A DNA stretch of 64,000 nt from assembly GCA_024690605.1 (NCBI GenBank), contig JAILOV010000006.1, forward strand, positions 62,001 through 126,000, read 5' to 3'. Positions 1 through 64,000 of the stretch are shown piece by piece. This DNA comes from Lachnospiraceae bacterium. GTDB lineage: Bacteria > Bacillota > Clostridia > Lachnospirales > Lachnospiraceae. The translations under genes and the position numbers were made by a program. Under the pieces are notes generated by a model that had not been told where the DNA came from, searched no databases, and was given only the letters and a program-made list of their open reading frames with translations. Each line of letters begins with the position of its first letter. Positions within the stretch are counted from its first letter, which is position 1.

Positions 1-1
1 C

Positions 2-523
2 ACGCCGTATTTCTACAGCGGTGACAAAAACGCCTCCGGCCTTCCAGAGGGGCGCGGTATCGCTGTCTACAGCGGGAACCGGTATTATTACGGCGAGTGG
101 AAGAACGGCAAACGCGAGGGGGCCGGTGACTGGTATCAGTTTTATCCCGAACGGATGCAGGATGTCGTGATCCTGCATGAGTACACGGGCAACTGGAAGA
201 ATGATCTGCCCAACGGAGAGGGCATTGATGTCTACGAATACGATCTGTCGCGCATGGATCTGGACACGCTCTATCCGATGAATTTCATCGGTTCCTTCAC
301 GGACGGACTCTGTGACGGGGAGATGCTGGTCATGCTTGAGGACGCGATCGGGAAGACCACCTCCTGGAAAGGAACCTGCGTCCGCGGCGTCTGGCAGCCT
401 GTTGACGGCAATCCTGATGTTGACGGCGGGATCCAGGCACTTTACTACCTGGATGATCCGAAGCAGCGGATCAGGATCTGGCCGGAATACAATAAGGAAT
501 ACGGGGTGTATCACGTCCGATGA
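2..523 (+). CDS. MORN-repeat protein, C-terminal part (5' end outside window)
   Basis: The reading frame is open from the first bases of the window, so the gene starts upstream. The visible 173 residues contain MORN-type repeats: YYYGEWKNGKREG near residue 25 and YTGNWKNDLPNGEG near residue 60, with a weaker third copy around FIGSFTDGLCDGEM. MORN repeats form beta-hairpin arrays that often bind membranes or proteins; the function here is unknown. The stop TGA overlaps the ATG of rlmH (ATGATG/TGA), so the two are probably co-transcribed and translationally coupled. No catalytic domain is visible in the part present. Confidence 0.75.
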   Translation, partial: TPYFYSGDKNASGLPEGRGIAVYSGNRYYYGEWKNGKREGAGDWYQFYPERMQDVVILHEYTGNWKNDLPNGEGIDVYEYDLSRMDLDTLYPMNFIGSFTDGLCDGEMLVMLEDAIGKTTSWKGTCVRGVWQPVDGNPDVDGGIQALYYLDDPKQRIRIWPEYNKEYGVYHVR

Positions 524-1002
524 TGCGGATCAGCATCCTGTCCGTGGGGAAACTCAAAGAACGCTTCTGGCGGGACGCCTGCGCGGAATATGAAAAGAGG
601 CTCTCCGGATACTGTGATCTGCACATGGCGGAGGTGGCCGACGAACGGACACCGGAGAGGATGTCGGACACGGAAAGAGTGCGCATCCTGGAAACGGAGG
701 GCATGAGGCTTCTTGCGGCAGCGGATCCCGGCGCACCTCTCTGGGTGCTGGATGTTCGCGGAAAACGCATGGATTCGGAGGCTTTTTCCGACTGTATAAA
801 GAGCGCGGGGATCCGCGGGGATTCTCATATCCAGTTTGTGATCGGCGGATCCTGCGGGGTCGCGGCCTCCGTGACCGACAGGGCGCAGATGCGGATCTCC
901 TTTTCGGACATGACCTTCCCGCACCAGCTGATGCGGGTCATCCTGCTGGAACAGATCTACCGCGGTTTTCGGATCATGCGCGGCGAACCGTATCACAAGT
1001 AG
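520..1002 (+). CDS. rlmH: 23S rRNA (pseudouridine1915-N3)-methyltransferase RlmH
   Basis: At 160 aa this matches the usual RlmH length. RlmH is a SPOUT methyltransferase that uses SAM to methylate pseudouridine 1915 in helix 69 of 23S rRNA in assembled ribosomes. Family marks seen are the N-terminal [11 protein letters not shown], the central [13 protein letters not shown], the SPOUT knot segment FVIGGSCGV and the C-terminal [17 protein letters not shown]...PYHK, which ends the protein as in the family. Two start codons lie side by side (520 and 523). The gene overlaps the upstream MORN gene by 4 bp. Confidence 0.95.
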
Positions 1003-1039
1003 GCGGGCAGTCCACGGCAGAAAAGCTAAACGACGCTTT

Positions 1040-2047
1040 ATGAAAAAGGAAAACGAGAAAAAACTGCACCTGTCGGCCGAAGAAATGCAGCGGGTCTTCG
1101 GCGGAGGGGATCATTACATCAGAAAGATCGAAAAAGAGCTGCATGTTGAGATCATTGACCGGAACGGGGAGCTGCGCATTCTGGGCACGGGGTCGGCCCC
1201 CGCGCGCGCGGCGGATCTGCTGATCGCGCTCGCCGGGAGCAGCGCCGAGGATCTCGTCGAGCAGCGTGTGAATTACGGGATCGAGCTGGAACAGGAGCAG
1301 GAGACGGCCGGCGGGACCGGCGAGGTCATGGAGCAGATCGATGCCGACGTGATCTGTCACACGGTGGCAGGCAAGCCGGTGCGGCCCAAGACCCTCGGAC
1401 AGAAAGCCTATGTGGACGCGATCCGTTCCCATCTGATCGTGTTCGGCATCGGACCCGCGGGAACCGGAAAGACCTATCTGGCGATGGCCATGGCGATCAC
1501 GGCGTTCCTGCACGGAGAAGTGAGCCGGATCATCCTGACAAGACCGGCGATCGAAGCAGGCGAGAAACTCGGATTCCTTCCCGGTGATCTGCAGAGCAAG
1601 GTGGATCCGTATCTGAGACCGCTCTATGATGCGCTTTATCAGATCATGGGCGCCGAGAATTTTCTGAAGAACACGGAGCGCGGTCTGATCGAGGTCGCCC
1701 CGCTTGCCTATATGCGCGGCAGAACCCTCGACAACGCCTATATCATCCTGGATGAGGCCCAGAACACCACCCCGGAACAGATGAAGATGTTCCTGACCAG
1801 GATCGGCTTCGGTTCCAAAGTCGTGATCACGGGAGACGCCACCCAGAAGGATCTGATGCCCCATGTCCGTTCCGGGCTTGATGTCGCCCGGATGGTCCTG
1901 AAAAATGTAGAAGATATCGCGTTCTGCGAGCTGACCGGAAGAGATGTCGTCCGGCATCCGCTGGTGCAGAAGATCGTGCGTGCCTACGAAGTGTGGGAAG
2001 AAAAGCACGGGAAGGCATGGCAGCCGGAAGGAAAAAGGAAACGCTAG
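1040..2047 (+). CDS. phoH: PhoH family ATPase
   Basis: The 335-aa protein fits the PhoH/PhoL family of cytoplasmic ATPases linked to RNA metabolism. Walker A is seen as GPAGTGKT (about residue 138) and Walker B as [10 protein letters not shown] (about 235), followed by the TGD motif of sensor I and the RHPLVQKIV tail. The N-terminal ~90 residues match the small nucleic-acid-binding (KH-like) region of the family. It lies directly upstream of a YqfF-derived membrane protein and ybeY, the conserved phoH-yqfF-ybeY order of Firmicutes. The ribosome binding site is weak; the ATG was chosen because no earlier in-frame start fits. Confidence 0.93.
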
Positions 2048-3238
2048 TTGGAAACAAAGCCCGGTAAAAAAATCTACTATACGCTCCTGTTCTCCGTCAC
2101 TTGTATCGGCGTGCTCGCGGCGTCCCTTCTGTATGGGCGGGACGTCTCGGAGATCATCCGGGCGGTCGTCAGTGCGGGCGTCGGCGCGGGAACCATCCTG
2201 TTCCTCTGGGAGGATCACTGTGCGCGGGGAAAACTGTTCAGCGATAACGGAAAGCATCCTAAGCGGTTTTTCTTCGGATATCTGTGCTCCTTTGCCCTGA
2301 CGCTCTTCCTGCCCCTGATCGTCGCGGATGCGTGGCCTTTTGTGGCGATCTATGTGCTGCTGGGTTTTCTTTCCTGTCCCTTTATCGGTGCCTGTTCGGG
2401 AACGATCCTGCTGATGCTCACGGTCCTGATCCAGGGGGGCGGGCTTCCCGAGTTCTTTATGTATGTGTTTGCCGGTTTTATCGCTCTGACGCTTTTCGGC
2501 GGTCTGGATGAGCAGGTGCGGGCGGGCCTTCCGCTCTTCATTGCGCTCCTGATGCAGACGGTCCTGCTGGTCTGCTATCATGTCATGTTCCTGAACGAAA
2601 GCCTGTCGCCTGCCGTTCTGATCGTGCCGGTCATCAATGCGTTCATCAATTTTGCGCTGCTCATCGTCATCCTCAATGTCTACGCTTTTCACGTGGTCCG
2701 GAGGGACGCGGAGCGCTACATGGAGATCAATGATCCGGCCTTTGCTCTGATGCTTAAGATCCGCGATGTGAGCGAAGCGGAATACCAGCGTGCGATCCAC
2801 ACGGATTATCTGACGCAGCGTGTGGCTGCGGCATTGGATATGGATCAGCAGAGAGTGCGCAGCTGCTCCTACTATCATCGTGCGGCGGTAGTCCTCACGG
2901 AAAGAGAGCCGGAGAAGGTGCTGGCGCTTTTCAGAGAGTATCATTTCCCGGAGGATGCGATCACGCTTCTGGAAGAGGTGATCCGGCACAAAAAAGGGGA
3001 GCGGATGTCCGCGGAGGCAACGGTCGTGAACCTGTGCGAGACCATGATCGCCTCCCTCCAGTTCATGTTCCAGAAGAACAGCAAGGCGCAGCTGGACTAT
3101 GCGCTTTTGGTTGACAAGATCTTCGAAAAAAAGGAGAGCGACGGAGAACTGAGAGAGAGCGATCTGTCGCTTCGGGGACTTCGTATCACAAAAGAGATGC
3201 TCAAGAAAGAGACGCTGTATTATGATTTTCTTCGTTGA
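2048..3238 (+). CDS. Degenerate YqfF/PgpH-like membrane protein without HD catalytic site
   Basis: The 396-aa protein starts with TTG directly after the phoH stop. About seven hydrophobic helices occupy residues 10-220, followed by a cytoplasmic domain. By position (between phoH and ybeY) and by the C-terminal motif ESDGELRESDLSLRGLR it descends from the YqfF/PgpH 7TM-HD family of cyclic-di-AMP phosphodiesterases. Canonical members are about 700 aa with a large extracellular 7TMR-HDED domain, which is absent here. The catalytic YYHDIGK motif reads YYHRAAVV (His277 kept, Asp replaced by Arg278), and roughly 30 residues that normally carry further metal ligands are missing. I infer loss of phosphodiesterase activity with retention of a structural or sensory role. 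The last codons overlap ybeY by 17 bp. Confidence 0.75.
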   Translation: METKPGKKIYYTLLFSVTCIGVLAASLLYGRDVSEIIRAVVSAGVGAGTILFLWEDHCARGKLFSDNGKHPKRFFFGYLCSFALTLFLPLIVADAWPFVAIYVLLGFLSCPFIGACSGTILLMLTVLIQGGGLPEFFMYVFAGFIALTLFGGLDEQVRAGLPLFIALLMQTVLLVCYHVMFLNESLSPAVLIVPVINAFINFALLIVILNVYAFHVVRRDAERYMEINDPAFALMLKIRDVSEAEYQRAIHTDYLTQRVAAALDMDQQRVRSCSYYHRAAVVLTEREPEKVLALFREYHFPEDAITLLEEVIRHKKGERMSAEATVVNLCETMIASLQFMFQKNSKAQLDYALLVDKIFEKKESDGELRESDLSLRGLRITKEMLKKETLYYDFLR

Positions 3239-3749
3239 GAACGACACGGATTTCGATCCGGATGCGGAAGCCGGTGTTCGGGATCTTCCGCTGTTCTGCG
3301 AACAGATCGGCGATGAGATCCTGAAAAGAGAGGGGATCGGCGAGGATAAGGGAACGATGGAGGCCTCTCTGTATCTGGTCGGAGAGGACGCGATCCGGGA
3401 ACTCAATCTGATGCACCGCAATATCAATGCCGCAACGGATGTGCTCTCCTTTCCGAACATCGATTTTGAGACGCCGGGGCATCCGGCGCGGGATCTCTCC
3501 CTTGCGGAGGCGGACATCACGGATCCGGAGACCGGGCACATCCTGCTGGGAGATATCGTCATCAATACCGCGCGGGTCCTTTCCCAGGCACGGGAATTCG
3601 GACACAGCACAAAAAGGGAACTTGCTTTCCTGATCACACACAGTCTGCTGCATCTTCTCGGCTATGATCACATGACGCCCGAGGAGGCGGCAGTGATGGA
3701 AAGCAGACAGGAAGAGACACTTGCGGCACTCGGGATCACAAGGAGTTGA
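3222..3749 (+). CDS. ybeY: Endoribonuclease YbeY (rRNA maturation factor)
   Basis: YbeY is a zinc-dependent single-strand endoribonuclease needed for 16S rRNA 3' maturation and ribosome quality control. The 175-aa product has the diagnostic three-histidine zinc motif HSLLHLLGYDH near residue 145, preceded by the conserved NATDVLSFP-like segment (NAATDVLSFPN) and LLGDIVI. Length is typical. It overlaps the preceding YqfF-like gene by 17 bp and is followed at once by a membrane protein gene, so it sits inside an operon. Confidence 0.96.
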   Translation: MIFFVENDTDFDPDAEAGVRDLPLFCEQIGDEILKREGIGEDKGTMEASLYLVGEDAIRELNLMHRNINAATDVLSFPNIDFETPGHPARDLSLAEADITDPETGHILLGDIVINTARVLSQAREFGHSTKRELAFLITHSLLHLLGYDHMTPEEAAVMESRQEETLAALGITRS

Positions 3750-3751
3750 CA

Positions 3752-5380
3752 GTGGCAGGAGGGATCAGAAAACTCAGGGGCAGAACACGCGCTGACCGGG
3801 CGACGGCTAATACGCTCGGCGATATGGCCGTGTTTTTTTTCCTGCCGATCCTGCAGATCCGCGCTATCGGTGCGGAGGGCGCTGCGATCCTGATCCTGCC
3901 TTTCGGTGCGATCGTACTCATGCATCTTCTTTCCGAGGCGATCTGGGAGCGTCCGACCTATCGCGGCGTCAGGCTGCTTTTGCGCTCGGGAAGAGAAGGG
4001 GAGGCGGCGGACTGCAGGCGGAAGATGTCCCGTTTCGGTGCTCTGACGGGTCTTGTGATCGCGCTCGTGCTTCCGATGATCGCTCCGCTGCTGTTCGGAG
4101 ACGAAGCCTCGCGGATGGGGACCGGATGGATCATGCTCGCTGTTCTGCCGGCGCTGGTCTTCGCCGGCGCGATCGGCCCGAGAAAGGGCTTTCTCCGCGC
4201 GCAGGGAGCCGGTGCGGAGCTTGTCCTGACGGTTCTGCTGCAGACACTTTTGCTGATCTTCATGCCCTGTGTTTTTGGCGTCATTCTGGGGAGATACGGT
4301 GCACGGGTGGATGCGCTGCTCCTGACGGATCAGTATGCGGCGGTATATGGCGCTATCGGCGCGATGGCCGGCATGAGTCTCGCCTTTTTCTGCGCCTGGC
4401 TGATCGTCTTTGTCGCAGGACTGAAATTCCGCGTGCCGAATCTCGCGCTCGGTTCGGGACGTCCCAGAGGCGGCTATGCCTATTTTTCCACGGATGGAGT
4501 GCTGTTCCTGGCGGGTTTTGCCGTCTGTATCTTTGATCTCTGGCGATTTTTCCACGCAGCGCTCTCCGAAAAGGAGGCGGCGCTTGTCACCGACGGCACC
4601 GTGCTCTCCGGCGCCGCGCTGTTCGGACGGTTCGGTGCGACGGTCTTTGCTCCTTTTGTGATGATCGGCTGCATCCTGAGCATACCGTTCATTCTCTCCG
4701 TTTATCAGATCCATGCACGTTTCCAGCGGGAGGATGACGCTTCGGCGATCGACCGCTACGCCGGCATGATCCGTCACGCGATGATCCTGTTCCTGCCCGT
4801 CACCTTTTTGCTGAGTGCGCTGGCGACGCCCGTGCAGACGATCATCAACGGAAAACCGGATGAGATGATGGAGGGACTGTTCAGGATCCAGATCCTGGCG
4901 GTGCCGCTTCTGGCTTTCGGGATCCTGCTGGCGCTTCTGTTTGTCAAATGCGGGAGTGTCCGCGCCGTTCTCCTTGCTGGAGCGGCCGGTATCGCGGTGC
5001 ATGTCATCGCGGTCTTTCTGTTCACCGCGGGAGGCCGGGGGATCTATGCTTATGTTTTTGCACATCTTCTCGGTTTTCTTGTGTTTGTTTCCGTGACGGG
5101 CGTGCTTCTTGCCGCGGCTTTTTCCTATCGCCAGGAATGGGTGCACGGCCTGATCATCCCGTTTCTTTCGGCGGCAGTTTCCGCGCTGCCCGGTTTTGCC
5201 CTTGCATCCGTCCTTTCGGGTGTGATCGGGGAGATCCTGACAGTCGTGCTGGTGACCGCGGTCGGCCTGCTTCTCTACATGGTGCTGCTCACCGTCTTTC
5301 ACGGGATCACGGAATATGAACTCTATCACATTCCCGGCGGGAAACTGTTTGTCGGCCTGTCCAGGCTGTTCGGCCGTTGA
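3752..5380 (+). CDS. Polysaccharide flippase-like membrane protein (MATE/MVF/SpoVB-like)
   Basis: The 542-aa protein is very hydrophobic, with roughly 12-14 membrane helices and few soluble loops. The overall pattern (N-terminal RADRATANTLGDMAVFFFLPI, repeated helical hairpins, a central break near residue 310) resembles the MVF/MATE-like flippases SpoVB and MurJ, which move lipid-linked sugars across the membrane; that assignment is moderate. GTG at 3752 is preferred because AGGAG lies 6 bp upstream; a TTG at 3746 is also in frame and overlaps the ybeY stop. Its stop region abuts the next FAD enzyme gene, suggesting one operon. Confidence 0.6.
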   Translation: MAGGIRKLRGRTRADRATANTLGDMAVFFFLPILQIRAIGAEGAAILILPFGAIVLMHLLSEAIWERPTYRGVRLLLRSGREGEAADCRRKMSRFGALTGLVIALVLPMIAPLLFGDEASRMGTGWIMLAVLPALVFAGAIGPRKGFLRAQGAGAELVLTVLLQTLLLIFMPCVFGVILGRYGARVDALLLTDQYAAVYGAIGAMAGMSLAFFCAWLIVFVAGLKFRVPNLALGSGRPRGGYAYFSTDGVLFLAGFAVCIFDLWRFFHAALSEKEAALVTDGTVLSGAALFGRFGATVFAPFVMIGCILSIPFILSVYQIHARFQREDDASAIDRYAGMIRHAMILFLPVTFLLSALATPVQTIINGKPDEMMEGLFRIQILAVPLLAFGILLALLFVKCGSVRAVLLAGAAGIAVHVIAVFLFTAGGRGIYAYVFAHLLGFLVFVSVTGVLLAAAFSYRQEWVHGLIIPFLSAAVSALPGFALASVLSGVIGEILTVVLVTAVGLLLYMVLLTVFHGITEYELYHIPGGKLFVGLSRLFGR

Positions 5381-5382
5381 GC

Positions 5383-6669
5383 ATGAAGGAGCATCCCGCA
5401 GGAGCGCGAAAGGTCCTTGTTTTCGGTGCCGGTCCCGCCGGTATGACGGCAGCGATCAGCGCCGCCCGGAGCGGTGCCCGTGTCACGCTGGTTGAAAAAA
5501 CGGATGAGATCGGCAGAAAACTGTCCATGACGGGCAACGGACGCGCCAATCTCTCCAATCGAAACCTGACCCACGAGATGTATCATACCGAAGCCGCCGG
5601 GCGGATGGACGGCTTCCTTTCCCGTTTCGGCACGTCGGAACTCATTTCCTTTTTATCCTCGATCGGACTCCTGACGCGATGGGAGGGCGACGGCCTGTAT
5701 CCCGTTTCCGGGCAGGCGTCGGCCGCAGTCCTTGCGCTTCGGCGGTCCTGTGAACGGTCGGGTGTAGAAATGATCACAGGCGCACAGCTGAAGACCGTCA
5801 CACCGAAACCTGCCGGCGGCTTTGTCTGCGGAGCGGGCGGCCGAGAGTTTTCCGCGGATGCGGTGATCCTTGCGACCGGCGGCCTTTCCGGACCGCGTTC
5901 CTGCCAGGCGAGCGGAGATGCCTATTATCTCTGTGAACAGCTGGGGATTCCCTGTACCCCGCGATATCCGGCACTGGTGCCGCTGATCGTCGAGGATGAA
6001 ACACTTCCGCAGAAAACGGGTGTGCGTGCGTGGGCCCGGATCCGTTTTTTCGCGGAGCGGGACCGGGACAGAAAACCGATCGCGGATGAATTCGGAGAAG
6101 TGCAGTTCACGGCAAAGAGCGTTTCCGGGATCCCGGTGCTGCAGGCCTCCGATATCGTTGCCCGCGCTCTGCATGACGGTTTCGATGTCCGTGCGGAGGT
6201 GGACCTGTTCCCCGAGGTTACGGAAACGGCGTGGCAGGATCTGACGGCGGATCTGACCGGGCGTTTTTCTTCGGAGACGGTGCTGAACGTACTGTGCGGG
6301 ATCTGCAACGCATCTCTTGCGGAGAGCATTCTCAGGCGCCTGTCCCTGACGGAAACGGACCGGATGTCCGATCTTTCCCCGGACCTGCGGAACGCTCTTT
6401 TCAAGCAGCTTCGGGCGTTTCCCGTGCGGATCCGCGGTATCGGAGACTATGCGCGTGCGCAGGCGACCGCCGGCGGCGCGTCTCTCGCGGAACTGGATGA
6501 TGACTGTCAGAGCCGCAGGATCCCCGGCCTGTATCTGGCGGGGGAACTTGTCGATGTCAACGGGCGCTGCGGCGGCTACAATCTGCACTGGGCTTTCTTA
6601 AGCGGGATGCTCTCCGGTGTTCATGCCGCCCGCGGCAGGTCGTTTGAGCCCGACGACGCGGAGGGCTGA
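5383..6669 (+). CDS. NAD(P)/FAD-dependent oxidoreductase, HI0933/BaiN family
   Basis: The 428-aa flavoprotein belongs to the HI0933-like (YhiN/BaiN) family. The N-terminal Rossmann motif FGAGPAGMTAAISAARSG binds FAD, followed by the family signature MTGNGRANLSN about 30 residues later. The C-terminal LAGELVDVNGRCGGYNLHWAF is the usual second FAD contact ending this family. Substrates are mostly unknown; related BaiN reduces bile-acid intermediates. ATG at 5383 is used rather than the in-frame TTG at 5377 that overlaps the upstream stop. A second, unrelated-subfamily FAD enzyme follows 3 bp later. Confidence 0.88.
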   Translation: MKEHPAGARKVLVFGAGPAGMTAAISAARSGARVTLVEKTDEIGRKLSMTGNGRANLSNRNLTHEMYHTEAAGRMDGFLSRFGTSELISFLSSIGLLTRWEGDGLYPVSGQASAAVLALRRSCERSGVEMITGAQLKTVTPKPAGGFVCGAGGREFSADAVILATGGLSGPRSCQASGDAYYLCEQLGIPCTPRYPALVPLIVEDETLPQKTGVRAWARIRFFAERDRDRKPIADEFGEVQFTAKSVSGIPVLQASDIVARALHDGFDVRAEVDLFPEVTETAWQDLTADLTGRFSSETVLNVLCGICNASLAESILRRLSLTETDRMSDLSPDLRNALFKQLRAFPVRIRGIGDYARAQATAGGASLAELDDDCQSRRIPGLYLAGELVDVNGRCGGYNLHWAFLSGMLSGVHAARGRSFEPDDAEG

Positions 6670-6672
6670 GAT

Positions 6673-8340
6673 ATGCTCAGGCTGGAGCAGGTGCGGATCC
6701 CGATCGATCCCGGGAAACGGCGGGAACCTTGGAAGCCGGAGGCAGCCTTGAAAAGAAAGGCTGCATCGGTCCTGCATCTCGATCCCACCGGGATCGAGAC
6801 GGTCACGATCGTGCGGCATTCGATCGACGCGCGCAGGAAACCGCGGCTGTTTGATGTCTGGACGCTGGATGTAGAGCTTTCCGACAAAAGAGCGGAGGAG
6901 AAGCTCGCTTCAAAACTGCCGGCCGGTGTGAGCCTTCGGAAGCCACCGGCGGAACACCCGATGGCTGCCGTATCGGACAGGAAGTGTCTGACCGCACGTC
7001 CGGTCGTGGTCGGGGCCGGTCCCGCCGGCCTGTTCTGCGCCTATGCTCTGGCAAAGGCGGGGTTTCGGCCGCTCCTTCTGGAAAGGGGGGCGGATACGGC
7101 GGAACGCGATGCGGCAGTGCGGAAATTCTGGTCTGACGGCTCACTCGATCCCGAGAACAACATTCCGTTCGGCCTCGGCGGTGCCGGCACCTTTTCCGAC
7201 GGAAAACTCTCCACGGGCGTGCGGGACCACAGCGGAGACGGCGCGGAGATCCTGCGCGCTTTTGTTGCGATGGGGGCACCGGCGGATATCCTCTATGAAG
7301 CGCATCCGCATATCGGCACCGATATCCTGAAAGGAGTCGTGGAGAACTTCCGCAGACAGATCGAGGAAAACGGCGGCGAAGTGCTGCTGAAGACCAGATT
7401 GACCGGGATCGCTTTTGACGGGAAAAGCGGAAGGCTGACCGGGATCACGACAACGGCCGGCGATTTCTCCGAGCAGGTGCTTGTGCTGGCGATCGGACAC
7501 AGCGCGCGGGACACCTTTGCCATGCTCTGCGAGAACGGGCTGGAAATGGAACAGAAGGCTTTCGCTGTCGGATTCCGTGTGGCGCATCCGCAGGAGATGA
7601 TCGACCGCGCACAGTACGGGATGCCCGCGGGTGATCAGCTCCCGCCGGCTGTCTACAAACTGACGGCGAATGCCTGCGGACGGGGCGTCTATTCCTTTTG
7701 CATGTGCCCCGGCGGGCGGATCGTCAATGCCTCCTCCGAGCCGGGCAGGCTCTGTGTGAACGGCATGAGCGAGCGCGCCAGGGACGGGAGATATGCTAAC
7801 AGTGCAATCGTGGTCACGGTGGCGCCGGAAGACTATCGGGTGGACGGGCTTCCGCTGGAAGGGGTGGCTTTTCAGCGGACGCTGGAGGAACGGGCCTTCA
7901 GGGCCGGAGCCGGCAGGATCCCGGTCTCCTCCTATATCGATTTCGCAAAGCGTGTCCGCGGGGTATCCGGATCATTCCCGGCGGCCCCGGATCCGGCGGA
8001 TCCCGCGGCGTGTTTCTGCGGGGGCTTTCATTATGCCGATCTCTCCGGGATCCTTTCCGAAGAGCTGAATGAGGCGATCGTGACGGCGATGCCGCTGTTC
8101 GGCAGACAGATCCGCGGCTATGACGGAGCGGAGGCGCTCTTTGCCGGCATTGAGAGCAGAACCTCGTCCCCCGTGCGCATGCCGCGCGGCGGAGACGGTC
8201 AGGCGACAGGACACGCGGGGGTGTATCCGTGCGGGGAAGGCGCGGGATACGCCGGCGGGATCATGTCCGCGGCGATGGACGGACTGCGGACGGCGCGGCA
8301 GATCATGGAACAGTATGCGCCTGCGGGGGAGCATATCTGA
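6673..8340 (+). CDS. FAD-dependent dehydrogenase, COG2509 family
   Basis: The 555-aa protein has an N-terminal domain of about 100 residues (ending near the PPAEHP segment) followed by a Rossmann FAD site VVGAGPAGLFCAYALAKAG at about residue 110. Family marks include the NNIPFGLGGAGTFSDGKL segment and the C-terminal YPCGEGAGYAGGIMSAAMDG, typical of the COG2509 uncharacterised FAD-dependent dehydrogenases. The N-terminal segment with VRHSIDARRKP is a conserved substrate- or RNA-binding-like domain of the family. Its TGA overlaps the ATG of the following cyclo-ligase by 1 bp (TGATGG), implying translational coupling. Confidence 0.9.
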   Translation: MLRLEQVRIPIDPGKRREPWKPEAALKRKAASVLHLDPTGIETVTIVRHSIDARRKPRLFDVWTLDVELSDKRAEEKLASKLPAGVSLRKPPAEHPMAAVSDRKCLTARPVVVGAGPAGLFCAYALAKAGFRPLLLERGADTAERDAAVRKFWSDGSLDPENNIPFGLGGAGTFSDGKLSTGVRDHSGDGAEILRAFVAMGAPADILYEAHPHIGTDILKGVVENFRRQIEENGGEVLLKTRLTGIAFDGKSGRLTGITTTAGDFSEQVLVLAIGHSARDTFAMLCENGLEMEQKAFAVGFRVAHPQEMIDRAQYGMPAGDQLPPAVYKLTANACGRGVYSFCMCPGGRIVNASSEPGRLCVNGMSERARDGRYANSAIVVTVAPEDYRVDGLPLEGVAFQRTLEERAFRAGAGRIPVSSYIDFAKRVRGVSGSFPAAPDPADPAACFCGGFHYADLSGILSEELNEAIVTAMPLFGRQIRGYDGAEALFAGIESRTSSPVRMPRGGDGQATGHAGVYPCGEGAGYAGGIMSAAMDGLRTARQIMEQYAPAGEHI

Positions 8341-8942
8341 TGGAAAAAGCAGAGATCCGCGCGCGGGCACTTTCGGCGAGGGATGCCATTCCCGCGCAGA
8401 CGAGGCGGGAGATGGACCGGCGGATCAGGGAACGGCTGTATGCTCTTCCCGTATGGCAGATGTCGAAGACAGTCCTTACCTATCTTTCCTTCGGCTCCGA
8501 GGTTGATACCTGGGAGATCGCGGGACAGGCCGTCTCGGAAAACAAGGCGCTCTTCTGTCCGCGGATCATGGACAGGAGGGCGGGACACATGGCGTTTTAC
8601 CGTACGGATCCCGAACACACCATGCCCGGTTTTCGCGGGATTCGGGAGCCCGTCGGGAATGAGATGTGGGATGCGGCGCGTGCATCCGGCGGGGTGCTGC
8701 TTCTGATGCCGGGTGTCGCTTTTTCCGTAAACGGGGACCGGATCGGCTATGGCGGCGGATTCTATGATAGATTTCTCGCGGATCGCGCCGATTTGATGAA
8801 TCGTGTCGCCCTGTGTTATGATGTTCAGGTGATGAGAGAGTTTTCTGCCGGAGCAGACACGTTTCCGCAGACGGCAACGGATGTCCGCGTGCAGCGGATC
8901 ATCACGGAGAACGGTGTGATCATTTGTGAAGGAGGAACCTGA
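8340..8942 (+). CDS. 5-formyltetrahydrofolate cyclo-ligase
   Basis: The enzyme converts 5-formyl-THF to 5,10-methenyl-THF using ATP. The 200-aa length is usual. The N-terminal basic segment KAEIRARALSARDAI fits the family, and the C-terminal glycine-rich GYGGGFYDRFLA is the diagnostic substrate/ATP loop, preceded by LMPGVAFSVNGDRI. The start at 8340 was chosen because it overlaps the upstream stop and gives the family N terminus; a longer frame opening at 8229 lies within the previous gene. It ends a tight run of genes that begins at rlmH. Confidence 0.94.
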   Translation: MEKAEIRARALSARDAIPAQTRREMDRRIRERLYALPVWQMSKTVLTYLSFGSEVDTWEIAGQAVSENKALFCPRIMDRRAGHMAFYRTDPEHTMPGFRGIREPVGNEMWDAARASGGVLLLMPGVAFSVNGDRIGYGGGFYDRFLADRADLMNRVALCYDVQVMREFSAGADTFPQTATDVRVQRIITENGVIICEGGT

Positions 8943-8965
8943 CCGGAAGACCGGTCGGATCAGAG

Positions 8966-9997
8966 ATGGACTGGGCATCGATCAAAGAGGATATGATCTC
9001 CGCGGAGCAGCGGATGGAGGAGGCGGGGCTGTGCATGCGGCTCGGCGGAAGCATCAGCTGCCGGATCGACGAGGAGAGCTTCTTTTTTGCCGGCGGTGAC
9101 CTGCGGGATCGTCCGATCGAACCGGATGAGATCAGGCGCGTGCGTTTCCGGCGCGCGCAGGGGGAAGCAGGGATCCATGCCGCGATCTACCGCGTGCGTT
9201 CGGATATCCATGCAGTGGCGTTTACCAGACAGTGCTTCGGATCGGCGCTCGGCGTGCTGAATCAGGACAGGCTGGCCGCGGAGGATGCTTCGGGGAGCAG
9301 GGTGAAGATCCTGGTCGTGCCGTTTACCATGCCGGGTTCGGACGCGCAGCGTTCTCATGTCTACCGGCTTGCTTCCAAGGACCGGGCGGCAGGATTTCTG
9401 ATCGCGGCCAACCACGGTGCGTTCGCTTACGGAAGGGACACGGAGGAGATGTTTGCCTCGGCGATCTCACTGGAGCGTTTTGCCAAACTGTTTCTTAAGG
9501 AGATCGGGAACACGACGATCCCCTGTCAGGTTGTGCATGGTTTTGACAGTGAGCGCACGGGGGACGGCATCCGTTTTTTTGATCCCGGAACGCCCGGACG
9601 TGTGCGGCAGATCCATGAACAGATCTATGACAGACGCCCCGATGTCGGCTATATCGTGCACAATCGCAGTGAGGCGGCCGTGACGGTATCGAGACTCAAT
9701 GATCAGCTGTTCGCGCTGTATGATGATTTTGTCGAACTGATCGGGTCCGGCGTGCCGGTCCCGCGCAATCTGCAGGGAGCTGACGGCAGGGACGGCATTT
9801 ATGTTTCGGACGATGTGAACGCTTCCTTCTGCTATGATGACGGGGCCTTCTGCTACGGGAGGGATGCGCGTGCGGCGGATCTGGCCGCGCGTTCGCTGGA
9901 AAAAGCTTGTATCGCACAGATCGCCGCTGCGCGGATGGATGGTGCCAATGTCCTGTCCCGGCGTGATGTGCGTCGATTGAACAGAAGAAAAGGCTGA
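8966..9997 (+). CDS. Tandem class II aldolase/adducin-like protein with degenerate metal sites
   Basis: The 343-aa protein contains two successive class II aldolase-like halves (about 1-190 and 195-343). Each has the helix-strand unit before the metal site: GIHAAIYRVRSDIHAV in the first and RQIHEQIYDRRPDVGYIVH in the second. The usual zinc motif HTH reads FTR at residues 86-88 and HNR at 232-234. The NHG motif with the third ligand is present in the first half (His150) but is DDG in the second (Asp292). Neither half alone keeps a full site. The product may be a non-catalytic sugar-phosphate-binding protein or use a composite site. It follows the cyclo-ligase by 23 bp and has a weak ribosome binding site. 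Confidence 0.7.
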   Translation: MDWASIKEDMISAEQRMEEAGLCMRLGGSISCRIDEESFFFAGGDLRDRPIEPDEIRRVRFRRAQGEAGIHAAIYRVRSDIHAVAFTRQCFGSALGVLNQDRLAAEDASGSRVKILVVPFTMPGSDAQRSHVYRLASKDRAAGFLIAANHGAFAYGRDTEEMFASAISLERFAKLFLKEIGNTTIPCQVVHGFDSERTGDGIRFFDPGTPGRVRQIHEQIYDRRPDVGYIVHNRSEAAVTVSRLNDQLFALYDDFVELIGSGVPVPRNLQGADGRDGIYVSDDVNASFCYDDGAFCYGRDARAADLAARSLEKACIAQIAAARMDGANVLSRRDVRRLNRRKG

Positions 9998-10012
9998 CAG
10001 GAGGAGGGACTT

Positions 10013-11074
10013 ATGGCGAAGAAATATGTGGCCTATGTATCGAGCTACACGAGCGGTGCCGAGAATAAGAACGGGATCCATGTCTATGATGTCGACATGA
10101 AGAACGGATGGCTTACGGAAAAGGAGCAGGTGGAGATCACCAATTCCTCTTGGCTTCGCGTATCCCATGATCACCGGTTTCTCTATTCCATCACCGATCT
10201 CGGTGTAGAATCCTATACGATCGAGGCGGACGGCAGACTGTCCCTGCTGAACAAGGCATCGATCAACGGGATGCGCGGCTGTTATCTCTACACGGATTAC
10301 GAGGACCGTTTTCTTTTCAGTGCCGGGTATCATGACGGCAAGGTCACGGTGCTGCGTCTGCATGAGGACGGATCGATCGGAGAGATCACGGACGAGATCT
10401 GGCACAAGGGTCTGGGAACCGCCGCGTGGCGCAATTTCCGTCCGCATGTGCAGTGTGTCAAGATGACCCGTGACAACAAGTTTCTGCTCGCCTGCGATCT
10501 GGGTCTTGACCGGGTCAATGTCTATGCGCTGGATCATCAGACGGGGAAACTCAAAGAGGCGGATATCATCCACTGCGATCAGGAATCCGCGCCGCGGCAC
10601 ATGCAGTTTTCGCAGGACGGTCGTTTTCTCTACATCGTGCATGAGCAGAAAAAAGCGGTCGATGTGTGGAGCTATCAGGTGGACAAAAACGGGACACCGG
10701 ATTTTGAACGGATCCAGTCCATTTCCACGACAAAGGACCCCGCGGCACTGGGTGTGGCGGCGTGTTCCCTGAAGTTTTCCTGGGATTACCGGTATCTTGT
10801 CACATCAAATGCCGGTGAGAACAGCGTGACGGTTTTCGATGTAGATCAGAAGACGGGTCTCCTGTCCATGAACGTGTCGCTGCCGATCGCGGGGGAGTAT
10901 CCCAAGGATGCGACACTTCTGCCGGACAATAAGCACCTGATCTCCTTAAACCATGAATCGAACTCGATGACCTTTTTCCATTTCCATCCCGACACACACA
11001 CGATCGTGATGAACGGGCCGGAATTGTCGGTCCATCAGCCCAACTGCATCGTTTTCTACGAATTGGGCAAGTAG
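10013..11074 (+). CDS. Lactonase family beta-propeller (6-phosphogluconolactonase-like)
   Basis: The 353-aa protein resembles the YbhE/Pgl 3-carboxymuconate-cyclase family, a seven-bladed propeller that hydrolyses 6-phosphogluconolactone or related lactones. Blades are marked by repeats of a pattern such as DHRFLYSI, EDRFLFSAGY, DNKFLLACDLG, DGRFLYIVHE and DYRYLVTSNAG. The conserved segment RNFRPHVQCV (histidine and arginine of the active site) and PRHMQFSQDG fit the family. A strong ribosome binding site (AGGAGG) precedes the ATG. The last 19 bp overlap the 3' end of the convergent aroC gene. Confidence 0.82.
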   Translation: MAKKYVAYVSSYTSGAENKNGIHVYDVDMKNGWLTEKEQVEITNSSWLRVSHDHRFLYSITDLGVESYTIEADGRLSLLNKASINGMRGCYLYTDYEDRFLFSAGYHDGKVTVLRLHEDGSIGEITDEIWHKGLGTAAWRNFRPHVQCVKMTRDNKFLLACDLGLDRVNVYALDHQTGKLKEADIIHCDQESAPRHMQFSQDGRFLYIVHEQKKAVDVWSYQVDKNGTPDFERIQSISTTKDPAALGVAACSLKFSWDYRYLVTSNAGENSVTVFDVDQKTGLLSMNVSLPIAGEYPKDATLLPDNKHLISLNHESNSMTFFHFHPDTHTIVMNGPELSVHQPNCIVFYELGK

Positions 11075-12174
11075 AATTCCCGGATACGGTCCGCGCGGGC
11101 GCTCATGTTCACGAGCAGCGCGTCGAGGATCGTGACCGCACACATGCTCTCGACAACAACGGCGGCACGCGGGACAATGACGGGATCATGGCGGCCCCGA
11201 ATCGTGAGCTTTACGGGATCACCGTTTCTGTCTACGGTGTCCTGTTCGGAGGCGATCGAAGGCGTCGGCTTGAAATGCGCCCGCAGGAGGATCGGCGATC
11301 CGTCACTCATGCCGCCGAGGATCCCGCCGGCGTGATTGGTGCGCTTGGTGACACCGCCGCGGCCGTCGGGGATAAAGGCATCGTTGCATTCGGAACCTCT
11401 GCCCGCCGATGCCCGGACACCGTCGCCGATCTCGATCGCCTTTACCGCGCCGATCGACATAACGGCATGAGAAAGTGCCGCATCCAGTTTGTCAAAAACG
11501 GGCTCGCCGATCCCGGCGGGCATTCCCTCGATAACACAGGCAACCGTCCCGCCGACGGAATCTCCATCTTCCCTGCATTTGCTGATATAGGCACAGGCCC
11601 TGGCATCCGCTTCCGTATCCGGCATGGCGGTGGAGGTCCCGGCGATCAGGGATCTGTCGACCGGCTCACCGATCCGGGCACCGATCGAGACCGGTCCGAT
11701 CGATTCGGTGTAGGCGAAGCAGTCGATGTGCAGCTGCTTCAAAAACTGCTGGCATAATGCGCCCGCGGCGACCCGCGCGGCGGTCTCTCTCCCGGAGGAA
11801 CGTCCGCCGCCCCGGTAGTCACGGATGCCGTATTTTCTGTTGAAACCAAAATCCGCATGTGAGGGACGATAGCAGTCCTTCAGGTCTTCATAGTCCCCGG
11901 AACGCTGCGAGGTGTTGCGGATGAGCATGGCGACCGGCGTGCCGGTGGTCTGCCCGTTGAAGACACCGGAGAGGATCTCGACAGCATCCGCTTCGGCGCG
12001 GCTCGTGGTCACGGCGGACTGACCGGGACGCCGCCGGTCCAGAAACGGCTGAATATCGGAGGCAGTGACCGGAACACCCGCCGGGAAGCCGTCGACAACG
12101 ACCCCCAGCGCTTCCCCGTGGGATTCGCCGAAGGTGCTGATCTGTAAGATTTTTCCGAAGACGGAACCTGCCAT
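11056..12174 (-). CDS. aroC: Chorismate synthase
   Basis: Chorismate synthase converts EPSP to chorismate with reduced FMN, the last shared step of aromatic biosynthesis. The 372-aa protein shows the N-terminal FGESHG signature, the DRRRPGQS segment, the [13 protein letters not shown] signature and the C-terminal [15 protein letters not shown]. Length and ends are typical. The ribosome binding site AAGGAGG sits just upstream of the ATG, and a sigma-A promoter on the same strand is visible at 12192-12221. Its 3' end overlaps the convergent lactonase gene. A DAHP synthase gene of the same pathway begins at the far end of the window. Confidence 0.97.
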
Positions 12175-12191
12175 GTTATCCTCCTTGAATT

Positions 12192-12221
12192 TTTATATGA
12201 TGCCACGGATCGCTCCGTCAA
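12192..12221 (-). promoter_or_regulatory. Sigma-A promoter of aroC
   Basis: On the - strand, the -35 TTGACG (12216-12221) and the -10 TATAAA (12192-12197) are separated by 18 bp, about 20 bp upstream of the aroC start codon. The short leader holds only the ribosome binding site. Confidence 0.6.
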
Positions 12222-12299
12222 TTCTATCAGAAATGCCGGGCATTTCAAAGCCTTTCTGTCCGATAACAGGCGGTTTTTTGGGTTTTTTTGGGAAAGTCA

Positions 12300-12329
12300 T
12301 TGTTTTTTTCAGGGGGAATACAGTATAAT
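12300..12329 (+). promoter_or_regulatory. Sigma-A promoter of the VanY-like gene
   Basis: A perfect -10 TATAAT (12324-12329) lies 18 bp after TTGTTT (12300-12305). The start codon at 12354 follows after a short leader containing AAGGGGAG. This also argues against the earlier in-frame start at 12288, which would lie upstream of the promoter. Confidence 0.65.
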
Positions 12330-12353
12330 GACTCTGAATCAGAAGGGGAGCGT

Positions 12354-13523
12354 ATGCGTATGACGGATTCGCCGCAGTTTGCTCCCACCTTCCGCGAGGA
12401 GGTGGAGGCCAATCGCAGGCGGCTTTCAAAACAGCACAGGATTCTGGGTTTCTTTGCACGTCCGGTGTATGGGGTGATCCTTGCCGCTCACCGGATCTAT
12501 GTGTTCTTTCATCAGCGTGTCAAGAAATTTTCCGGCGTAGCGATGGTGGCTGCGGCATTCGCGGTGAGCAGCAGCTTTTCTTTCCCCATGCTTTCGATGC
12601 GTGCGGGATTCGTGTCGCTCGATGCCGATCGGACCGTAGCACACGCGGAGGCGGCTGCGACGGTGGAACCGGTCTCCGATCCGGTATCCGGCGGCGTGTC
12701 CCTGGCCGGGCTTTCCGTGAGCGATGCGCGGGACGGAGAAACAGCAGCGGAATCCGCTGTCGAGTTTTCCGGAGAAACGGTCGCGGACCCCGCGGAACTG
12801 ATGGATCCGTCTCTTTTGGACGAGGAATATCAGTATCATTCGGAGGGAGGCAATGATCTCGGTGAGACGGTCACGCTCTCCGATCTGCTGGGAGACGGGG
12901 ACCTGCTGGCCGAACAGGCGGACGACGGCGGCGGGGAAGCCGGTTTTTCACCGGATGACTGGCGCCTGATCCTGGTGAACAAGCAGCATCCGATCCCCGA
13001 GGATTATGAGGTGACGCTCGGCACGATCAGCGGAAGCATGCAGTGCGACCGCCGCATTGTGCGCAACCTTTATGACATGTTCCAGGGAGCCGCGCGGGAC
13101 GGCGTGAACCTGATCGTCTGTTCTCCCTATCGCACGCACACGCATCAGATCGAGCTGTTCGACCGCAAGATCGACCGCTATATGGCGGCGGGTCTCTCTT
13201 ATATGGATGCCTATACGCGCGCCGCGCAGGCGGTGACCGTTCCCGGGACGAGCGAGCATGAGATCGGTCTGGCGATCGATATCGTTTCGGACAGTTATTC
13301 TTCGCTGAATGACGGGTTTGGCCGGACCGCGGCCGGAAAGTGGCTTGCGGCGCACAGCGCGGAATACGGGTTTATCCTGCGCTATCCGGCGGGTAAGGAG
13401 AGCATCACGGGCATCGAGTATGAGCCCTGGCATTTCCGCTATGTCGGCAGGGAAGCGGCGGAGTATATCACAGACGAAGGCATCTGTCTGGAGGAATTCT
13501 GGGATGAGTTTCTCTGGCTCTGA
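12354..13523 (+). CDS. Membrane-anchored D-alanyl-D-alanine carboxypeptidase, VanY/M15B family
   Basis: The 389-aa protein trims the terminal D-alanine from peptidoglycan stem peptides outside the membrane. One membrane helix near residues 55-75 (VAMVAAAFAVSSSFSF) anchors it, followed by an acidic linker of about 110 residues and the M15B peptidase domain from about 200. Zinc and catalytic motifs are visible: SPYRTHTHQ, GTSEHEIGLAIDI (His and Asp ligands) and EPWHFRYVG (Glu base and His ligand). The start was set by the promoter and the ribosome binding site. It is followed 28 bp later by tgt, possibly as one transcript. Confidence 0.9.
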   Translation: MRMTDSPQFAPTFREEVEANRRRLSKQHRILGFFARPVYGVILAAHRIYVFFHQRVKKFSGVAMVAAAFAVSSSFSFPMLSMRAGFVSLDADRTVAHAEAAATVEPVSDPVSGGVSLAGLSVSDARDGETAAESAVEFSGETVADPAELMDPSLLDEEYQYHSEGGNDLGETVTLSDLLGDGDLLAEQADDGGGEAGFSPDDWRLILVNKQHPIPEDYEVTLGTISGSMQCDRRIVRNLYDMFQGAARDGVNLIVCSPYRTHTHQIELFDRKIDRYMAAGLSYMDAYTRAAQAVTVPGTSEHEIGLAIDIVSDSYSSLNDGFGRTAAGKWLAAHSAEYGFILRYPAGKESITGIEYEPWHFRYVGREAAEYITDEGICLEEFWDEFLWL

Positions 13524-13551
13524 TCACAGGGAATCTCCCTGACACCTTTTC

Positions 13552-14688
13552 ATGGGAAACTATCGGATCATCAAAGAAGACGGGCGGGCAAAACGCGGCG
13601 AACTGACAACCGTTCACGGCGTGATCCAGACGCCGGTCTTCATGAACGTGGCCACAGTCGGCGCTATCAAGGGGGCGGTGTCGACGGAGGATCTGGAACA
13701 GCTCGGAACACAGGTTGTTCTCGCCAACACCTATCATCTGCATCTGCGCCCCGGAGACGATCTGGTCTACCGTATGGGCGGGATCCGGGAATTCATGGAC
13801 TGTCGTGTGCCGATGCTCACGGATTCCGGCGGATTTCAGGTCTTTTCCCTCGCGGAGCGGCGCAGGATCACGGAGGCGGGGGTGACCTTTTCCGCCCATA
13901 CCGACGGCAGGAAGATCTTCATGGGGCCGGAGGAGAGCATCCGCATCCAGTCGCATCTGGCTTCCACCATCGCCATGGCCTTTGATGAATGTCCCTCCAG
14001 CAGAGCGGAACGCGGTTATGTGGAGAAGAGTGTGGACCGGACGACCCGGTGGCTGGTCCGCTGCAAAAAGGAGATGGCGCGGATGAATTCCCTGGAGGAG
14101 ACGCTGAACCGTGAGCAGCTCCTTTTCGGGATCAACCAGGGAGCTGTCTTCGATGACATCCGCATCCGGCATGCGCGGGAGATAAAGGACATGGATCTTG
14201 ACGGCTACGCCGTCGGCGGACTGGCCGTGGGAGAGACCCATGAGGAGATGTATCATGTTCTGGATGTGACGGTACCGGAGCTTCCGAAGGATAAGCCGAC
14301 CTATCTGATGGGGGTGGGGACACCGGAGAACATCCTGGAGGCTGTGGCGCGGGGTGTGGATTTCTTTGACTGCGTCTATCCGACCAGGAACGGACGGCAC
14401 GGACATGTCTACACGGCACACGGGCATCTGAATCTCCTCAATGCCGGATATGCGCTGGATAACAGACCGCTGGAGGAGGGCTGCGGCTGTCCGGCCTGCA
14501 GGCGCTACAGCCGCAGTTACATCCGACATCTTTTAAAGTCAGGCGAGATGCTGGGTCTTCGACTCTGCGTCATGCACAATCTCTGGTTCTACAATCATCT
14601 GATGAGCGATATCCGCGCGGCGATCGAGGCGGGGCATTATCACACCTGGTACCGGGAACGGATCGATGCCATGCGGGAGGAACGGTGA
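13552..14688 (+). CDS. tgt: tRNA-guanine transglycosylase
   Basis: Tgt exchanges guanine 34 for preQ1 in tRNAs with GUN anticodons. The 378-aa length is typical. Motifs include DSGGFQVFSL (active-site Asp region), GGLAVGE, YLMGVGTPENILEAV, the nucleophile segment GVDFFDCVYPTRNGRHG and the C-terminal zinc ligands CGCPAC...H. In many bacteria tgt is followed directly by yajC; here nearly 4.2 kb of unrelated genes separate the two. Confidence 0.97.
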   Translation: MGNYRIIKEDGRAKRGELTTVHGVIQTPVFMNVATVGAIKGAVSTEDLEQLGTQVVLANTYHLHLRPGDDLVYRMGGIREFMDCRVPMLTDSGGFQVFSLAERRRITEAGVTFSAHTDGRKIFMGPEESIRIQSHLASTIAMAFDECPSSRAERGYVEKSVDRTTRWLVRCKKEMARMNSLEETLNREQLLFGINQGAVFDDIRIRHAREIKDMDLDGYAVGGLAVGETHEEMYHVLDVTVPELPKDKPTYLMGVGTPENILEAVARGVDFFDCVYPTRNGRHGHVYTAHGHLNLLNAGYALDNRPLEEGCGCPACRRYSRSYIRHLLKSGEMLGLRLCVMHNLWFYNHLMSDIRAAIEAGHYHTWYRERIDAMREER

Positions 14689-14827
14689 GCGGGCATGCGG
14701 CTGCCCGACGCGTTGGATTTTTGGCGTTACAAACGTGTAAATCCATGACGGCCGGATCCCGATCGGGAGACCTTTGCGATCCGCGCATTTGATACGCCGG
14801 AACAGGCGCAGATAAAAGGAGGTAATC

Positions 14828-17689
14828 ATGGGAATCGGATTCCGGGCATTTGAAGATGGAACAGCCGGCAAGGAGTCGATGAAGAACATGGAGAGGCTGA
14901 AGAAACTGGCGGCCTCTATGGGTCTCCCGCCGTGGATCCTGAACACGGGCGATGTTGCGGAGATCATGGATTTCATGGAGGAGCAATCGGCGAAGGGGCA
15001 GGTGCTCAGTCCGGAGGCGCAGAGGTATCTGACCAGGACCGTGAACACCACGCTCTCGGTTCAGGAACAGGCGGACGCGCATGTGCCCGGTGCCGTCAAT
15101 CCGGAGCGCGCGCTGCAGGATGACGGAACCAATCTTTTGCTGACCGGTATCCATCAGACCCGCGGGCAGACCACTTCCAACGGCTGCTGGTCCTGTGCCT
15201 ACAAGCTGCTGCTCCAGAGCCGCGGTGTGCATCTGGAACAGGAACAGATCAGGGATTACCGTCCGGTTCTCACGCAGGAGCAGATCATGACGGATGGCAA
15301 TCCCTCGGCTACGCTGACCATGAACGGAAACTTTATCAACAATATCTTTGAGGTGGGAGACATCGGGCTCAGAGTGGCGCCGGATGCCGCCATGCATGAA
15401 CTGCAGCTCTCGGTCTATTCTCCCGATTACGGGATCAGCAGAGAGCAGTATATAGCAAACGCCAGGAAACTAGTCCTGGATCGCGTGACGGATGCCCTGC
15501 GGAATGAGCATTCCCCGGTGGCGTTCATGATGAACAACCATTACCGCACGATCGTCGGCCTGGAGGTCAGGGACGGCAAGGAATATGTCCTGTATAAAAA
15601 CTCGCTGGATAAGCGGAATCCGGACGCAACGCATGCGATGTCGCTGGATGATCTGGTGAAGGAGGGTCTGACGCCCTCGCTCTTCGGATCGGAAGGCATC
15701 GTGTTCAACTGGTTTTCCGACATCCGTCTGTCCAAGGACGGCAGAACCCTCTACGGCATGCCGAACAACGAGGTGTTCATGGACCAGAACGGTCAGGTCG
15801 GACTGACCACCCAGGATGCCATCGATCTGGATGAATCGGAAAAGCACAGCAATCATCTGGAAGGTGTTACCGTGCGGCAGACGCTCCGGCAGGATCTGGA
15901 TCTTCCGGAGCTGTTCGGGTTCGCCGTCTCGGAAAGCGTCTATCTGCCGAAACAGCTGCCGGTGGCTTATCTGCAGCAGGAGGCGGCAAAGCGATCGGCA
16001 CAGGATGAGGCTGCGCTCAAAGAAAAGGATACACAGACCTTTGCCCACAAGCCGGTCCGGGCGAGGGTTCCGGGAAGGAAGGAAGATCCCACGAACCCGC
16101 CCCGTGTCGTTGACGACTATTTCCGTTTTGTCAGGAAAAAGCCCGGCAGCGTAGCCGCACCCGAAAAAACACCAAGAAGAGATCAGGCGGATGCGGTCGA
16201 CAGAAGCCGGCAGCTCAAGGAATACTATTTGGGGCTTGACGAGAGCCACCGGTTCGATCAGCTGGTCAGTCTGCGGCTGATGGATGCGCGGCATGAGCTG
16301 ACGGACAAGGAAAAGCTGGTGGCGGATCAGCTGCTGACGGACTTCTTTGTTCCGCGAACCGTCACGGGCGACTATGATATCGTCAAACTGAGCGAGCGCA
16401 ATCAGCTTTTGTTTGAGCGGAAACTTGCGGCGCAACTCGAAGTGGCCAGAACAGCGGAGCGCATCTATTCGGAACTGGATCCCGCGATCCCGAACCGGCA
16501 GGATATCGCGGACCGTATGGCGATGGTATCTCCCGCCGGTATCCTTTACGAAGCCATCAATCAGCTCGACACCTCCATGCGACTCGGAACTTATGAGCTG
16601 GATAACATGCTCTTTTCCGCCGGTATGGACCGGACGAATATCATCGACAGGGATTTTGAAAAAGCGCAGACGCGGTTCTACGCCGGATTGTCGAAAAAAG
16701 ATCAGGCACTCTGCGATCGCGGCGCCACGCTGAATGATCTGAAGACCAAAGCTCTGCCGATCGATAAGCTGGGGATCATCAGAAAGGATTATGACGCGCT
16801 GCATGCCGCGAACCTGGAGGAGCTCACCGCCACGGCGGACCAGAATTTCCTGCAGGATGATACCATGTACCGTGCGCCGAAGATGCTCCTGGACGGCACG
16901 CTCTGCGATGAGTTTTCAAGAGACCGCATGCTGGACTTTTTCCATACGCTGGACACAAAGGAGGAGCAGCTCGCTTTTCTGCAGAATGTGGAAATGATGG
17001 CCGAGACACCGAACGGGCTGGATCATCACGAGAAACTGCAGTTTCATAAGGCGGCTCGGGAATACTTCGGTGTGCCGGAACACGCTTCCGGGGAAGTGCT
17101 GGAGGAGCAGATCGCGCAGACGCCGGCGGCACCCGGAAAGGCGGCAAACGCACAGGAGGCTGCAAAAGCCGCTGCCTGGCGGCGTCCAGCGCGGGCGATC
17201 ACCGAAGAGTCGCTGGATAAAATGGTCAATCTCTATGATCAGATGTGCGGAGAGGACGCCAACCGCTTTCTGCACGGTGATTCCAAAGCCTATAAGAATC
17301 TGGAGAGAGCGATCCTGGAGGTGAAGTATCTCCGCGATGAACAGAAGCGGAAGCAGAAGACGTTCACGCCGGAACAGTTGAGCGATCTGATGACAATGAT
17401 GGATCGGGTTTCGGACGCGGCGAAGATCTATCTCAAGGACAAGAGCAAGGCGCGCGGCACGGCGATGGGACAGGAACGCTATGAGATCGCCATGGCGGCC
17501 CTCCATGTTGCCAACGCGGGCGCGGCAAAGGCGATGCTTGCGGAGCACAACAGAAAGCGCAGTGACAAAAAGAAGGTCTCCCTTGAGGAACTGACGGGAC
17601 GTGAGGGCCGCACCGAAAGGGAGCAGCATGAGCACCGGCACGGCAAGGGCAAGGAAAAGCAGGCGGAACCGCAACAGCAGAAGCAGTAA
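14828..17689 (+). CDS. Large protein with papain-like cysteine protease domain, function unknown
   Basis: A 953-aa soluble protein with no signal peptide or membrane helix and a strong AAAGGAGG ribosome binding site. Residues about 100-270 show a papain-like arrangement: Gln114, then NGCWSC with Cys120, His238 in NNHYRTIVGL followed by beta-strand residues, and Asn258 in YKNS. This Gln-Cys-His-Asn order and the small hydrophobics after Cys resemble C39/AvrRpt2-like (papain-fold) peptidases. The rest (300-953) is charged and mainly helical, with linkers at about 395-455 and 755-790, and ends in a Lys/Gln/His-rich tail. I recognise no further domain. It could be a cytoplasmic protease, an effector or toxin-like enzyme, or a peptidase-fold binding protein. 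It sits in a non-conserved insertion between tgt and yajC. Confidence 0.6.
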   Translation: MGIGFRAFEDGTAGKESMKNMERLKKLAASMGLPPWILNTGDVAEIMDFMEEQSAKGQVLSPEAQRYLTRTVNTTLSVQEQADAHVPGAVNPERALQDDGTNLLLTGIHQTRGQTTSNGCWSCAYKLLLQSRGVHLEQEQIRDYRPVLTQEQIMTDGNPSATLTMNGNFINNIFEVGDIGLRVAPDAAMHELQLSVYSPDYGISREQYIANARKLVLDRVTDALRNEHSPVAFMMNNHYRTIVGLEVRDGKEYVLYKNSLDKRNPDATHAMSLDDLVKEGLTPSLFGSEGIVFNWFSDIRLSKDGRTLYGMPNNEVFMDQNGQVGLTTQDAIDLDESEKHSNHLEGVTVRQTLRQDLDLPELFGFAVSESVYLPKQLPVAYLQQEAAKRSAQDEAALKEKDTQTFAHKPVRARVPGRKEDPTNPPRVVDDYFRFVRKKPGSVAAPEKTPRRDQADAVDRSRQLKEYYLGLDESHRFDQLVSLRLMDARHELTDKEKLVADQLLTDFFVPRTVTGDYDIVKLSERNQLLFERKLAAQLEVARTAERIYSELDPAIPNRQDIADRMAMVSPAGILYEAINQLDTSMRLGTYELDNMLFSAGMDRTNIIDRDFEKAQTRFYAGLSKKDQALCDRGATLNDLKTKALPIDKLGIIRKDYDALHAANLEELTATADQNFLQDDTMYRAPKMLLDGTLCDEFSRDRMLDFFHTLDTKEEQLAFLQNVEMMAETPNGLDHHEKLQFHKAAREYFGVPEHASGEVLEEQIAQTPAAPGKAANAQEAAKAAAWRRPARAITEESLDKMVNLYDQMCGEDANRFLHGDSKAYKNLERAILEVKYLRDEQKRKQKTFTPEQLSDLMTMMDRVSDAAKIYLKDKSKARGTAMGQERYEIAMAALHVANAGAAKAMLAEHNRKRSDKKKVSLEELTGREGRTEREQHEHRHGKGKEKQAEPQQQKQ

Positions 17690-17716
17690 AGGATCATAAA
17701 GGCCGCGACGGAAAGT

Positions 17717-18232
17717 ATGCGTATGCTCCTGGAAACAGACAGGCTGATCATTGTCGAGATGACGACGGACATGGCAATGAATGTCCACAGGAATTCGCTT
17801 GACGAAGACGTGAGAAGATTTGTGCCGGATGAGGTTTTCGAGACCCCGGAAGACGCAGAAGAAACGATCGGATTCCTGATCTCCCGGTACGGCTCCGCGG
17901 AGGGCCCGCTGGTCTATGCGTTGATCACGAAGGATGGGAACAGAAATATCGGCTATGTCCAGCTGGTTTCCATCGGAGACGGTAAATGGGAGATCGGATA
18001 TCATGTGGCAAAAGCCTTCACCGGAAACGGATATGCGACAGAAGCGGTGAAGGCTTTTCTTCCCGTGATGGCTGAGCGGATCGGCATTAAGGAAGTGTAT
18101 GGCATCCGTCTTCAGGAGAACGCTGCATCCGGTCGCGTTCTGGAGAAATGCGACTTTCGCGTTTTCTTTACCGGAGAAGGCCCGTATCACGACGGCGTTT
18201 ACGCGATCAGCAAAAGCGTCTGGAAAGCCTGA
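17717..18232 (+). CDS. GNAT family N-acetyltransferase (RimJ/RimL-like)
   Basis: The 171-aa protein matches the GNAT fold of the RimJ/RimL branch: N-terminal LLETDRLIIVEM, the strand NIGYVQLVSIGDGKWEIGYHV, the acetyl-CoA loop FTGNGYATEAVKAFLPV and the C-terminal NAASGRVLEKCDFR. It would acetylate an amine on a protein, amino acid or drug; the substrate cannot be told. It lies 27 bp after the papain-like gene, possibly co-transcribed. Confidence 0.88.
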   Translation: MRMLLETDRLIIVEMTTDMAMNVHRNSLDEDVRRFVPDEVFETPEDAEETIGFLISRYGSAEGPLVYALITKDGNRNIGYVQLVSIGDGKWEIGYHVAKAFTGNGYATEAVKAFLPVMAERIGIKEVYGIRLQENAASGRVLEKCDFRVFFTGEGPYHDGVYAISKSVWKA

Positions 18233-18293
18233 TCCCGACATATCCGGCGGGTTCGCTGCGTGACAGGGTTTGATCGGTAAAGCCGGGTTGTAG

Positions 18294-18701
18294 AAACGGT
18301 TTGAGATAAGCGAAGTGCCGTTTGATCTGGCTTTTGAAGGCAGGATCAACCTGAGTCATCAGAATATCATGCTGACGTTCTTTCTGGCAGTACTTGCATT
18401 GAAGGTCTTTGATCTGATCCGCGGGGAGATCAAAGCGGATTACACCGTCTTTGCCGTTATCGCGGTTTTCCTTTTCTACGTGTTCAAAGACAAAAGATCA
18501 TTTATCAGAACCGGTGCGGGCGTCGCATTCCTGGCGGTCACAAGGACGATGGGATACTATTGCACAACGGGCCTCAGCATGATACCGCTTCTTCTTTATA
18601 GCGGGAAACGGGGAAAAGGGCTGAAATGGCTCTTTTATGCATTTTATCCGGGGCATCTCCTCCTTCTTTACGGGATAAAACTCGCGCTGTCGGGGCAATG
18701 A
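18294..18701 (+). pseudogene. TraX-family membrane protein, N-terminally truncated remnant
   Basis: Only the C-terminal half of a TraX-like protein remains. TraX proteins are usually 220-260 aa; the first conserved block of the remaining part reads EISEVPFDLAFEG followed by SHQNIMLTFF, and it ends with the conserved YAFYPGHLLLLYGI. The frame runs upstream of the GTG at 18315 (KRFEISE) and hits a stop codon at 18291, and no matching N-terminal half is seen before it. TraX homologues in Firmicutes are acetyltransferase-like membrane proteins of unclear role. A short protein from GTG 18315 (128 aa) could still be made, but loss of half the family core suggests decay. Confidence 0.7.
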
Positions 18702-18862
18702 GGGACATTTTCTTTTGCGAGTGCCTTTTGATAGGAACGGATATCGGACAGAGTTGTCGATTTCCTGAGCGGCAGGGATTATCCGCATCACCGTCCGCAG
18801 GCCACAGCCCCCGGCATCGGGCGAGGCGGAAGATATCCGGGAAAAAAACACTTGTTTTTTTA

Positions 18863-18892
18863 TTGACAGTAGTGTATGCTGTTACTTGATAT
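18863..18892 (+). promoter_or_regulatory. Probable sigma-A promoter of yajC
   Basis: A consensus -35 TTGACA (18863-18868) is followed after 17-18 bp by TTGATA/TGATAT (18886-18892). It lies in an AT-rich patch about 30 bp before the yajC start. The 160 bp between the TraX remnant and this site show no gene. Confidence 0.55.
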
Positions 18893-18919
18893 GTCAAGCT
18901 TCAGCAAAGGAGAATAGCG

Positions 18920-19315
18920 ATGAACGCAATCATTTTGGAGGCCGGTGCAGCTGCCGGCGGCGGCACGACACTGATGATCATCTATCTGGTCGTCATCTTC
19001 GGATTCCTGTATCTCATCATGCTGCGTCCGCAGCAAAAGGAGCGGAAGCAGAAGGCGGCGCTGCTCTCGAGTCTGGCAGTCGGCGATTCCGTCCGCACAA
19101 CGGGCGGCTTCATCGGAACGATCATCGATGTGGCGGATGATATGGTGATCGTTGAGTTCGGCAACAACAAGAACTGTCGGATCCCGATGGTCAAGGAAGC
19201 AATCGTTGAGGTTGAGAAGCCGGAGAGTGCGGTGCAGCAGGCGGAGGCGGAAAAGGCAGCCGCGCAGGAACCGGAGAAGAAAAAGCTTTTCGGAGGCCTT
19301 GGCGGCAAGAAATGA
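18920..19315 (+). CDS. yajC: Preprotein translocase subunit YajC
   Basis: YajC is a small membrane protein accompanying SecDF and the Sec translocon. The 131-aa product has one membrane helix (TTLMIIYLVVIFGFLYLIM) followed by the family motif LRPQQKERKQ and LAVGDSVRTTGGFIGTI, then a charged Ala/Glu/Lys tail ending in GGLGGKK. A good ribosome binding site (AAAGGAG) precedes the ATG. secD and secF are not in the adjacent DNA; leuB follows after about 100 bp. Confidence 0.93.
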   Translation: MNAIILEAGAAAGGGTTLMIIYLVVIFGFLYLIMLRPQQKERKQKAALLSSLAVGDSVRTTGGFIGTIIDVADDMVIVEFGNNKNCRIPMVKEAIVEVEKPESAVQQAEAEKAAAQEPEKKKLFGGLGGKK

Positions 19316-19386
19316 GCACAACCGCATATGCAGTCTGACGCTGTCTCAACCTGCAAAGGGGGAGGCGGCGTTGTGCGTTTTTTGAG
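19316..19386 (+). terminator. Possible terminator between yajC and leuB
   Basis: GCACAAC (19316-19322) can pair with GTTGTGC (19370-19376), which is followed by a run of T residues (GTTTTTTG). The loop is long (47 nt), so termination strength is uncertain. Confidence 0.35.
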
Positions 19387-19416
19387 GCAGAAACCCACAG
19401 AATAAGGAGAACACCG

Positions 19417-20514
19417 ATGAAAATGAACATTGTCAGCATTCCGGGCGACGGCATCGGGCCGGAGATCGTTGCGGAAGCCAAAAAGGTTCTAAATGCCGTT
19501 GCCGCAAAATACGGACACGAGATCACCTTCAAGGATGTCCTGATGGGCGGCTGTTCCATCGACGCATACGGCGAACCGCTGACGCAGGAGACGATCGACG
19601 CCTGCAAAGCGGCCGACGCGGTCCTCATGGGATCGATCGGCGGTGACACGACGACAAGCCCCTGGTACAAACTGCCGCCGGAAAAGCGCCCGGAGGCGGG
19701 CCTGCTCGGCATCCGCAAGGCACTGGGACTTTTTGCCAACCTGCGGCCGGCCTATCTCTATCCGGAGCTTGCGGCAGCCTGCCCGCTGCGGTCCGATATC
19801 GTGGCGAACGGCTTTGACATGGTGATGATCAGGGAACTGACGGGCGGCCTGTATTTCGGTCCGCGAAGCACCGTTGAAAGGGACGGGCAGCAGGTTGCGA
19901 CGGACACGCTGGTCTACAGCGAGTCGGAGATAAGGCGGGTGGCGATCCGTGCCTTTGATATCGCAAGAAAGCGCAGAAAACTCGTTACGAGCGTGGACAA
20001 GGCCAATGTGCTGGATTCCTCCCGCCTGTGGCGCAGAGTGGTCGAAGAAGTCGCGGCCGGCTATCCCGACGTGACATTGAAGCATCAGCTCGTGGACAGC
20101 TGCGCGATGGAGCTTGTCAGGGATCCGGGCCAGTTTGACGTGGTCCTCACCGAGAACATGTTCGGTGACATCCTCTCGGATGAGGCAAGCATGATCGCCG
20201 GTTCTCTCGGGATGCTCTCCAGCGCGTCTCTGAACGAAACGAAATTCGGTCTCTATGAACCGAGCGGAGGCTCCGCGCCGGATATTGCCGGCAAGGGGAT
20301 CGCCAATCCGATCGCCACGATCCTGTCCGCCGGCATGATGCTGCGCTACACCTTTGACCTTGACAAAGAGGCGGATGCGGTTGATGCCGCGGTCAAGCAG
20401 GTGCTCGCAGACGGCATCCGTACCGGAGACATCATGCCAAAGGACGGAGACGGAGCAGATCTGCGCAGGGTCGGTACGGCCGAGATGGGCGACGAGATCG
20501 CTGCGAGGATCTGA
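19417..20514 (+). CDS. leuB: 3-isopropylmalate dehydrogenase
   Basis: LeuB oxidatively decarboxylates 3-isopropylmalate with NAD+ in leucine synthesis. The 365-aa protein has the N-terminal IPGDGIGPEI, the RELTGGLYFG substrate loop, the VDKANVLDSSRLWR segment and the C-terminal EPSGGSAPDIAGKGIANP with NAD-binding residues. Length is typical. The next two genes (ilvD, ilvB) belong to the same branched-chain pathway. leuA, leuC and leuD are not present in the window. Confidence 0.96.
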   Translation: MKMNIVSIPGDGIGPEIVAEAKKVLNAVAAKYGHEITFKDVLMGGCSIDAYGEPLTQETIDACKAADAVLMGSIGGDTTTSPWYKLPPEKRPEAGLLGIRKALGLFANLRPAYLYPELAAACPLRSDIVANGFDMVMIRELTGGLYFGPRSTVERDGQQVATDTLVYSESEIRRVAIRAFDIARKRRKLVTSVDKANVLDSSRLWRRVVEEVAAGYPDVTLKHQLVDSCAMELVRDPGQFDVVLTENMFGDILSDEASMIAGSLGMLSSASLNETKFGLYEPSGGSAPDIAGKGIANPIATILSAGMMLRYTFDLDKEADAVDAAVKQVLADGIRTGDIMPKDGDGADLRRVGTAEMGDEIAARI

Positions 20515-20589
20515 GCAGAATACAGTCGTTATACCGATAATATACATACGTAATAATGATTATACAAACAGCAGAAAAGGGGGAGAAAG

Positions 20590-22251
20590 ATGATCAGTGA
20601 CAACATGAAAGCCGGGATGCAGCAGGCGCCCGCAAGAAGTCTGCTGAACGCACTGGGATTCACGCCGGAAGAGATCAGAAAGCCGATGGTCGGCATTGTC
20701 AGTTCCTATAACGAGATCGTGCCGGGGCACATGAACATCGACAAGATCGTTGATGCCGTCAAGCTCGGTGTCGCGGAAGCCGGCGGCATGCCGGTGGTCT
20801 TCCCCGCGATCGCTGTCTGCGACGGCATCGCGATGGGACATGTCGGCATGAAATACAGCCTGGTCACCCGCGATCTGATCGCGGATTCGACGGAGTGCAT
20901 GGCCATCGCCCACCAGTTTGACGCGCTGGTCATGGTTCCCAACTGTGACAAGAATGTTCCGGGACTGCTGATGGCAGCTGCGCGTGTCAATGTGCCGACC
21001 GTTTTTGTCTCCGGCGGCCCGATGCTCGCGGGTCATGTGAAGGGACAGAAACGCAGCCTTTCCTCCATGTTCGAGGCGGTGGGCGCACACGCGGCCGGCA
21101 CGATGACCGAAGAGGACGTGACCGAATTCGAGAATAAGGTCTGTCCGACCTGCGGTTCCTGTTCCGGCATGTATACGGCCAATTCGATGAACTGCCTGAC
21201 CGAGGCACTCGGTATGGGACTGCGCGGCAACGGCACGATCCCGGCGGTCTATTCGGAGCGTCTGAAGCTGGCCAAGCATGCGGGCATGGCGGTCATGGAA
21301 CTGGTGAAGAAAAACATCCGTCCCCGCGACATCATGACGAAGGATGCGATCCTGAACGCACTGACCGTCGATATGGCATTGGGCTGCTCCACGAATTCCA
21401 TGCTGCATCTGCCGGCGATCGCGCATGAGATCGGTTTTGATTTTGACATCAGTTTTGCGAACCCGATCAGCGAGAAGACGCCGAACCTGTGTCACCTGGC
21501 ACCGGCAGGTCCCACCTACATGGAGGATCTGAACGAGGCGGGCGGTGTCTATGCCGTGATGAAGGAGCTCGCGGACGCGGGGCTTCTGCATCTTGACTGC
21601 ATGACCGTGACCGGGCAGACGATCGGCGAGAACATCAAAAACGCGGTGAACCGCAATCCCGAAGTGATCCGGCCGCTCGACAATCCCTATTCCGCGACCG
21701 GCGGTCTGGCGGTTTTAAAGGGCAATCTCGCACCGGACGGCAGCGTCGTCAAGCGCAGCGCCGTTGTGCCGGAGATGATGGTCCATGAGGGACCGGCGCG
21801 TGTCTTCGACTGCGAGGAGGACGCGATCGCCGCGATCAAGGGCGGAAAGATCGTTGCCGGCGATGTGGTCGTCATCCGCTACGAGGGACCCAAAGGAGGT
21901 CCGGGCATGCGCGAGATGCTCAATCCCACATCGGCGATCGCGGGCATGGGGTTGGGATCCACGGTGGCCCTCATCACGGACGGCAGATTTTCGGGTGCCA
22001 GCCGCGGTGCATCCATCGGTCATGTGTCACCGGAAGCGGCGGTCGGCGGACCGATCGCGCTGGTCGAAGAGGGGGATATCATCGCGATCGACATCCCGAA
22101 CATGAAACTGGAACTCAAGGTGAGCGATGAGGAGCTTGCCGCGAGAAAGGCAAAATGGCAGCCCAGAGAACCCAGAGTCACCACCGGGTATCTCGCCCGC
22201 TATGCGAGCATGGTCACCAGCGGGAACCGGGGCGCCATCCTGGAAATCTGA
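20590..22251 (+). CDS. ilvD: Dihydroxy-acid dehydratase
   Basis: IlvD dehydrates 2,3-dihydroxy-isovalerate and the methylvalerate analogue using an iron-sulfur cluster. The 553-aa product shows cluster cysteines in the segments PNCDKNVPG and [19 protein letters not shown], and the C-terminal [27 protein letters not shown] precedes the ATG. It follows leuB by 75 bp and precedes ilvB by about 40 bp. Confidence 0.97.
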
Positions 22252-22292
22252 GGGCGAAGAGACAGAGATTTTCTGCGGCAAGGGTGAAAACG

Positions 22293-23975
22293 ATGAAAAT
22301 GACAGGATCCCAGATCGTTCTGGCATGCTTGAAGGAGCAGGGTGTCGATACCATCTTCGGCTATCCCGGCGGGGCGATCCTCAATATCTACGATGAACTC
22401 TACAAACAGAGAGATCATTTCCGGCACATCCTGACCTCCCATGAGCAGGGTGCGGCCCATGCGGCGGACGGCTATGCACGTTCGACGGGCAGGGTCGGCG
22501 TCTGCTTCGCGACCAGCGGCCCCGGAGCGACCAATCTCGTGACGGGGATCGCAACGGCTTACATGGATTCCGTGCCGATCGTCGCGATCACCTGCAACGT
22601 GACACTACCGCTCCTGGGCAAGGACAGTTTCCAGGAGGCGGATATCGCGGGGATCACGATGCCGATCACGAAGCACGGCTATATCGTCAAGGATGTGACG
22701 AAGCTCGCGGAGACGATCCGAAAGGCTTTCCGGATCGCGGGCTCCGGGCGGCCGGGACCGGTGCTGGTTGATATTCCCAAGGATATCACGGCGGCAGTCT
22801 GCGACTATGAGCCGGCTGTGATCGACACGGTCGCACCGGAGAAGACCTGGAACGACGAGGAGATCGACCGCGCGCTGACGATGATCGCGAAGGCAAAGCG
22901 TCCCTATCTCTATGTCGGCGGCGGTGCCGTCATCAGCGGCGCGTCGGAGGAACTGCGTGCGTTTGCCGAGCGGATCGACGCGCCGGTCTGTGACTCTCTG
23001 ATGGGGAAGGGGGCTTTTCCGGGAACACATCCGCTCTACACCGGCATGATCGGCATGCACGGCACCAAGGCATCCAATTTCGGCGTGAGCGCCTGCGATC
23101 TGCTGATCGCACTGGGCGCGCGCTTTTCGGATCGCGTCATCGGAAATCCCAGAACCTTTGCGAAAAACGCGAAGATCCTGCAGATCGACGTCGATGCCGC
23201 GGAGATCAACAAGAACATCCGCACAAGCCACGCCATCGTCGGGGATCTGAAGGCGGTGCTGGCACAGCTGAACGCAAAGCTCGAAAAGCAGCAGCATGAG
23301 GCGTGGATCAGCGAAGTCCGGGAAAATGAACGGAAATTCCCGCTTTCCTATGCGGAGAAAGGACTCACCTGTCCGTATATCGTGGAGGAGCTGCAGAAGG
23401 CGGTGCCGGAGGACGCGATCATCACGACGGATGTCGGACAGCATCAGATGTGGGCGGCGCAGTATTACCGCTACACACATCCGCGCACCTTCCTGACTTC
23501 CGGTGGTCTGGGAACCATGGGCTATGGGTTGGGTGCCGCGATCGGCGCGCAGGTCGGCAATCCGGACCGGGTGGTCGTCAATATCGCCGGTGACGGGTGC
23601 TTCCGCATGAACATGAATGAACTGGCGACGGCCTCCCGCTATGATCTGCCGCTCATCGAGATCGTGATCAACAATCAGGTTCTCGGCATGGTCAGACAAT
23701 GGCAGGATCTGTTTTATGAGAAACACTTTTCCCAGACAGTTCTGGCTGATAAGGTGGACTACTGCAAGGTCGCGGAAGGCCTCGGCTGTCTGGCCATCCG
23801 TGTTACCCAAAGGGACGAGGTCGCGGGAGCGCTGAAAAAGGCGCTTGCCGCCAAAGGCCCGGTGCTGATCGACTGTGTCATCGACAAGGATGACATGGTG
23901 TTTCCGATGGTGCCGGCGGGTAAACCGATCAGCGAAGCATTTGACGCACAGGATCTGAAGAAAAAGAATGGCTGA
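22293..23975 (+). CDS. ilvB: Acetolactate synthase, large (catalytic) subunit
   Basis: The ThDP enzyme condenses two pyruvates, or pyruvate plus 2-oxobutyrate. From the ATG at 22293 it is 560 aa. N-terminal GYPGGAILNIYDEL contains the ThDP-activating glutamate zone (HEQGAAHAADGYAR), with ATSGPGATNLVTGIATAYMDS for FAD/substrate contact and the C-terminal GDGCFRMNMNELAT...NN ThDP/Mg motif. The longer frame opening at 22155 lies within ilvD and was rejected. No regulatory subunit gene (ilvN) is adjacent. The last 8 bp overlap the next gene. Confidence 0.95.
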   Translation: MKMTGSQIVLACLKEQGVDTIFGYPGGAILNIYDELYKQRDHFRHILTSHEQGAAHAADGYARSTGRVGVCFATSGPGATNLVTGIATAYMDSVPIVAITCNVTLPLLGKDSFQEADIAGITMPITKHGYIVKDVTKLAETIRKAFRIAGSGRPGPVLVDIPKDITAAVCDYEPAVIDTVAPEKTWNDEEIDRALTMIAKAKRPYLYVGGGAVISGASEELRAFAERIDAPVCDSLMGKGAFPGTHPLYTGMIGMHGTKASNFGVSACDLLIALGARFSDRVIGNPRTFAKNAKILQIDVDAAEINKNIRTSHAIVGDLKAVLAQLNAKLEKQQHEAWISEVRENERKFPLSYAEKGLTCPYIVEELQKAVPEDAIITTDVGQHQMWAAQYYRYTHPRTFLTSGGLGTMGYGLGAAIGAQVGNPDRVVVNIAGDGCFRMNMNELATASRYDLPLIEIVINNQVLGMVRQWQDLFYEKHFSQTVLADKVDYCKVAEGLGCLAIRVTQRDEVAGALKKALAAKGPVLIDCVIDKDDMVFPMVPAGKPISEAFDAQDLKKKNG

Positions 23976-25593
23976 CGGCGAGGAAAATCAAAAAACAACA
24001 GAGAACGTGGAAGGTTCCGCGCCGGAGATCACGACGGGCAGGCGTGTCCTGCGCGTGATCGCCGTTCTGTTCATGTGCTTTCTGATCTTCTGTGCCGGAA
24101 GCTATCTCTTCATGAACAGACTGTATGACGGGCGCTTCGGGTATGGAACCTGGGTCGGCGGGATCTACGCGACAGGGCTCAGACCGTCCGAAGTGACGGC
24201 GATCCTTGATGAGCAGATGAACGCAGGCGGGGGACTGCCGGCGGTCGTGATGCTGATCGGCAGGGATGATCACCGTCTCGCGATCCCGACGGAGGAGCTG
24301 CAGATCAGGACAAGCTATGCCGCGTCCGTCAAAAAAGTCTACGATGCCCAGAATCCGCTGACCTGGCTCAGGGGGATCCTGGGCGGTGTTCGCTACACGG
24401 TGACACCGAAGACCAGTTTTGATCTGGCTGCGCTGGAGAATGCGATCGATCAATGGGAGATCTTTGACGGTACGGAGGAAGAGGAGAAGGGTGTGAGCAT
24501 CGAGCGGACATCCGCAGGATACCGGCTGGTGATGCAGGCGGCGGTCGTGCCTCTCAAGGAGGAGATGATCCGGGCCGCTTCGGAAAAGATCAGCGGCGGC
24601 GAGTATTTTGTTTCTCTTGACATGGACGGGAGCTGCTATGATGAGCGGCCTGTGACGGATGCCGACCGGTCGGTGCTCGCCACCTGGGCGGCCATTGAGG
24701 AGACGAGGCTTCCCTCGCTCAGCTATCTGATCGGCGGGGAACAGATCCCGCTGGATGCCTCGGTGACGGATGGGTGGCTCCTGACGGGACAGGAACTGCA
24801 CGCGCTGACCAATGGCGCCGGCAATCCGGCCGCGGCCGGTACGGGCGCGGAAGATAAAGACACCGAAGAACCGGATGTGTCCGGCCGCTTTCTGGTCGGC
24901 GGCGAGAGCGTGCCGCTGCCGGAGGATGCACGGGATGTCAACGGCTTTGCGCAATGCGCGGACGGAAAACTGATCTTCAAGGAAGAGGAGATCACCGCAT
25001 TTGTGGATTCCCTCTGTGACCGCTATGACACCCTGGATAAGGAGAGGGATTTCGTGACCGCGGACGGACGGACGGTACGTGTCCCGGCGGGCACCTATGG
25101 CAACAGGATCGACAGGGATGCGGAGGTCAGATGGCTGACCGAGGCGGTGAAGACGCGGGCGAGCGAGGAGCACACGCCGACGATGCTCCATGAGGCCAGA
25201 CAGCTCGGCAATGACGATATCGGAGGGACCTATATCGAAGTCGATATCGGAAAGCAGATGCTCTATTATTTTGTTAACGGCAGGATCGATACGCAGATCC
25301 CGGTCGTTACCGGCAACCATTCCCGCCGCTGTGACACACCGCCGGGAGTTTATGATATCTATTTCATGCAGCGAAACAGGACGCTGCGCGGAGAGGGTTA
25401 TGTCTCTTTTGTTCACTACTGGATGGCCTTTTATGAGCATTACGGTATTCACGACGCCACCTGGCGCGGTGATTTCGGTGACGAGATCTACCTGACATCG
25501 GGTTCTCACGGCTGCGTCAACATCCCTCTTTCGGAAGCCGGTCCGCTCTATCAGAAACTGTCGGTCGGCGTGCCGGTGATCGTGCATGAATAA
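23968..25593 (+). CDS. L,D-transpeptidase with N-terminal membrane anchor (YkuD family)
   Basis: The 541-aa protein crosslinks peptidoglycan 3-3 or attaches substrates outside the membrane. A basic cytoplasmic N terminus is followed by a helix at about 28-50 (VLRVIAVLFMCFLIFCAG). Residues about 75-390 resemble tandem PG-binding (type 4) domains. The YkuD catalytic domain (about 415-541) begins with TYIEVDIGKQMLYYF and holds HYGIHDATW and SGSHGCVNIPL with Cys516 as nucleophile. Its start overlaps the end of ilvB by 8 bp, an unusual neighbour, and a GtrA gene overlaps its end. Confidence 0.92.
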   Translation: MADGEENQKTTENVEGSAPEITTGRRVLRVIAVLFMCFLIFCAGSYLFMNRLYDGRFGYGTWVGGIYATGLRPSEVTAILDEQMNAGGGLPAVVMLIGRDDHRLAIPTEELQIRTSYAASVKKVYDAQNPLTWLRGILGGVRYTVTPKTSFDLAALENAIDQWEIFDGTEEEEKGVSIERTSAGYRLVMQAAVVPLKEEMIRAASEKISGGEYFVSLDMDGSCYDERPVTDADRSVLATWAAIEETRLPSLSYLIGGEQIPLDASVTDGWLLTGQELHALTNGAGNPAAAGTGAEDKDTEEPDVSGRFLVGGESVPLPEDARDVNGFAQCADGKLIFKEEEITAFVDSLCDRYDTLDKERDFVTADGRTVRVPAGTYGNRIDRDAEVRWLTEAVKTRASEEHTPTMLHEARQLGNDDIGGTYIEVDIGKQMLYYFVNGRIDTQIPVVTGNHSRRCDTPPGVYDIYFMQRNRTLRGEGYVSFVHYWMAFYEHYGIHDATWRGDFGDEIYLTSGSHGCVNIPLSEAGPLYQKLSVGVPVIVHE

Positions 25594-25993
25594 CAGGCCG
25601 CTCCCGCCTTTCCTCAAATTCGTCATCAGTTCCCTGACCTCAAGCCTGATCGATCTCGGTCTGTTTCATCTGTTGTGTGTGTTTCTTGCGGATATCCGTG
25701 TCCTGTCCGAAACGGGAATCTATCTCTCGATCGCAACTTATGCTGCTCGTCTGGTCTCCGCAACATACAATTATCTCGTGAATTATTACATCGTTTTCGG
25801 GTCACAATCCTCCCGGATCCGGTCTCTTTCGAAGTATATCCTGCTGGCTCTGGCACAGGTGAGCGTGAGCGCTGTCCTGGTGACGGTCCTGTACGGATTC
25901 ATCGGCGGAAGAGAGGTGTTTGTCAAGATCCCCGTGGATCTCTGCCTGTTCGTTATCAGCTACTTCGTTCAGAAAAAGTTCGTCTATAAATAA
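25586..25993 (+). CDS. GtrA family membrane protein
   Basis: The 135-aa protein has four predicted membrane helices and the GtrA pattern: LKFVISSLTSSLIDLGLF at the N terminus, ARLVSATYNYLVNYYIVF in the middle and a C-terminal FVISYFVQKKFVYK. GtrA proteins assist transfer of polyprenyl-linked sugars used to decorate cell-surface polymers. It overlaps the L,D-transpeptidase gene by 8 bp, which suggests a shared cell-envelope role. Confidence 0.9.
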   Translation: MNNRPLPPFLKFVISSLTSSLIDLGLFHLLCVFLADIRVLSETGIYLSIATYAARLVSATYNYLVNYYIVFGSQSSRIRSLSKYILLALAQVSVSAVLVTVLYGFIGGREVFVKIPVDLCLFVISYFVQKKFVYK

Positions 25994-26047
25994 CTCCTGT
26001 TACGAAATAAAAAAATATAAAATAACATTTGTTACAGTATCGCGTTA

Positions 26048-26075
26048 TTGACAAAAATAAAAATGCGATTATACT
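26048..26075 (+). promoter_or_regulatory. Strong sigma-A promoter of serC-serA
   Basis: TTGACA (26048-26053) and TATACT (26070-26075) are separated by 16 bp in an AT-rich 159-bp gap. The leader to serC is about 70 nt. A TGTTAC direct repeat occurs upstream at about 25998 and 26030; its meaning is unknown. Confidence 0.7.
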
Positions 26076-26152
26076 GAAATCAATTTCTGATTCTCGTATT
26101 CAGAAAGTGGTCATATTGTCTTGTTTTACACCGCGCAGAGAGGAGACGGGAG

Positions 26153-27235
26153 ATGGGCAGAGTTTACAACTTTTCGGCCGGGCCGGCGGTATTGCCGGAG
26201 GAGGTTCTGAAAAAGGCACAGGAGGAGATGTTCGACTATCACGGATGCGGCATGTCCGTGATGGAGATGAGCCACCGGACAAAGATCTTTGATGAACTGA
26301 TCGGCAAGGCCGAACAGGATATCCGTGATCTGATGCAGATCCCGGCCAACTACAAGGTGCTCTTCCTGCAGGGCGGAGCGAGCCAGCAGTTTGCGGCGGT
26401 TCCGATGAATCTCAAAAAGAACGGCAAAGCCGCCTATATCGTGACGGGACAGTGGGCAAAGAAGGCTTATCAGGAAGCGGGGAAATATCTTGACGCCGTC
26501 AAGGTCGCATCGAGTGAGGACAAGACCTTTTCCTATATTCCCGACTGCTCGGATCTGGACATCCCTGCGGACGCCGACTATGTCTATATCTGCGAGAACA
26601 ACACGATCTACGGCACCAAATTCAAGACACTGCCGAACACGAAGGGGCACGTGCTGGTCAGCGATGTTTCCTCCTGCTTCCTTTCCGAGCCCGTCGATGT
26701 TTCCGCCTATGGTGTGATCTACGGCGGCGTGCAGAAAAACGTCGGGCCTGCGGGTCTTGTGATCTCGATCATCCGTGAGGATCTGATCCGGGACGATCTG
26801 GATCCCTTTGTGCCGACCATGCTGAAATGGAAGACACAGGCAGATAACGGTTCCCTCTACAACACCCCCAACTGCTGGGCGATCTACATCTGCGGACTGG
26901 TCTTTGAATGGCTGAAGGCTCAGGGCGGCCTGCAGGAGATGAAGAAGCGTAACGAGGCAAAGGCGGCGATCCTCTATGATTTCCTTGATCAGAGCAAACT
27001 CTTTAAGGGAACGGTCCGCAAAGAGGACCGCTCGCTGATGAATGTCCCGTTTGTCACGGACAGTGAGGAACTCAACGCCGCGTTCATCAAAGAGGCGACG
27101 GAGCAGGGCTTTGTGAGCCTCAAGGGACACCGGTCCGTCGGCGGCATGCGCGCTTCCATCTACAATGCGATGCCGGCGGAAGGTGTGAAGAAACTGGTTG
27201 ATTTCATGGATCAGTTCGAGAAGGCGCATCAGTAA
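26153..27235 (+). CDS. serC: Phosphoserine aminotransferase
   Basis: SerC transfers an amino group from glutamate to 3-phosphohydroxypyruvate with PLP. The 360-aa protein begins with the family N terminus VYNFSAGPAVLPEEVL, has the EMSHR motif, and carries the PLP-lysine segment YGGVQKNVGPAG around residue 195. The C-terminal GHRSVGGMRASIYNAMP binds phosphate. A strong ribosome binding site (GAGGAGA) and promoter lie upstream; serA follows after 36 bp. Confidence 0.97.
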   Translation: MGRVYNFSAGPAVLPEEVLKKAQEEMFDYHGCGMSVMEMSHRTKIFDELIGKAEQDIRDLMQIPANYKVLFLQGGASQQFAAVPMNLKKNGKAAYIVTGQWAKKAYQEAGKYLDAVKVASSEDKTFSYIPDCSDLDIPADADYVYICENNTIYGTKFKTLPNTKGHVLVSDVSSCFLSEPVDVSAYGVIYGGVQKNVGPAGLVISIIREDLIRDDLDPFVPTMLKWKTQADNGSLYNTPNCWAIYICGLVFEWLKAQGGLQEMKKRNEAKAAILYDFLDQSKLFKGTVRKEDRSLMNVPFVTDSEELNAAFIKEATEQGFVSLKGHRSVGGMRASIYNAMPAEGVKKLVDFMDQFEKAHQ

Positions 27236-27271
27236 TAAACGATATTTCGATAAGAAAGAGAGGATAAAACG

Positions 27272-28444
27272 ATGTTTCAGTATAAGTGCCTGAATCCGAT
27301 CGCACGGATCGGTCTGAACAATTTCACGGATCTCTATCAGGCGACGGACGATATCGAGCAGGCCGACGGCATTCTTGTCCGCAGTGCCAATATGCTGGAT
27401 ATGGAGTTCTCCGATAAGCTTCTCGCGATCGCGAGAGCCGGTGCGGGTGTGAACAACATCCCGGTCGATCGCTGTGCGGAGAAGGGCATTGTTGTGTTCA
27501 ACACGCCCGGCGCCAATGCCAACGGCGTCAAGGAGATGGTGCTGGCGGCGATGTTACTGGCTTCCCGCGATATCGTGGGCGGGATCGAGTGGGTCAGAAA
27601 AAACGCGGGTGATCCGGATATCGCGAAGCTCACGGAGAAGAGTAAGAAGAAATTCGCGGGAACGGAGATCATGGGCAAGAAGCTTGGCGTCATCGGCCTC
27701 GGTGCGATCGGTGTGCGCGTTGCAAATGCGGCGCGCGGACTGGGCATGGAAGTGTTCGGCTATGATCCCTATCTGTCGGTGGAGGCCGCCTGGGCGCTTT
27801 CCCGTGATGTGCGGCATGTGACCGATGTGAACGAGATCTACAGCAAGTGCGATATCATCACGATCCATGTGCCCGCGCTCGATTCGACAAAGGGGATGCT
27901 GAACGCCGAGGCGATCGGCAAGATGAAAAAGGGCGTGATCATCATCAATCTCGCCCGGGATATCCTCTGCAATGAGACCGATGTCCTTGCCGGGATCAAC
28001 GCCGGTAAGATCCGCGCCTATGTGTCGGATTTCCCGAACCCGACGGTCGCCGGTCATGACGGCTGCATCGTGATCCCGCATCTGGGTGCCTCTACCGAGG
28101 AGTCGGAGGATAACTGTGCAGTGGCCGCGGTAAACGAGCTGATGAACTACCTGGAAAACGGCAATATCCTGAACAGCGTGAACTATCCGCGCTGTGATCT
28201 CGGCATCTGCACGAAACCGAGGATCGGGATCTTCCACAGGAATGTGGCGAACATGATCAGCAAATATACGCAGACGATCGGTGATGCCGGTTGCAACATC
28301 TCCGATATGACCAACAAGTCAAAGGGCGAGGTTGCCTACACGCTGATCGATCTGGACAGTGACGTGAACCCCGAGGTGGTCGAAAAACTCAAGAAGATCG
28401 ACGGTGTTCACCGCGTGCGGATCGTGCGGGAAAAGATGGGTTGA
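27272..28444 (+). CDS. serA: D-3-phosphoglycerate dehydrogenase
   Basis: SerA oxidises 3-phosphoglycerate with NAD+ as the first step of serine synthesis. In the 390-aa protein the NAD site is LGVIGLGAIGVRVANAA, followed by the catalytic Arg (NLARDIL), Glu (DFPNPTVAGH zone) and His (PHLGASTEESEDN). The last 75 residues form an ACT domain (PRIGIFHRNVANMISKYTQTIGDAGCNI), suggesting serine feedback control. No extra substrate-binding domain is present, so it is a short form. Confidence 0.96.
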   Translation: MFQYKCLNPIARIGLNNFTDLYQATDDIEQADGILVRSANMLDMEFSDKLLAIARAGAGVNNIPVDRCAEKGIVVFNTPGANANGVKEMVLAAMLLASRDIVGGIEWVRKNAGDPDIAKLTEKSKKKFAGTEIMGKKLGVIGLGAIGVRVANAARGLGMEVFGYDPYLSVEAAWALSRDVRHVTDVNEIYSKCDIITIHVPALDSTKGMLNAEAIGKMKKGVIIINLARDILCNETDVLAGINAGKIRAYVSDFPNPTVAGHDGCIVIPHLGASTEESEDNCAVAAVNELMNYLENGNILNSVNYPRCDLGICTKPRIGIFHRNVANMISKYTQTIGDAGCNISDMTNKSKGEVAYTLIDLDSDVNPEVVEKLKKIDGVHRVRIVREKMG

Positions 28445-28448
28445 GCAT

Positions 28449-28478
28449 TTGACGAACCGCCGGAAACCGTGGTAACAT
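28449..28478 (+). promoter_or_regulatory. Possible sigma-A promoter upstream of the DUF1015 gene
   Basis: TTGACG (28449-28454) and TAACAT (28473-28478) are 18 bp apart in the 70-bp gap after serA. The DUF1015 gene may thus have its own transcript besides read-through. Confidence 0.45.
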
Positions 28479-28514
28479 ATCCCTGTATGACGTTTTGTTA
28501 AGAAAGCAGGGAAT

Positions 28515-29747
28515 ATGGCTGATGTGAGGCCGTTCTGCGCGATCCGTCCGCGGGCGGATCTGGTGCGGGAATTTGCGGCACTGCCCTATGATGTATTTGA
28601 CAGGAAAGAGGCGAGGATGTTCGTTCGCGAACACCCCGGCTCTTTTCTTGCGATTGACCGGCCGGAGACACAGTTTCCCGAGGATCAGGATATGTATGCA
28701 CCCGAGGTCTATGCCAAAGCCCATGATCTTCTCTGGGAACGTGTGGAGCGCGGCGATCTGATCAAGGAGAGCAGCCCCGCCTATTATCTTTATGAGCAGA
28801 CCTGGAACGGGCGGACGCAGACCGGCATTGTCGCCTGCGCTTCGATCGATGACTACCGGGACGGTGTGGTGAAGAAGCACGAGAACACGCGGCGTGACAA
28901 AGAGGAGGACCGCGTGCGTCATGTGGATGCCTGCGATGCGCAGACCGGGCCGATCTTCCTCTGCTTTCGCAGGGACGGGATCATTGCACAGATCGTCTCT
29001 TCCGTAAAGGAGACGGAACCTGTCTACGATTTCACTTCCCATGATAGCACGAAAAACCGTATATGGATCATCGATAAAGCGTTAGATATTCAGACGCTCC
29101 GTGAGCGGTTTACCGCCATGCAGGCGATCTACATCGCGGACGGGCATCATCGCTGCGCCTCGGCTGTCCGGGTGGGACAGGCGCGCAGGGAAGCTGCCGG
29201 TGTCACGGGCGGCCTGGAGAGCGATCATTTTCTTTCCGTTCTTTTTCCGGAGGATGAACTGGCGATCCTGGACTACAATCGTGTGGTGCGGGATCTGAAC
29301 GGTCTGGATGCCGGCGGATTCCTCGATGCGCTCGCGGGAGCCTTTATCGTGGAGGAGGCCGATGCACCGGTTTCTCCGGAGCGCAAGGGCGTGTTCGGCA
29401 TGTATCTGGACGGCCGGTGGTATCGGCTCTTTGCCAGGCCGGAGAGGATCTCGGACGACGCGGTGGAATGCCTCGATGTTGCATATTTGCAGCGGGAGCT
29501 GCTGGCGCCGGTTCTCGGGATCGATGATCCCAAGACGGATACGCGCATTGATTTCGTGGGCGGCGTTCGCGGACTCGCCGAACTGGAAAGGCGCTGCCGG
29601 ACGGACATGCGGGTGGCTTTTTCCATGCATCCCACGTCACTGCAGGAACTTTTTGCCGTGGCGGATGCCGGGCGGCTGATGCCGCCGAAATCGACCTGGT
29701 TTGAACCGAAGCTGCTGAGCGGCCTGTTTATCCACGCTCTGCGTTAA
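28515..29747 (+). CDS. DUF1015 family protein linked to serine synthesis
   Basis: The 410-aa protein matches DUF1015: the N-terminal VRPFCAIRP...VAALPYDV-like segment (FAALPYDVFDRKEAR), the central KHENTRRDKEEDRVRH block and IADGHHRCASA at about residue 215. DUF1015 genes are commonly found beside serA/serC. The biochemical role is not established to my knowledge. The DGHHR motif recalls the ParB/sulfiredoxin-like serine kinase family, but this is only a resemblance. No serB-type phosphatase gene is in the window, so a role in serine or phosphoserine metabolism is a reasonable guess. Confidence 0.85.
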   Translation: MADVRPFCAIRPRADLVREFAALPYDVFDRKEARMFVREHPGSFLAIDRPETQFPEDQDMYAPEVYAKAHDLLWERVERGDLIKESSPAYYLYEQTWNGRTQTGIVACASIDDYRDGVVKKHENTRRDKEEDRVRHVDACDAQTGPIFLCFRRDGIIAQIVSSVKETEPVYDFTSHDSTKNRIWIIDKALDIQTLRERFTAMQAIYIADGHHRCASAVRVGQARREAAGVTGGLESDHFLSVLFPEDELAILDYNRVVRDLNGLDAGGFLDALAGAFIVEEADAPVSPERKGVFGMYLDGRWYRLFARPERISDDAVECLDVAYLQRELLAPVLGIDDPKTDTRIDFVGGVRGLAELERRCRTDMRVAFSMHPTSLQELFAVADAGRLMPPKSTWFEPKLLSGLFIHALR

Positions 29748-29785
29748 GGAATAGACGCTGGATCTGACTGCGGAAGGAGAGACAC

Positions 29786-32227
29786 ATGAACAACAAACTC
29801 TACAAACTGATGAACTGGCCGGAGATCGAGGAAATCATCTATTCCGACGGTGACGATCCGCACCGGATCCTCGGTGCGCACAAGGTCGGCGGCAGTTATC
29901 TGGTGCAGGCGTTCTTCCCGGACGCCCAGGAGGTTGTGATCAAGTCTTCCGGACGAAGCAATGTGAAGATGGAGATGGCGGACGAAGCCGGCTTTTTCGC
30001 GGCGCTGATCCCGTACAAAGAAAAGCTCACCTACCGCTATCTGGTCACGGACGCGGAGGGAACGGAAACGGAGGTGGCGGATGCCTATGCCTTTCCGCCG
30101 CTGATCACCAGAGAGGACACGATCCGTTTCGGGAACGGATTGCATTACTACATTTATGAAAAGATGGGTGCGCATCTGATGACGAGAGACGGCGTGGAGG
30201 GCTGTGAATTTGCGGTCTGGGCGCCGGATGTGGCCCGTGTGAGCGTGGTGGGCAGCTTCAATCACTGGGACGGCCGTCTGCATCAGATGAAACAGGTGGA
30301 ACGCAGCGGGATCTTTGAGATCTTTGTTCCGGGTGTGAAGGCCGGCGATGAATATCAGTTTGAATTAAAGACCCGGCAGGGGATCCTGTTCAAGAAGCCG
30401 GATCCTTATGCTTTCCATGCCAGAGATTCGCATGCCGACGTGAGCATCGTCGCGGATGATGCGGAGTTCAAGTGGACCGATGACGCGTTCCTCGCTTCCC
30501 GCAAGCAGTTCAAAAAGGACGAAGCACCGCTCTCCGTCGGCGAGATCTATCTGGAGGATTTTGCGGCGTACCGCGCCGGCAAAAAGAAGGCCAGAGAGTG
30601 CGTCACCTGGCATGAGATCGCCGCGGATGTGCTGACCTATGTGAAGAAGTGCGAGTATTCCACGATCGTGCTCCTGCCGATCATGGAGCATCACGTGGCC
30701 AATCCCTATGAGATCACTTCCTATTTCGCGGTCTCGGGAACCGGCGGTACCGCGGCTGATTTCCAGTATTTTGTGAATGAGCTGCATGCGGCGGGCGTGC
30801 GCGTGCTCATCGACTGGGCACCGGTGAGTTTCCCCGACAAGGACTGCGCAATGGCGGGATTTACCGGTGAAGCACTCTATGAATACGGCGGTGATCGGGG
30901 CACGCAGCCCTATACGGGCTACAAACTCTTTGATTACGGCAGAAAGCAGGTGGTGAGTTTCCTGCTGTCCAACGCGGTCTACTGGATGGATCGTTTCCAT
31001 GTGGACGGTTTCCGCCTTCCGGATATCGCCAAGGCGATCTATCTCGACTATGACCGCGCGCCGGGCGCATGGACGCCCAATGTCTACGGCGGCAACGAGA
31101 ATCTGGAAGCGCTGGAATTCTTCCGTCAGTTTACGGGGGTCTGCAGAAAACGTGATCCCGGGATCATCACGATCGCACGGGAGACGGCCTGCTTCCCGCA
31201 GGTGACGTCCGACGTCGGCGACGGCGGACTGGGCTTCTCCTACAAGATCAACAACGGCTGGACCGAGGATTTTCTGAAGTACCTGGAGAATGACCCGATC
31301 CGCCGGTGCGGTGTCCACAACGAGCTGACCTTCAGCCTGCTGTACTGCTACACGGAGCGTTTTCTGCTCTCCCTCGGCAATGATGTGCTGGTGAACGGGG
31401 CCCGCTCGCTCTCCGACCGCATGCCCGGCGAGGATGACGCAAGAGAAGCCGGTGTGCGGCTTGCGGTCTCCTACATGTACATGCATCCGGGCTGCAAACT
31501 CTTCTTTGCGGGCGCTGCGGATGGACTGGATAAGAGCGGTGAGGGGCTCACGACCATGATCGCCGCGCTCAACAAGCTCTACGACCGGGAAAACGCACTG
31601 CACACGCTTGACCGCACGGAAGCGGGGTTTGAATGGATCAACTGCATGGCCAGTGACGCCTGCATGCTCTCCTTCCTCAGAAAGACCCGCAAGGTTAACG
31701 AGAATCTTGTTGTGGTGGCCAATTTTGCCGGCGTGGAACAGACCTTTACCGTCGGCGTGCCGAATGACGGGAAATACAAGGAAATCTTCAACTCCGATGA
31801 CAAAAAATTCGGTGGCAGCGGGACGGTCAACAGACAGACGATCGAGGCGAAGCGCCGCGCCGGTGACGGCAGACTCTACAGCATTGAGGTCAAGTGCGCC
31901 CCGCTTTCTCTCGCGGTCTTCAATTACTCGCCCTACACGGAGCAGGAGAAGAAGATCCGCGCCGTCAGGGAGCAGGATGAGATCCGCAAAGAGGAGGAAC
32001 GGGCCGAAAAGCTGGCGCAGTTAAAGCAGAAGAAGGAAAAAGAGCAGGAGAAGCTTCTGGAGGATCTGAAAGCCCGCTACGAGAGAGAACTTGCGGAACA
32101 GGAAAAGGCGATCGAGGAGAAGTACCGCAGGATCGAAGAGGAACGGGTGAAGAAGATCATGGGAGAGGTCGGTGCCGCACAGAAGGGCTCGACGAAGGGA
32201 ACCGGAAAAACCTCCAAAAAGAAGTAG
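29786..32227 (+). CDS. GlgB-like (GH13_9) pseudo-branching enzyme with C-terminal coiled coil
   Basis: The 813-aa protein aligns by eye with 1,4-alpha-glucan branching enzymes: an N1 domain (1-120), CBM48 (about 130-235, FAVWAPDVARVSVVGSFNHWDGR), a GH13 barrel (about 240-620) and a C-terminal beta domain. The catalytic residues are altered: the region II nucleophile Asp is Pro412 (DGFRLPDI instead of DALRVDAV), the region III acid Glu is Arg465 (IARETA instead of AEEST), region I His is Ser348 (DWAPVSFP) and region IV HDE reads NDV (Asn532, Asp533). The protein ends with about 95 residues of Glu/Lys-rich coiled coil (from residue 718) and a GST/K tail not found in GlgB. It probably binds glucan without branching it. 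Confidence 0.82.
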   Translation: MNNKLYKLMNWPEIEEIIYSDGDDPHRILGAHKVGGSYLVQAFFPDAQEVVIKSSGRSNVKMEMADEAGFFAALIPYKEKLTYRYLVTDAEGTETEVADAYAFPPLITREDTIRFGNGLHYYIYEKMGAHLMTRDGVEGCEFAVWAPDVARVSVVGSFNHWDGRLHQMKQVERSGIFEIFVPGVKAGDEYQFELKTRQGILFKKPDPYAFHARDSHADVSIVADDAEFKWTDDAFLASRKQFKKDEAPLSVGEIYLEDFAAYRAGKKKARECVTWHEIAADVLTYVKKCEYSTIVLLPIMEHHVANPYEITSYFAVSGTGGTAADFQYFVNELHAAGVRVLIDWAPVSFPDKDCAMAGFTGEALYEYGGDRGTQPYTGYKLFDYGRKQVVSFLLSNAVYWMDRFHVDGFRLPDIAKAIYLDYDRAPGAWTPNVYGGNENLEALEFFRQFTGVCRKRDPGIITIARETACFPQVTSDVGDGGLGFSYKINNGWTEDFLKYLENDPIRRCGVHNELTFSLLYCYTERFLLSLGNDVLVNGARSLSDRMPGEDDAREAGVRLAVSYMYMHPGCKLFFAGAADGLDKSGEGLTTMIAALNKLYDRENALHTLDRTEAGFEWINCMASDACMLSFLRKTRKVNENLVVVANFAGVEQTFTVGVPNDGKYKEIFNSDDKKFGGSGTVNRQTIEAKRRAGDGRLYSIEVKCAPLSLAVFNYSPYTEQEKKIRAVREQDEIRKEEERAEKLAQLKQKKEKEQEKLLEDLKARYERELAEQEKAIEEKYRRIEEERVKKIMGEVGAAQKGSTKGTGKTSKKK

Positions 32228-32276
32228 AAGAGAAAGGTTAACGATATTACGTCGCTATATAGACGAAAATGCATAC

Positions 32277-32305
32277 TTGCATAGTAAGACAAACATTGTT
32301 ATAAT
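32277..32305 (+). promoter_or_regulatory. Sigma-A promoter of tRNA-Thr
   Basis: TTGCAT (32277-32282) and a perfect TATAAT (32300-32305) are 17 bp apart. Directly after the likely start site a GC-rich hairpin, CCGCGCG (32311-32317) with CGCGCGG (32328-32334), forms the leader of the tRNA precursor. Confidence 0.65.
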
Positions 32306-32338
32306 TATCTCCGCGCGCTGTAAAGAACGCGCGGGAAT

Positions 32339-32411
32339 GCTGGAGTAGCGCAGTCGGTAGCGCAACTGATTCGTAATCAGTAGGTCACGAGTTCAAGTCT
32401 CGTCTCCAGCT
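32339..32411 (+). tRNA. tRNA-Thr (anticodon CGU)
   Basis: The 73-nt cloverleaf has acceptor arms GCTGGAG/CTCCAGC, a D loop with GCGC stems, an anticodon stem ACTGA/TCAGT and the 7-nt loop TTCGTAA, giving anticodon CGU (reads ACG). The T arm contains GTTCAAGTC. The 3' CCA is not encoded. It is a single tRNA gene with its own promoter and terminator. Confidence 0.95.
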
Positions 32412-32419
32412 CGAAAAAA

Positions 32420-32454
32420 ACGGGAATCCTTGAAAACAAAGGATTCCCGTTTTT
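32420..32454. terminator. Bidirectional rho-independent terminator
   Basis: ACGGGAATCCTT pairs with AAGGATTCCCGT around a GAAAACA loop, followed by T residues and preceded by a run of A. It ends the tRNA transcript on the + strand and, read backwards, the ABC exporter operon on the - strand. Confidence 0.85.
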
Positions 32455-32468
32455 CATGCCGGAAATAT

Positions 32469-34247
32469 TCAGGCCGCATCCTCGCTCTGTGCGGTGTAGA
32501 GTCTGTAATAGGCACCTTTTTTGGCCATCAGTTCCTCGTGCGTGCCGCACTCCGTGATCCCGCCTTCATCGATATACATGATCTTGTCACAGCCGGTGAT
32601 GGTGGAGAGCCGGTGGGCGATGACGAAACTGGTCCGTCCCTTCAGCATCGCGTTCAGGCCCTGTTGCAGTGCTTTCTCCGTCTGCACGTCGATGCTCGAG
32701 GTCGCTTCGTCGAGCACCAGGATCGCGGGATCGGAGAGGAGCGTGCGGGCAAAGGAGATCAGCTGCTTTTGCCCCTGGGACAGTAGAGAGCCGCGCTCCT
32801 TGACCTCCGTGGCGTAACTCATCGGCATTCTGCGGATAAAAGCATCCGCGCAGACAGTCTGCGCCGCCTGGCGCAGTTCCTCCTGCGTGGCGTCCAGCTT
32901 ACCGTAGCGGATGTTGTCGGCGATGGTCCCGGAGAAGATGAAGCTGTCCTGCAGCATGATCCCCATCTGGGAACGGAGGGACTTCAGCGTCACTTCCGAG
33001 ATATCCCTGCCGTCGATGAGGATCCGGCCGCTGTCTACATTGTAGAAACGGGAGATGAGGCTCACGATCGTGCTCTTGCCGGCGCCGGTGGGGCCGACCA
33101 GTGCGACGCTCTCTCCCGGTTCCACCGTGAACGAGACATCGTGGAGCACCTCCTTGCCTTCTTCATAGGAGAAGGTAACATGATCAAAGGTGACCCGGCC
33201 GGTGATCGCCGGCATTTCCTGCGCATCGTCCGCGTCCCGCACATTGACCGGTTCGTCGATAGTCTCAAAGATGCGCTCCAGATAGGCGATGTTGTTGATG
33301 AAATTATTGAAGATATTGCCTAGGTTCATGATCGGTTGCCAGAAACGCGAGGCGTAGCTGGAGATCGCGACGATGACACCGAGGCTTTCGTTTCCCTGTC
33401 CGAAGATCACCAGACCGAAGAGGAAGATCGCGGAACGCACGAGCACGGAGATCGTGTCGATCCCGGGCCAGACGAGTGTGGAGTAGCTCACGGCCTTCAT
33501 CCAGGCCTTTCGACAGCGGCCGGAGAGCTCCCGGAAGATCTCGGCATTTTCATCCTCGCGGGCGAAGATCTGCGTGATGCGTGCGCCGACGATGTTCTCC
33601 TGCAGATAGGCGTTGAGATTGGAGTTCTTGTTGGAAACCTGCTGCCAGGCCTTGCGCTGCCTGTTTTTGATCCAGAACATGAAGACGGCCAGGACGGGCA
33701 CGCCGGCGAGCACCACGAGGGAGAGCTTCACATCGACTAACAGCATGAACACCACGATAAAGATCAGGTTCAGGATCTCCAGCACGACGTTGATGAGACC
33801 GTTGCTGAGCATATCGGAGACGGAGTTGACATAGTTGACCACGCGGATCAGGATCTTGCCGTGCGGGCGGTCATCATAGTACTGGAAGGGGAGCTCCTGC
33901 AGATGGGCAAAGATATCTCCGCGGATGTTGTAGATGATATTCTGGCTCACGCGCACCATGATGCGCGAACGGATCGTCGTGAACAGGACACTGACCGCGT
34001 AGAAAGCGATGAGCATCACGACCAGACGGTAGAGCATGCCGGTGTTTCCCGTGGGGATCGCGATGTCGAGCGCCTGCGCGACCAGCATGGGTGAAACAAG
34101 CGCCGCAGCACCGCCGAGTGCGGACAGGACGAGTGCCAGCGCCATCTGGCCGGCATAGGCTCTAATGTAGACCGAGGCTCTCAGGAGGTGTCGGAAATCA
34201 AAGGGTTCCTCCAGAAGTTCGTCTTCCTTGTAGGTATTTCTTGCCAT
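32469..34247 (-). CDS. ABC exporter half-transporter (consensus-site partner)
   Basis: The 592-aa protein has six membrane helices (residues about 35-330, type I exporter fold) fused to an ATPase domain. Walker A is GPTGAGKST, Walker B ends LVLDEATSSID with the catalytic Glu, and the signature motif is the variant LSQGQ. Its partner gene lies 10 bp upstream in the operon. Together they match heterodimeric multidrug or lipid exporters such as LmrCD, BmrCD and TM287/288; the substrate is unknown. Confidence 0.92.
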   Translation of the reverse strand: MARNTYKEDELLEEPFDFRHLLRASVYIRAYAGQMALALVLSALGGAAALVSPMLVAQALDIAIPTGNTGMLYRLVVMLIAFYAVSVLFTTIRSRIMVRVSQNIIYNIRGDIFAHLQELPFQYYDDRPHGKILIRVVNYVNSVSDMLSNGLINVVLEILNLIFIVVFMLLVDVKLSLVVLAGVPVLAVFMFWIKNRQRKAWQQVSNKNSNLNAYLQENIVGARITQIFAREDENAEIFRELSGRCRKAWMKAVSYSTLVWPGIDTISVLVRSAIFLFGLVIFGQGNESLGVIVAISSYASRFWQPIMNLGNIFNNFINNIAYLERIFETIDEPVNVRDADDAQEMPAITGRVTFDHVTFSYEEGKEVLHDVSFTVEPGESVALVGPTGAGKSTIVSLISRFYNVDSGRILIDGRDISEVTLKSLRSQMGIMLQDSFIFSGTIADNIRYGKLDATQEELRQAAQTVCADAFIRRMPMSYATEVKERGSLLSQGQKQLISFARTLLSDPAILVLDEATSSIDVQTEKALQQGLNAMLKGRTSFVIAHRLSTITGCDKIMYIDEGGITECGTHEELMAKKGAYYRLYTAQSEDAA

Positions 34248-34257
34248 GTGTCGTTCC

Positions 34258-36102
34258 TCAGCTTTCTTCCGTGCCGGTCTGTGCCTGCCCGGTCTGCAGT
34301 TTCACAAGCTCTGCGTAGTAGCCGCCCAAAGCGATCAGTTCCTCATGCGTTCCTTGCTCCGTGATCTCTCCGTGCTCCATGATCAGGATCTGATCCGCCG
34401 TCCTGGTCGTGGAGATGCGCTGTGCGATGATGATCTTGGTGCAGGGGAAGGGAAGCTTTGTCAGGCTTTCCTGGATCTCCTTTTCCGTCTCCAGGTCGAC
34501 GGCGGAGGTTGTGTCATCGAGGATCAGGATGCTGGGTCTGACTGCCAGCGCACGGGCGAGGGAAATGCGCTGCTTCTGACCACCGGAGAGACCGACGCCG
34601 CGCTCACCGACGATCGTATCATAGCCCTCCGGCATTTTGGCGATGAAATCATCCGCGGCGGAGGAACGGGCAAAGCGGACCACCTCCTCGTGGGAAATGG
34701 TGCTGTCACCGTAGGCGATGTTGCCGTCGATACTGTCCGAGTAGAGCAGCACATCCTGTGTGGCCAGACCGATCTGTTTCCGCAGATCCTGTAGCCGGTA
34801 GTCCCGCACGTTCCTGCCGTCAACGAGCACCACGCCGGCGGTCGGTTCATAGAACCGCGGGATCAGGTGGATGAGCGAGGTCTTGCCGCAACCGGTCTCG
34901 CCCATGATCGCGACCGTTTCCCCGGGCTTTGCCGTGAAGGAGATGTGCTGCAGGATCGGAAGACTGGAGTCCGCGTAGTGGAAACTCACGTCTCGAAACT
35001 CAACAAGTCCATCAAAGCGATCCGTGTGCGGCTCCACACCCGGGAGATCCCGGATCTCGGGTTCCGAATAGTAGATCTCCATGACTTTGCGGGATGCCGC
35101 GGAAAAGCGCTGGAATTCGTTCATGATGTTGCCCAGCTGTCGCATCGGGTTGGCGATCGCCCAGATGAGACCGGAAAAGGCCACATATTCCCCCATGGTC
35201 AGAGATCCGCCGATCAGGAACAGACCGCCCACGAGAAGCAGGATCACGGGCAGGAGATTGGCAAGACCTTCGACGAAAGGATAGAAACGAAGCCACTCGA
35301 ATGCCGTCCGTTTGTTGGTATCCCGATAATCGCTGTTGACATCATCGAACTGGCGGATCTCATAGTCTTCTCTTGCAAACGCCTTGACGACGCGGTTGCC
35401 GGAGATGTTCTCCTGCGCAACGGTGTTCATGTGTGCGAGCTTTTCACGCAGAAGCGCGTGCATGGGAGCGACCCGGAGCTTGAAGATCCAGATGATAAGG
35501 AAGATACAGGGCGCGATCGAGAGAAGGGACAGCGCCATGCGCCAGTCCATCCAGAGGAAGTAGATGCTCACAGCGCCCAGCAGGGAAAATGCTTCCACGA
35601 TCATGCGGATCACCCAGGCGAGCATGTGGCGCACCGCATCCAGATCCCCGGTCACGCGGGTCATGAGATCGCCGGTGCGGTAGGTATTGTAGAAATTCAT
35701 GTCCTGCCGCTCGATCTTGTTGTAGAGAAAGTTGCGCACGCGGTAGAGGACCGTCTGCGAGACATGTTCATATGCCATGCAGTCAAAATAGACGATGATG
35801 CAGCGCAGGATCGTGAAACCCGCCATCAGACAGAGCAGGCGGTAGAATCTGTCCCTGTGAAGCAGGAGATTCTGCGAGGCATCCGGTCCCGTGAGATATT
35901 CGTCGACGATCCGGCGGGAGAAAACGGGAACGGTCAGCTGCAGTGCGTTATAGGTGATCGTGCCGGCGATGGCGATCAGATAAAGCACACGGCAGTCCTT
36001 CATATTGAGCCAGAGCCACTGCATGCGGCTGACGCCGAAGACCTTTTTCGGGTCGGCGGTCTTGACCGACGCTTTTGTAATTTTCATGGTTTTCTTCCCC
36101 AA
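34258..36102 (-). CDS. ABC exporter half-transporter (degenerate-site partner)
   Basis: The 614-aa protein has a cytoplasmic N terminus, six membrane helices (about 45-340) and an ATPase domain with Walker A GETGCGKTS, signature LSGGQKQR and Walker B LILDDTTSAVD, in which the catalytic Glu is Asp. With the next gene it forms the classical asymmetric pair, where one ATP site is non-hydrolytic. It is the first gene of the two-gene operon. An alternative start lies 15 bp downstream (ATG at 36087). Confidence 0.92.
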   Translation of the reverse strand: MGKKTMKITKASVKTADPKKVFGVSRMQWLWLNMKDCRVLYLIAIAGTITYNALQLTVPVFSRRIVDEYLTGPDASQNLLLHRDRFYRLLCLMAGFTILRCIIVYFDCMAYEHVSQTVLYRVRNFLYNKIERQDMNFYNTYRTGDLMTRVTGDLDAVRHMLAWVIRMIVEAFSLLGAVSIYFLWMDWRMALSLLSIAPCIFLIIWIFKLRVAPMHALLREKLAHMNTVAQENISGNRVVKAFAREDYEIRQFDDVNSDYRDTNKRTAFEWLRFYPFVEGLANLLPVILLLVGGLFLIGGSLTMGEYVAFSGLIWAIANPMRQLGNIMNEFQRFSAASRKVMEIYYSEPEIRDLPGVEPHTDRFDGLVEFRDVSFHYADSSLPILQHISFTAKPGETVAIMGETGCGKTSLIHLIPRFYEPTAGVVLVDGRNVRDYRLQDLRKQIGLATQDVLLYSDSIDGNIAYGDSTISHEEVVRFARSSAADDFIAKMPEGYDTIVGERGVGLSGGQKQRISLARALAVRPSILILDDTTSAVDLETEKEIQESLTKLPFPCTKIIIAQRISTTRTADQILIMEHGEITEQGTHEELIALGGYYAELVKLQTGQAQTGTEES

Positions 36103-36135
36103 GTTCCCCGGAGCAATCCTGTGCGGTTAAAGATG

Positions 36136-36164
36136 ATTTTAGCAGAGATCCGGCCGGTTTTCCA
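36136..36164 (-). promoter_or_regulatory. Possible promoter of the ABC exporter operon
   Basis: On the - strand, an extended -10 TGCTAAAAT (hexamer at 36136-36141) lies 17 bp after a weak -35 TGGAAA. It is about 35 bp upstream of the first ABC gene. Confidence 0.4.
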
Positions 36165-36187
36165 CAGAAATGTAGTTTTTCGCCGGA

Positions 36188-36216
36188 TTGACAAAAAAAG
36201 CGGCAGGCATTATGCT
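36188..36216 (+). promoter_or_regulatory. Sigma-A promoter of the NhaC antiporter gene
   Basis: TTGACA (36188-36193) and TATGCT (36211-36216) are 17 bp apart. The TTG of this -35 box also opens the frame of the antiporter, so the start there is ruled out and ATG 36278 is preferred. Confidence 0.7.
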
Positions 36217-36277
36217 AATGCATCGTGGGGAACGAAAACCCGCGTTTTTAAGAAACCAAGAACAAGGGGGAAAGGGT

Positions 36278-37825
36278 ATGTTTGTCAATTCATTCTGGGC
36301 ACTGATTCCGGCGATCATCGCGATCGCATTGGCGCTGATCACAAAGGAGGTCTATTCCTCTCTGTTCATCGGCATTCTTGTCGGCGGCGTGCTGTACTCC
36401 GGCTTTTCCTTTACCGGCACGATGGAGCATGTTTTTGTCGACGGCATGATCACACAGCTTTCCGATTCCTGGAATGTCGGCATCCTGATCTTCCTGGTCG
36501 TGCTGGGAGGCATGGTGATGCTCATGAACCGCGCGGGCGGTTCGGCGGCATTCGGACGCTGGTCGGTCGAGCATGTGAAGACCAAGGCCGGTGCGCAGGT
36601 TGCCACGATCATCCTGGGGGTCCTGATCTTTATCGACGACTATTTCAATTGCCTGACCGTCGGCAGTGTCATGCGTCCGCTGACGGACAAACACAAGATC
36701 TCCCGTGAGAAGCTCGCGTATCTGATCGATGCGACGGCCGCGCCTGTCTGCATCATCGCACCGATCTCTTCGTGGGCGGCCGCAGTGACCGGGTTTGTTG
36801 ACGGGGCGAACGGACTGACCCTTTTTGTCCGGGCGATCCCCTATAACTTCTATGCGATGCTGACCATTGTCATGATGTTATCGCTCACGTTCATGAAATT
36901 TGATTACGGTCCGATGAAGCTCGCGGAGATGAATGACCGCCTGAACGGCGGGAAGAGCTCCGGCAAAGGTGTGTCGGCCGGCATGACGGGGGCCGAGGAT
37001 CAGCCGCACCCGCCCGTATCCGGAAAGGGACGCGTGATCCATCTGGTGCTGCCGATCATCGTGCTGATCATCAGCTGTGTCATCGGCATGATCTATACCG
37101 GCGGATTCTTCAGCGGAGAGAGTTTCATTGATGCGTTTTCCAATTCCGACGCGTCGGTTGGTCTTGTCTACGGTTCCATTGTCGCTCTCGTCCTCACGGT
37201 CATCTTCTATCTGGCGACCAGAGTGCTCAACTTCAACGAGTGCATGAACGCGATCCCGGAGGGCTTCAAGAGCATGGTCCCCGCGATCCTGATCCTCACT
37301 TTTGCCTGGACGCTCAAAGCCATGACCGATTCCCTGGGCGCCAAGGACTATGTCGCCGGCGTGGTCGCGAGCATCGCCGACAACCATGCGCTGATGAGCC
37401 TTCTGCCGGCGATCGTCTTCCTGGTCGGCACGTTCCTTGCTTTTGCGACCGGTACTTCCTGGGGAACCTTCGGGATCCTCATTCCGATCGTGGTCAACGT
37501 GTTCGGCGCCGACATGAATAACGAACTGATGATCATCGCGATCTCCGCCTGTATGGCGGGTGCTGTCTGCGGTGATCATTGCTCGCCGATCTCCGACACG
37601 ACGATCATGGCAAGCGCCGGTGCGCAGTGTGATCACATCCGCCACGTTTCCACGCAGCTTCCCTATGCGCTCACGGCTGCGGCAGTCTCCGTTGTCGCCT
37701 ACATCTTTGCGGGATTCATCCGCAACTGGCTGATCTGTCTGCCGATCGGCATTGTGCTGATGGTCGCGACCATGCTCGTGATCCGGCAGCTGGGCACGGC
37801 AGGCGGGGAAAAGGCCGGCAATTAA
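36278..37825 (+). CDS. Na+/H+ antiporter, NhaC family
   Basis: A 515-aa protein with about 11-12 membrane helices. NhaC-family marks include the N-terminal WALIPAIIAIALALITKEVYSSLFIGI, the IFIDDYFNCLTVGSVMRP segment with the charged membrane residues, and GDHCSPISDTTIMASAG near residue 430. Family members exchange sodium for protons or, in some cases, export organic acids or amino acids. The start at 36278 follows AAGGGGGAAAGG and lies downstream of a clear promoter. The gene is single and ends at a strong terminator. Confidence 0.93.
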   Translation: MFVNSFWALIPAIIAIALALITKEVYSSLFIGILVGGVLYSGFSFTGTMEHVFVDGMITQLSDSWNVGILIFLVVLGGMVMLMNRAGGSAAFGRWSVEHVKTKAGAQVATIILGVLIFIDDYFNCLTVGSVMRPLTDKHKISREKLAYLIDATAAPVCIIAPISSWAAAVTGFVDGANGLTLFVRAIPYNFYAMLTIVMMLSLTFMKFDYGPMKLAEMNDRLNGGKSSGKGVSAGMTGAEDQPHPPVSGKGRVIHLVLPIIVLIISCVIGMIYTGGFFSGESFIDAFSNSDASVGLVYGSIVALVLTVIFYLATRVLNFNECMNAIPEGFKSMVPAILILTFAWTLKAMTDSLGAKDYVAGVVASIADNHALMSLLPAIVFLVGTFLAFATGTSWGTFGILIPIVVNVFGADMNNELMIIAISACMAGAVCGDHCSPISDTTIMASAGAQCDHIRHVSTQLPYALTAAAVSVVAYIFAGFIRNWLICLPIGIVLMVATMLVIRQLGTAGGEKAGN

Positions 37826-37845
37826 CTTTAGACTGAGCATATGAA

Positions 37846-37882
37846 AAAAGCCTCCTGCCGATCGAACGGCAGGAGGCTTTTT
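37846..37882. terminator. Bidirectional rho-independent terminator
   Basis: A perfect stem AAAAGCCTCCTGCCG / CGGCAGGAGGCTTTT with a 6-nt loop (ATCGAA) and flanking A and T runs serves both the antiporter gene and the convergent esterase-like gene. Confidence 0.92.
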
Positions 37883-37900
37883 GATGAGGATTGTCGAGCG

Positions 37901-38833
37901 TCACGAAAACAGCGCCGCTGCGGGGTCACTGTCCGTAAGTGCCGTCTTTTCCACCGCTTCTGCGAGTGCCTGATATCCTTCTTCCCATCCGCACACCCGG
38001 CGGAGCTCGGAGGCGATGATCCTGGATGCAAACCAGGCGCCCCGTGCGGTGGTCTGTGCCGGATCCTCCGCGAGATAGAGAGGTGCGCAGGCGTCCTGCC
38101 CCTCCTGCTCATGCCGCGCGGTGCTCCTGGCGTGCAGATCAAGCACCGGCACGCGGCTGCGTTCGCCGACTGCCGTGATCGTCGCGGCATGGGCTTTCCT
38201 CGTGTCCCGATAACGCCCGTCCTCCCAGGTGTTTTCTGCAAGCGGTGTCACCAGAACGGGAAGCGCCTGTCTGTTCCGGACCTCTTCTACACATCGTGTC
38301 AGCCGTTCCCTGTAGCTTCCTTCAGCGCTTTCATCGTCATCGACGAAGGGCAGGAGCACATAGTCCCCCGGGTTGAGATCGGAGAACAGCACATCCGCCC
38401 GCTGATGCGCGACGGAAAACTTGTGCGAGAGAAAATAAGGAAGAAACTGCACCCATCCGGCGCGGGATGACGCACCAAAGGACTCCGTACCGGCGCCCGG
38501 AACATAGGACGGATTCCCGGCGACATGGATCGTCGGAACATCGGTCTCCGCGATCCTGCAGTCGGAGAGGAAAAGCGAGGGGGCACTGATCTCCACGAAG
38601 AGGCTGTCGGACGCATTGTCCGGATCGGCAGATTCTTTTTCTACATGAACAGTCCCGGAGATCTCGCAGGACCCTTTGAAGTCCGGAATGGCAGCGGCCA
38701 GAAAGCCATGTCCGAAAAAGACCCATGCATCCGCCGGGGTTGCTTCGTGTCTGGCATTGAGTGTGAGCCTGACGTTGAAGTTGCCCGCTCCCGTGTCGAT
38801 CTTCAGGAGCGAGGCGTGCCTGCCCGCGCTCAT
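37901..38833 (-). CDS. SGNH (rhamnogalacturonan acetylesterase-like) protein with altered catalytic motifs
   Basis: The 310-aa cytoplasmic protein follows the layout of CE12 rhamnogalacturonan acetylesterases: an N-terminal beta domain (about 10-95, LLKIDTGAGNFNV), then an SGNH domain. Block I (usually AGDST) reads AGNPSYV near residue 107, the RAGWVQFLPYF segment is kept, block III (FGHND) reads FVDDD in GDYVLLPFVDDD, PVLVTPLAENTW is kept, and the C-terminal DxxH triad region shows no His (TTARGAWFASR). Catalysis is therefore doubtful. The ATG overlaps the stop of a 24-codon ORF and lacks its own ribosome binding site. It is divergent from rhaD, consistent with rhamnose-containing substrates. 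Confidence 0.7.
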   Translation of the reverse strand: MSAGRHASLLKIDTGAGNFNVRLTLNARHEATPADAWVFFGHGFLAAAIPDFKGSCEISGTVHVEKESADPDNASDSLFVEISAPSLFLSDCRIAETDVPTIHVAGNPSYVPGAGTESFGASSRAGWVQFLPYFLSHKFSVAHQRADVLFSDLNPGDYVLLPFVDDDESAEGSYRERLTRCVEEVRNRQALPVLVTPLAENTWEDGRYRDTRKAHAATITAVGERSRVPVLDLHARSTARHEQEGQDACAPLYLAEDPAQTTARGAWFASRIIASELRRVCGWEEGYQALAEAVEKTALTDSDPAAALFS

Positions 38834-38904
38834 AAAGCACCGTCCGCGCGGATCCGATCGATCACATCAGGGATCTCTTTTCGTTCAATAGTAAGCTTGT
38901 TCAT
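38830..38904 (-). CDS. Small ORF (24 codons) translationally coupled to the esterase-like gene
   Basis: On the - strand, GGAGG (38912-38916) is followed at 7 bp by ATG (38904; a second ATG directly before it is also in frame), then 24 codons starting MNKLTIERKEIPDV and ending with TGA in the sequence TTATGAGC. That TGA overlaps the ATG of the 310-aa gene. It sits only about 13 nt after the expected transcription start. It may be a leader peptide, a small protein, or the front part of the esterase-like gene separated by a frameshift. Confidence 0.5.
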   Translation of the reverse strand: MNKLTIERKEIPDVIDRIRADGAL

Positions 38905-38923
38905 CATTCATCCTCCTTTTCTC

Positions 38924-38952
38924 ATTTTATCAGAACAAGACGGCATTGTCAC
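38924..38952 (-). promoter_or_regulatory. Promoter of the small ORF and esterase-like gene
   Basis: On the - strand, GTGACA (38947-38952) and TAAAAT (38924-38929) are 17 bp apart. The -35 box almost coincides with that of the opposite rhaD promoter. Confidence 0.6.
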
Positions 38953-38974
38953 GGGGAACGGCATAGTGTATAGT
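38946..38974 (+). promoter_or_regulatory. Sigma-A promoter of rhaD
   Basis: TTGTCA (38946-38951) and TATAGT (38969-38974) are 17 bp apart. The -35 box overlaps that of the divergent promoter, so polymerase binding to one should exclude the other. Confidence 0.65.
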
Positions 38975-39017
38975 AAAGACCGGATGACATGATTTATGTA
39001 GAATGGAGGTAGGAAAA

Positions 39018-39830
39018 GTGAGATCGATCCTGGAAGCACCTTATATCACGGAACTTGTGCGCACCTGCAGCGCCATGTATGCGCAGGGATGGGATGAACG
39101 CAACGGTGGCAACATCTCGATCCTGCTCGACGAGGCGGATCTGAAGGGTTATCTGGATGTCACGAAGGTCCTGCGGCGGATTCCCGTCGGCTTCAAAGAA
39201 CCGTCCCTGAAGGGAAGATACTTCCTCGTGACCGGCACCGGCAAGTATTTCCGCAATATCGAGGTGGATCCGGCGGCCTCTCTCGGGATCTTCCGGATCG
39301 CGGACGACGCGGAAGCGGCGGAGCTCCTGTGGGGCTATACCGACGGCGGGAGCTTCACCTCGGAACTCCCGGCGCATCTGATGAGTCACGCGGCAAGGCT
39401 TTCCGTCGATCCGGACAACCGGGTCGTGATGCACTGCCATCCGGACAATCTGCTGGCGATGACCTATGTACATGACCTGGATGAGCGGGCATTCACGCGG
39501 ACGCTCTGGCAGATGGAGACAGAGTGTATCATGGTGTTCCCGGAGGGGATCAACGTGCTGCCGTGGATGCCCTGCGGAACCAATGAGATCGGTGAAGCCA
39601 CGGCAGACAAGATGAAGACAGCACGTCTGGTCGTCTGGGCACAGCATGGCATTTACAGCGCAGGGAAAGATCTGGATGAAACCTTCGGCCTGATCGAAAC
39701 GGTGGAAAAAGCGGCCAGGATCTACATGATGACGGCAAACTTAAAGATCCGCCAGACACTGACGGATGCGGATCTTCATCAGATGGAGGAACGCTTTGGA
39801 ATCAGAGCCAGAGAGGGTTATCTCGATTAG
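39018..39830 (+). CDS. rhaD: Rhamnulose-1-phosphate aldolase
   Basis: RhaD cleaves L-rhamnulose 1-phosphate to dihydroxyacetone phosphate and L-lactaldehyde. From the GTG at 39018 it has 270 aa, near the family length. The N-terminal GWDERNGGNIS binds phosphate, FLVTGTGKYF is conserved, the zinc ligands are in VMHCHPDN and WAQHGI, and ELPAHLMSH holds the catalytic glutamate. GTG is preferred because GGAGGTAGG is 5 bp upstream; the ATG at 39003 would overlap that site. No rhaA or rhaB is nearby; a GH9 gene follows after 18 bp. Confidence 0.94.
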   Translation: MRSILEAPYITELVRTCSAMYAQGWDERNGGNISILLDEADLKGYLDVTKVLRRIPVGFKEPSLKGRYFLVTGTGKYFRNIEVDPAASLGIFRIADDAEAAELLWGYTDGGSFTSELPAHLMSHAARLSVDPDNRVVMHCHPDNLLAMTYVHDLDERAFTRTLWQMETECIMVFPEGINVLPWMPCGTNEIGEATADKMKTARLVVWAQHGIYSAGKDLDETFGLIETVEKAARIYMMTANLKIRQTLTDADLHQMEERFGIRAREGYLD

Positions 39831-39848
39831 GAAAGGGAGGGAACGGAT

Positions 39849-41630
39849 ATGAGGATTTATGCCGATCAGATCGGGTATCTTCCGGATGCCGAAAAGATCG
39901 CCGTCTTTGCAATCGATCCTAATGACGGTGCTACGGTGCAGAAACCCTGCGAGCTGAAGCTGATCCGCGCCGGGGACGGGAGTGAGGTGACGGGCGTTCC
40001 CGTGAAGATCCTGCCTGCGCAGCCGGATGACACAGCGGGGGAAACGGTTGGACAGGCGGATTTTTCTTCGTTGAAAGAACCGGGCGAATACCTTCTCCGG
40101 GCGGCCGACGGGAGCGCGTCACAGATCTTCGCCGTCAGACCGCATGTGTACCGTGACGTGAAAAACGCCATGATCCGGGCGCTCTATTTCCAGCGCTGCG
40201 GCTGCGAACTGCCGGAAAAATTCGCGGGCGTATACAGACGTCCCGTCTGTCACACCGATGATGCGATCCTGTTTGAGGATCGCGCGATCAAGCTGCAGGT
40301 ATCCGGCGGCTGGCATGACGCCGGCGATTTCGGACGCTATCCGTCCGCGGCGGCGACCGCACTGGGGCATCTCCTCTATGCTTATGAACTGTTCCCGGAC
40401 AGGTTTACCGAGACGACAGGCATTCCGGAGACAGGAAACGGACTTCCGGATCTTCTGAATGAATGTCTCTATGAACTTCGTTTTCTCCTGCGGATGCAGA
40501 ACGGGGAAGGCGGCGTTTATCACAAGGTGACGACGATGCGTCATGCGGAGTTTATCATGCCGCAGGATGATCACGGAGAACTCTTTGTTTTCCCGGTCTC
40601 GTCCATGTCGACGGCCTCTTTTGCCGCAGTCATGTGCATCGCATCCCGTGTCTATGAGGATCTCGTGCCGGAGTTTTCCAGAGAGGCCGTTCACGCAGCG
40701 GCCGCGGCGGGACAGTGGCTTCTCGCGCATCCCGGGAATACGGGCTTCCGGAATCCCGAAGGCTGCAATACCGGAGAGTACGGGGATAAGGATGATACTG
40801 ATGAGCGTCTCTGGGCCTTTGCCGAGCTTTTGCGGACGGACAGGGAAATGCGGCATGAAGGGGATCGCAGTCACGAGGCGGCCATGCCGCTTAGGGAGAC
40901 CAGGCAGGAAAAGTACCGCAGAGCCTTTGCTTCCCTCTGGGAAAAGAAACTGGCCGCGGAGAAGGAAGCACTTGCCGCCTATGACGGCGCGCTCGCGTCC
41001 GGGTCACCGGTATCCTCCTTTGACCCGATCCTGCTCGACGGTTTCGGATGGGAAGATGTGACGGCCTTTGCGCAGATGTCGGTCCTGACGGATCCCGACC
41101 GGACGGTCGGCGGGGAGGTGTATTCCGAGATGCGGGACCTGCTCCTCCGGAAGACGGAACGCATGCTTCGTGAGCAGGAGAGGAGCGGTTTCCGGCTTGC
41201 CATGCTCCCCCGGGACTTCGTGTGGGGCAGCAACATGGTCGTTACGAACCGGGCGGACCTGCTGATCCTGGCGGCCCTGATCGATCCGGAACAGGCAGTG
41301 GTTTATGAGGCGGCGGCCCTGGAGCAGCTGCACTACCTGTTCGGACGCAACGCCTCTGATGTGAGCTATGTCACCGGTTTCGGCGGCAGAGCGTTCCGGC
41401 GGCCGCACAATCGGGTGACGGTCGCTGACGGGGTGGATGATCCGATCCCGGGCGAGGTCAGCGGCGGCCCGTGCTTTCCGCCGCGGGATCCCATGGGACA
41501 AAAGCTCGTGCCGGCCGGAAGTGCCCCGCAGAAATGTTACGCGGATCATGAGGACAGCTATTCCCTCAATGAGATCACGATCTACTGGAATTCGTCGGCG
41601 ATCTTTGCAACGGCATATTTTGACAGGTAG
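39849..41630 (+). CDS. Glycoside hydrolase family 9 enzyme, apparently cytoplasmic
   Basis: The 593-aa protein has an N-terminal Ig-like domain (1-95, IYADQIGYLPDAEKIAVF) typical of GH9 theme E enzymes and a catalytic (alpha/alpha)6 domain from about 100. The catalytic motif GGWHDAGDFGRY has Asp157 and Asp160, RRPHNRVTVADG is the histidine segment, and Glu575 in SYSLNEITIYWNSSA is the general acid. No signal peptide is present, so it would act on imported oligosaccharides such as cello- or xylogluco-oligomers. It follows rhaD by 18 bp after an AGGGAGGGA ribosome binding site. Confidence 0.93.
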   Translation: MRIYADQIGYLPDAEKIAVFAIDPNDGATVQKPCELKLIRAGDGSEVTGVPVKILPAQPDDTAGETVGQADFSSLKEPGEYLLRAADGSASQIFAVRPHVYRDVKNAMIRALYFQRCGCELPEKFAGVYRRPVCHTDDAILFEDRAIKLQVSGGWHDAGDFGRYPSAAATALGHLLYAYELFPDRFTETTGIPETGNGLPDLLNECLYELRFLLRMQNGEGGVYHKVTTMRHAEFIMPQDDHGELFVFPVSSMSTASFAAVMCIASRVYEDLVPEFSREAVHAAAAAGQWLLAHPGNTGFRNPEGCNTGEYGDKDDTDERLWAFAELLRTDREMRHEGDRSHEAAMPLRETRQEKYRRAFASLWEKKLAAEKEALAAYDGALASGSPVSSFDPILLDGFGWEDVTAFAQMSVLTDPDRTVGGEVYSEMRDLLLRKTERMLREQERSGFRLAMLPRDFVWGSNMVVTNRADLLILAALIDPEQAVVYEAAALEQLHYLFGRNASDVSYVTGFGGRAFRRPHNRVTVADGVDDPIPGEVSGGPCFPPRDPMGQKLVPAGSAPQKCYADHEDSYSLNEITIYWNSSAIFATAYFDR

Positions 41631-41688
41631 CAGGCGGAAATACCGTCCGTGATCATGGCGGTTTTTGTGCCATTTTCACAAAAATTCC

Positions 41689-41717
41689 TTGTGCTCCCGC
41701 CGTTTTTTTGGTAAAAT
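41689..41717 (+). promoter_or_regulatory. Sigma-A promoter of the EF-G2-like gene
   Basis: TTGTGC (41689-41694) and TAAAAT (41712-41717) are 17 bp apart, about 55 bp before the start codon. Confidence 0.6.
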
Positions 41718-41773
41718 CGTCTATGGTTTCGGGCTTTTCCCGAAAAATTCAGCCATGAGATTGGAGGATCAGG

Positions 41774-43864
41774 ATGAACGTTTACACCACCGACAAGATT
41801 CGCAACGTAGTTCTTTTGGGGCATGGCGGCAGCGGCAAGACGACACTTGCCGAGTCGATGGCCTATCTCGCGGGTGTCACATCCCGTATGGGCAAGATCG
41901 CGGACGGCAACACCGTGAGCGATTTTGACAAGGAGGAGCAGAAGCGCCAGATCTCGATCAGCACTTCCGTCATTCCCGTCGAGTGGGAAGGTGTGAAGAT
42001 CAATCTTCTCGATACCCCCGGCTACTTCGATTTCGTCGGCGAGGTGGAGGAAGCGATCAGTGTGGCGGACGGAGCGATCATCGTGGTCTCCGGCAAAGCC
42101 GGTGTTGAGGTCGGCACGACCCGCGCCTGGGAGCTTTGCGAGAAATATCATATTCCGCGCATGATCTATGTGTCGGATATGGATATCGATGACGCTTCCT
42201 TCAAGAACGTTGTGGAATCGCTCAAGGAGAAATACGGCAAGATGCTCGCGCCGTTCAACTTCCCGATCCGTGAGAACGAGAAGTTCGTCGGCTATGTCAA
42301 TGTCATCCAGGAGAAGGCACTTCGCTGGGAAGGCAAGGAAGTCAAAGAGATCGACATGCCTGATTACAGCAAGGACAATCTGACGGAGTATCGGGACACC
42401 CTGATGGAATCGGTGGCGGAGACGAGTGAGGAGTTCATGGACCGCTATTTTGCCGGTGAGACCTTCTCCGAGGCGGAGATCCGCGCGGCGCTGCGCGCCA
42501 GCGTCTGTGACGGCTCGGTCGTTCCGATGGAGATGGGATCCAGCACGCTCTGCCAGGGCGTTTACACGCTGCTCGACGATATCGTGAAATATATGCCGAG
42601 TCCGGAGAACCGCAAGATGAGCGGCATCAACACCAACACCAACGAGATCTTCGAAGCCAACTTTGATTTCTCCAAGCCCAAGACGGCGTTCGTCTTCAAG
42701 ACCATGATGGATCCGTTCATCGGCAAGTATTCGCTGATCAAAGTCCGTTCCGGCGTCATCAAGTCCGATGATGTGCTCTACAACACGAACAAGAACCAGG
42801 AGGGCAAGATCGGCAAGCTTTACATCCTGCAGGGCAACAAACCGACAGAGATCTCCGAGCTCCATGCGGGTGATCTCGGTGCGCTGCAGAAGAGCGACGC
42901 ATCCACGGGCGACACGCTCTCCACGAAGGCCACGCCGGTGCAGTATGCGAAGATGGACATCTCCACGCCCTACACGGCGATGCGCTATCATGCCCAGAAC
43001 AAAGCCGATATCGACAAGATCGCGCAGTCACTCGCCAAGATGTGCGCCGAGGATCAGACACTCCGTGTGGTCAATGACGGTCTGAACCGTCAGACGCTGC
43101 TCTACGGTATCGGTGACCTGCATCTCGAAGTGGTGGTGGCAAAGCTCCTCTCCGAGTACAAGGTCGGCATCGATCTCACCAAGCCCAAGGTGGCATTCCG
43201 TGAGACGATCCGCAAGAATTCCGATGTGGAATACAAATACAAGAAGCAGACCGGCGGTCACGGACAGTACGGCCATGTCAAGATCCGTTTCTCGCCGTCG
43301 GGCGATGATCAGGCCCCCTATGTGTTTGAGCAGGAGGTTGTCGGCGGCACGGTGCCCAAGAATTTCTTCCCCGCTGTGGAAAAGGGTATTTCCGAGTCCT
43401 GCCAGCGCGGGCCTCTGGCGGCCTATCCGGTGGTCGGCGTGAAGGCTGTGCTCTACGACGGTTCCTATCATCCGGTGGATTCCTCGGAAATGGCGTTCAA
43501 GGTCGCATCCTCGCAGGCGTTCAAGAAGGGCTTCCTCGAAGCCGGTCCTGTCCTGCTCGAGCCCATCGTCTCCCTCAAGGTGACGGTGCCCGACAGTTAT
43601 ACCGGTGATGTCATGGGCGATCTGAACAAGCGCAGGGGCCGTGTGACGGGCATGAACCCGATCGGCGGCGGCAAGCAGACCATCGAGGCGGATGTGCCGG
43701 AAATGGAACTGTTCGGCTACTGCACGACACTCCGTTCGCTCTCGGGCGGCACGGGCGACTATTCCTATGAATTTGCCCGTTACGAACAGACTCCGACGGA
43801 TATCCAGGAACGCGAGGTTACGGCACGCGCGGCCAAGGTTGCCGAGGCGAACACCGAAGACTGA
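41774..43864 (+). CDS. Elongation factor G-like translational GTPase (EF-G2 type)
   Basis: The 696-aa protein has the five EF-G domains. G1 is GHGGSGKT, G3 is DTPGYFDF, and domain IV has the TGGHGQYGHVKI segment. The usual G4 motif NKMD reads SDMD (in MIYVSDMDIDD), and the switch I region (EEQKRQISIS) differs from the EF-G consensus. These traits and the G1 sequence fit the EF-G2 paralogue group of Clostridia rather than the main fusA. EF-G2 proteins have been linked to slow translocation or stress; the role here is unknown. The gene stands alone with its own promoter and a terminator-like hairpin. Confidence 0.88.
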   Translation: MNVYTTDKIRNVVLLGHGGSGKTTLAESMAYLAGVTSRMGKIADGNTVSDFDKEEQKRQISISTSVIPVEWEGVKINLLDTPGYFDFVGEVEEAISVADGAIIVVSGKAGVEVGTTRAWELCEKYHIPRMIYVSDMDIDDASFKNVVESLKEKYGKMLAPFNFPIRENEKFVGYVNVIQEKALRWEGKEVKEIDMPDYSKDNLTEYRDTLMESVAETSEEFMDRYFAGETFSEAEIRAALRASVCDGSVVPMEMGSSTLCQGVYTLLDDIVKYMPSPENRKMSGINTNTNEIFEANFDFSKPKTAFVFKTMMDPFIGKYSLIKVRSGVIKSDDVLYNTNKNQEGKIGKLYILQGNKPTEISELHAGDLGALQKSDASTGDTLSTKATPVQYAKMDISTPYTAMRYHAQNKADIDKIAQSLAKMCAEDQTLRVVNDGLNRQTLLYGIGDLHLEVVVAKLLSEYKVGIDLTKPKVAFRETIRKNSDVEYKYKKQTGGHGQYGHVKIRFSPSGDDQAPYVFEQEVVGGTVPKNFFPAVEKGISESCQRGPLAAYPVVGVKAVLYDGSYHPVDSSEMAFKVASSQAFKKGFLEAGPVLLEPIVSLKVTVPDSYTGDVMGDLNKRRGRVTGMNPIGGGKQTIEADVPEMELFGYCTTLRSLSGGTGDYSYEFARYEQTPTDIQEREVTARAAKVAEANTED

Positions 43865-43920
43865 TCCGGCGGCAGATCCGACCGGTCGGTGACCGGAGAA
43901 TTATTCACGAAATAACGCAT

Positions 43921-43952
43921 ACCCGGACACGAAATACCGTGTCCGGGTTTGC
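43921..43952 (+). terminator. Probable rho-independent terminator after the EF-G2-like gene
   Basis: ACCCGGACAC (43921-43930) pairs with GTGTCCGGGT (43939-43948) around an 8-nt loop, followed by a short T run (TTTGCT). The short T tract makes it moderate. Confidence 0.65.
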
Positions 43953-43984
43953 TGTGAAATCGAAAAGGCAAAGGAGAGCCGGTT

Positions 43985-45499
43985 TTGCACAAATTTCTGC
44001 ATCACAGGGATTCTGATGACACCCCGCGCGGGTCGATCCGCCTGCAGTTCACCATCGTGTTCATTGCGCTGACGGCGGGCATGATCGCACTCTGTCTCCT
44101 GCTGAACAGTCTGCTGCTCAGGCCCTATTATCTCGCCAAAAAGACAGACGCGGTCCGAAACGCTTTTCAGAGCGTCAATGAAGCGGCGAGCCGGGGAGAG
44201 ATCAACACGGCGGCATTTGACGTGGAACTGCAGCAGATCGGTGCGAAATATGACATCCGGCTGCTCGTGCTCGACGGCGAATCCCAGACCATCAAATCCT
44301 CATCGGATGATCCGGAGCGCATGGCCAGGCTTCTCTGGAACAACATCCTGTCCGTGAATGAGAACGGAACCTCGGTAGAAGCAATCGAAATTACGAACAA
44401 TTATACGCTGCAAATCGAAAACCATCATGACACGGAAACACAGGACCTGATCTGCTGGGGGTATCTGGACAACGGCAACATGTTTCTGATCGAAAGTGCC
44501 GTTGACTCGATCGACGAAGCGGCAGCGCTGGGGAGACGGCTTCTGACCATGGTGGGGCTTCCGGCCATTGCGGCCGGGGCGCTTCTGGTGTTCTTCATCA
44601 CCGGGCAGATGACGAAGCCGATCACGGATCTGTCGGTCCTCTCCGAAAAGATGAAGACGCTGCATTTTGACGAGAAATATCAGGGCCGGGCGGGCAATGA
44701 GCTGGATCTGCTCGGAGACAACCTGAATGATCTTTCTTCGGCGCTCGAGCACACGATCTCGGAATTAAAGACCGCGAACAACGAACTGAAGCGTGATATC
44801 GCCCGGAAAGAAGAGATCGACGCGGAGCGTCGGGAATTTCTGTCCAATGTGGCGCATGAACTGAAGACACCGATCGCTCTCATCCAGGGCTATGCCGAGG
44901 GTCTGCAGGAGGGCGTCAGTGATGATGCGGAGAGCAGAAGGGAATACTGCGAGGTGATCGTCGATGAAGCCGGCCGCATGAACCGTCTCGTGCGGGAACT
45001 GACAACGCTTTCCCAGCTGGAATCCGGTGAGAATCCCGCATGTTTCGAGAGATTTGACATCACGGAGCTGATCCGTAACTATCTGCGCTCTGTGCAGCTG
45101 CTCATTGACCGGGCAGAGGCTTCCCTCAGAATGGAGGACTATCCGGAGATCCATGTCTGGGCGGATGAATTCCTCACGGAGGAGGTGCTGCAGAATTATG
45201 TGACCAACGCGCTGCAGCACCTGGCAGGGGAGCGGGTGATCGAGATCCGTCTGGAAAAGAGGGAAAGAGTTGTCCGTGTCAGCGTGTTCAATACGGGTGA
45301 ACAGATCCCGGCGGAGAGTGTTGCACAGATCTGGGACAAGTTTTACAAGGTTGATAAGGCCAGAACGCGGGAATACGGCGGCAGCGGGATCGGACTCTCC
45401 ATCGTGAGAGCCGTTATGGAAGCCATGCACCGGGATTACGGGGTGGTCAATTATGAAAACGGTGTGGAATTTTGGTTTGAGCTTGAAACAACGACATAA
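43985..45499 (+). CDS. Sensor histidine kinase (orphan)
   Basis: A 504-aa membrane kinase starting with TTG after AAAGGAGAG. A membrane helix lies at about 22-45, an extracellular sensor domain at about 46-175 and a second helix at about 180-205, then HAMP (PITDLSVLSEKMKTL). The phosphoacceptor motif is NVAHELKTPIALIQGYAEGL, the N box is VTNALQHL, and the G box is GGSGIGLSIV. No response regulator gene is adjacent, so its partner lies elsewhere. The following gene, a lipoprotein with its own promoter, may be unrelated. Confidence 0.92.
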   Translation: MHKFLHHRDSDDTPRGSIRLQFTIVFIALTAGMIALCLLLNSLLLRPYYLAKKTDAVRNAFQSVNEAASRGEINTAAFDVELQQIGAKYDIRLLVLDGESQTIKSSSDDPERMARLLWNNILSVNENGTSVEAIEITNNYTLQIENHHDTETQDLICWGYLDNGNMFLIESAVDSIDEAAALGRRLLTMVGLPAIAAGALLVFFITGQMTKPITDLSVLSEKMKTLHFDEKYQGRAGNELDLLGDNLNDLSSALEHTISELKTANNELKRDIARKEEIDAERREFLSNVAHELKTPIALIQGYAEGLQEGVSDDAESRREYCEVIVDEAGRMNRLVRELTTLSQLESGENPACFERFDITELIRNYLRSVQLLIDRAEASLRMEDYPEIHVWADEFLTEEVLQNYVTNALQHLAGERVIEIRLEKRERVVRVSVFNTGEQIPAESVAQIWDKFYKVDKARTREYGGSGIGLSIVRAVMEAMHRDYGVVNYENGVEFWFELETTT

Positions 45500-45504
45500 A
45501 AATG

Positions 45505-45513
45505 TGGTATAAT
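45505..45513 (+). promoter_or_regulatory. Extended -10 promoter of the lipoprotein gene
   Basis: TGGTATAAT (45505-45513) is a consensus extended -10. A TTGAAA lies 19 bp further upstream, inside the end of the kinase gene. The lipoprotein start is 42 bp downstream. Confidence 0.6.
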
Positions 45514-45554
45514 ACGCACTGTGATTTTATGATTTCGCTGGAGGAAGATTTGCG

Positions 45555-46442
45555 ATGAGGTTCTGCAAAACCGGAACGATCCTGGGAACAGCGGTGGTCT
45601 GCAGCGTGCTGCTTGCCGGATGCGGTGAGAAATTTCCGACGCTGACGCAGGAAGAATATGATCTGATCGTCAATTATTCGGCGGGGGTGCTGTCCAAATA
45701 CAACTCTCAGAACGGTGATAAACTGACACGTCTGATCCCGGATCCGGTGGAAGAGACGGCCGCCGGGGAGGAAATGCCTCCCGAGCAGCCGGCAGCTCCG
45801 GAGAAGTCGGCGCAGAGCGCTCCGGCAAAACCGTCGGAGGAAGCGCCTGTTGAGGAAACACCGATCGTCCCGGCATCGCAGGAAGACACCGGGGAGGAAC
45901 CCGGGGTGATCATCCCTTCGGAAGAGGAAGGGACGCAGGCTTCCGAAGACAATACGGAGGAGAGCGGCGGCGCGGCCGAAGAGACGGCCCAGGCGGCAGC
46001 TGTGGAGAATGCGGTCGATATCGGTGGCAACGATCTGCTGCAGAAGATGCAGAGCGGCATCGCTGTGGACTTTAACGGCTACTATGTGCTGAACAGCTAT
46101 CCGGACAATGCGACGGGCGGGACGGTGCTGACGGCGGAGCCCGGTTGCAGGCTGCTCATTCTTTCCTTCTCGCTTCGCAATGAGACCGGCAATTCGGTTG
46201 ATGTCAATCTGCTGAGTTCCAATCCGACCTTTACGCTGATCCTGAACGGACAGCCGGTGAGCAAGAATCTGGTGACGGTTCTGGACAATGATTTCAGTAC
46301 TTATATCGGGACGATCCCCGGCGGGAATTCTGCCGGAGCCGTGCTGTGCTTCCAGATCCGGGAAGGGCAGGCCAAGTCGATCGACACGTTGAATCTGAAG
46401 ATAAACTATCGCGGCGAGGAGCAGGTCCTCAGGATCGAATAG
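45555..46442 (+). CDS. Putative lipoprotein with C-terminal DUF4352-like beta domain
   Basis: The 295-aa protein has a lipoprotein signal (LLAGC at about 18-22). A region of about 110 residues rich in Glu, Pro and Ala (50-155) forms a spacer, and a C-terminal domain (about 165-295) has a beta pattern, with LLILSFSLRNETGNSV followed by VNLLSSNPTFTLILNG, resembling telokinin/DUF4352-type immunoglobulin-like lipoprotein domains. The role is unknown. The ribosome binding site GGAGGAAG is strong. Confidence 0.75.
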   Translation: MRFCKTGTILGTAVVCSVLLAGCGEKFPTLTQEEYDLIVNYSAGVLSKYNSQNGDKLTRLIPDPVEETAAGEEMPPEQPAAPEKSAQSAPAKPSEEAPVEETPIVPASQEDTGEEPGVIIPSEEEGTQASEDNTEESGGAAEETAQAAAVENAVDIGGNDLLQKMQSGIAVDFNGYYVLNSYPDNATGGTVLTAEPGCRLLILSFSLRNETGNSVDVNLLSSNPTFTLILNGQPVSKNLVTVLDNDFSTYIGTIPGGNSAGAVLCFQIREGQAKSIDTLNLKINYRGEEQVLRIE

Positions 46443-46485
46443 GGAGAACTTTTTTTGGCATTATCTTTCCATTCGACGGAAAACA

Positions 46486-46494
46486 TGCTATAAT
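46486..46494 (+). promoter_or_regulatory. Extended -10 promoter of cheV
   Basis: TGCTATAAT (46486-46494) is an extended -10 with only a weak -35 (TTTCCA, 17 bp upstream). It lies 68 bp before the cheV start and probably serves both cheV and the downstream repeat-protein gene. Confidence 0.55.
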
Positions 46495-46562
46495 TTTCTT
46501 TGATTGTGTTAAGAAACACAGCAGTCCTGTGACAGACAAAGATAACGGAGGGCAAAGGCGGT

Positions 46563-47471
46563 ATGGATACAAAGATCCTGCTCGAAAGCGGCAGCAACGA
46601 ACTGGAGGTTCTGGAGTTTACGGTTGACAATCACGCCTACGGCATCAATGTGGCGAAGATCAAGGAGATCATCCCCTATGAGACCGTCACGCCGGTACCG
46701 AACGCACATCCGAGTATTGAGGGCATCTTTATGCCGCGTGATGTCATGATCACGGCGATCGATCTGCGCAACTGCCTGCAGCGCGGCGATTCCGAGCCGG
46801 GCGGCCTGTTCATCATCACCAATTTCAACAAGCTGGATATCGCTTTCCATGTGGATACGGTCATCGGGATCCACCGCGTCTCCTGGGTCGACATCATCAA
46901 GCCGAATGCGACGATCTCCAAAGCGGAGGAGAGCATTTCGACCGGCATCATCAAGTTTGAGGACCGTCTGATCATCATCCTCGACTTTGAGAAGATCGTC
47001 TCCGACATCAATCCCAATACGGGCCTGAAGATGGAGGATCTCAAGGGCTATGGCAATCGCACCAGGAACCGCATCCCGATCGTGCTGGCCGAGGATTCCC
47101 AGCTGCTGAACAAGCTGATCGTCGATTCCCTGAATCAGGCCGGCTATGACAATGTCAAGCATTTTGAAAACGGCAAGCAGGCCTATGATTACGTCAAGAA
47201 TTGCCGTGACAACGGAACGCTTGAGGAAAACGTGAAGTGCATCATCACGGATATCGAGATGCCGCTGATGGACGGCCATCGTTTCACCAAACTTCTGAAA
47301 AATGACGACGCGACGAAGAACATCCCGGTCGTCATCTTCTCTTCTCTGATCAACGAGGAGATGCGGCGTAAGGGCGACGCACTCGGTGCCAACCGTCAGA
47401 TGACCAAGCCGGAGATCGGAGATCTTGTGTCAGTGGTGGATGAGCTGGTAGGGATCAAGCCGGCTCAGTAA
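46563..47471 (+). CDS. cheV: Chemotaxis coupling protein CheV (CheW-REC)
   Basis: The 302-aa protein combines an N-terminal CheW domain (about 10-155; EVLEFTVDNHAYGINVAKIKEII, PRDVMITAIDL) with a C-terminal receiver (about 168-300). Receiver marks are LAEDSQ (acidic pair), IITDIEMPLMDG with the phospho-aspartate, FSS and the Lys in MTKPE. CheV links receptors to CheA and is tuned by phosphorylation. No cheA, cheY or flagellar gene lies in the window. It is followed 12 bp later by a large membrane protein with FliM-like motifs. Confidence 0.93.
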   Translation: MDTKILLESGSNELEVLEFTVDNHAYGINVAKIKEIIPYETVTPVPNAHPSIEGIFMPRDVMITAIDLRNCLQRGDSEPGGLFIITNFNKLDIAFHVDTVIGIHRVSWVDIIKPNATISKAEESISTGIIKFEDRLIIILDFEKIVSDINPNTGLKMEDLKGYGNRTRNRIPIVLAEDSQLLNKLIVDSLNQAGYDNVKHFENGKQAYDYVKNCRDNGTLEENVKCIITDIEMPLMDGHRFTKLLKNDDATKNIPVVIFSSLINEEMRRKGDALGANRQMTKPEIGDLVSVVDELVGIKPAQ

Positions 47472-47483
47472 TGAGACAGGTAC

Positions 47484-50400
47484 ATGAATTCCAGTAGCGA
47501 GAGTTATCTTGACAGTCTGCTGTCCGCCATGATGAGCGGCGGCAGGAAGAAGAATAAAGAAGAGAGCGGGGAGCCTGCGCAGGAGTCTGTGACGGATGCG
47601 CAGGCTCCTGTTGATGCGCGCGATGTGACAGAAATCATCGATGATGATTTTGCCGGTGAGAGCAAAGATCTTCAGGAGATCAGTGATCTCCTGAAGGCTG
47701 CGGATGAACATGTCATCGTGGATCCCGAACTGGCGGCTGAGTTCGCGGAGTTCCAGGAGCCGCCCAAGGTTCAAGCACCGACCATGAACGAGTGGATCGA
47801 AAAGGTGACACCGAAGGCGGAACCGGAGGAAGAGCCGCAGACGCCCCCGGAGCCCATGCCGATGCCTGCGCCGGCGGAGATGGCCGTATCCGATCCGATC
47901 CCTGCGCCGATCCCCGAAACCGCTGCGGATGTGACCGCCGATTTGATCGCGGAAGCGATATCGAGGCCGGAGCCCGAACCGGAATCGATTCCCGAACCGG
48001 AGCCGATTCCTGAGCCTGAACCGATTACGGAGCCAATCCTTGAGCCTGTACCTGAGGTGATCCCGGAACCTGAAGCAGTTCCTGAACCGGAGCCGATCCC
48101 GGAACCGGAACCGACCCCTGAACCGGAGCTGATCCTTGAGCCTGAACCGATTCCCGAACCGGAACCGATCCCGGAGCCTGTGATGCCGGAACAGCCTGCT
48201 GATGCGGTTGCGGATGAAGAGTCCGCGGATATCGCGTCGATCATTGCTGCGATGGACGGAGAAGCGCCGTCTGCAGAACCGACCCCCGAACCGGAATTGA
48301 TCCTCGAGCCTGTACCTGAGGCGATCCCGGAACCTGAAGCAGTTCCTGAACCGGAACCGATCCCCGAGCCCGGGCCAATCCCGGAGCCGGTAGCTGAGCC
48401 TGCAGCGGAACCTGCACCCGAACCCGAACCTGCGTCGATCCCGGAGCCTGAGCCGATTTCGGAACCCGAACCGGCACCCGCACCTGTGATGCCGGAACTT
48501 TCCGGCGATCCCAATGCGACGATGGATCTCGATGATATCGCGGCGATGTTTGCGGCGATGGGCGGCGACACACCTGCAACGGAAGCCCCTGCAGAAGAGG
48601 CGGCTCCTGCACCGGAACCGATCCCGGAACCTGAACCGATCCCCGAGCCCGAGCCAATCCCGGAGCCGGTAGCTGAGCCTGCAGCGGAACCTGCACCGGA
48701 ACCCGAGGCAGCACCGGAACCCGAGCCGGAACCGGCACCTGCACCCGAACCGGAACCTGCACCCGCACCTGCGATGCCGGAACTCTCCGGCGATCCGAAT
48801 GCCAAGATGGATCCCGACGATATCGCGGCACTGTTTGCGGCGATGGGCGGAGACGCACCCGCAGCGGAAGCCCCTGCAGAAGAAGCGGCTCCTGCACCGG
48901 AACCCGAGGCAGCACCCGAACCCGAACCTGCGCCGGAACCCGAGGCAGCGCCCGAACCGGAACCCGAGGCAGCGCCCGAACCGGAACCTGCACCCGCACC
49001 TGCGATGCCGGAACTCTCCGGCGATCCGAATGCCAAGATGGATCCCGATGATATCGCTGCGCTGATCGCTTCCATGAGCGGAGATGAAGCGGGAGAAGAG
49101 CCGGCGGCTGAACCGGCGCCCGAACCGGAGCCCGCATCGGAACCGGCGGAAGCGGAACCCGATATCCTGAACGATCTTCCCGAGGCAGTGGAAGAACCGG
49201 CAGGTGAAGATCCTGATTTGGACCACATGACGCAGGAAGAGATCGCCCGCCTTTTCGTCGGCGAGGAGCTTCCGGCTGCGGCAGCTCCCGCTGTTGATGA
49301 TTCCGAGGATGCCGCGGCAGAGATCGATGCGCTCATGAGCACACTCATGAGTGACGGAGAACCGCAGGAAGAGACACCTGCACCGGCCCCTGCGCCGGAA
49401 GAAAACAATGAACCGGAACCCGCGGCGGATATGTCCGATGAGGAAGCGTTGGCTGCCATGCTTTCGGAAGGCATGGACGGCGCAACCGATATGCCTGAAG
49501 GCGGAGAAGAGGCGGAGGGCGAAGAAAGTGAGGAAGGCGGGGAAGGTGAGAAGAAGCCCGGTTTCCTGGCGCGCCTGATCGCCCGTCTGTTCAAAGGCGG
49601 GAAAAAGGAGCAGAAGGAGGCTGTTGATCCAAACAGTATCGATGGTCTGATGGATCTGGATGAAGCCGCCGGGATCATCAAAGAAAAGAAAGAAGGGATC
49701 TTCAAACGGATCGCAAAGGCACTCACCGAATCCGTGGAGGATATGGAAGAAGCGGAGGCCGCGGAGCTCGCTGCGGCTGCCAGTGATGCCGACGCGCTGG
49801 CGAATCTGTCCGACGAGAACCAGAAGATTCTGGAGGAACTGAACGGAAAGCCTGCGGAAGAAGACGGGGGCAAGAAGGGCAAAAAGGAAAAGAAGAAAAA
49901 GGAAAAGAAGCCCAAGAAGGAAAAGCCCAAGAAGGAGCCCAAGCCCAAAAAGGAAAAGAAACCCAAGAAGGAAAAGCCCAAGAAGGAGAAGCCGGCGGGA
50001 CCTCCGGTCAAACGCATTCCGCCCGGACGCTTTGTACTGGCCTTTGCTTTTGCGATCACGCTGGGGATCCTGTTGTCCATGCCGACGCTTCTCCTGCCGG
50101 AATACAATGCCTTAAGCGACGCGCAGGCTGCCTATGACCGCGGCGATTACAAAACAGCCTATGAGTATTATTACGGCAAGAAACTCGAGGCGGAGGATAT
50201 GACGCGCTTCCAGCAGTCGTGGCTGATCTACACCATGCAGCGCTATCAGGATGCTTATAACAACTACATTTTTGCCGGCCGCCCGACCGATGCGCTGAAC
50301 GCGCTGATAAAGGGCATACAGGCCTATGACGAGATCTACGCGGCCGCGGAGACCTATAATGTGCAGGGGAATGTCACGCAGAACTATGAGAACATCGTGT

Positions 50401-50516
50401 ACTTCCTGGAGGATCGCTTTGGTCTGACGGTAGAGGACGCGAAGGAACTGATCGCCATAGAGGATCCGCAGGAATACACAAGGCGTCTGCAGGAGATCAC
50501 CGGTTCGGAGAAGTAG
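47484..50516 (+). CDS. Membrane protein with Pro-Glu repeat linkers and repeated FliM/FliY-like EIDALL motifs
   Basis: A 1010-aa protein whose start follows cheV by 12 bp. Residues about 160-560 are Pro-Glu/Pro-Ala repeats, interrupted by short helices of one kind: [14 protein letters not shown] (7-19), [14 protein letters not shown] (247-260), [14 protein letters not shown] (349-362), [14 protein letters not shown] (444-457), [14 protein letters not shown] (521-534), [10 protein letters not shown] (582-591), [15 protein letters not shown] (611-625) and [14 protein letters not shown] (653-666). These resemble the LSQxEIDALL peptide of FliM/FliY that binds CheY-P. A Lys/Pro-rich segment (about 800-840) precedes one membrane helix (849-872), and about 138 helical, TPR-like residues are outside. 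Motifs would be cytoplasmic. Confidence 0.75.
48183..49082 (+). repeat. Imperfect in-gene repeats ([15 protein letters not shown] units)
   Basis: Four imperfect copies start at 48183, 48489, 48774 and 49005 (spacing 306, 285 and 231 bp), each with MPE..., an acidic stretch and a DIAAxxAxM helix, separated by (PEPx)n-coding DNA. Copies 3 and 4 are almost identical at DNA level over their first 50 bp, suggesting recent duplication. Differences in spacing come from the number of Pro-Glu units. Confidence 0.8.
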
Positions 50517-50518
50517 AA

Positions 50519-51127
50519 ATGATCGCTGTCATCGATTACGGCGCGGGCAATATCCGCAGTGTAGAAAAAGCCTTGCAGGCACTGAATCAGACCGTGAAGA
50601 TCACGGATGATGCTGCGGAGATCCGGCGCGCGGACCATGTGATCCTGCCCGGGGTCGGCATGTTCGGTGACGCGATGAAGAGACTTGATGCGTCGGGACT
50701 GTCGGATACGATCCGTGACACGATCGCGTCGGGCACACCTTTTCTCGGTATCTGTCTGGGACTTCAGCTGCTTTTTGAAGAAAGCGAGGAATCCCCCGGC
50801 GTTCCGGGACTGTCCGTTCTCTCCGGCAGGATCCGTCGTCTTCCCGAAGGAGATGGGCGGAAGATCCCGCAGATCGGCTGGAATGACCTCCGTTTTCCGC
50901 GGGAGGGTCGGCTTTTCCGGGGACTGGATAACGAAGCCCCTTATGTTTATTTTGTACATTCCTTTTATCTGGAGGCGGCGGATCCCTCGATCGTGACAGC
51001 AACCTGCGCTTACGGTGCCACCGTTCACGCTTCGATCGAAAAGGACAACGTTTTTGCCTGTCAGTTTCACCCGGAGAAGAGCAGTGATCTCGGGATGAAG
51101 ATACTGGACAATTTCGTTCATATTTAA
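50519..51127 (+). CDS. hisH: Imidazole glycerol phosphate synthase, glutaminase subunit
   Basis: HisH hydrolyses glutamine and passes ammonia to HisF. The 202-aa class I amidotransferase has IDYGAGNIRSVEKAL at the N terminus, the nucleophile elbow FLGICLGLQLL and the His-Glu pair in CQFHPEKSS, with the conserved YFVHSFY. It begins 2 bp after the previous stop. Only hisH and hisF of the histidine pathway are present here. Confidence 0.96.
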   Translation: MIAVIDYGAGNIRSVEKALQALNQTVKITDDAAEIRRADHVILPGVGMFGDAMKRLDASGLSDTIRDTIASGTPFLGICLGLQLLFEESEESPGVPGLSVLSGRIRRLPEGDGRKIPQIGWNDLRFPREGRLFRGLDNEAPYVYFVHSFYLEAADPSIVTATCAYGATVHASIEKDNVFACQFHPEKSSDLGMKILDNFVHI

Positions 51128-51202
51128 TACTTCCCGGATACTTTCAGAAGATGGCGGCATGAGCAGATCCGATCATCAGGTCGCAGAACAGAGGAGAGAA
51201 AA

Positions 51203-51988
51203 GTGCTCACCAAGCGTATCATTCCCTGCCTGGACGTCAAGGACGGCCGGGTGGTCAAGGGCATCAATTTTGTTTCCCTGCGTGACGCGGGAGACCCGGT
51301 CAGTGTCGGCGAAGCCTATTCCCGCGAGGGTGCGGACGAACTGGTCTTTTTGGATATCACGGCGACATCGGACAAGAGAAATATCGTGGCCGATATGGTG
51401 CGTCGCGTTGCCGAGCGGGTGTTCATCCCGTTTACGGTTGGCGGCGGCATCCGTTCGGTAGAAGACATCCGTGCGATCCTCAGAGAAGGCGCGGACAAGG
51501 TGGCAGTCAATTCCGCGGCGATCGATCATCCGGAGCTGATCAGTGAGGGCGCGGAGAAATTCGGCAGCCAGTGCATCGTCGTCGCCATCGATGCCAAACG
51601 CTACGATGAGGGCGACCGCTGGCACATCTTTCAGGCGGGCGGCAGGATCGATACCGGGATCGATGCGGTGGAATGGGCCAGAGAAGCGGAACGCCGCGGT
51701 GCCGGCGAGATCCTGCTCACCAGTATGGACGGTGACGGCACAAAGAACGGCTATGATCTGACACTCACACGGGCGGTCGCGGATGCGGTGAAGATCCCGG
51801 TGATCGCGTCCGGAGGGGCGGGCTCGCCGGAGCATTTTTACGAAGCACTCACAGCAGGCGGCGCGGATGCCGCGCTTGCGGCATCGCTTTTCCATTACAA
51901 AGAACTGACCATCCGTCAGGTCAAGGATTATCTCATGGAAAAAGGTGTATCGATCCGCCCCTGTCCGCGGGAGAAAGACGCTTCATGA
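51203..51988 (+). CDS. hisF: Imidazole glycerol phosphate synthase, cyclase subunit
   Basis: The 261-aa (beta/alpha)8 protein closes the imidazole ring. It has the N-terminal [18 protein letters not shown] (catalytic Asp), the FVGGGIR-like phosphate motif [11 protein letters not shown], and [15 protein letters not shown] (second catalytic Asp). It starts with GTG after GAGGAGAG. The TGA overlaps the ATG of ung by 4 bp. Confidence 0.96.
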
Positions 51989-52683
51989 GCGCGATCACCG
52001 GCGACTGGGAGAAAGCACTCTCGGGAGAGTTTAAGAAACCCTATTACGCAGAGCTTTATCGTTTTGTCCGTCAGGAGTATCAGTCTCATGTGGTCTATCC
52101 TCCTTCGGAGGATATTTTTAACGCTCTGCATTACACACCGCTGCATCAGGTGCGCGTGCTGATCCTCGGTCAGGACCCGTATCATGAACCGGGACAGGCA
52201 CACGGCCTCTGTTTTTCCGTTCTTCCGTCCACGCCGGAGCTGCCGCCGTCCTTGCAGAATATTTACAAAGAACTGCATGAGGATCTGGGCTGTTCGATCC
52301 CGAACAACGGCTACCTGAAGAAATGGGCGGATCAGGGGGTGCTGCTTTTGAATACGTTACTTACGGTGCGTGCCCATCAGGCTTTTTCCCATCAGGGGAA
52401 GGGCTGGGAAACCTTTACCGACGCGGTCATCGATGCGGTGAACCGGGAAGAGAGGCCGATCGTCTGTATGCTGTGGGGACGTCCGGCGCAGGAAAAAGCG
52501 GCACGGCTTACCAACAGGAATTTTCTGATCCTGAAGGCACCGCATCCCTCGCCGCTGTCAGCCTATCGCGGCTTTTTCGGGTGCGGGCATTTCAGTAAAT
52601 GCAATGAATTCCTGCAGCAGCACGGTGAACAGCCGATCGACTGGCAGATCGAAGACGTGGACAAGAAAGAGGAGAACAGATGA
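51985..52683 (+). CDS. ung: Uracil-DNA glycosylase, family 1
   Basis: Ung removes uracil from DNA. The 232-aa protein has the water-activating motif [15 protein letters not shown], the uracil-specific LLNTLLTV region and the leucine-loop motif [14 protein letters not shown]. The ATG overlaps the hisF stop and the TGA overlaps the ATG of the next kinase (ATGA in both cases), so an unrelated set of genes is translationally coupled. Confidence 0.96.
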
Positions 52684-54731
52684 AGCAGCGAAAAACGGAG
52701 AACTTTATCCTGCTCTTAGTGTCACTTGGCTGTATCGGCATGACCGTGGAGAGCGTCCTCATGGGCTGGGAATTCTGGGTTCCCCCCCTGATCATTCTGG
52801 GAACCATCCTCATCTGGGTGATGAACATCTCTTCCTGGCCGGATTATGAGATCCGAACAGTCGCCTATCTCATCTATGCGATGCTGGCGGTGTTCTTTCA
52901 CGGGGTTCATGAGACGAGCTTCTTTGACGCCGCGCTGGTGGCCGTGCTGGCCATGGTGGGTTATTCCCTTTTCGATCATGTCTACATGATGAATCTCTTC
53001 CTGCTGGAATACTGGATCATCATGTTCATCCAGATCATGCTCGCGCATGATACCGGACATACGACATTTGATGCCCTGACCGTCTCGCGGATCCTCCTGG
53101 ATCTCGCCATCGTAGCTCTGGTTTTCTTCTGCTGCGTCAAGTCTATCGACGACCGGTTGGAGGTAAGGGAAACGGAGAATGAACTGCGGGAGAGGATCGA
53201 AAACACCGATGCCGACATGGAGGATTTCCTTTCCAACATTTCTCATGAACTGCGCACGCCTGTCAATGTGGTCAACGGCATGTCGGATCTTCTGATCAAG
53301 AAAAATGTCGGATCCGAGCCTTATTCCATCAAGGACGCGGGGATCCGTCTGGCTTACCAGATCGAGGACATCCAGGATTACACCGAGTGTAAACGCAAAA
53401 AGGTCCTGCTGGATGAGGACGACTACATGAGTACCTCCCTCATCAACGATGTGGTGACGAGTTTCCGGATGCTGGAGAACAACGCGGATCTGGGACTGGT
53501 GGTGGATCTGAATCCCGCGGTACCGACCCGGATGCGGGGCGATGTCCGCAAGCTTCACAAGATCTTCCGGCACTTGCTGGAGAACGCCGTGAAATTCACG
53601 AAACGGGGCGGTATCTATGTGAAGATGTACACGGAGAACAAGGATTACGGCGTGAACCTGTGCATCGAGATGACGGACACCGGCATCGGCATGGACAGGA
53701 AAGCGATCGAAGCGGTGTCGGAGGGCATGTATCAGGTGAACAAGAAACGGAACCGCAGTTCCGGCGGCATCGGTCTGGGGCTCTTTATCGTATACGGCTT
53801 TGCCCACCGGATGGGCGGCTTCGTCAAGATCGAGAGCAGGAGATCCTATGGCACCACGATCCGCGTCACCGTGCCGCAGAAGGTGGTGGATGAATCTCCC
53901 TGTCTCTCTCTGTCCGGTGCCTTTAAGGGTGACATCCTCTTCCACGTGCGGTCTGACAAGTACAAGGTCCCGAGGGTGCGTGATTTCTACCGGGCCATGG
54001 CGGCTGATCTGGCAATAGGTCTTCGCGTACCGCTTTATTCCGCCGAGACCATCCGGGAGATCGAGAATCTGATCGAGAAGCAGAACGTCACTTATATCTT
54101 CATGGGGCAGGAAGAATACGAGGAGAATCCGGAATACTTCGATAAACTGAGCGAGGGAGATATCGTGGTCGCGGTGTCTGCCGGAACGGGGTTTAAGACC
54201 AATCCGGGCAGCAAGGTCATGATGATGCCCAAGCCGCTCTACGGCTATCCGGCCGTCAAGATCCTGAATGAAGGCAGAAACGCCCGCAACATCGAATTTG
54301 CCGACAGTGCGGTCAGACCGGTGTTCAACGGGGTCCGGGCGCTGATCGTGGATGACGAACCCATGAATCTGGTGGTGGCCAGCAGCCTCTTTTCCGGTTA
54401 CGGAATGATCACGGAGACCGCGGACAGCGGAAAGGAAGCCATCAAAAAGTTCCGCGGCAGCGACTATGACCTCGTGTTCATGGATCACATGATGCCGGAA
54501 ATGGACGGCGTGGAAGCCATGAAGGAGCTCCGAAGGGTCGCGGAAGCGGAAAATCGGACGATCGTGATCGTGGTCCTGACGGCCAATGTGGTCTCGGGTG
54601 CCAGGGAGATGTTCATGCGCGAGGGCTTTGACGGCTTCATCGCCAAGCCCATCAATACGGCGGATTTTGAGAGAGTCCTGCTGCAGGTGCTTCCCGGATC
54701 GTGGACGGAACAGGGAGGTGAGAACGCATGA
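52680..54731 (+). CDS. Hybrid sensor histidine kinase (HK-pseudoreceiver-REC)
   Basis: The 683-aa membrane kinase has about five helices in residues 8-160 with very short loops and no large extracellular domain. The dimerisation motif NISHELRTPVN has His189, and the ATPase N box is ENAVKF and G box SGGIGLGLFIVYG. Residues about 415-540 resemble a receiver fold without phospho-Asp. The C-terminal receiver (about 555-680) has VDDEPMN, Asp602 in FMDHMMPEMDG, LTAN and FIAKPI. No Hpt domain is present, so phosphate may pass to the Hpt of a neighbouring kinase. It overlaps ung and the next kinase by 4 bp each. Confidence 0.9.
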   Translation: MKQRKTENFILLLVSLGCIGMTVESVLMGWEFWVPPLIILGTILIWVMNISSWPDYEIRTVAYLIYAMLAVFFHGVHETSFFDAALVAVLAMVGYSLFDHVYMMNLFLLEYWIIMFIQIMLAHDTGHTTFDALTVSRILLDLAIVALVFFCCVKSIDDRLEVRETENELRERIENTDADMEDFLSNISHELRTPVNVVNGMSDLLIKKNVGSEPYSIKDAGIRLAYQIEDIQDYTECKRKKVLLDEDDYMSTSLINDVVTSFRMLENNADLGLVVDLNPAVPTRMRGDVRKLHKIFRHLLENAVKFTKRGGIYVKMYTENKDYGVNLCIEMTDTGIGMDRKAIEAVSEGMYQVNKKRNRSSGGIGLGLFIVYGFAHRMGGFVKIESRRSYGTTIRVTVPQKVVDESPCLSLSGAFKGDILFHVRSDKYKVPRVRDFYRAMAADLAIGLRVPLYSAETIREIENLIEKQNVTYIFMGQEEYEENPEYFDKLSEGDIVVAVSAGTGFKTNPGSKVMMMPKPLYGYPAVKILNEGRNARNIEFADSAVRPVFNGVRALIVDDEPMNLVVASSLFSGYGMITETADSGKEAIKKFRGSDYDLVFMDHMMPEMDGVEAMKELRRVAEAENRTIVIVVLTANVVSGAREMFMREGFDGFIAKPINTADFERVLLQVLPGSWTEQGGENA

Positions 54732-57700
54732 AGATCGTGAATGTGATCAAATATGTGCTGTACTGCATCCGGGATCCGGAGCGGGATTTTTCGGAGCGTG
54801 TCTTCCTGATCCTGACGCTCATCTCGGAACTGACGGTTCCCCTTGCTCTGGTGGCCGATATCATCACCGGAGAGCATCTGCAGGAGATCCTCGTGCTCAT
54901 CGGCGTGGTAATCATTGTTCCGACGATCACCCTGGTGTGTCTGTATAAAAACAGGCTGACCCTGGCGATCCGGATGATCGTGATCAGTCTTGTTCTGTTT
55001 ATTCTGCCTGCACTCTACTTTTTCGGCGGAGGTCTGGAAGGCGGCGGTGTCGTGTGGATCATCTTCGGATTTACGTATGTGGGTTTGACGATGTCCGGCA
55101 GATGGCGTCGTGTGATGCTTTTCCTTCTCTTTATCATGTCCGGGATCTGTTTTCTTTCGGAGTATTTCCATCCCGAATGGGTCACGGAGCATTCCCGCTG
55201 GATGCTTTTTGTGGATTCCTTTATCTCGTTCATCCTGGTCGGGTTTGTGTGTTTCTACATGACCTGGTCCCAGAATCAGCTTTTCATGAAAGAGAATGAG
55301 CGGGCCAGAAAAGCGGCGGAGACGGCTGAGGAACTGACCAGAGCGCAGAACCGGTTCTTCTCCAGCATGAGCCATGAGATCCGCACGCCGATCAATTCGA
55401 TCCTGGGTCTGAACGAACTGATCCTCAGAGATCAGAGCGCGTCGGACGAGGTGGTCCGTGATGCCACCGGGATCCAGGGTGCCGGAAAACTCCTGCTCGC
55501 TCTTATCAACGATATCCTGGATTTTTCCAAGATGGAGGCCGGCAGCATGGATATCGTCCCTGTGGATTACCGCGTGGGCGATCTGATCTCCGAGGTCGTC
55601 GGCATGATCTGGCTGAAAGCCCAGGATAAGGGCCTGCGATTTGATGTCAGTATCGATCCGAAGGTGCCCACGGTCCTGTTCGGTGATGAGATCCGGATCA
55701 AGCAGGTGATCATCAATCTGTTAAACAATGCCGTAAAATACACGAAGGAAGGTTCGATCGAACTCCATATAGACAGTGAGGAGACGGATGAGAAGACCGC
55801 GCTCCTGACGATCACCATCTCCGATACCGGCATGGGGATCAAAAAAGAGGCGCTGCCCCATCTCTTTGATGCCTTCAAGAGAGTGGATGAGGAAAAGAAC
55901 CGCCATATCGAGGGAACGGGACTTGGTCTTTCCATCGTCAAACAACTGGTCGAACTCATGGACGGAACGATCGCCGTCAGCAGCATTTACGGGGAGGGTT
56001 CCATCTTTACCGTCACCCTGAAGCAGGGGATCACCGATCCCACGCAGATCGGTGAACTGAACATTCACAATCAGCAGACGGCCAAGCGGAGCAGATATGA
56101 GAGCAGCTTTACGGCACCGGATGCCAGGATCCTTATCGTGGATGACAATGAGATGAACCTGGAGGTGGAGAGCAAACTCCTTGCGGAAACGCACATCCAT
56201 ATCGATAAGGCGCTGAGCGGCAGGGATGCGCTGGAACTCACCCTGCAGAATCACTATGACGTGATCCTCATGGATCATCTGATGCCGATGATGGACGGCA
56301 TCGAGTGTCTGGAGCATATCCGGAGTCAGGACGGCGGACTTAACCGCACGGTGCCCGTGGTCGTGCTGACAGCGAACGCGGGAAGCGAGAACAGGGATCT
56401 GTATAACCGGTCCGGCTTTGATGGGTATCTGATGAAGCCCGTATCGGGCGAGGCTCTGGAAGAGATGCTCATGCGGCACATCACGAGGGACAAGCTGATC
56501 ATCTCCGGCAGAATGATGCGGATGCGCGAGGATATCAGCGCCACGGCGGGCTATGCCAGAAAACAGCCGGTCATCATCACCTCTACCAGCATGTGTGATC
56601 TCCCGGATGCGGTCGTCAGGAAGCTGGGCATCCCGATCCTGCCGTTCGTGATCCACACGGATGAGGGAACTTTCAAGGACGGCGTGCAGATGGATGCCAG
56701 CGAGATGATCCGCTACGTCCGTGACGGAAAGAACGCGGTTTCCTCGCCGCCGGATGTAAAGACCTATACGGAATTCTTTGCCGGCGCATTGAAAAAAGGA
56801 CATCATCTGATCCACATCGCTCTCACCACCAGCATGAGTGAGGATTATAAGATCGCCACAGAGGCGGCAAAGTCCTTTGACAATGTGACGGTCATCAATT
56901 CGGAAGTTCTCTCCTCGGCCACCGGCATCCTTGTGCTGATCGCCTGCAAACTGGCGCAGCAGAACATCCCGCTGGAGGAGATCATCGAAGAACTGAACAC
57001 CGTGAAGCAGCGTCTGCGGTGCAGTTTCGTGATCGACACCACGGAATATATGGCGGAAAGGGGTCTGATCAGCAAACGGCTGGATCGTATCGCCCGCACA
57101 TTGAGTCTCCATCCGGGTCTTAGGATCAGAAACGACCGGTCCGGGATCGGCGGTGTCTGGATCGGGAGAACAAAGAGAGCCTACCGCAAGTATATCCATC
57201 ACGCGTTTCCCGTGGACATCATCCCGGACGGAGATGTTGTGTTCATCACTTATGCGGATGTCCCGCTCGCCACGCTGGAATGGATCCGTGAGGAGATCAG
57301 CAAGATCGCCTACTTTGAGCATGTGGTCTTCAAACAGGCTTCCGCGGCCATTTCTTCGAACTGTGGGCCGGGTGCCGTGGGAATCCTGTATTTCGTAAAG
57401 TCCAACAAATCCTATAATATCGGTTCCTTCATTGAGGATGAGACGAGTTTCGCGCACGAGGAGTTCCCTGAGGAGATCGAGGATGAAGAGGGGAGCGCAG
57501 ATGCGGAGAATACAGAAGAACCGGCGCCCGCTGAGCCTGATGCATCCGCCGAGCCCGCGTGGTATGAGAAACTGACCTTCATCGACGGGGAAGCAGCGAT
57601 CCGCAACAGCGGATCGGAGGACGCCTTCCGTTCCGTCCTGAAGATCTTCCATGGTTCCATTCCGGACAAGACGGCGGAACTGGAGAATTTCTACACATCG

Positions 57701-58132
57701 GCGGACTGGCAGAACTATGTCATCAAGATCCATGCGCTGAAGAGTTCCGCGAAGCTCATCGGCGCGCTCGCACTCTCGGATAAGGCACAGCTTCTGGAAA
57801 CGGCCGGCAAGGAGGGCAATACCGACTACATCCGCGAGAACCATGCCTCCTTCATGAAGGATTACGCGGAGCTGGGGAGCCAGCTGGATGCCGTGATGGC
57901 AGAAGAGAGCGGATCGGACAAGCCTGTCGCGGACGATGATCTGATGGTGAGCGTCTTTGAGGAACTGCGCGCGGCAGCAGAGGCCATGGACTGTGACACC
58001 ATCGGCGGGATCTTGCAGGAGATGGAAGCTTACGCGATCCCGGAGACTGACCGGGAACGCTATGACGCTGTGACAGAGGCAGCAGGGAAGTTCGATTATG
58101 AAGGCATGCTGGCTGCCCTGGATCAGCCGTAA
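54728..58132 (+). CDS. Hybrid histidine kinase with DegV lipid-binding domain and Hpt (HK-REC-DegV-Hpt)
   Basis: An 1134-aa protein. Six hydrophobic helices occupy residues about 25-185. The HisKA motif MSHEIRTPIN has His216, with N box NNAVKYT and G box GTGLGLSIV. The receiver (467-590) has VDDNEMN, Asp516 (MDHLMP) and LMKPV. Residues about 612-900 form a DegV/FakB-like domain: VIITSTSMCDLP with the lipid-contact Ser/Thr zone, VSSPPDVKTYTEFF, TTSMSEDYKIATEAA and IDTTEYMAERGLISK. An acidic linker leads to an Hpt domain with His1002 (IHALKSSAKLIGA) and a last 65-residue unit shared with the third kinase. DegV proteins bind fatty acids, so a lipid-sensing role is likely but unproven. Confidence 0.88.
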   Translation: MKIVNVIKYVLYCIRDPERDFSERVFLILTLISELTVPLALVADIITGEHLQEILVLIGVVIIVPTITLVCLYKNRLTLAIRMIVISLVLFILPALYFFGGGLEGGGVVWIIFGFTYVGLTMSGRWRRVMLFLLFIMSGICFLSEYFHPEWVTEHSRWMLFVDSFISFILVGFVCFYMTWSQNQLFMKENERARKAAETAEELTRAQNRFFSSMSHEIRTPINSILGLNELILRDQSASDEVVRDATGIQGAGKLLLALINDILDFSKMEAGSMDIVPVDYRVGDLISEVVGMIWLKAQDKGLRFDVSIDPKVPTVLFGDEIRIKQVIINLLNNAVKYTKEGSIELHIDSEETDEKTALLTITISDTGMGIKKEALPHLFDAFKRVDEEKNRHIEGTGLGLSIVKQLVELMDGTIAVSSIYGEGSIFTVTLKQGITDPTQIGELNIHNQQTAKRSRYESSFTAPDARILIVDDNEMNLEVESKLLAETHIHIDKALSGRDALELTLQNHYDVILMDHLMPMMDGIECLEHIRSQDGGLNRTVPVVVLTANAGSENRDLYNRSGFDGYLMKPVSGEALEEMLMRHITRDKLIISGRMMRMREDISATAGYARKQPVIITSTSMCDLPDAVVRKLGIPILPFVIHTDEGTFKDGVQMDASEMIRYVRDGKNAVSSPPDVKTYTEFFAGALKKGHHLIHIALTTSMSEDYKIATEAAKSFDNVTVINSEVLSSATGILVLIACKLAQQNIPLEEIIEELNTVKQRLRCSFVIDTTEYMAERGLISKRLDRIARTLSLHPGLRIRNDRSGIGGVWIGRTKRAYRKYIHHAFPVDIIPDGDVVFITYADVPLATLEWIREEISKIAYFEHVVFKQASAAISSNCGPGAVGILYFVKSNKSYNIGSFIEDETSFAHEEFPEEIEDEEGSADAENTEEPAPAEPDASAEPAWYEKLTFIDGEAAIRNSGSEDAFRSVLKIFHGSIPDKTAELENFYTSADWQNYVIKIHALKSSAKLIGALALSDKAQLLETAGKEGNTDYIRENHASFMKDYAELGSQLDAVMAEESGSDKPVADDDLMVSVFEELRAAAEAMDCDTIGGILQEMEAYAIPETDRERYDAVTEAAGKFDYEGMLAALDQP

Positions 58133-58162
58133 CGGCAAGTGTAGAAAAGGATCGGGATCAGT

Positions 58163-59686
58163 ATGGAAACAGTGGTAAGGATCAATGATGCGGTCAATTC
58201 CTTTGCATGGGGAACCTTTGGCCTTTCCCTGCTTTTGGGAACAGGACTGGTCTGCACCCTGATCACCGGCTTCTTCCAGATCACGCACGTCCGGCACTGG
58301 TGGCGCGGAACCTTTGGGATCATGAACGGAAAGGGACGCGTCATCAACGATTCCGGTGCGCTGTCCCAGTTCCGCGCATTCTGCACCGCCCTGTGCGCGA
58401 CGATCGGAACCGGCAACATCGCCGGCGTTTCCACCGCCATCTGCGTCGGCGGTCCCGGCGCGGTCTTCTGGATGTGGGTCGCCGCGTTTTTCGGCATGAT
58501 GGTCAAGTATTCGGAGAATGTGCTGGGTATCTATTACCGGCGCAGGAATACGGAGGGCGCCTGGTCCGGCGGCCCCATGTATTATCTGCAGGACGGCTTC
58601 GGCTCTTACCGGCATTGCAAAAAGGCGGGACGGGTGCTGGGCATTCTGTTCTGCATCTTCACAGTCCTCGCGTCTTTCGGGATCGGAAATATGGGCCAGA
58701 TCAACAAGATCACGATCAACTTCGGCGAGACCTTCCTGTCCGGGGTGGAGGAAGAACTGTTTCTGGGCTTTTCCCGTGTGGATCTGGCGATCGGCCTGGT
58801 GCTCCTCGTCATCGCGGCGGTCATCATCATGGGAGGCTTCCGGCGGCTGGCGGCGGTCTCCGAGAAACTGATCCCGTTCATGAGCGTCATGTATGTCATC
58901 GGCTGTCTGGTGGTGATCGTGCTCCATATCTTTTCTCTTCCCGAGGTGTTTGCGTCCATCTTCCGTTTCGCTCTCGGACCGCAGGCTGTGGCTGGGGGTG
59001 CGGCGGGCTCGGCCGTGCAGCTGGCCTTCAACACGATCAAGAACGGCTGCAAACGCGGCGTTTTCTCCAATGAAGCGGGGCTCGGTTCCTCTGTCATGGT
59101 GCACAGCAACACCTGCGCGAGGGAACCGGTCAAACAGGGGCTCTGGGGGATCGCCGAGGTGTTCCTGGACACCATCGTGATCTGCACGATGACGGCGATC
59201 GTTGTCTTAAGCTCCGGTGCGATCGATCTCAACACAGGACTTGTAAATGAGGGTGTCAATGACGCCACGCTGGTGGCGCATGCCTTTCGTGCAAGCCTCG
59301 GACGGCCGGGGGAGTGGTTCGTGGTCGTCTGCATCACACTCTTTGCCTTCACCACGGTCATGGGCTGGTCCTATTACGGTGCCAAGGTGACCGAGTACCT
59401 CTTCGGCGTATTCGCGGCAAAGATCTACCGCGTGATCTTCCTCCTGCTCATCGTTTTCGGCGCGGTGATGGAATCCAATCTCGCCTGGGATATCTCCGAC
59501 ACCTTTAACGGCCTCATGATGATCCCGAATCTGATCGGGATCCTGTCCCTGACGCCGCTTACGGTAAAACTGACGCGCAACTATGTGGACCGCAGGATGA
59601 AAGGCAGAGACATCCCGCCGATACTTTCCTATGACCCGGATATTCAGATTGAAGCAAGGACAGCGATCAGGAAAGGAATGGACTGA
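58163..59686 (+). CDS. Sodium:alanine (glycine) symporter, AGCS family
   Basis: The 507-aa protein has about 11 membrane helices and AGCS marks: the N-terminal GTGLVCTLITGFFQ, CATIGTGNIAGVSTAICVGGPGAVFWMW (the sodium and substrate site), WSGGPMYYLQDG, KRGVFSNEAGLGSS and MTAIVVLSSG. It imports alanine, glycine or related amino acids with Na+. It lies between two hybrid kinases (30 bp after one, 3 bp before the other), which suggests that the signalling cluster responds to or controls amino-acid uptake. Confidence 0.95.
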   Translation: METVVRINDAVNSFAWGTFGLSLLLGTGLVCTLITGFFQITHVRHWWRGTFGIMNGKGRVINDSGALSQFRAFCTALCATIGTGNIAGVSTAICVGGPGAVFWMWVAAFFGMMVKYSENVLGIYYRRRNTEGAWSGGPMYYLQDGFGSYRHCKKAGRVLGILFCIFTVLASFGIGNMGQINKITINFGETFLSGVEEELFLGFSRVDLAIGLVLLVIAAVIIMGGFRRLAAVSEKLIPFMSVMYVIGCLVVIVLHIFSLPEVFASIFRFALGPQAVAGGAAGSAVQLAFNTIKNGCKRGVFSNEAGLGSSVMVHSNTCAREPVKQGLWGIAEVFLDTIVICTMTAIVVLSSGAIDLNTGLVNEGVNDATLVAHAFRASLGRPGEWFVVVCITLFAFTTVMGWSYYGAKVTEYLFGVFAAKIYRVIFLLLIVFGAVMESNLAWDISDTFNGLMMIPNLIGILSLTPLTVKLTRNYVDRRMKGRDIPPILSYDPDIQIEARTAIRKGMD

Positions 59687-59689
59687 CAG

Positions 59690-62179
59690 ATGAACAGGCA
59701 GGAGCAGATGATCCGGCAGGAGCATATCGCGGACTTTGACAGCTTCCTGGATGAAAACAGGAAGATGATCAATGCACAGTTCCATACGGTGATGCTCTGG
59801 TGCATCCTGGCGGGGCCGTTCATCGCGGTCGCCGTTCGTTTTCATCTGTTCCAGGGCGTCACCTATCTCACGGCTGTGTTCATTTCGGTCTTTATGATCG
59901 CACTCGCGCTGCTTCACCGGCTGCTGCTGAAGAGACACGCATCTTCCATGGTGACGGGCATGATCGCGCTGATCGGCATCGACGTGCTGCTCATCGTGAT
60001 GGATTCCGCCCATCTGACGATCTACATCACCTGGTTCCTGATCCCGATGCTGTCCCTGCAGTTCTGCGATTTCAAACTGTATTTCGTCTCGGTTGCCTTC
60101 AACTACGGATTCCTGGTCTTCGCCACCTGGCATATGGCGCCCTACTTTGCCGAGCGGCGCATCGATATCGCGACGCCGTTTGCCTATTTTGCCAGCCGTC
60201 TGGGCGGTCTCACCATTGAGACGATCGTCATGATCGCGGCCGGATACAGCCTCTGCAAGATCATGTCCAATCATTACCGTTCTCTGATCGAGCAGTTCCG
60301 GAATTTCCGGGAGGAGCAGGAGAGGAGTCATCAGCTGGAGGATGCTTCGAACCGGGCCATCGCGGCCTCCGAAGCCAAATCGGCCTTTCTTTCCAACATG
60401 TCCCATGAGATCCGCACGCCCATCAACGCCGTGCTGGGCATGAACGAGATGATCCTCAGGGAATCGGAGGACACCAATATCCTGGCCTATTCCGAGAGCA
60501 TCAAGATCGCGGGAAGCACGCTCCTCGGCATCATCAATGACATCCTGGACTTCTCCAAGATCGAAGCCGGGAAGCTGGAGATCGTGCCGGTGGATTATGA
60601 TCTGTCATCGGTCATCAACGACCTGGTCAACATGATCCAGATCCGCGCGGATGACAAGGGTCTCGCGCTGTCGCTCGATTTTGACAGCACGACGCCCAAG
60701 CTCCTCCACGGGGATGAGGTGCGCATCAAACAGGTGATCACCAACATTCTCACCAATGCCGTGAAATACACGGAAAAGGGCAGCGTGACTTTCCGGATCG
60801 GCTATGAGCGGATCGAGGAGGAACCCGACAGCGTACTGGTCAATGTGACCATCAGCGATACCGGCATCGGCATCAAAGAGGAGGACATGAAGAAGCTCTT
60901 CTCGGAATTCGAGCGTATCGAGGAGGAGAGGAACCGGAGCATTGAAGGAACCGGTCTCGGCATGAGCATCACCAAGCGCCTGCTGGAGATGATGGGATCG
61001 TCGCTTCAGGTGGAAAGTGTTTACGGGCAGGGGTCTGCCTTCAGCTTCTCGCTCAAGCAGCGCGTGGTCCGCTGGGAGGAACTCGGCGACTATGAGAAGT
61101 CCTACCGGGAACTGATCAAAGGACAGAAAAAGTACAGGGAGCGGTTCATCGCGCCGGAGGCGCAGATCCTGGTGGTGGACGACAACACCATGAACCTGAT
61201 GGTCTTCAAGAGCCTGCTCAAACAGACGCGGATCCGGATCGATATGGCCGGGAGCGGCGATGAGGGCTTGACACTTGCTTATGATAAAAAGTATGATATG
61301 ATTTTCCTGGATCATATGATGCCGGAAAAGGACGGGATCGAAACGCTTCAGGAGATGCGGGCCGCGAAGAACCATCCGAATCTCGAAACGCCCACGATCT
61401 GCCTGACCGCCAACGCGATCTCCGGCGCAAGGGAGCAGTACATCTCGGCAGGATTTGATGATTACCTGACCAAGCCGATCGACGGGGATCAGCTGGAGGA
61501 GATGCTGCTGCGCTATCTCCCGCAGGAGAAGATCGTGGAATCGTCGTCGGAGGATGCGACCGATCCGGGGGATGCCGCGGCGGAGATCCCCGCGTTGCTC
61601 GCCCCCCTGAAGGAGCAGCCGTGGATCGATCTGGCGCTCGGTCTGAAGAACAGCGGTGACGCGGAATCCTTCTTTCCGTTACTGAAGATCTTTTACACGT
61701 CGCTCCCGGAGAAGGTTTCCGAGATCGAAGGATTCTATGCGGCAGGCGATTGGAAGAATTACGCCATCAAGGTGCATGCGTTAAAGAGTTCCGCGCGGAT
61801 CATCGGCGCGACGGCCTTTGGTGAGGAGGCGCAGCTGCTGGAAAACGCCGGAAAAGAAGCGGACGAGGACTTTATCCGGGAGCATCACGAAGCTTTCATG
61901 CGGACCTTCCGAAGCTTTGAACAGCCGCTTGCGGAGGTGTTTGAAGAAAAGGAGACGGACAAGCCGGAAGCGGATCCCGATCTCATGAACGATGTCTTCG
62001 CGGGGATCGGGGAAGCGGCGGAAGCGATGGACTGCGACATGCTGCAGGGAATCTTTGCGGAGATGAGCGGCTACCGGATCCCGGAGGCGGATCAGGCTCT
62101 GTGGAAGGGGCTGCGGGAGGCTGCCGCGGGATTTGATTACGAAGCGATCAAAAAGCAACTGGAGGATCGGGGGACCTGA
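59690..62179 (+). CDS. Hybrid sensor histidine kinase with C-terminal Hpt
   Basis: The 829-aa kinase has about six membrane helices (residues 30-195), a short coiled linker, the HisKA motif MSHEIRTPIN with His239, N box TNAVKYT and G box GTGLGMSITKRL. The receiver (about 490-615) has VDDNTMN, Asp541 (LDHMMPEKDG) and YLTKPID. Hpt (about 640-740) has His696 in VHALKSSARIIGA. The last 65 residues match the end of the DegV-containing kinase (EAAEAMDCDMLQGIF, FDYEAI), showing that the two arose by duplication. It follows the symporter gene by 3 bp. Confidence 0.92.
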   Translation: MNRQEQMIRQEHIADFDSFLDENRKMINAQFHTVMLWCILAGPFIAVAVRFHLFQGVTYLTAVFISVFMIALALLHRLLLKRHASSMVTGMIALIGIDVLLIVMDSAHLTIYITWFLIPMLSLQFCDFKLYFVSVAFNYGFLVFATWHMAPYFAERRIDIATPFAYFASRLGGLTIETIVMIAAGYSLCKIMSNHYRSLIEQFRNFREEQERSHQLEDASNRAIAASEAKSAFLSNMSHEIRTPINAVLGMNEMILRESEDTNILAYSESIKIAGSTLLGIINDILDFSKIEAGKLEIVPVDYDLSSVINDLVNMIQIRADDKGLALSLDFDSTTPKLLHGDEVRIKQVITNILTNAVKYTEKGSVTFRIGYERIEEEPDSVLVNVTISDTGIGIKEEDMKKLFSEFERIEEERNRSIEGTGLGMSITKRLLEMMGSSLQVESVYGQGSAFSFSLKQRVVRWEELGDYEKSYRELIKGQKKYRERFIAPEAQILVVDDNTMNLMVFKSLLKQTRIRIDMAGSGDEGLTLAYDKKYDMIFLDHMMPEKDGIETLQEMRAAKNHPNLETPTICLTANAISGAREQYISAGFDDYLTKPIDGDQLEEMLLRYLPQEKIVESSSEDATDPGDAAAEIPALLAPLKEQPWIDLALGLKNSGDAESFFPLLKIFYTSLPEKVSEIEGFYAAGDWKNYAIKVHALKSSARIIGATAFGEEAQLLENAGKEADEDFIREHHEAFMRTFRSFEQPLAEVFEEKETDKPEADPDLMNDVFAGIGEAAEAMDCDMLQGIFAEMSGYRIPEADQALWKGLREAAAGFDYEAIKKQLEDRGT

Positions 62180-62202
62180 GACGGTGAAAAGGGGGAACAG
62201 AA

Positions 62203-62961
62203 ATGAGTGAAGCGTATCACATCGTGATCTTTGTTTACCAGTACAGTGTCGTTGTGAAGGGGATCGAAAGAAATCTGAACAATCTGGGACACAGTGTCGA
62301 GATCATCTCCGATCCCGTGAATCTGGTCGGAAAAACGGCCAACACGGATCTTTTCCTCCTGTATCTGCCGAATGATATGAGCGGGGATTTTTCAACCCAG
62401 AAGAGTATGGAGCAGATCTGTGAGATGGTCAAAAAGGGCGGGCGGAACCTGATCCTCTTCGGGGAAAAGAAATACCATGAGGAACTGTCCGACAACGTGC
62501 CGATCATCAACGATTTCGACTGGTATGACCGTCCGGTCCCGGCGGATATGCTCGGCCCCGCGATACAGAAAGCGGTCCTCGAGACAGGGTCCGAGAAGGT
62601 CAAAAAGAGGGTGCTGATCGTGGATGACGACGCGTCCTATGCGGGAATGGTCCGCGAGTGGATCAAGGGCACCTATCGCGCGGATGTGGTCATCAACGGG
62701 ATGAACGCGATCACGTTCCTGGTCAAGAACACGGTGGATCTGATCCTGCTGGACTATGAGATGCCCGTCGTGGACGGCCCGCAGGTGCTGCAGATGCTCA
62801 GGCAGGAGCCCGCAACGGCACATATCCCGGTGGTGTTTCTCACCGGCAACGGCACCAAGGAGGCTGTGGAACGCGTCATGAGCCTCAAGCCCGACGGCTA
62901 TGTCCTGAAATCCACGACCAAGGAAAACCTGCTGGGGTATCTGAAGAAGAAACTGGGATGA
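62203..62961 (+). CDS. Double receiver-domain protein without output domain
   Basis: The 252-aa soluble protein has an N-terminal receiver-like fold (1-125) that lacks the acidic pocket and phospho-Asp (VIFVYQYSVVVKGI, FLLYLPNDM), and a normal C-terminal receiver (about 130-252) with VLIVDDDASYAG, Asp184 (LLDYEMPVVDG), LTGN and the Lys of VLKSTTK. No DNA-binding or enzymatic output domain follows, so it may act as a CheY-like signal or a phosphate sink for the upstream kinases. A GGGGGAA ribosome binding site precedes the start. Confidence 0.88.
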   Translation: MSEAYHIVIFVYQYSVVVKGIERNLNNLGHSVEIISDPVNLVGKTANTDLFLLYLPNDMSGDFSTQKSMEQICEMVKKGGRNLILFGEKKYHEELSDNVPIINDFDWYDRPVPADMLGPAIQKAVLETGSEKVKKRVLIVDDDASYAGMVREWIKGTYRADVVINGMNAITFLVKNTVDLILLDYEMPVVDGPQVLQMLRQEPATAHIPVVFLTGNGTKEAVERVMSLKPDGYVLKSTTKENLLGYLKKKLG

Positions 62962-63020
62962 TCTTTTCCGCGCCCCGTGAAGAGGAAGGGGGGACGCGGT
63001 TTGGGGAGAGGAGCGAAAAC

Positions 63021-64000
63021 ATGTCGTTCACTTACATACAGAAGCTGCCGACGCCGGATGAGATCCGGGAGGAGTTTCCGCTGCCGTCGGATCTCGCGGC
63101 AAAGAAAGCGGAGAGAGACCGGGAGATCGCCGATGTCTTTAAGGGAAAAAGTGACAAGTTTGTTGTCATCGTCGGACCCTGTTCCGCGGATAACGAGGAC
63201 GCGGTCTGCGACTATGTGTCCCGTCTCGCGGGTGTCAGGGACAGAGTGGAGGATCGTCTGATCCTGATCCCCCGCATCTACACAAACAAACCGCGCACCA
63301 CGGGGGAGGGCTACAAGGGCATCACCTCCCAGCCGGATCCCGAAGGCAAGACGGATTTTCACGCCGGCCTGGTCGCCATGCGGCATATGCAGATCCGCGC
63401 GATCAGAGAGTCCGGACTCACGGCGGCCGATGAGATGCTCTATCCCGACAACTGGGGTTATGTCGCCGACATTCTCTCCTATGTGGCGATCGGGGCGCGC
63501 TCCGTTGAGGATCAGCATCATCGCATGACCGCCAGCGGATTCGATGTCCCGGCAGGCATGAAGAACCCGACGAGCGGCGACCTGACCGTGACGCTCAATT
63601 CCGTTTACGCAGCCCAGATCCCGCATGATTTTTCCTATCGCGGTTATGAGGTGAAGACGAACGGCAATCCGCTGGCGCACGTCGTGCTGCGCGGCGCGTC
63701 CAACAAGCACGGACAGACCATTCCCAACTATCACTATGAGGATCTGCAGCTTCTCAAGAAACTCTATGACGAGCGCGAGATCGTGAATCCCGCCTGCGTC
63801 GTCGATGCCAACCACTCCAATTCCGGCAAGCAGTTTAAGGAACAGATCCGCATCGTCAAGGAGGTACTGCACTCCAGAAAGCACAATGAAGACATCCGGG
63901 ACATGGTCAAGGGCGTGATGATCGAGAGTTACATCGAGGAGGGCAACCAGAAGATCGGCGGCGGCATCTACGGCAAATCCATCACGGATGCCTGTCTCGG
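63021..64000 (+). CDS. Class I DAHP synthase, N-terminal part (runs off the window)
   Basis: 3-Deoxy-D-arabino-heptulosonate 7-phosphate synthase condenses PEP and erythrose 4-phosphate at the entry to aromatic synthesis. The visible 326 residues follow the AroF/G/H class: VIVGPCSADNEDAV, IPRIYTNKPRTTGEGYKG, GARSVEDQHHR, KNPTSGDLTVTLNSV, VVLRGASNKHGQ and VVDANHSNSGK. The metal and PEP residues (Cys in GPCS, His, Arg) are visible. ATG 63021 is preferred because GGGGAGAGGAG is just upstream; an in-frame ATG at 62958 overlaps the previous stop. The 3' end is outside the window. Confidence 0.95.
   Translation, partial: MSFTYIQKLPTPDEIREEFPLPSDLAAKKAERDREIADVFKGKSDKFVVIVGPCSADNEDAVCDYVSRLAGVRDRVEDRLILIPRIYTNKPRTTGEGYKGITSQPDPEGKTDFHAGLVAMRHMQIRAIRESGLTAADEMLYPDNWGYVADILSYVAIGARSVEDQHHRMTASGFDVPAGMKNPTSGDLTVTLNSVYAAQIPHDFSYRGYEVKTNGNPLAHVVLRGASNKHGQTIPNYHYEDLQLLKKLYDEREIVNPACVVDANHSNSGKQFKEQIRIVKEVLHSRKHNEDIRDMVKGVMIESYIEEGNQKIGGGIYGKSITDACL

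Follow-up and report, generated by a model that had tools for sequence, protein, structure and literature searches.

The gene at 47484..50516 (+ strand) of the window, the 64,000-nucleotide stretch of a Lachnospiraceae genome analyzed here, encodes a 1010-residue membrane protein, hereafter called the scaffold. As judged from sequence comparisons, it probably serves, like the rest of its family, as a previously undescribed hub on which flagellar or chemotaxis proteins dock. The scaffold begins with a conserved helix that resembles the N-terminal peptides of FliM and FliY and the C-terminal peptide of CheZ, its gene is linked to cheV, and, in the genomes sampled, its family co-occurs with FliM-type domains and with FlhF. 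The first-pass annotation had read this open reading frame as a membrane protein carrying about eight FliM-type peptides; its core idea, a membrane protein with FliM-type helices that would dock partners, holds up under strict sequence controls, but the copy number is lower than had been claimed. Among the matches listed in the open-access literature, no description of this family was found.

Architecture of the scaffold and its internal helices

The source genome, that of a Butyrivibrio-like bacterium, is a 2.76-Mb draft that is 95% complete. The open reading frame and its limits were found to be as first annotated, and no Pfam or NCBIfam family scored over the cut-off in the encoded protein. 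The layout consists of an acidic Pro/Glu-rich arm, followed by a Lys-rich collar, one membrane helix, and a C-terminal helical domain. The net charge of residues 1 to 775 is −180, and the long Pro-Glu linkers described in the first-pass annotation are present in the arm. The collar (residues 795–849; 49866..50030, +) consists of 53% Lys+Arg and precedes the membrane helix, which had been placed as a single helix near residue 860 and which we located at residues 850–872 (50031..50099, +), with the hydropathy maximum at residues 851–869. This segment is also helical in the AlphaFold model, but with a confidence below that of the rest of the model. The C-terminal all-helical domain (50100..50513, +), which is covered by the family profiles A1 and A2, was modeled with a mean pLDDT of 87 and has seven helices past the membrane helix. 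It probably lies outside the membrane, a side that we infer because of the position of the Lys collar. Fold comparison of this domain gave only generic matches and no FimV match (NCBIfam). For the scaffold as a whole, a Pfam scan at E values up to 1 gave no match to FliMN_C (SpoA, PF01052), CheC, CheZ, or LysM, and an NCBIfam scan at E values up to 0.1 gave none to LysM or FimV. In the 10 homologues that were compared, an acidic arm likewise lies ahead of a late membrane helix.

Nine short acidic amphipathic helices start at residues 3, 60, 244, 346, 441, 518, 581, 608, and 651 of the scaffold. A profile built from 41 Lachnospiraceae FliM/FliY N-termini gave six peaks of at least 5 in this protein. 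The rate in other ORFs would predict 0.5 such peaks, and 300 whole-sequence shuffles gave 0.23 and 300 block shuffles 0.37, with a maximum of 2 in either set. The best score, 10.7, was above the 95% points of the whole and block shuffles (7.6 and 9.3) and below their maxima (10.9 and 16.8). It belongs to the helix at residue 3, and one of 31,658 background windows scored as high; the next best, residues 518–532 (49035..49079, +), scored 9.7, with two background windows as high. The helices at residues 441–455 (48804..48848, +) and 608–622 (49305..49349, +) both scored 6.4 (14 of the 31,658 as high), followed by residues 60–74 (47661..47705, +) at 5.8 (15 as high) and residues 346–360 (48519..48563, +) at 5.1 (16 as high). 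The element DLxEIGxLL within residues 60–74 is also found in several Butyrivibrio homologues. The EIDAL-type helix at residues 581–595 (49224..49268, +) scored only 4.0 on this profile, and it is one of the three strict [LM][ST]QxE[IL]xx[LM][LMF] matches in the 80 homologues, with 0.003 expected from shuffles. The helix at residue 244 is weak (0.4), and the weak helix at residues 651–663 (49434..49472, +) is absent from the FliM-profile peaks above 0 and scored 8.3 on the N-terminal profile described below, with 7 of 32,547 background windows as high. The copies in the scaffold scored 4 to 11 on the FliM/FliY profile, whereas the four FliM training peptides that were printed scored 38 to 40. 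Therefore, the short helices of the first-pass annotation exist, and there are nine of them, but the phrase "eight FliM peptides" was overstated because two copies are strong and four moderate, which leaves two to six good motifs: the six peaks beat chance, whereas the helices at residues 581, 244, and 651 are weak by profile.

The same analysis was extended to 80 proteins, comprising the scaffold of the window, 33 proteins from the genus, and 46 from a wider draw (three of these 46 again from the genus). The shortest open frames have about 450 residues, being cut by contig ends, and the longest 2100; the arm is very different from one species to another. The FliM/FliY profile gave 210 peaks of at least 5 in the 80 proteins, compared to 31 predicted by the background rate and to 44 to 56 in five shuffles. 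A relaxed LSQxEIDxLL pattern, which was widened (e.g., to LSP) after examples had been inspected, gave 27 copies in 16 of the 80 homologues, 12 of the 27 being repeats in two proteins (eight in L154 and four in L184); the shuffled and reversed sequences gave 0.68 and 1, respectively, and 58,343 background residues contained the pattern at four places, three of which were FliM/FliY N-termini. The core pattern [EDQNY]h[DEN]x[LM][LM] was found 219 times, a count inflated by tandem arrays and relatedness, relative to 17 (sd 4.5) in shuffled and 43 in reversed sequences. Long arrays of tandem repeats occur in some homologues, for example of GDINIDEMMAAEP in L045 and of EMEDLLGSLN in L048. The internal motif copies are weaker than the N-terminal helix and lineage-specific.

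The N-terminal helix and its likeness to FliM, FliY, and CheZ peptides

The putative docking helix at the N terminus (residues 3–17; 47490..47534, +), with the family consensus xEEYLDSLLxS, is the best-conserved element of the arm (E-E-Y-L-D-S-L-L) and is preserved in homologues whose arms have otherwise diverged. It was found in 67 of the 70 homologues that have a readable start, 64 of them by regular expression and three as variants (L158, L162, and L181). The 16 of the 80 proteins without a regular-expression match comprise these variants, eight proteins with the start cut by contig ends (L041, L042, L047, L054, L060, L062, L151, and L186), two masked proteins (L056 and L185), and three that lack the helix (L071, L184, and L188). 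The L188 frame opens 44 nt from the contig start and was counted as a miss; L071 and L184 have internal FliM-like copies instead (VMTPDEIAALLAASD, score 17.7, and LSPEEIAAMFAAAG). The first ATG of the frame lies after the helix in some homologues.

A profile was built from 44 non-redundant homologue N-termini, excluding the scaffold of the window; one of the 44 training peptides (L047) came from a cut contig and is not a true N terminus. When the scaffold's own genome was scanned with this profile, the FliM N terminus ranked 3rd and that of FliY 7th of 32,547 windows from 84 ORFs, these being non-overlapping long ORFs called by script rather than annotated genes, and two unrelated windows outranked FliM. 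Script-called ORFs of this kind also made up the background for the FliM/FliY profile, the control profiles, and the pattern search in 58,343 residues. Among 41 FliM/FliY proteins, 30 had their best window at the N terminus and the other 11 had it elsewhere. In a scan of 22,335 windows from 72 annotated E. coli proteins, the C-terminal tail of CheZ ranked 1st, with a score of 15.0 compared to 11.8 for the next window, whereas the E. coli FliM N terminus ranked only 73rd. The CheZ tail is a known CheY-binding peptide, and CheZ was chosen for comparison because of this tail. We tested 816 control profiles, built from other conserved stretches of CheV, the C-terminal domain, FliM, and FliY, in the same way, and none of them ranked FliM 3rd or better, FliY 7th or better, or CheZ 10th or better; the closest control ranked FliM, FliY, and CheZ at 19, 17, and 41, and another at 5, 11, and 294. 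The likeness to the EIDAL-type N-terminal helix of the switch proteins is partial, in that the EIDAL Glu of FliM is replaced by Tyr in the N-terminal helix of the scaffold. A PDB search with the N terminus of the scaffold found nothing. The earlier assignment of the helices to the FliM/FliY type is thus upheld by profile above all for the N-terminal helix, which that annotation had cited as one example only, and less so for the weaker internal copies.

Occurrence with flagella and FlhF, and the cheV locus

The scaffold belongs to a Lachnospiraceae protein family. The C-terminal domain, which is the family-defining part, was found in 34 of the 37 genomes of the genus and in none of 24 genomes of other families. 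A profile search of 392 genomes of the order gave matches in 71, of which 69 belong to the same family (31 genera), and the only two matches outside the family were weak (E about 5e-4). Therefore, other Clostridia manage without the scaffold.

Within the 392-genome draw, 81 family members had FliM-type domains (FliM+) and 84 had CheW. The scaffold was found in 69 of the 81 FliM+ family genomes but in 0 of the 23 FliM− family genomes among the matches listed (Fisher p = 1e-14, uncorrected for relatedness), and all 69 scaffold-bearing family genomes had both FliM-type domains and CheW. With a family-wide profile, neither the 12 FliM+ exceptions nor the 23 FliM− genomes yielded a convincing scaffold; three weak partial matches (E 0.004–0.008) were found there. 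Four relatives (G323, G360, G366, and G413) kept CheW without a FliM match, and the scaffold was absent from all four; therefore, its loss tracks flagella and not CheW. Because some members of genera g29 and g56 have both FliM and the scaffold and others have neither, at least two joint losses are likely.

FlhF scored over the curated cut-off in all 45 of the 69 scaffold-bearing genomes that were tested, in one of the 12 FliM+ genomes without the scaffold (G211), and in none of the 23 FliM− genomes. Expressed the other way, the scaffold was present in 45 of 46 tested FlhF+ genomes compared to 0 of 11 FlhF− flagellates. CheW was found in 10 of these 11 flagellates and CheV in 9 of the 10 queried, and in the seven of their loci that were read, cheV follows cheC- and cheD-like ORFs. 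G211, which has FlhF and lacks the scaffold, gave no CheV match at E 1e-20. Because FlhF separates the exceptions, the scaffold appears to go with FlhF-type flagellar systems and not with chemotaxis alone; within this survey of sampled Lachnospiraceae genomes, the association may rest on few events because the FlhF− flagellates may be one clade that has another flagellar system. In support of the first-pass reading, the family goes with flagella and neighbors cheV throughout the Lachnospiraceae that were sampled.

In the window, cheV (46563..47471, +) encodes a CheW domain (Pfam, 4.7e-29) and, as had been noted, a receiver domain (Response_reg, 1.7e-17), and its stop codon is 12 nt ahead of the scaffold ATG on the same strand, in agreement with the adjacency originally described. 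From this spacing, a shared transcript of the two genes is plausible; five promoter-like sites were found compared to 4.3 expected. An upstream cheV was present in 65 of 69 assessable relatives, that is, in 27 of 27 loci of the genus with sufficient contig (6 of 33 were too short) and in 38 of 42 loci of the wider draw (4 of 46 contigs were too short), and it was not found in L144, L154, L172, and L185, the last of which is partly masked. The gap between the two genes ranges from 0 to about 1.1 kb, with 2.3 kb in L149. Directly downstream of the scaffold lies a hisH-like gene (50519..51127, +; name read from the sequence), which served as a synteny marker, and tblastn placed a hisH match after the scaffold in each of the 33 loci of the genus (L041–L073). 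Often, an unnamed gene of about 275 codons stands between cheV and the scaffold, with hisH last; the locus in the window is without this middle gene. In both G413 and G323, the ORF after cheV looks, on visual inspection, like the middle gene and hisH comes next, with no scaffold between, and in G366, which also lacks the scaffold, a CheV-like ORF without a receiver domain has hisH directly after it. All three genomes are without FliM-type domains.

Possible clients and comparison with known systems

In the genome that carries the scaffold, the N-termini of FliM and FliY are classic (VLSQSEIDALLNGLSSG and MLSQDEINALLNGMD), and the two FliMN_C matches are at G000:C74. The genome also encodes FlhF, two CheV proteins, and an orphan CheY-like gene, and further ORFs were named from their sequences as FlhG, CheB, CheA, CheW, CheC, and CheD, of which CheW and CheC were also found by family search. 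In the accessible parts of two published sources, FlhG is described as binding the FliM N terminus, and FliY residues 1–36 as necessary and sufficient for FlhG binding (PMC12826062, PMC12327844).

Our preferred reading, which we put forward tentatively, is that the scaffold is a membrane-anchored hub or landmark of FlhF-type flagellar systems, the helices of which would dock proteins that read the FliM/FliY N terminus. The C-terminal helical domain would lie outside the membrane, with the Lys collar setting the topology, and the long acidic disordered arm would extend into the cytoplasm, bearing at its tip the conserved FliM/FliY/CheZ-type helix and, along its length, further lineage-variable copies. 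By mimicking the FliM/FliY N terminus, the scaffold would hold readers of that peptide, of which FlhG would be the most likely client, with the scaffold placing or counting flagella as HubP/FimV do in gamma-proteobacteria. CheY~P could bind to these helices as well. Because of the FlhF association and the published binding of FlhG to FliM/FliY, FlhG is the slightly better guess, with CheY~P close behind. A narrower version, possible and more tentative still, is a landmark by mimicry, in which the displayed FliM/FliY peptides would capture FlhG, in competition or shared with CheY~P, and the copies would expand and turn over independently from species to species.

The likeness of the motif to both known CheY-binding peptides, the FliM N terminus and the CheZ C terminus, which according to the available part of the source share one face of CheY (PMC3774744), would also fit a hub or buffer in which the motifs bind phosphorylated CheY and store it at the membrane or tune the supply to the motor; this is what the first-pass annotation chiefly proposed, CheY being taken as the client. 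The orphan CheY-like gene, FliM, FliY, and CheC/CheD-type genes of the genome point the same way, and the upstream cheV of 65 of 69 assessable relatives fits a chemotaxis role as well. We consider this rather unlikely: the scaffold is missing from the 11 FlhF− flagellates even though 10 of 11 have CheW and 9 of 10 queried have CheV, and its loss follows flagella, not CheW, in the four of four CheW+ FliM− relatives without it. A dock for the receiver domain of the neighboring CheV, the second option of the first-pass annotation, by which the motifs would tether chemoreceptor arrays to the envelope, seems quite unlikely to us, although the cheV-scaffold neighborhood is conserved across the family, the CheV-like ORF of G366 lacks a receiver where the scaffold is absent, and G211, the sole FlhF+ relative found without the scaffold, is the one with no CheV match at E 1e-20. 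The 27 CheV receivers that were printed (of 74 aligned) have Gln at β5, where the CheY of the genome has Phe, and this Gln is present in CheV regardless of the scaffold; with Gln in place of the CheY Phe, the CheV receiver does not suggest itself as a CheY-like partner. Furthermore, G413 and G323 retain a CheV with its receiver and have no scaffold, and a comparison of 62 scaffold-linked with 7 scaffold-less CheV proteins gave only three consistent receiver differences, which are confounded by ancestry. An AlphaFold model of CheV followed by the N-terminal helix had a mean pLDDT of 40 and was uninformative on docking. CheV receivers are therefore less supported as clients than FlhG or CheY~P.

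It is also quite unlikely that nothing docks at all, the arm being an acidic disordered spacer of an envelope protein, its amphipathic helices having a chance resemblance to EIDAL and the conserved job residing in the C-terminal domain. The C-terminal domain does define the family, and the internal motifs are highly variable by lineage and score well below the printed FliM peptides, but the N-terminal helix is retained while the remaining arm diverges, none of the 816 control profiles reproduced its specificity, and the core pattern is direction-specific (219 copies compared to 17 shuffled and 43 reversed).

The available part of a 2025 review states that landmarking and confinement beyond single polar flagella remain unclear (PMC12826062). 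The scaffold family, which is present in 69 of 81 sampled FliM+ Lachnospiraceae genomes, is a concrete landmark candidate in this family. The results suggest that the EIDAL peptide of C-ring proteins is a portable docking tag that can be displayed on a separate membrane protein, and if the mimicry reading is true, flagellar placement and the chemotaxis signal would meet on one hub.

The FliM/FliY peptide and the scaffold helix are alike in being N-terminal, in sitting on a disordered stretch, and in the I/L-D-x-L-L pattern, whereas the scaffold differs in having Tyr for Glu and no FliMN_C (SpoA) or CheC match. A C-ring switch protein was therefore rejected, since there is no SpoA (FliMN_C, PF01052) domain. 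CheZ is a soluble phosphatase with its CheY-binding peptide at the C terminus. That peptide is similar to the scaffold helix, as the best of the 22,335 E. coli windows on the N-terminal profile, but it is located at the opposite end of its protein, and the scaffold has no CheZ family match. GpsB is a small coiled-coil cell-cycle protein. In Bacillus subtilis, as described in the accessible part of the source, GpsB resembles the proposed role of the scaffold in being a non-C-ring protein that binds FlhG, at a site that partly overlaps the FliY site, and it confines flagella (PMC12327844); this likeness is one of description.

In layout, the scaffold resembles HubP/FimV, which in the available portion of the published account have one membrane region, a long species-variable acidic cytoplasmic part, and a TPR-like helical domain and are connected with flagella and chemotaxis (PMC12918733). 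The scaffold likewise has one membrane helix and a long acidic part that is presumably cytoplasmic. In contrast to HubP/FimV, it has no LysM or FimV family match, which by the domains tested rules out membership of that family, and the order would be reversed, with the N terminus inside and the helical domain probably outside. A further difference is that EIDAL-like helices are the conserved element of the arm. Taken together, these comparisons suggest that the scaffold may act as an acidic hub at the membrane that mimics the EIDAL peptide and is HubP/FimV-like in layout.

DNA upstream of cheV

In all four Butyrivibrio loci that were scanned, the contig terminates in the 3′ end of a 23S rRNA gene, which is a few hundred bases 5′ of cheV (L063, 1-329; L053, 1-326; L069, 11498-11817; L055, 11193-11361), and it is probably because of this rRNA end that contigs break frequently upstream of cheV. 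In the window, this place upstream of cheV is taken by genes for a lipoprotein-like protein and a histidine kinase. The lipoprotein-like gene (45555-46442), which is a short way 5′ of cheV, encodes a Pro/Glu-rich protein of 295 residues for which a Pfam search at an E value of 0.01 gave no match.

The interval between cheV and the scaffold gene, and the scaffold arm

Many relatives have an ORF of about 275 residues flanked by cheV and the scaffold gene, as at 1398-2225 of locus L127, with equivalents in L115, L124, L128, L137, L143, L147, L148 and L150; the one member scanned had no Pfam match. This gene is absent from the window. In G413 and G323, two relatives that lack both FliM and the scaffold, cheV and hisH are still separated by an ORF that looks like it.

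The scaffold arms of L045 and L048 contain very large, species-specific tandem arrays, with units of the IDEMM or MEDLLGSL type. Some relatives (L158, L162, L168, L171 and L180) carry, ahead of the N-terminal helix, a CxxC...CxxC stretch, which from its sequence looks like a zinc ribbon.

Other chemotaxis and signaling genes

A FliO-like ORF lies directly 3′ of fliY, with no cheY between them (L074, 11550-13210), and a single-domain CheY-like gene is located on a different contig from fliY (L229, 1746-2174). The window also encodes a hybrid kinase of 1134 residues (54728-58132), the later part of which resembles a DegV-type lipid-binding domain and, after it, a phosphotransfer domain.

A second CheV (L227; G000, C56, 3267-4163) is encoded on the same contig as the CheV of the window, with which it shares 78% identity. 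No scaffold gene follows it: the ORF that comes next on its strand, by appearance, presumably encodes an NAD-dependent DNA ligase.
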